A DNA stretch of 10,389 nt from Candidatus Iainarchaeum sp. (GTDB lineage: Archaea > Iainarchaeota > Iainarchaeia > Iainarchaeales > JAAZKV01), in NCBI GenBank assembly GCA_026397035.1, contig JAPLVQ010000009.1:1-10389 (forward strand), written 5' to 3'. Position numbers and translations under genes: made by a program. Of the stretch, positions 1 to 10,389 are shown in pieces. Each line of letters starts with the position of its first letter. Position 1 is the stretch's first letter. The notes beneath the pieces are model-generated. The model was given only the letters and a program-made list of their open reading frames with translations. It was not told the origin of the DNA and did not search any database.

Positions 1-181
1 AAGCACGGTAAGGGTTCTCTCGCCCAAGACTCTAAAACTCGGTAGTGACAAGGAATTTGAAGATGCAAAACACTTGTACACTATTTTTAAAGAATATTTA
101 GATATAAATCTGTTAAACAAACAAGTGCAGGAATTAGGAGTTACAAAAGAGGCAGAGAGGATATTATGGAAAAAGGATTGA
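1..181 (+). CDS. C-terminal end of a nucleotidyltransferase-like protein (partial)
   Basis: An open frame enters from the left edge (first full codon at position 2) and stops at TGA 179-181. It encodes about 59 residues, including VRVLSPKTLKLGSDKEFEDA. The 'V-x-SP-x-x-L...KLGS...K-x-x-DA-x-x-L' pattern is typical of the C-terminal part of nucleotidyltransferase-fold proteins of the AbiEii/DUF6036 kind. In that region a helix follows the catalytic domain and a conserved Lys/Asp-rich segment precedes a helical tail. The catalytic G-S...DxD part would lie outside the window, so activity cannot be judged. The gene overlaps the next ORF by 16 bases, so the two are co-translated. The pairing with a small downstream protein matches the module at 502-1302. 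The reading frame is certain; the family assignment is moderate. Confidence 0.6.
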   Translation, partial: STVRVLSPKTLKLGSDKEFEDAKHLYTIFKEYLDINLLNKQVQELGVTKEAERILWKKD

Positions 182-348
182 AGCTTTCAAAAAAAGATTT
201 GAAGGAAATAGACGCGGAGAAAAAACGAAACCGTAAACAACGCACGGAGTTTGTTAGCGCATATGCTAAATGGCTGAAAAAGACTCCAAATAAGGACTGG
301 TCAAAACAGCAAAACAAACTTATTAACTCTCAAATCAACAAATCTTGA
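166..348 (+). CDS. Small basic protein, partner of the upstream nucleotidyltransferase
   Basis: This is a 60-aa, strongly basic, probably all-helical protein with no membrane segment. Its ATG overlaps the 3' end of the upstream gene. A purine-rich ribosome binding site (GAGAGG) lies 5 bases before the ATG, which supports this start. The N-terminal half is Lys/Glu-rich (LSKKDLKEIDAEKKRNRK). The C-terminal half has W-x-KKTPN-x-x-WS-x-QQ-x-x-LINSQI. The final L-I-N-S-Q-I resembles the F-I-N-A-Q-I of the 71-aa protein at 1087-1302, which also follows a nucleotidyltransferase. This suggests two related partner proteins. A toxin-antitoxin-like or accessory role is plausible from the arrangement but not shown by any catalytic motif. 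No known family was firmly recognised. Confidence 0.65.
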   Translation: MEKGLKLSKKDLKEIDAEKKRNRKQRTEFVSAYAKWLKKTPNKDWSKQQNKLINSQINKS

Positions 349-393
349 ATACAAGACATTAATCACCAAAACTCACAAATTTAAATCTGCTTT

Positions 394-407
394 ACACAGA
401 GGAAGGG
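394..407. repeat. Copy A of a dispersed CAGAGGAA(A)GGG motif
   Basis: The sequence ACACAGAGGAAGGG is a variant of the motif found again at 1338-1353 and 2102-2115 in the same orientation. It lies between the first and second nucleotidyltransferase modules. About 23 bases further on, at 430-439, the string AGGGATTTGA also recurs next to the 2103 copy. The match is short, so shared ancestry is only a suggestion. Confidence 0.35.
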
Positions 408-409
408 TG

Positions 410-478
410 ATGGGAAAAGTTACCATAAAAGGGATTTGAGAATTGAATGCCGGCAAATCACTTAAAGAAGGTTTTTAA
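410..478 (+). pseudogene. Possible remnant of a small ORF interrupted by TGA
   Basis: Within the 153-base gap between the 60-aa ORF and the next gene, an ATG at 410 preceded by GAGGAAGGGTG reads MGKVTIKGI, meets TGA at 437-439, then continues ELNAGKSLKEGF to a TAA at 476-478. The segment after the stop looks protein-like, so this may be a decayed short antitoxin-like ORF. It is too short to assign, and chance is possible. Confidence 0.2.
472..478 (+). promoter_or_regulatory. Probable TATA box for the 502 gene
   Basis: The T/A-rich stretch TTTTTAA is centred about 27 bases before the ATG at 502. This is the spacing expected for an archaeal TATA box driving a leaderless transcript. No ribosome binding site is seen directly before that ATG, which fits leaderless translation. 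Confidence 0.35.
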
Positions 479-501
479 CGATATTTAGATAATAATCAAG
501 T

Positions 502-1080
502 ATGGTTTCTGATAGGCGAGTTTCCGATATAAACCTACTCAACTCTTTTGTAAAAGACTTTGTCGATGTGCTTGAAACAATTCAAATTAAGTACATAATT
601 GTATCTGGCTTCGTAGCCATTTCGCATGGCCGAAGCAGGGGAACAGAGGATATTGATATAATTATTGAGAAGATTAGTGAAAAGAAATTTGAAAGTATGC
701 ACATTGAACTTATTAAGTCCGGTTTTGAGTGCCTTCAAGGCAATACAACAAAGGACCTATTTAACGATTATTTAAAAGAAAATACAAGTATTAGATATGT
801 AAAGAAAGGCAGTTTTGTTCCCGAAATGGAGCTTAAAATGGCGAAAGACGAACTTGACGAAAATCAATTAAATGAAAGAGTAAAACTTCCATTAACGGGG
901 CTCCCTTTTTGGTTTTCGAGCATTGAAACAAATATCGCATTTAAAGAAGAATTGCTCAAATCACCAAAGGACTTAGAAGATTCCAGACATTTGCGAATCA
1001 TTTACGAGAATAAACTAAATGAAGGGCAAATAAAAGAAATAAAACGACTAATCCGAAAGTATAGGTTAATAATAAAATAA
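502..1080 (+). CDS. Nucleotidyltransferase-fold protein (AbiEii/DUF6036-like)
   Basis: This 192-aa cytoplasmic protein carries a nucleotidyltransferase active-site signature at residues 35-53. The line VSGFVAISHGRSRGTEDIDI contains Ser35-Gly36, then Asp50-x-Asp52 on the following strand, the G-S...D-x-D pattern that binds the metal and nucleotide. The C-terminal part (residues 130-192) has LPFWFSSIETNIAFKEELL, then K-x-x-x-D-x-x-D-x-x-HL and a basic helical tail, as in stand-alone nucleotidyltransferases of toxin-antitoxin type. The ATG start is supported by a TATA-like box 27 bases upstream. The next gene begins 6 bases after the stop, so the two form an operon. The likely role is nucleotidyl transfer to a protein or RNA target in a defence or toxin-antitoxin module; the substrate cannot be read from the sequence. 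The fold is fairly certain, the biological role is inference. Confidence 0.75.
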   Translation: MVSDRRVSDINLLNSFVKDFVDVLETIQIKYIIVSGFVAISHGRSRGTEDIDIIIEKISEKKFESMHIELIKSGFECLQGNTTKDLFNDYLKENTSIRYVKKGSFVPEMELKMAKDELDENQLNERVKLPLTGLPFWFSSIETNIAFKEELLKSPKDLEDSRHLRIIYENKLNEGQIKEIKRLIRKYRLIIK

Positions 1081-1086
1081 GATTGA

Positions 1087-1302
1087 TTGAATAAATATAT
1101 ACTTGATTTGATTAATATGGTTGGAAAAGAATTTGATTTTATTGATTTCTGGGCGCATAAATGCAGGCAAAATATGAACGCCTGCCTAGCCGAAACAACC
1201 CCTTTTATAAATGCGCAAATAGCGACTGCCAACAAGTTTTACTTAAAACTGTCAAAAACCCCTCAGGGGCGGAAAAAAATTCAAAAACTTAAAATGCAGT
1301 AA
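1087..1302 (+). CDS. Small helical partner protein of the nucleotidyltransferase
   Basis: This is a 71-aa protein starting at TTG 1087, the first possible start after an in-frame TGA at 1084-1086. A shorter form from the ATG at 1117 (61 aa) is possible. It contains NMNACLAETTPFINAQI, then A-N-x-FY-x-x-L-x-KTPQGRKKI-x-KL. The pattern looks like a conserved small protein that regularly follows a nucleotidyltransferase. The I-N-A-Q-I motif parallels the I-N-S-Q-I of the 60-aa protein at 166-348. No R-x4-6-H motif of HEPN toxins is present, so it is not a standard HEPN partner. It lies 6 bases after the 502-1080 gene and is surely co-transcribed. It may be an accessory subunit or antitoxin of that enzyme; this rests on position only. 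Confidence 0.65.
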   Translation: MNKYILDLINMVGKEFDFIDFWAHKCRQNMNACLAETTPFINAQIATANKFYLKLSKTPQGRKKIQKLKMQ

Positions 1303-1335
1303 AATTAGCTTGCTTTTGTGCGAATAACTTTTAGT

Positions 1336-1354
1336 TGGACGCAGAGGAAAGGGG
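1336..1354. repeat. Copy B of the CAGAGGAA(A)GGG motif, tRNA-3'-end-like
   Basis: Read on the - strand this is a CCCCTTTCCTCTGCG segment followed by TCCA. It resembles the 3' strand of a tRNA acceptor stem, and it shares ACGCAGAGGAA and GGGGAT/GGGAT with the copy at 2102-2116. It sits in the gap between the second nucleotidyltransferase module and the DUF218-like gene. No complete tRNA is present here. Confidence 0.35.
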
Positions 1355-1387
1355 ATACCTGAAAAGGATATGTTTGAAGAAAACACG

Positions 1388-2071
1388 CTATTCTTTGGCC
1401 AAAGATGTTGCATTTCTATTTTTAATATAATTTAATGCATCTCTGGCAGAAACCAAGTCCCCTTTCCTTTGGTATTTGTCTATTCTTTCAAGTTCGCTTT
1501 TCATAAAATCTATTCGCTTGGCTCTAAAAAGTCCTTGATTATGCACAACTTCTTCATTCCAATCCAGAACTGCGCCGGGGTATGCAAAGAAATTAAGGGT
1601 TTTATAATTCCTTAAAGCACAGGATATTGCGCTTAGGAACGCTCGCGGTAAATGAAAAGGCGGAGCCGATATATACATGTTTGAAATACCTTTTTCCTTT
1701 GCAAAAGAAATTATTGCCTCAGCTTCCATAACCGTGTGGTACGTTTCAGAGGGCAGAGGAATTCCAACTATATTCTCCGCCCCAACAAAACTCATTTTTG
1801 TTTTCCATGAAGCGTAACCAGAATAGCCAAGCCATGGCTTGGAATCATCTATGACAAATTTTTCTGCCAATTCCTTTTCTTTAATTTCTCTTGTTGCCTT
1901 AAAAGCAGAGTCCTCATTGTCTTTTGTTTGACTAAAAAAATAAGCGTATTCTAACTTGGGTCTTGGTTCATGAAAAGCTTGGTATAAAAACTCAGGAATA
2001 TCTTTGTCCATGCAAGAGGTAAAATGCTTATGAAACTGATTTAGGACCAGATTTAAATCATTTTTGTCCAT
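1388..2071 (-). CDS. DUF218 / YdcF-like protein
   Basis: This is a 227-aa soluble protein with no signal peptide or membrane helix. The DUF218 core is seen in three blocks: SGYASW (84-89), ETYHTVMEA (109-117, matching the family 'E-S-x-N-T-x-E-N/E-A' helix) and SAPPFHLPRAFLS (135-147, matching 'T-x-x-FH-x-x-RA'). In DUF218 proteins (YdcF, SanA, ElyC) these surround a Rossmann-like pocket. YdcF binds S-adenosylmethionine, but the chemistry of the family is poorly known. An N-terminal extension of about 80 residues precedes the core. The ATG lies 26 bases after a TATAAATT box with no ribosome binding site between, so the mRNA is probably leaderless. It faces the nucleotidyltransferase module convergently. 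The family is fairly sure, the function unknown. Confidence 0.7.
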   Translation of the reverse strand: MDKNDLNLVLNQFHKHFTSCMDKDIPEFLYQAFHEPRPKLEYAYFFSQTKDNEDSAFKATREIKEKELAEKFVIDDSKPWLGYSGYASWKTKMSFVGAENIVGIPLPSETYHTVMEAEAIISFAKEKGISNMYISAPPFHLPRAFLSAISCALRNYKTLNFFAYPGAVLDWNEEVVHNQGLFRAKRIDFMKSELERIDKYQRKGDLVSARDALNYIKNRNATSLAKE

Positions 2072-2092
2072 TAAGATTTAAAGTATATGTTA

Positions 2093-2100
2093 AATTTATA
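2093..2100 (-). promoter_or_regulatory. TATA box of the DUF218-like gene
   Basis: On the - strand TATAAATT is centred 25-26 bases before the ATG at 2071, the standard archaeal spacing to the transcription start. Transcription would therefore begin at or next to the start codon. Confidence 0.55.
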
Positions 2101-2102
2101 AA

Positions 2103-2124
2103 CGCAGAGGAAGGGATTTGAACC
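2103..2124 (-). repeat. tRNA 3'-end-like fragment (copy C); possible attachment-site remnant
   Basis: Read on the - strand this is GGTTCAAATC followed by CCTTCCTCTGCG. It has the order of a tRNA 3' end: two T-stem bases GG, the T-loop TTCAAAT, five T-stem bases CCCTT, the seven-base acceptor strand CCTCTGC and a G discriminator. The bases further 5' do not complete a T-stem and there is no D-arm or anticodon arm, because lonB coding sequence lies there. It is therefore not a tRNA gene but may be a tRNA-derived integration scar. Similar shorter copies lie at 394 and 1336. Confidence 0.35.
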
Positions 2125-2152
2125 GCAGTTCACTAATGAGGATTGATTGTTT

Positions 2153-3664
2153 CTATTCAACCAAGAGAACGGGTTTTACAATCTTTTCTTTTATCCCGCC
2201 CAAGAAGTCATTTCCTGAATAAACCGCTTTACTTAAAAGTTTAATAAATTCTTTTTTCTCTTTGGAATCAACTAGTGCTACACGAAGAACATCAACTAAG
2301 TTTGAAACCGGAATTATTTTTACTTTTGCAAGCTCTTCAGCTGAAACCACTATATCCCTTAAATTACTCTTTGGAACAATAATCTCCTTAAAACCCGCTT
2401 TAATTGCGGCACTAACTTTTGAAGAAACCCCTCCTACAGGAAGAACCTCTCCGCGAACACTAAGCGAACCCGTCATTGCAACACTCTGCCTGACTTCCAA
2501 ATTCTGGGTAGCGCTAATTACAGCCGTAGCTATTGAAACAGAAGCGCTATCCCCCTCAACACCCTCATAAGTCTGGAGAAACTGAATATGAATATCTTTT
2601 GAAAATCCCGTACCGAAAATCTTTTTGAAAATCACGCTAACATTCTGAACAGCTTCCTTCGCTATTTCCCCTAATTTGCCTGTAGCAATAACTTTGCTTT
2701 CGTTTTTTGAACTAGGAGGAGTAACCGCGGCTTCAATTGGAATAATACTACCCGCACTACCATCCCCGAAAACAGCAAGCCCATTAACACGACCAACTAT
2801 TTTACCTTCAGTAAGATAAACATCATAATCCTTTTTAGTCTCAATCATTTTGTCAACCATCTGGTTCTCAAGAGTTCGAGCGGAAATCTTTGCCTCAAAA
2901 ACATCCTGACGAGTAACAAGAGAATGACTCTTCTCTTTAGCAATATCCCCCGCAGCACGAACAAGCCCGCCCAAATCACGAAGCTTTAAAGTTAATTTAC
3001 CTTTATGATCAGAACGCCTTCTTGCTTCAAAAACTATTTCATTAACAGCATCCTTACCAAAATGAGGAATCTTACCATCCTTGAGTACTTCCTGCGCAAT
3101 AAACTGGGCAAGACGGGACTGATTCTCTAAATTATCATCCATGTCCACATTCATGTAAACTTCATAACCATAACCTCGAATCCTTGAACGAAGAGCAGGA
3201 TGAACTTTACGCAAATCCTCATAATTACCCGCAGCAACCAAAACAAAATCACAAGGAACAGGCTCAGTCCTTGTCATTGCACCGCTAGAATTTTCACTCT
3301 GACCAGTAATTGAATATTTTTTTTCCTGCATTGCCGTTAAAAGTTCCTGCTGGGATTTGTGAGAAAGAGTAGCAATTTCATCAATAAACAAAACGCCACC
3401 GCTCGCCTTGTGAATCATTCCCGGCTCCACTCTTAAGTGGGGGGGAGTGCCTAGGCCACCCGAGTTATGAACCAAAATATCTTCAACGAACAAATTACCT
3501 GTTTCGGTTGTCACGTTATAAACGTAACCCTTATGCTGGCGCCTTGAAATTATAGGCTTCGCTTCAACAACTGATTTGTTGGAGACAAAGTTATCCAAGT
3601 GAAGTGATTTTGAATTTTTGCTTTGAGATTTTAAATCTTTATTTTGAGAAATTGCATTAACCAT
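2153..3664 (-). CDS. lonB: Intein C-half fused to the C-terminal part of LonB protease
   Basis: This 503-aa gene is counted from ATG 3664, which has GGTG five bases upstream and a TATA box at 3709-3717; an in-frame TTG at 3685 would add 7 residues. Residues 1-67 are an intein C-half ending in block F/G ([20 protein letters not shown], then His66-Asn67), with Ser68 as the +1 residue. From Ser68 it is Lon[19 protein letters not shown], Walker B VLFIDEI (Asp95-Glu96), sensor-1 region AAGNYED (Asn147) and an arginine-rich ALRSRIRG. The Lon protease domain follows, with Ser373 in EGDSAS and Lys416 in [14 protein letters not shown], spaced 43 residues as in the known Lon dyad. Walker A and the membrane helices are missing and are encoded by the gene at 6916-8037. 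Alone it should be an inactive fragment; it most likely becomes active LonB by protein trans-splicing. The protease identity is very secure. Confidence 0.93.
3464..3664 (-). other. Split intein, C-terminal half
   Basis: Codons 1-67 of the gene carry a 'VYNVT...VEDILVHN' end that matches intein blocks F and G: an aromatic-rich strand, penultimate His66 and terminal Asn67, followed by a Ser nucleophile at 3461-3463. The roughly 30 residues just before Asn67 are the conserved part. The preceding 35-40 residues (rich in Lys, Ser and Asn) look like a linker made when the intein was broken. No endonuclease domain is present. The partner N-half is at 6919-7299. Confidence 0.9.
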
Positions 3665-3708
3665 AAACACACCAAAAACAGGCAATAACAGAAAAGCGGG
3701 AAAAAGAG

Positions 3709-3717
3709 TTTAAATAA
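3709..3717 (-). promoter_or_regulatory. TATA box of the lonB C-half gene
   Basis: On the - strand TTATTTAAA is centred near 3713. Transcription would begin near 3687, leaving a short leader of about 23 bases that contains GGTG (3673-3670) five bases before ATG 3664. The C-half therefore has its own promoter and ribosome binding site inside the 73-base gap after the 65-aa gene. Confidence 0.55.
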
Positions 3718-3737
3718 GTATCTAAGCTGGGAAAAAA

Positions 3738-3935
3738 TCACTGAAAATCAAACAAAGTAGAGGAATGAGGGTCACCAATACGACGAATGACCTTAAAATC
3801 ACTGCACAAAACCTTATCCCCTATCTTTAAATCCAAAATATTATTGTCTATCTCACACACTGAATGATTTTTTGCTATGCGAACGCGCCTGCCATTAGCA
3901 AAAATTTGGCGAACAATACCTTTATGCAAATCCAT
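3738..3935 (-). CDS. Small beta-rich, OB-fold-like protein of unknown function
   Basis: This 65-aa protein starts at an ATG that directly follows the TAG of the upstream metallopeptidase-like gene with no bases between, so translation is coupled. The sequence HKGIVRQIFANGRRVRIAK, then CEIDNNILDLKIGDKVLC, has the alternating pattern of a small beta barrel. 'G-x-V...V' strands and a 'K-x-GD-x-V' turn are common in OB-fold domains, such as the N-terminal domain of RsgA-like proteins. It carries no catalytic motif and no membrane segment. It may be a nucleic-acid or partner-binding module for the gene before it. The fold is a guess from pattern; the gene itself is well supported by context. Confidence 0.6.
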   Translation of the reverse strand: MDLHKGIVRQIFANGRRVRIAKNHSVCEIDNNILDLKIGDKVLCSDFKVIRRIGDPHSSTLFDFQ

Positions 3936-4457
3936 CTATTTACCCCACCCAATGCTTTGAAGAATCTTGTGAACAGCCTCATCCAAATATTCTTGCTTTG
4001 CTATTTTTGGCAAACCATTTAATTCCCTAAGCTGATTGTAACGCTCAAATGTCTCTGCATCGAAATCATTTGTGTGAATGCGTTTCTTTTTTCTCCGCGA
4101 ATACTCTTTTGAAAGAGTGAACAAATCCTTGCTTTCTACATGCAAAAGCTCGTGAATCATAATCGTCTGCACCACATGCTTGCGGAGCAAAGGATGACGA
4201 ATCTTTGAAAGACGCTGATTGATAAAAATATTATACACTTCAGGAGCCTGCACTAAATGCCTGACTTCGGTTGAAGTGCCGAGGAGCAAAGCTTCAGCAT
4301 CAAACATAGGGGTTTTCACTATTTTGGCACTAATATACCCAAGTTTCTTATGATTCATATCCTTATACGCCGAATGAACCGTTTCCTTATCAATGGATGA
4401 AAACACTTTTCGGCAATCAAAAAGCCAATCCATACACTCCTTATCGCACTCCTCCAC
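3936..4457 (-). CDS. Putative HExxH zinc metallopeptidase
   Basis: This 173-aa soluble protein contains a zinc-binding HELLH motif at residues 102-106 on a helix (VVQTIMIHELLHVESKDLF). Further candidate ligands are His128, Asp131 or Glu135 in KRIHTNDFDAETFER. The H-E-x-x-H plus a downstream H/D pattern fits small archaeal predicted metallopeptidases. It is too short and lacks the motifs for the large M41/M48 membrane families. The start is either GTG 4457, placed about 23 bases after a TATA-like AATAAATA and so possibly leaderless, or ATG 4433 (residue 9) with AAGGAG just before it. It abuts the 65-aa gene downstream and follows the TPR gene by 25 bases. The zinc site is clear; the substrate is unknown. 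Confidence 0.7.
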   Translation of the reverse strand: MEECDKECMDWLFDCRKVFSSIDKETVHSAYKDMNHKKLGYISAKIVKTPMFDAEALLLGTSTEVRHLVQAPEVYNIFINQRLSKIRHPLLRKHVVQTIMIHELLHVESKDLFTLSKEYSRRKKKRIHTNDFDAETFERYNQLRELNGLPKIAKQEYLDEAVHKILQSIGWGK

Positions 4458-4476
4458 AAAACACCAAAACCAATAG

Positions 4477-4484
4477 TATTTATT
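4477..4484 (-). promoter_or_regulatory. Possible internal TATA box for the metallopeptidase gene
   Basis: On the - strand AATAAATA lies 20-27 bases before the GTG at 4457 and overlaps the stop codon of the TPR gene. The spacing fits an archaeal TATA box for a leaderless message. The gene may also be read through from the TPR gene. Confidence 0.3.
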
Positions 4485-5343
4485 ACTTTAAACAATTTTC
4501 AATCCACTCCTTCACTTTTGGCATATGCCAAACACTTGCAGAGCCTTGCTGTTCCCAAAAATAATAAGCCTCATCTGCCCCTCCAACCGTAACATACTCT
4601 TCCGAAATATTTCTCGGTTTTTTGTGGGTTTCCTTTAATAATTCTTCCGCACAAATCGGGTGATACTTAATTGCTTCCTTTAGCGCAATATTAGCATCAT
4701 CTTTTTTTCCAAGCATGAAAAATGCTAATGCTGAACCAAACATTACTGACGGATCAGCATCATCAATAAAAAGTCCTTTAAGTTCAAGCATTTTCCCCCA
4801 TTCATGCCACTTAACATAAATATCCGCCAAAACAGACCTTGCACCTTGATTATCATTCGGATTCCAAGATAAAATCTGGTTAAAACACTTAACCGCATTA
4901 TCAATATCAAGCTTAGCAAGGTAATCCAAGCCTAAAGAATAATAAGTATTCAAGAAAAGACGGTTATCCAAAAACCCCCATTCTAACTTATCGTGCTCAA
5001 AATCAAACTTTTTTGGGAAAAAACTCAAAGCCAAATCAACTGCTTTATGGAGAAGCTCGCCATACTTTGAAGTTCCCCTATAAGTGAAAGCTAAATCGTG
5101 AAGAATGTCAAACCGCCAAGGAGAAATGCTTAAAGCCCTTTCAAAACACGCCCTTGCCTCCTCAATATTCCCTTTTTCTGACTCCTCAACACCAGCATCA
5201 AAATACTTGCTCGCCCCAGCATCTTCAGGCCAGATAAAAACCCAGCCATTTTTGCCAACCCTTTCCATCCTCGGTCCAGCTTTAACCATAATAAACCACT
5301 TCTTCAAAGAATCCTCAATAATTTTCTTCTCACCATCAGTCAA
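4483..5343 (-). CDS. Tetratricopeptide-repeat (TPR) protein
   Basis: This is a 286-aa soluble helical-repeat protein. TPR units are visible at about 44-77 (YFDAGVEESEKGNIEEARAC, then F-x-x-AL-x-x-x-P), 129-162 (YYSLGLDYLAKLDIDNAVKC, then F-x-x-IL-x-x-NP) and 196-230 (a GSALAFFMLGK segment, then A-x-x-A-L...P). The C-terminal part has the 'AIKYHP...ELL...P', then 'GGADEAYYFW...W' ending seen in a group of bacterial and archaeal TPR proteins of unknown function. Such proteins act as protein-protein scaffolds. The TTG start at 5343 overlaps the TGA of a 38-aa ORF by four bases (TTGA), which supports it; an in-frame TAA lies 12 bases upstream. It is followed by the HExxH gene. The partner is unknown. 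Confidence 0.75.
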   Translation of the reverse strand: MTDGEKKIIEDSLKKWFIMVKAGPRMERVGKNGWVFIWPEDAGASKYFDAGVEESEKGNIEEARACFERALSISPWRFDILHDLAFTYRGTSKYGELLHKAVDLALSFFPKKFDFEHDKLEWGFLDNRLFLNTYYSLGLDYLAKLDIDNAVKCFNQILSWNPNDNQGARSVLADIYVKWHEWGKMLELKGLFIDDADPSVMFGSALAFFMLGKKDDANIALKEAIKYHPICAEELLKETHKKPRNISEEYVTVGGADEAYYFWEQQGSASVWHMPKVKEWIENCLK

Positions 5344-5456
5344 GGAATTGCCTTAAATTTTTCAACAAGCTGCACGACTTTCTGCCTTGCTTCTTCTTTG
5401 GAATACCTAATTACAATAAATAAAGCAGTGTTTTTAACTATTGGCTTGGCACGCAT
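5340..5456 (-). CDS. Short 38-aa ORF linking the endonuclease and TPR genes
   Basis: This ORF begins at ATG 5456 inside the last codons of the endonuclease gene (19-base overlap). It ends in TGA overlapping the TTG start of the TPR gene by four bases. It encodes a basic peptide whose second half reads YSKEEARQKVVQLVEKFKAI plus a final Pro, a clean amphipathic helix. That helix resembles N-termini of restriction-type enzymes ('S-K-E-E-A-x-x-K-V-x-x-L-V-E-K-F'). It may be a real small protein, a leader peptide for coupled translation of the TPR gene, or an N-terminal piece separated from a longer protein by a frameshift. There is no strong ribosome binding site. The ORF is real as sequence; its status as a gene is uncertain. 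Confidence 0.4.
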   Translation of the reverse strand: MRAKPIVKNTALFIVIRYSKEEARQKVVQLVEKFKAIP

Positions 5457-6304
5457 TCTTTGTCTTCTTTAACCAATTGAACTTGCCCTCCCAACCGTTC
5501 TTTTTTGCCCTGCACAATTACCTCTTGTGTTCGCTTCTTTTTTCCTTGCGCATAATGTAATTCAAATTTTTCATCAAAGAAAAGCACCCTATGAAAAATT
5601 GTTCTTATGAAAATTCTGTAGCTGGTTGTTTGAGCACCATCCTTACGAAGGCGCCCTGCAGAAAGGTTTTTGTGAATATTACCAGTAGTTGCTATCCCGA
5701 CTGAATGGAGAAGTTCCTCAACACACCTTAGAAAATCGATGTGTTCATTCTCAAGCGACAATACTTTAGAAATGCCAATAGAAAAACCAGTGAAGCGATA
5801 ATTGCCTAAAGAATCCGGCCGCCAGCGAGGAACAGAAACCTCAGAAGCTAAGTAACCATCCAAGAAATTCATTCTTGACTCTCCAGTGGCAGAAAAAATC
5901 CATTTTGGCAAATTATATACAATTGTCACTTTGTCACCAACGGGCGCACCAAGCGCTGCAAAAAAACGAATAACGGCTCTATCATAGCAACGAATATTGT
6001 AAGAATGTCCATATTCACCGCCCTCAACAATTTGTGTTTTTCCTTGAGCAAAAGGAAAAATTTTTAGTAAATCGGAATGCCACAAATCAATATCTCTTTT
6101 ATCTGCTGAAATAAAGGCAACTGTATTGAATCGGCAGTCAATTCCACCATCCCCAAAAAGAGTGCCAAGAATGTTGAAAATTATTTCGGCATCTTTATGA
6201 TTTTCAGTAAAAGGAAGCAACCCGGCTTGTTTTAATTTTTGAACAACTTTTAATGGATTAGGAATTGCCTTCTTTTCTCCTTTTGTATGCCACCACCTTG
6301 TGCT

Positions 6305-6307
6305 TCA
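6305..6307 (-). other. In-frame TGA inside the HTH of the homing endonuclease
   Basis: The TGA falls between KILGVKQ and STRWW in a continuous helix-turn-helix, with protein-like sequence of the same frame on both sides and no other stop. It could derive from TGG, GGA or CGA by a single change. TGA also ends RNase Z, the 232-aa gene and others here, so it is not generally reassigned. Confidence 0.75.
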
Positions 6308-6521
6308 TTGTTTTACACCAAGAATCTTGGTGCATTTTTTGTATCCTAAAAAAGTGTTTCCTTCAATCAATTTTAGATATTCAAAATATTTCTGACAAGA
6401 AAACTGATCCTTTTTTGAATAAGTATTGATAATATCTTGTTCAAAAACAAGAATTTTTGTTTCCATTACTGAAACCTTTTCCTGTGATTTATAACCGCTT
6501 TGGAAGTAATTTGCCGGCGTG

Positions 6522-6539
6522 GCAAAACTGTTGTTTTGC
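6522..6539. repeat. Palindrome 1 (GCAAAAC-4-GTTTTGC)
   Basis: Perfect seven-base inverted repeat arms surround a four-base loop. Palindrome 2, eight bases away, has the same arm ends. Both lie in the 5' part of the endonuclease ORF, between its overlapping ATG (6586) and the internal ATG (6466). Confidence 0.7.
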
Positions 6540-6546
6540 ACTGCCC

Positions 6547-6567
6547 GCAAAACCTCTGAGGTTTTGC
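6547..6567. repeat. Palindrome 2 (GCAAAACCTC-1-GAGGTTTTGC)
   Basis: Perfect ten-base inverted repeat arms surround one central base. The outer seven bases are the same as in palindrome 1. It may be an operator, an RNA hairpin between the coupled genes, or a recombination site. Confidence 0.75.
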
Positions 6568-6578
6568 TTGGTGATGAA

Positions 6579-6725
6579 TCAGTCATCTTCATCACCTTCA
6601 GAAAAGTTTTCAAGAACCCAAAGTTCTCTTGAATCCAAATCTTCAGGATTATTTTCTAAAATCCACTTAATTTCAGCAATTTCTTCAACGGTTGGCTTTG
6701 CCAAATTTTCAATAGAAAAAACCAT
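6579..6725 (-). CDS. Small acidic 48-aa protein upstream of the endonuclease
   Basis: ATG 6725 has a near-perfect ribosome binding site, GGAGGTGGTC, three bases upstream, which decides this start. The frame is open further to an ATG at 6785 (68 aa) without a visible ribosome binding site. The protein is acidic, ending LENFSEGDEDD, with PTVEEIAEIKWILENNPEDL in the middle, and is probably helical. Its stop overlaps the start of the endonuclease ORF by eight bases (ATGACTGA), so the two are translationally coupled. The family is not recognised. Part of its start region exists as a degraded inverted copy at 6815-6926. It could be an endonuclease accessory protein or simply a host gene fragment carried with it. 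Confidence 0.55.
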   Translation of the reverse strand: MVFSIENLAKPTVEEIAEIKWILENNPEDLDSRELWVLENFSEGDEDD

Positions 6726-6728
6726 TTT

Positions 6729-6872
6729 GACCACCTCCGCAAAAACGAATTTTTTCGTGGACGGCTCTGCTGCTTTTGGAGGCATTAAAGTCTTTGTCCT
6801 GAGCTAAGCAAAGGCAAAGATTTAAGCCGAGAAAAGCAGAGTCCAAAGAAAAAATTCGCCAAGGAGGTGGTC
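6729..6872. repeat. Long imperfect inverted repeat after the lonB N-half gene
   Basis: Arms of about 68 bases (6729-6796) and 58 bases (6815-6872) enclose an 18-base loop. Matching blocks in order are GACCACCTCC (6729-6738) with GGAGGTGGTC (6863-6872), CGAATTTTTTC (6746-6756) with 6848-6858, TGGAC (6758-6762) with 6841-6845, TCTGCT (6766-6771) with 6835-6840, and GGCATTAAAGTCTTTG (6781-6796) with 6815-6828. Weaker similarity continues outward on both sides. One arm contains the ribosome binding site of the 48-aa ORF. It may be an inverted duplication, a long mRNA hairpin, or both. Confidence 0.75.
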
Positions 6873-6877
6873 CTTGG
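6859..6877 (-). promoter_or_regulatory. Local hairpin overlapping the long inverted repeat
   Basis: CCAAGGA and TCCTTGG form a perfect seven-base stem with a five-base loop. On the - strand it is followed within five bases by T6 (GAATTTTTTC). It could act as a terminator after the N-half gene. It uses the same bases that could pair with the ribosome binding site of the 48-aa ORF. Confidence 0.45.
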
Positions 6878-6887
6878 TTTTGAGAAT

Positions 6888-6893
6888 AAAAAA
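6888..6893 (-). terminator. T-tract terminator after the lonB N-half gene
   Basis: A T6 run (GCTTTTTTATT on the - strand) lies 23-28 bases after the TAA of the N-half gene. Archaeal termination commonly uses such U-tracts without a strong hairpin. Confidence 0.35.
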
Positions 6894-6915
6894 GCAAAGC
6901 CCTTGGAAGACGAAA

Positions 6916-8037
6916 TTAAGCAGTGACTTTGATTGAAGAAAGCTTGAACAAAGAATCTTTTTTAGAAATTTTATCTGCGCGTTTATCCCCTGCTTTTGTA
7001 ATTACTTTGTGCTCAGGAGTGGTTGTAACTTTTTCATTTTGCAAAGAAATCTCAATAACCTCTCCATCATGCGGTTTTCTGTTTAATGAATAAATTCTTG
7101 TTCTTACGACCTTTCCATCTTTCATACCCAAAGTATAAACTTCATCATCTTTGGGCAGAACAATTGCTTCATACCCTTTTTCATGCTTTTCAACTAAGTC
7201 AGGATATTTTTTTGCGGTTTGATTCCAAAGTTTTTCAAAAGAAATCTTTTTCTCGAAACGACCGCGAATAATTATTAACTTGTTCACGTTAACAAGGCAT
7301 TGCAACGGATCGTGCCTTACATCACCAAGTAGCGCCCCGGCTCTAGCACCCGTAGCTTCAAAAAAAGGAGCAATCTTTTTTTCAGCATTATTAACTAAAA
7401 GTTTTGGAGAAAGTACAGTCTCTCTTGAACGCATCTGACCAGAAACCGTAACCGCAACTAAAAACACCGCGCCAATCAAAAGCAAAGCCGCAAAAATGAC
7501 ATCACTAAACCACTTCAATTGCCAAAGCACGCTTGCTATAAGCATTAAACCAAAAGGGAGAATAAAAGAAACCAAACGAGAAGAATCCTCTACCTGCTTT
7601 GCCTCAAGATGAGCTGAATTTAAAACCTTTTTTCCTTCACCCGATTTTAGCACTCTAACTTTTGGATTATTTGGATCCTCTGAATTAGGGCAAATCAAAA
7701 TATCCTGCAAAACTCCTACAGGCAAAACCTCGCTCATGGCCTGCGCTAGAAGAGACTTACCAGTACCAGGCAAGCCTACAAGAAGAACATTTCTTTTCTG
7801 CGCAGCAGCTTTACGAACAATCTCTACACAATTATCCTGACCAATAACCTGCTCCAAAAGCTGTTTAGGGACAGAAACCTCCTCCGTGCTTGTAAGATTT
7901 TCAAAATCAACTTTATGCGAAATAACTTTTGAGGAGGAAGACTTAGAAAGTGAAGATTTTAGAGATGGGACCATAGAACCAGCACGCGAAACGGGAACCT
8001 TAACACTCTTAGAACGAGACTTCTTTTTTGAAGGCAT
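6916..8037 (-). CDS. lonB: N-terminal part of LonB protease fused to an intein N-half
   Basis: This 373-aa gene has residues 1-246 as LonB: a Ser/Lys-rich N-terminal tail (1-40), LEQVIGQDNCVEIVRKAA, Walker A GLPGTGKS (88-95), two transmembrane helices (about 155-174 and 180-198), then GARAGALLGDVRHDPLQ. Cys247 follows, and residues 247-373 are an intein N-half: block A CLVNVNKL, block B GEVIEISLQNEKVTTTPEH with Thr340-x-x-His343, then an A-x-K-I-x-K-x-D strand and a stop. Archaeal LonB has its membrane helices between Walker A and Walker B, exactly as here. Walker B, sensors and protease are absent and found at 2153-3664. The joined exteins (246 + 436 residues) give a normal 682-aa LonB. ATG 8037 lies about 25 bases after a T/A-rich box and has no clear ribosome binding site, so it is possibly leaderless. 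The fragment can bind the membrane but cannot hydrolyse ATP alone. Confidence 0.93.
   Translation of the reverse strand: MPSKKKSRSKSVKVPVSRAGSMVPSLKSSLSKSSSSKVISHKVDFENLTSTEEVSVPKQLLEQVIGQDNCVEIVRKAAAQKRNVLLVGLPGTGKSLLAQAMSEVLPVGVLQDILICPNSEDPNNPKVRVLKSGEGKKVLNSAHLEAKQVEDSSRLVSFILPFGLMLIASVLWQLKWFSDVIFAALLLIGAVFLVAVTVSGQMRSRETVLSPKLLVNNAEKKIAPFFEATGARAGALLGDVRHDPLQCLVNVNKLIIIRGRFEKKISFEKLWNQTAKKYPDLVEKHEKGYEAIVLPKDDEVYTLGMKDGKVVRTRIYSLNRKPHDGEVIEISLQNEKVTTTPEHKVITKAGDKRADKISKKDSLFKLSSIKVTA
6919..7299 (-). other. Split intein, N-terminal half
   Basis: This is 127 codons from Cys247 (codon 7299-7297) to the stop. Cys is the first splicing nucleophile. The TTTPEH motif is intein block B, whose Thr and His activate the N-terminal splice junction. 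The tail after block B ends near where an endonuclease domain is normally inserted. With the 67-aa C-half the total is 194 residues, typical of a mini-intein. Confidence 0.9.
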
Positions 8038-8057
8038 AACAAAATTGGCAAAGAAGG

Positions 8058-8066
8058 GTTAAAAAA
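8058..8066 (-). promoter_or_regulatory. Probable TATA box of the lonB N-half gene
   Basis: On the - strand the TTTTTTAAC region is centred 25 bases before ATG 8037, consistent with a leaderless archaeal transcript. Confidence 0.35.
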
Positions 8067-8101
8067 GGTATCAAAAGGAAGTAAAAACCCCTAAATTCAT
8101 A

Positions 8102-8132
8102 CGGATACTTTGAAAAATATCAAAAAAATCCG
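8102..8132. repeat. Imperfect inverted repeat in the divergent promoter region
   Basis: CGGAT and ATCCG form the outer arms, with inner arms TTTG and CAAA, over 31 bases. It lies in the middle of the 155-base gap between the divergent lonB N-half gene and the 232-aa gene. It could be an operator for one or both. No other gene or RNA is seen in this gap. Confidence 0.4.
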
Positions 8133-8192
8133 GAGCAAACAAATATTAACTCAAAAATTGCAATTGTTAGTAAAAATAAGCAAAGTGATTGA

Positions 8193-8891
8193 ATGAGATC
8201 CAGAATAAGTTGGAAAAAACCACCCGTAACTTATCTTAGGCCAACTAGTGTGATTGGAAAAGCACCAGTAATTCCAATAAGGGGCAAAAAAATAAAATCA
8301 GTTCGCGGAGGAATGTTCAAAATCGTTGGAAGCAATGAACACTTGCATCTGGTAACACAAAAATACCCCCATGTAAGCACAAACCAAACACAACAAGAGA
8401 AATACTTAAAATATTTAAGGGGCAAAGAGAAAAAAACAAAACCGCCCGTATCAAGAGTTGTTGTAAAAACACACAATAAAAGATACTCTGAACTAATGGA
8501 GCAAAGGAGAAGTGCTCTAAAAGAAAGCAATGCACTTTACTCTCAAACAAGGAAACTGCTAATTGAAGTGCAAAAAACAAGAACGTTTAATCTTGGGCAA
8601 AAACAAGCCCTTGTTGAGGCATTCAACATACTTAAGAGAAACGCTGACGAATTTGCAAGAGGAGAAGAATTTTTCCTGAAGAAAAACCCAAAAAGATCTG
8701 ATTTTAAACTTGCAACAGGAAGAGTCGGATTTATTTCAAAGAATTTGGGAAAACTAATAGGGCTCTTGCTCACACTTACTGAAAGAGATCACCTTATTGA
8801 CCAGGGAACTTGTTTGCTGCTTGAGGCCAGCTTAGGATTTAAAGAACGTAAACAACATTTTGAAAGGAGAGCATGGACAAAATACTCTTGA
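8193..8891 (+). CDS. Basic 232-aa protein of unknown function
   Basis: This soluble, strongly basic protein has no membrane segment, no signal peptide and no Cys/His metal cluster. The N-terminal 60 residues are Pro/Gly/Lys-rich and probably extended (KKPPVTYLRPTSVIGKAPVI). From about residue 90 on it is helical (YSELMEQRRSALKESNALYS onward), with a hydrophobic helix GKLIGLLLTLTERDHLIDQG near 185-204 that is amphipathic rather than clearly transmembrane. The ATG has GTGAT three bases upstream as ribosome binding site and a TATA-like AAATATTA at 8141-8148. It is divergent from the lonB N-half gene and ends 44 bases before RNase Z. The base composition suggests nucleic-acid or ribosome association, but I do not recognise a family. 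Confidence 0.65.
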   Translation: MRSRISWKKPPVTYLRPTSVIGKAPVIPIRGKKIKSVRGGMFKIVGSNEHLHLVTQKYPHVSTNQTQQEKYLKYLRGKEKKTKPPVSRVVVKTHNKRYSELMEQRRSALKESNALYSQTRKLLIEVQKTRTFNLGQKQALVEAFNILKRNADEFARGEEFFLKKNPKRSDFKLATGRVGFISKNLGKLIGLLLTLTERDHLIDQGTCLLLEASLGFKERKQHFERRAWTKYS

Positions 8892-8935
8892 AAAGAACCA
8901 TTTAAAATGTTGCTAATCAAACAGTATGAAGTGAA

Positions 8936-9850
8936 ATGCATATGGAACCAATCAAAATAACTTTTCTTGGAACAAGCGGGAGCGTACCGCAAAAAGAAAA
9001 AAACTTTGCTTCTGTTGTACTTGCTTATCGAGGAGACTTGATATTATTTGACTGCCCGGAAGGAACACAAAGGCAATTAATGAAATCAGAGCAATCAATG
9101 ATGAAAACAAACACTGTATTCATTTCCCACATGCATGCGGACCACTTTCTTGGACTATTCGGATGGATCAGCACTATGACTCTAAACCAGAGAAAAGAGA
9201 AATTAACTATCTGGAGCCCAAAAGGAGGGAGTGAGAAAATAAAAAAAATAATGAAAGAAGTTATTTACCCATGCTTTGAAATTGAATACAAGGAAATCAA
9301 AAAAGGAATGCTTATGGAAAATGAATTCTTTGAAGTAAGCGCTTACCCGTTAAATCATGAAATACCATGTTATGGATTTGTGTTTAAGGAAGCAGGAAAA
9401 AAAGGGGAGTTTGACCGCAAAAAAGCCGAAATATTAGGAATACCTCCAGGACCGCTTTATGCTAAACTTGTTAATGGAGAAAAAGTTAAAGTCGGGGGAA
9501 AAATTTTCACGCAAAAAGATGTGATGGATTACTCAAAAAAAAGAGAAGGAAGAAAAATTGTTTTTGTATCAGATACTAGACCAGTAAAAGAAACTGAAAC
9601 ACAAGCGAAAAACGCTGAACTATTAATCCACGAAGCGACGTTTTTAGAAACGCAAAAAGAAAAAGCCATTGAAGCAATGCACACAACAGCAAAAGAAGCC
9701 GCACTAGTCGCAAAAAAGGCTAAAGCGAAGAAACTCGCACTATTTCACTTCAGCGCAAGAAACACCGAGGAAAAAGAAATACTAAAAGAAGCACAGGAAG
9801 TATTCAAAGAAACTATAATACCTAAAGAACTTGAAACAATAATAATCTGA
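8936..9850 (+). CDS. rnz: Ribonuclease Z (tRNA 3'-processing endoribonuclease)
   Basis: This is a 304-aa enzyme, the usual length for the short (prokaryotic) RNase Z. It cuts the 3' trailer from precursor tRNAs. The metallo-beta-lactamase fold is complete: KITFLGTSGSVP at the N-terminus, metal motif SHMHADHFLGL (His65, His67, Asp69, His70), NHE with His141, SDTRP with Asp213, HEATF with His232, then His249 (AMHTTAKEA) and HFSAR with His271. The flexible exosite arm has GIPPGPLYAKLVNG at 168-181, as in RNase Z and unlike other family members. ATG 8936 or ATG 8942 two codons on may be used; GAAGTGA precedes both. A TTTAAAAT box at 8901-8908 gives a very short leader. It converges with the coiled-coil gene downstream. 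The assignment is very secure. Confidence 0.95.
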   Translation: MHMEPIKITFLGTSGSVPQKEKNFASVVLAYRGDLILFDCPEGTQRQLMKSEQSMMKTNTVFISHMHADHFLGLFGWISTMTLNQRKEKLTIWSPKGGSEKIKKIMKEVIYPCFEIEYKEIKKGMLMENEFFEVSAYPLNHEIPCYGFVFKEAGKKGEFDRKKAEILGIPPGPLYAKLVNGEKVKVGGKIFTQKDVMDYSKKREGRKIVFVSDTRPVKETETQAKNAELLIHEATFLETQKEKAIEAMHTTAKEAALVAKKAKAKKLALFHFSARNTEEKEILKEAQEVFKETIIPKELETIII

Positions 9851-9919
9851 AACAATAATCCAATTCCAGTGGCAAATAATCCCGAAAACCCAAAACAATA
9901 ATCTAAAATAACCGTTTAG

Positions 9920-9927
9920 AAAAAAAA
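9920..9927 (-). terminator. T8 terminator of the coiled-coil gene
   Basis: A run of eight T on the - strand begins one base after the TAA stop of the gene at 9929. It fits an archaeal U-tract terminator. The rest of the gap to RNase Z (9851-9919) shows only A-rich sequence. Confidence 0.5.
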
Positions 9928-9928
9928 G

Positions 9929-10389
9929 TTAATTTGAAATTAAATTTGAAAGCTCTCTTTCTTTTTTGATTAATTCTGATTCTTTGTTAGTAATTAACTT
10001 TTCAAAAACATATTCGGAAATACTGCGTTTTAGAAACCTTGCTTCAAGTAAACCCATTTGGGAACGCAAAAGCTCTGTTTCCTTAAGAATTGAGCGAACT
10101 TTAGTCTCCTTACGGCGGGAAAGACTACCTGAAACTTCAACAAGCCTTTTTGCCTTAGTGGAAACAGAAATATTACTCGCTTTTTTTAAACGAAAAAGAC
10201 TCATTTCAGCAAGAAGCATCTCTTCTTCAATCATCGAGCGCAAAGACTCAAAAACCGAGCGCTTGAGTTTACCCTGCATGAACTTACGCTCAGCAATCAA
10301 AAGCCTTTCCTGTGCGGAATGAACCGAAGTTTCAAGCTCTAATTTGTACGAGTCCCGCCTGAAAAGAAATAAAATAATGAAAGCCGCAA
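9929..10389 (-). CDS. Membrane-anchored coiled-coil protein (5' end outside the window)
   Basis: The frame is open from the right edge (first complete codon 10387-10385) to TAA 9931-9929, about 153 residues. It begins with a hydrophobic segment (AAFIILFLF), then RRD, which looks like the end of a transmembrane helix with positive residues on the cytoplasmic side. The rest is Lys/Glu/Leu-rich helix, almost certainly coiled coil. Two stretches look like copies of each other: AERKFMQGKLKRSVFESLRS, and later EARFLKRSISEYVFEKLITN. Each has a short basic turn followed by a V-F-E-x-L helix, similar in layout to SHOCT-type oligomerisation helices. An in-frame TTG at 10300 is probably internal, because the hydrophobic segment lies upstream of it. 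The function is unknown. Confidence 0.65.
   Translation of the reverse strand, partial: AAFIILFLFRRDSYKLELETSVHSAQERLLIAERKFMQGKLKRSVFESLRSMIEEEMLLAEMSLFRLKKASNISVSTKAKRLVEVSGSLSRRKETKVRSILKETELLRSQMGLLEARFLKRSISEYVFEKLITNKESELIKKERELSNLISN

Follow-up and report, generated by a model that had tools for sequence, protein, structure and literature searches.

A lonB gene divided between two intein-half genes in Diapherotrites and a second archaeal phylum, with probable joining of the protein after translation

Results

Two genes for one LonB

The window analysed here, a stretch of 10,389 nucleotides from the uncultivated archaeon Candidatus Iainarchaeum sp., carries lonB as two genes with an endonuclease gene and further genes between them (Table 1). 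The LonB part of the first gene ends in ...GDVRHDPLQ at residue 246, and Cys247 is the first residue of an intein N-half. The second gene opens with an intein C-half that closes in His66-Asn67, after which LonB resumes with SGGLGTPPH. Each LonB part is thus fused to the complementary half of an intein, with the nucleophile Cys1 and the block-B T..H on one side and the nucleophile Ser+1 on the other. The archaeal LonB family TIGR00764 matches the C-half at E 2.7e-186 (620.8 bits, above the cut-off of 516.6) and the N-half as a fragment (E 8.1e-56, 189.8 bits). The intein N-terminus family TIGR01445 is found above its cut-off in the N-part gene (E 9.2e-7) and in the intein N-half piece alone (E 1.2e-7); a fold model of this piece, of modest confidence (pLDDT 70.9), matches inteins, with no match reaching E 0.001.

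Table 1. Features of the split lonB locus, by position in the window
Feature	Position	Strand	Remarks
LonB N-part and intein N-half gene	6916..8037	-	373 aa
LonB N-extein, residues 1-246	7300..8037	-	Walker A GLPGTGKS; hydrophobic (membrane) stretch by eye
Intein N-half	6919..7299	-	127 aa; Cys1, block B TPEH; from TIGR01445, alignments and fold model
Small ORF between intein N-half and endonuclease	6579..6785	-	conserved (90% identity in G003, 46% in G052)
LAGLIDADG homing endonuclease gene	5438..6586	-	in-frame stop at 6305-6307
Accessory gene, TPR protein	4483..5343	-	in 1/5 genomes of the genus
Accessory gene, unknown family	3936..4457	-	HELLH motif
Small accessory ORF	3738..3935	-	
TATA-like box upstream of C-half gene	3709..3716	-	similar boxes before relatives' C-halves
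Intein C-half and LonB C-part gene	2153..3664	-	503 aa; possible TTG start at 3685
Intein C-half	3464..3664	-	67 aa; C-terminal VHN
LonB C-extein	2156..3463	-	436 aa; Ser+1, Walker B, protease domain with GDSAS; catalytic Lys by eye

When aligned to the intact LonB of a genome of the same genus (G004), the two halves cover residues 8-228 and 229-643; since they abut exactly, nothing has been lost or duplicated at the extein join. Walker A, Walker B and the protease Ser motif are all present across the two exteins. Neither part could be LonB by itself, because Walker A and the hydrophobic stretch are confined to the N-part, just as the C-part alone has Walker B and the protease site. A sequence-only reading of this DNA had proposed that lonB is split into two intein-half genes whose joined exteins restore a LonB of normal length, and the analysis bears this out. 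The tested conditions under which that reading would have failed, an assembly join of two copies and an intact lonB elsewhere, gained no support. Its coordinates, strand, order and residue counts for the two genes were all correct, and its distance of about 3.25 kb proves to be 3,251 bases from the stop of the N-part gene to the ATG of the C-half gene. That reading did not include the endonuclease gene, the small ORF next to it or the fact that many other genomes have their lonB split in this way.

Despite the interrupted endonuclease and the three accessory genes in the gap, the window has kept both intein halves intact. The conserved small ORF had no family match. As an interrupted gene, the window endonuclease lacks the intact frame expected of an active LAGLIDADG homing system. 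It has homologues in G003, G031, G043, G052, G085 and G048; the ORF is uninterrupted in G031, G043, G052 and G003 (in the last it follows the N-half, with the C-half on another contig), and frameshifted in G029. A Pfam search with the endonuclease gave no real match and a sequence search of the PDB found none, while the predicted fold of the G003 enzyme matches the LAGLIDADG enzymes I-Tsp061I, PI-SceI and I-DmoI.

The same split in two archaeal phyla

Of 87 genomes of the host phylum (Diapherotrites), 16 have a lonB broken at the residue seen in the window; this count leaves aside G038, in which the intein N-half match runs off the contig end and split and unsplit forms look alike. In a second archaeal phylum the same holds for 23 of 371 sampled genomes. 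An origin of the split that is both recent and confined to the window lineage was rejected, the split being found across both phyla. Of 21 split genomes of the second phylum, 19 of them at least 90% complete, 20 have LonB only as split halves; the other one, G404, also holds a divergent LonB-like frame that falls below the cut-off. G086 has a second, divergent LonB-like frame as well. A common intermediate in the second phylum is a half-split form, in which the endonuclease is still fused to the N-half. In G553 the halves are separated by about 5.4 kb, and the gap contains three unrelated genes on the opposite strand. A single lonB residue is the site of unsplit, half-split, fully split, endonuclease-less and dispersed forms.

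Conserved residues and selection

Residues were counted over 36 C-halves and 38 N-halves of the 39 split genomes, the fetched stretches being without the C-half in G047, G048 and G553 and without the N-half in G042; the C-half of G553 was located later and stands outside the counts and trees. For G010, G015 and G073 the C-part was patched, using the piece in which the first site lies. The C-terminal Asn and Ser+1 are kept in all 36 C-halves and the block-B T..H in all 38 N-halves. Residue 1 of the intein is Ser in 18, Cys in 12 and Thr in 8 (n=38), and the penultimate residue is His in 11/36 and Lys, Ser, Cys or Thr in 25/36. Five of the 20 split inteins checked are cysteine-free in the compared stretches. 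GDSAS is present in 35/36; the one without it is G405, where the fetched stretch breaks off within the C-part. The matched piece lacks Walker A in G032, at a contig end, and in G391, G516 and G015, where we put this down to a further P-loop insert or a partial match.

For the least saturated pair, G029/G031, dN/dS is 0.15 for the intein N-half, 0.10 for the intein C-half and 0.06-0.08 for LonB; judged by these ratios, both intein halves are under purifying selection, even with the frameshift in the G029 endonuclease. The N-half is the least constrained part, because its ratio is higher in the window pair G000/G003 (0.33, above the 0.17 and 0.08 of LonB) and in G391/G428 (0.60).

These data bear on the possibility that the halves are two non-covalent subunits and that the intein pieces merely dock the LonB parts or are relics. 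The unusual residues of some relatives (Thr1 and the replaced His before Asn) would suit such an arrangement, but the invariant Asn, Ser+1 and T..H are needed by splicing chemistry and not by docking. Moreover, the break falls between Walker A and Walker B, where an unspliced intein would occupy the AAA+ core, and we regard this alternative as very unlikely.

Probable separate expression of the C-half

A TATA-like motif stands upstream of the C-half in 12 of 14 Diapherotrites genomes (several of them close kin), against 3.8 expected from shuffles, for a motif chosen after seeing the sequences. The test covered at first 12/15 half-split genomes and was then repeated on all 36 C-halves. A TATA-like box of its own is usual for the C-half in Diapherotrites. 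In the window this box lies 50 bases from the ATG, rather than about 30. The C-half gene starts at the ATG at 3664 or, given the position of the box, perhaps at the TTG at 3685.

The two halves might instead be rejoined at the level of RNA or the ribosome (trans-splicing RNA, frameshifting or stop read-through), with the intein acting in cis. In G390 and G495 the two ORFs share a reading frame and are parted by just one stop codon, and an ATGA overlap of stop and start occurs in G086 and in 9 of the 15 half-split genomes of the second phylum. Such an overlap is, however, a usual sign of separate, coupled translation; read-through is impossible across the 3.25 kb with other genes in the window or the wider gap of G553, and the C-half has its own start codon, to which a TATA-like box is added in most Diapherotrites. 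We give this explanation very little weight, slightly less than docking. The least credible of all is a decaying pseudogene or an assembly join of two copies, which the fragmented metagenome assembly (188 contigs), the interrupted endonuclease, the relatives' downstream lonB neighbour on another contig and the halves of G003 and G073 on two contigs might suggest. The same split recurs in other assemblies, and in 34/39 split genomes the two halves share a contig and a strand; both halves are intact ORFs under purifying selection; and the window genome (77% complete, so that one could be missing) yielded no further full-length lonB, its only second TIGR00764 match being weak (47 bits, contig C98).

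Unsplit relatives and origin

Unsplit LonB inteins with a homologous endonuclease occupy the same site in G113, G093, G208 and G498, and the free endonuclease of G003 matches that of G113 (BLASTP, E 9e-34). The position of the split is where the unsplit inteins carry their endonuclease. The intein and LonB trees conflict, which points to a probable transfer of the split intein from lineage to lineage. These trees were built without G038 and G606 (a 53-aa fragment); G385, whose halves are on two contigs, was used for the endonuclease tree alone, and the intein tree is without the cisB rows G021, G045 and G046. The unsplit inteins of these last three genomes were considered as the direct source and rejected: they sit at the same residue, but their block B reads TPNH and not TPEH, and an endonuclease of the family was not found in them. 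A viral carrier was likewise rejected, with no relative of the intein N-half found in viral contigs; a first contig scan with the window N-half had returned 40 stretches, none of them a relative.

Discussion

Our data make it very probable that this lonB is a natural split-intein, or "fractured", gene, trans-spliced and derived from an unsplit intein. LonB is probably joined after translation, as intein chemistry suggests: the intein halves would dock, Cys1 would activate the bond after LonB Gln246, Ser+1 of the C-part would attack and Asn67 would cyclise, and a seamless LonB of 682 aa would be released to form the membrane-anchored ATP-dependent protease. Judging from the relatives, the ancestor would have been a normal lon intein, unsplit and with an endonuclease domain, at whose borders it was later cut. 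Some lineages would then have kept the endonuclease behind the N-half, with the C-half and the rest of LonB as a second gene, and others would have come to carry N-half, free endonuclease and C-half as three genes. Later, in places, the endonuclease would have decayed or been lost, unrelated genes would have entered the gap and the C-half would have acquired its own promoter. More tentatively, and with the balance somewhat against it, the fractured lonB genes of at least two phyla may form one family in which split intein and free endonuclease still spread as a set of separate genes while the gap collects unrelated ones and the C-half has its own promoter.

The sequence-only reading knew of no naturally split LonB with intervening genes, and we found none in the open-access literature. 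Metagenomic fractured genes with split inteins were reportedly described by Dassa et al. in 2009, mostly in phage-type replication and nucleotide genes and with a Vsr-like endonuclease. Our locus resembles them in a host gene broken within the intein, an endonuclease gene between the halves and expected trans-splicing; it differs in its host, a cellular archaeal protease, and in its endonuclease, which by the G003 fold is LAGLIDADG and not Vsr-like and is shared with unsplit inteins of the same site. The cyanobacterial DnaE split inteins also divide an essential host protein between two genes, and they have no endonuclease domain and are vertically kept. Those are bacterial and in another host, whereas in the present case many genomes still have an endonuclease gene, and the intein tree disagrees with that of the host gene. 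Nanoarchaeum equitans, a DPANN genome, offers an archaeal split intein in PolB, with a DNA polymerase as host; to our knowledge it is a single case with no graded series to an unsplit ancestor. The PolB intein is described as a cysteine-less split intein (PMC8861304). The unsplit archaeal lon inteins, such as those of G113 and L092, share with the split form the insertion residue, a homologous endonuclease and similar intein sequence, and differ in their one continuous reading frame.

Few natural split inteins exist, and how they arose has rarely been readable. With the forms that coexist at one residue of lonB, the path by which a selfish intein became an obligatory two-gene protein can be put in order and its steps tested, and the approximately 35 natural split-intein pairs with both halves are candidates for protein ligation. 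If the more tentative reading of a still-spreading family is true, the LonB of G015 and G073 would be made of three polypeptides joined by two different split inteins, and LonB activity would be gated by the amount of each half made. LonB serves the cell in protein quality control, so its splicing could be a point of regulation.

The split lonB of the window

The sequence-only reading had proposed that lonB is divided between two genes carrying the halves of an intein, and this is borne out by the residue counts of the two frames (table below), by the LonB model TIGR00764, which scores 620.8 bits in the C-part gene and, as a fragment, 189.8 bits in the N-part gene, and by the intein N-terminus model TIGR01445, above cut-off in the N-part gene. 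Its claim that the joined exteins (the LonB parts) give an uninterrupted LonB is likewise upheld by alignment to the intact LonB of G004, a genome of the same genus: the two parts cover residues 8-228 and 229-643, and the exteins thus join exactly. (G-numbers denote the genomes compared, L-numbers stretches fetched from them and C-numbers contigs.) The closest solved structure to the C-part by sequence is Lon protease 3k1j (E 1.5e-165), and the profile of the intein N-half (IntN) best matches 2jmz, titled KlbA intein precursor (E 7.1e-8). The nine best fold matches of an IntN model (pLDDT 70.9) are all inteins, with probability 1.00 and E-values from 2.1e-3, none below 0.001. The window is the entire 10,389-base contig C8 of a genome in 188 contigs, 77% complete. 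Two precursor proteins would be produced from the separate genes, and IntN and the intein C-half (IntC) would then associate and splice the LonB parts together, by chemical steps that we infer from established intein chemistry. Open-access searches on split inteins, fractured genes, LonB inteins and archaeal inteins turned up no title or abstract describing a split LonB.

Coordinates of features in the window and in other genomes
Feature	Sequence	Position	Strand	Remarks
LonB N-part + IntN gene	window	6916-8037	minus	246 LonB residues, then directly 127-residue IntN, Cys first
Small ORF	window	6579-6785		90% identity in G003, 46% in G052
Endonuclease gene	window	5438-6586		interrupted by stop at 6305-6307
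Accessory ORF with HELLH motif	window	3936-4457		no family match
IntC + LonB C-part gene	window	2153-3664	minus	67-residue IntC ending His-Asn, then 436 LonB residues, Ser first
Nucleotidyltransferase-like protein (presumed)	window	502-1080		no Pfam match
Reverse transcriptase gene (RVT_1)	G003, L029	1-2653		immediately upstream of LonB C-half
AAA_14/DUF4143 ATPase gene	L028	4336-5574		between or beside halves
Divergent LonB-like frame	G404, C3	157831-160185		936 aa, under family cut-off

Distribution of the split

Within the genus, two of five genomes have the split (the window's, G000, and G003), two have an intact LonB (G001, G004) and one is broken at contig ends (G002). A split at the same residue is present in 16 of the 87 genomes of the phylum, which record titles point to as Diapherotrites (G000, G003, G010, G015, G029, G031, G032, G042, G043, G047, G048, G049, G052, G073, G085 and G086), with a single half only in G042, G047 and G048 and the halves on two contigs in G003 and G073. 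G038 is a possible seventeenth, its IntN match being truncated by a contig end. Three genomes (G021, G045 and G046, the last starting at a contig end) have a different intein at the site in a single frame; among the matches listed, most of the remaining genomes read through the site in a single frame, whereas a usable lonB match is lacking in several. Two of the split genomes, G015 (L046) and G073 (L047/L048), have a second split, at G004 residue 299, leaving LonB in three pieces; G015 has an additional insert inside the P-loop piece, and the 993-aa C-half ORF of G010 (L045) contains another, unsplit intein 13 residues past the split site.

In a second archaeal phylum, presumably a DPANN group given its size and its small genomes, a strong IntN-profile match (E <1e-21) was found in 24 of 371 sampled genomes. 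One is unsplit (G498), 15 are split after the endonuclease, which stays fused to IntN (half-split), and in G391, G392, G405 and G428 the endonuclease stands apart from both halves, the G428 copy being decayed; in the fetched stretches of the other four (G273, G404, G420, G553) an endonuclease was not detected. Beyond both phyla, unsplit LonB inteins with a homologous endonuclease occupy the same site in G093, G113 and G208.

Origin and spread

In the intein tree, one branch (support 100/97) parts all 35 split rows from the four unsplit ones. One single splitting event is therefore likely, a grading that reflects an unrooted tree of 174 columns with few unsplit rows. Twelve Diapherotrites rows form one group (100/93). 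The window and G003 inteins are adjacent (93/92); the G085 intein groups with the second phylum, its grouping with Diapherotrites not being rejected (AU p 0.097). In the LonB tree, built by a quick method, G049 pairs with G052 (100) and G043 falls with G029/G031/G032 (95). Both groupings are rejected by the intein data (AU p 0.014 and 6.7e-6), so that the split intein has probably been transferred between lineages. The endonuclease is exchanged separately: between G029 and G031 its identity, measured on a 152-aa piece, is 66%, far below the 85% of IntN and the 92-94% of LonB, and the G029 copy clusters with that of G043 (92/82; row 47% filled).

The half-split genomes suggest how the division could have begun. 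The N-half stop and C-half start overlap as ATGA in nine of the 15, and also in G086 (L110, L111, L113, L114, L115, L116, L120, L127, L129 and L042), an arrangement resembling that of translationally coupled genes; four have a 224-325-base gap, and G390 and G495 have two same-frame ORFs with a single stop between them. Based on this, the simplest first step would be that a stop codon or a frameshift broke the frame at the edge of the endonuclease and a new start codon arose. The gap, once opened, takes in other genes.

Genes in the gap and beside lonB

In the window, the N-half gene is followed by the small ORF, the endonuclease gene, a TPR gene and two further ORFs. Homologues of the endonuclease are present in G003, G029 (frameshifted), G031, G043, G052, G085 and G048, either in the gap or following the N-half, and a fold model of the G003 protein (the best of five, pLDDT 82.6, the remaining four at 46-53) matches the LAGLIDADG enzymes I-Tsp061I (E 1.4e-7), PI-SceI and I-DmoI. 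The three accessory genes are probably later arrivals, as the TPR gene is present in one of five genomes of the genus, and comparison with the lonB stretches from ten further genomes gave no match to any of them. The HELLH motif suggests a zinc metalloprotease. Elsewhere the gap holds a lactate/malate dehydrogenase (G032), AAA_14/DUF4143 ATPases (G029, G049), a phospholipase-like gene (G015) or at least four ORFs (G553); three genomes (L036, L055, L028) carry genes of this ATPase type, in the gap or next to a half.

G001 lacks the intein, and its genes run rnz, lonB, a DUF373-like gene and a stomatin-like gene, the last two names being presumed from the sequence. The DUF373-like gene still adjoins the C-half in G003; in the window genome it is on contig C6, next to a different gene, and the window C-half is separated from its former neighbour. 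In G003, a C-terminal stretch of an ORF near the reverse transcriptase gene recurs, Asn-rich, at the beginning of the reverse transcriptase frame, and together these look like a diversity-generating retroelement.

A TATA-like motif ([AT]TTT?AA) precedes the C-half start in 12 of 14 Diapherotrites genomes, against a shuffle mean of 3.8 (0 of 500 shuffles reach 12), although the motif was chosen after inspection and some of these genomes are closely related. It lies 27-32 bases from the start in ten genomes, 36-37 in G015 and 50-51 in the window. In the half-split genomes (6 of 15 vs 3.2 by shuffles) and the other second-phylum C-halves (5 of seven vs 2.7) it is not clearly above chance. Our guess would be that a promoter of its own for the C-half lets the LonB level be adjusted.

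Signs of function and selection

Across the 39 split genomes, the intein-final Asn and the Ser+1 are each present in 36 of 36 and the block-B T..H in 38 of 38 (36 matching the pattern, with TPKH and TQEH added by eye). GDSAS is found in 35 of 36, the remaining stretch being cut, and Walker A in 34 of 38. Intein residue 1 is Ser in 18, Cys in 12 and Thr in eight; Thr, which is unusual in this position, occurs in the split N-halves of L108, L111, L112, L114, L115, L120, L128 and L129. NG86 dN/dS between G029 and G031 is 0.147 for IntN, 0.102 for IntC and 0.064 and 0.083 for LonB (dS 0.36-0.59); in the window pair it is 0.33 for IntN and 0.08 for IntC at higher dS, and between G391 and G428 it is 0.60 for IntN. 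These values indicate that IntN is constrained, but less so than the host LonB. At E 1e-25, LonB was found solely as these halves in 20 of the 21 split genomes of the second phylum; the exception, G404, has a further, divergent LonB-like frame. In G086 (L043) there is a second, divergent LonB-like ORF, unsplit and 483 aa long.

The window and G029 have broken copies of the endonuclease, and no copy was found in the gap in G010, G015, G032, G049 and G086; the splicing halves, by contrast, remain whole. This is what would be expected if the host needs the splicing of LonB and not homing.
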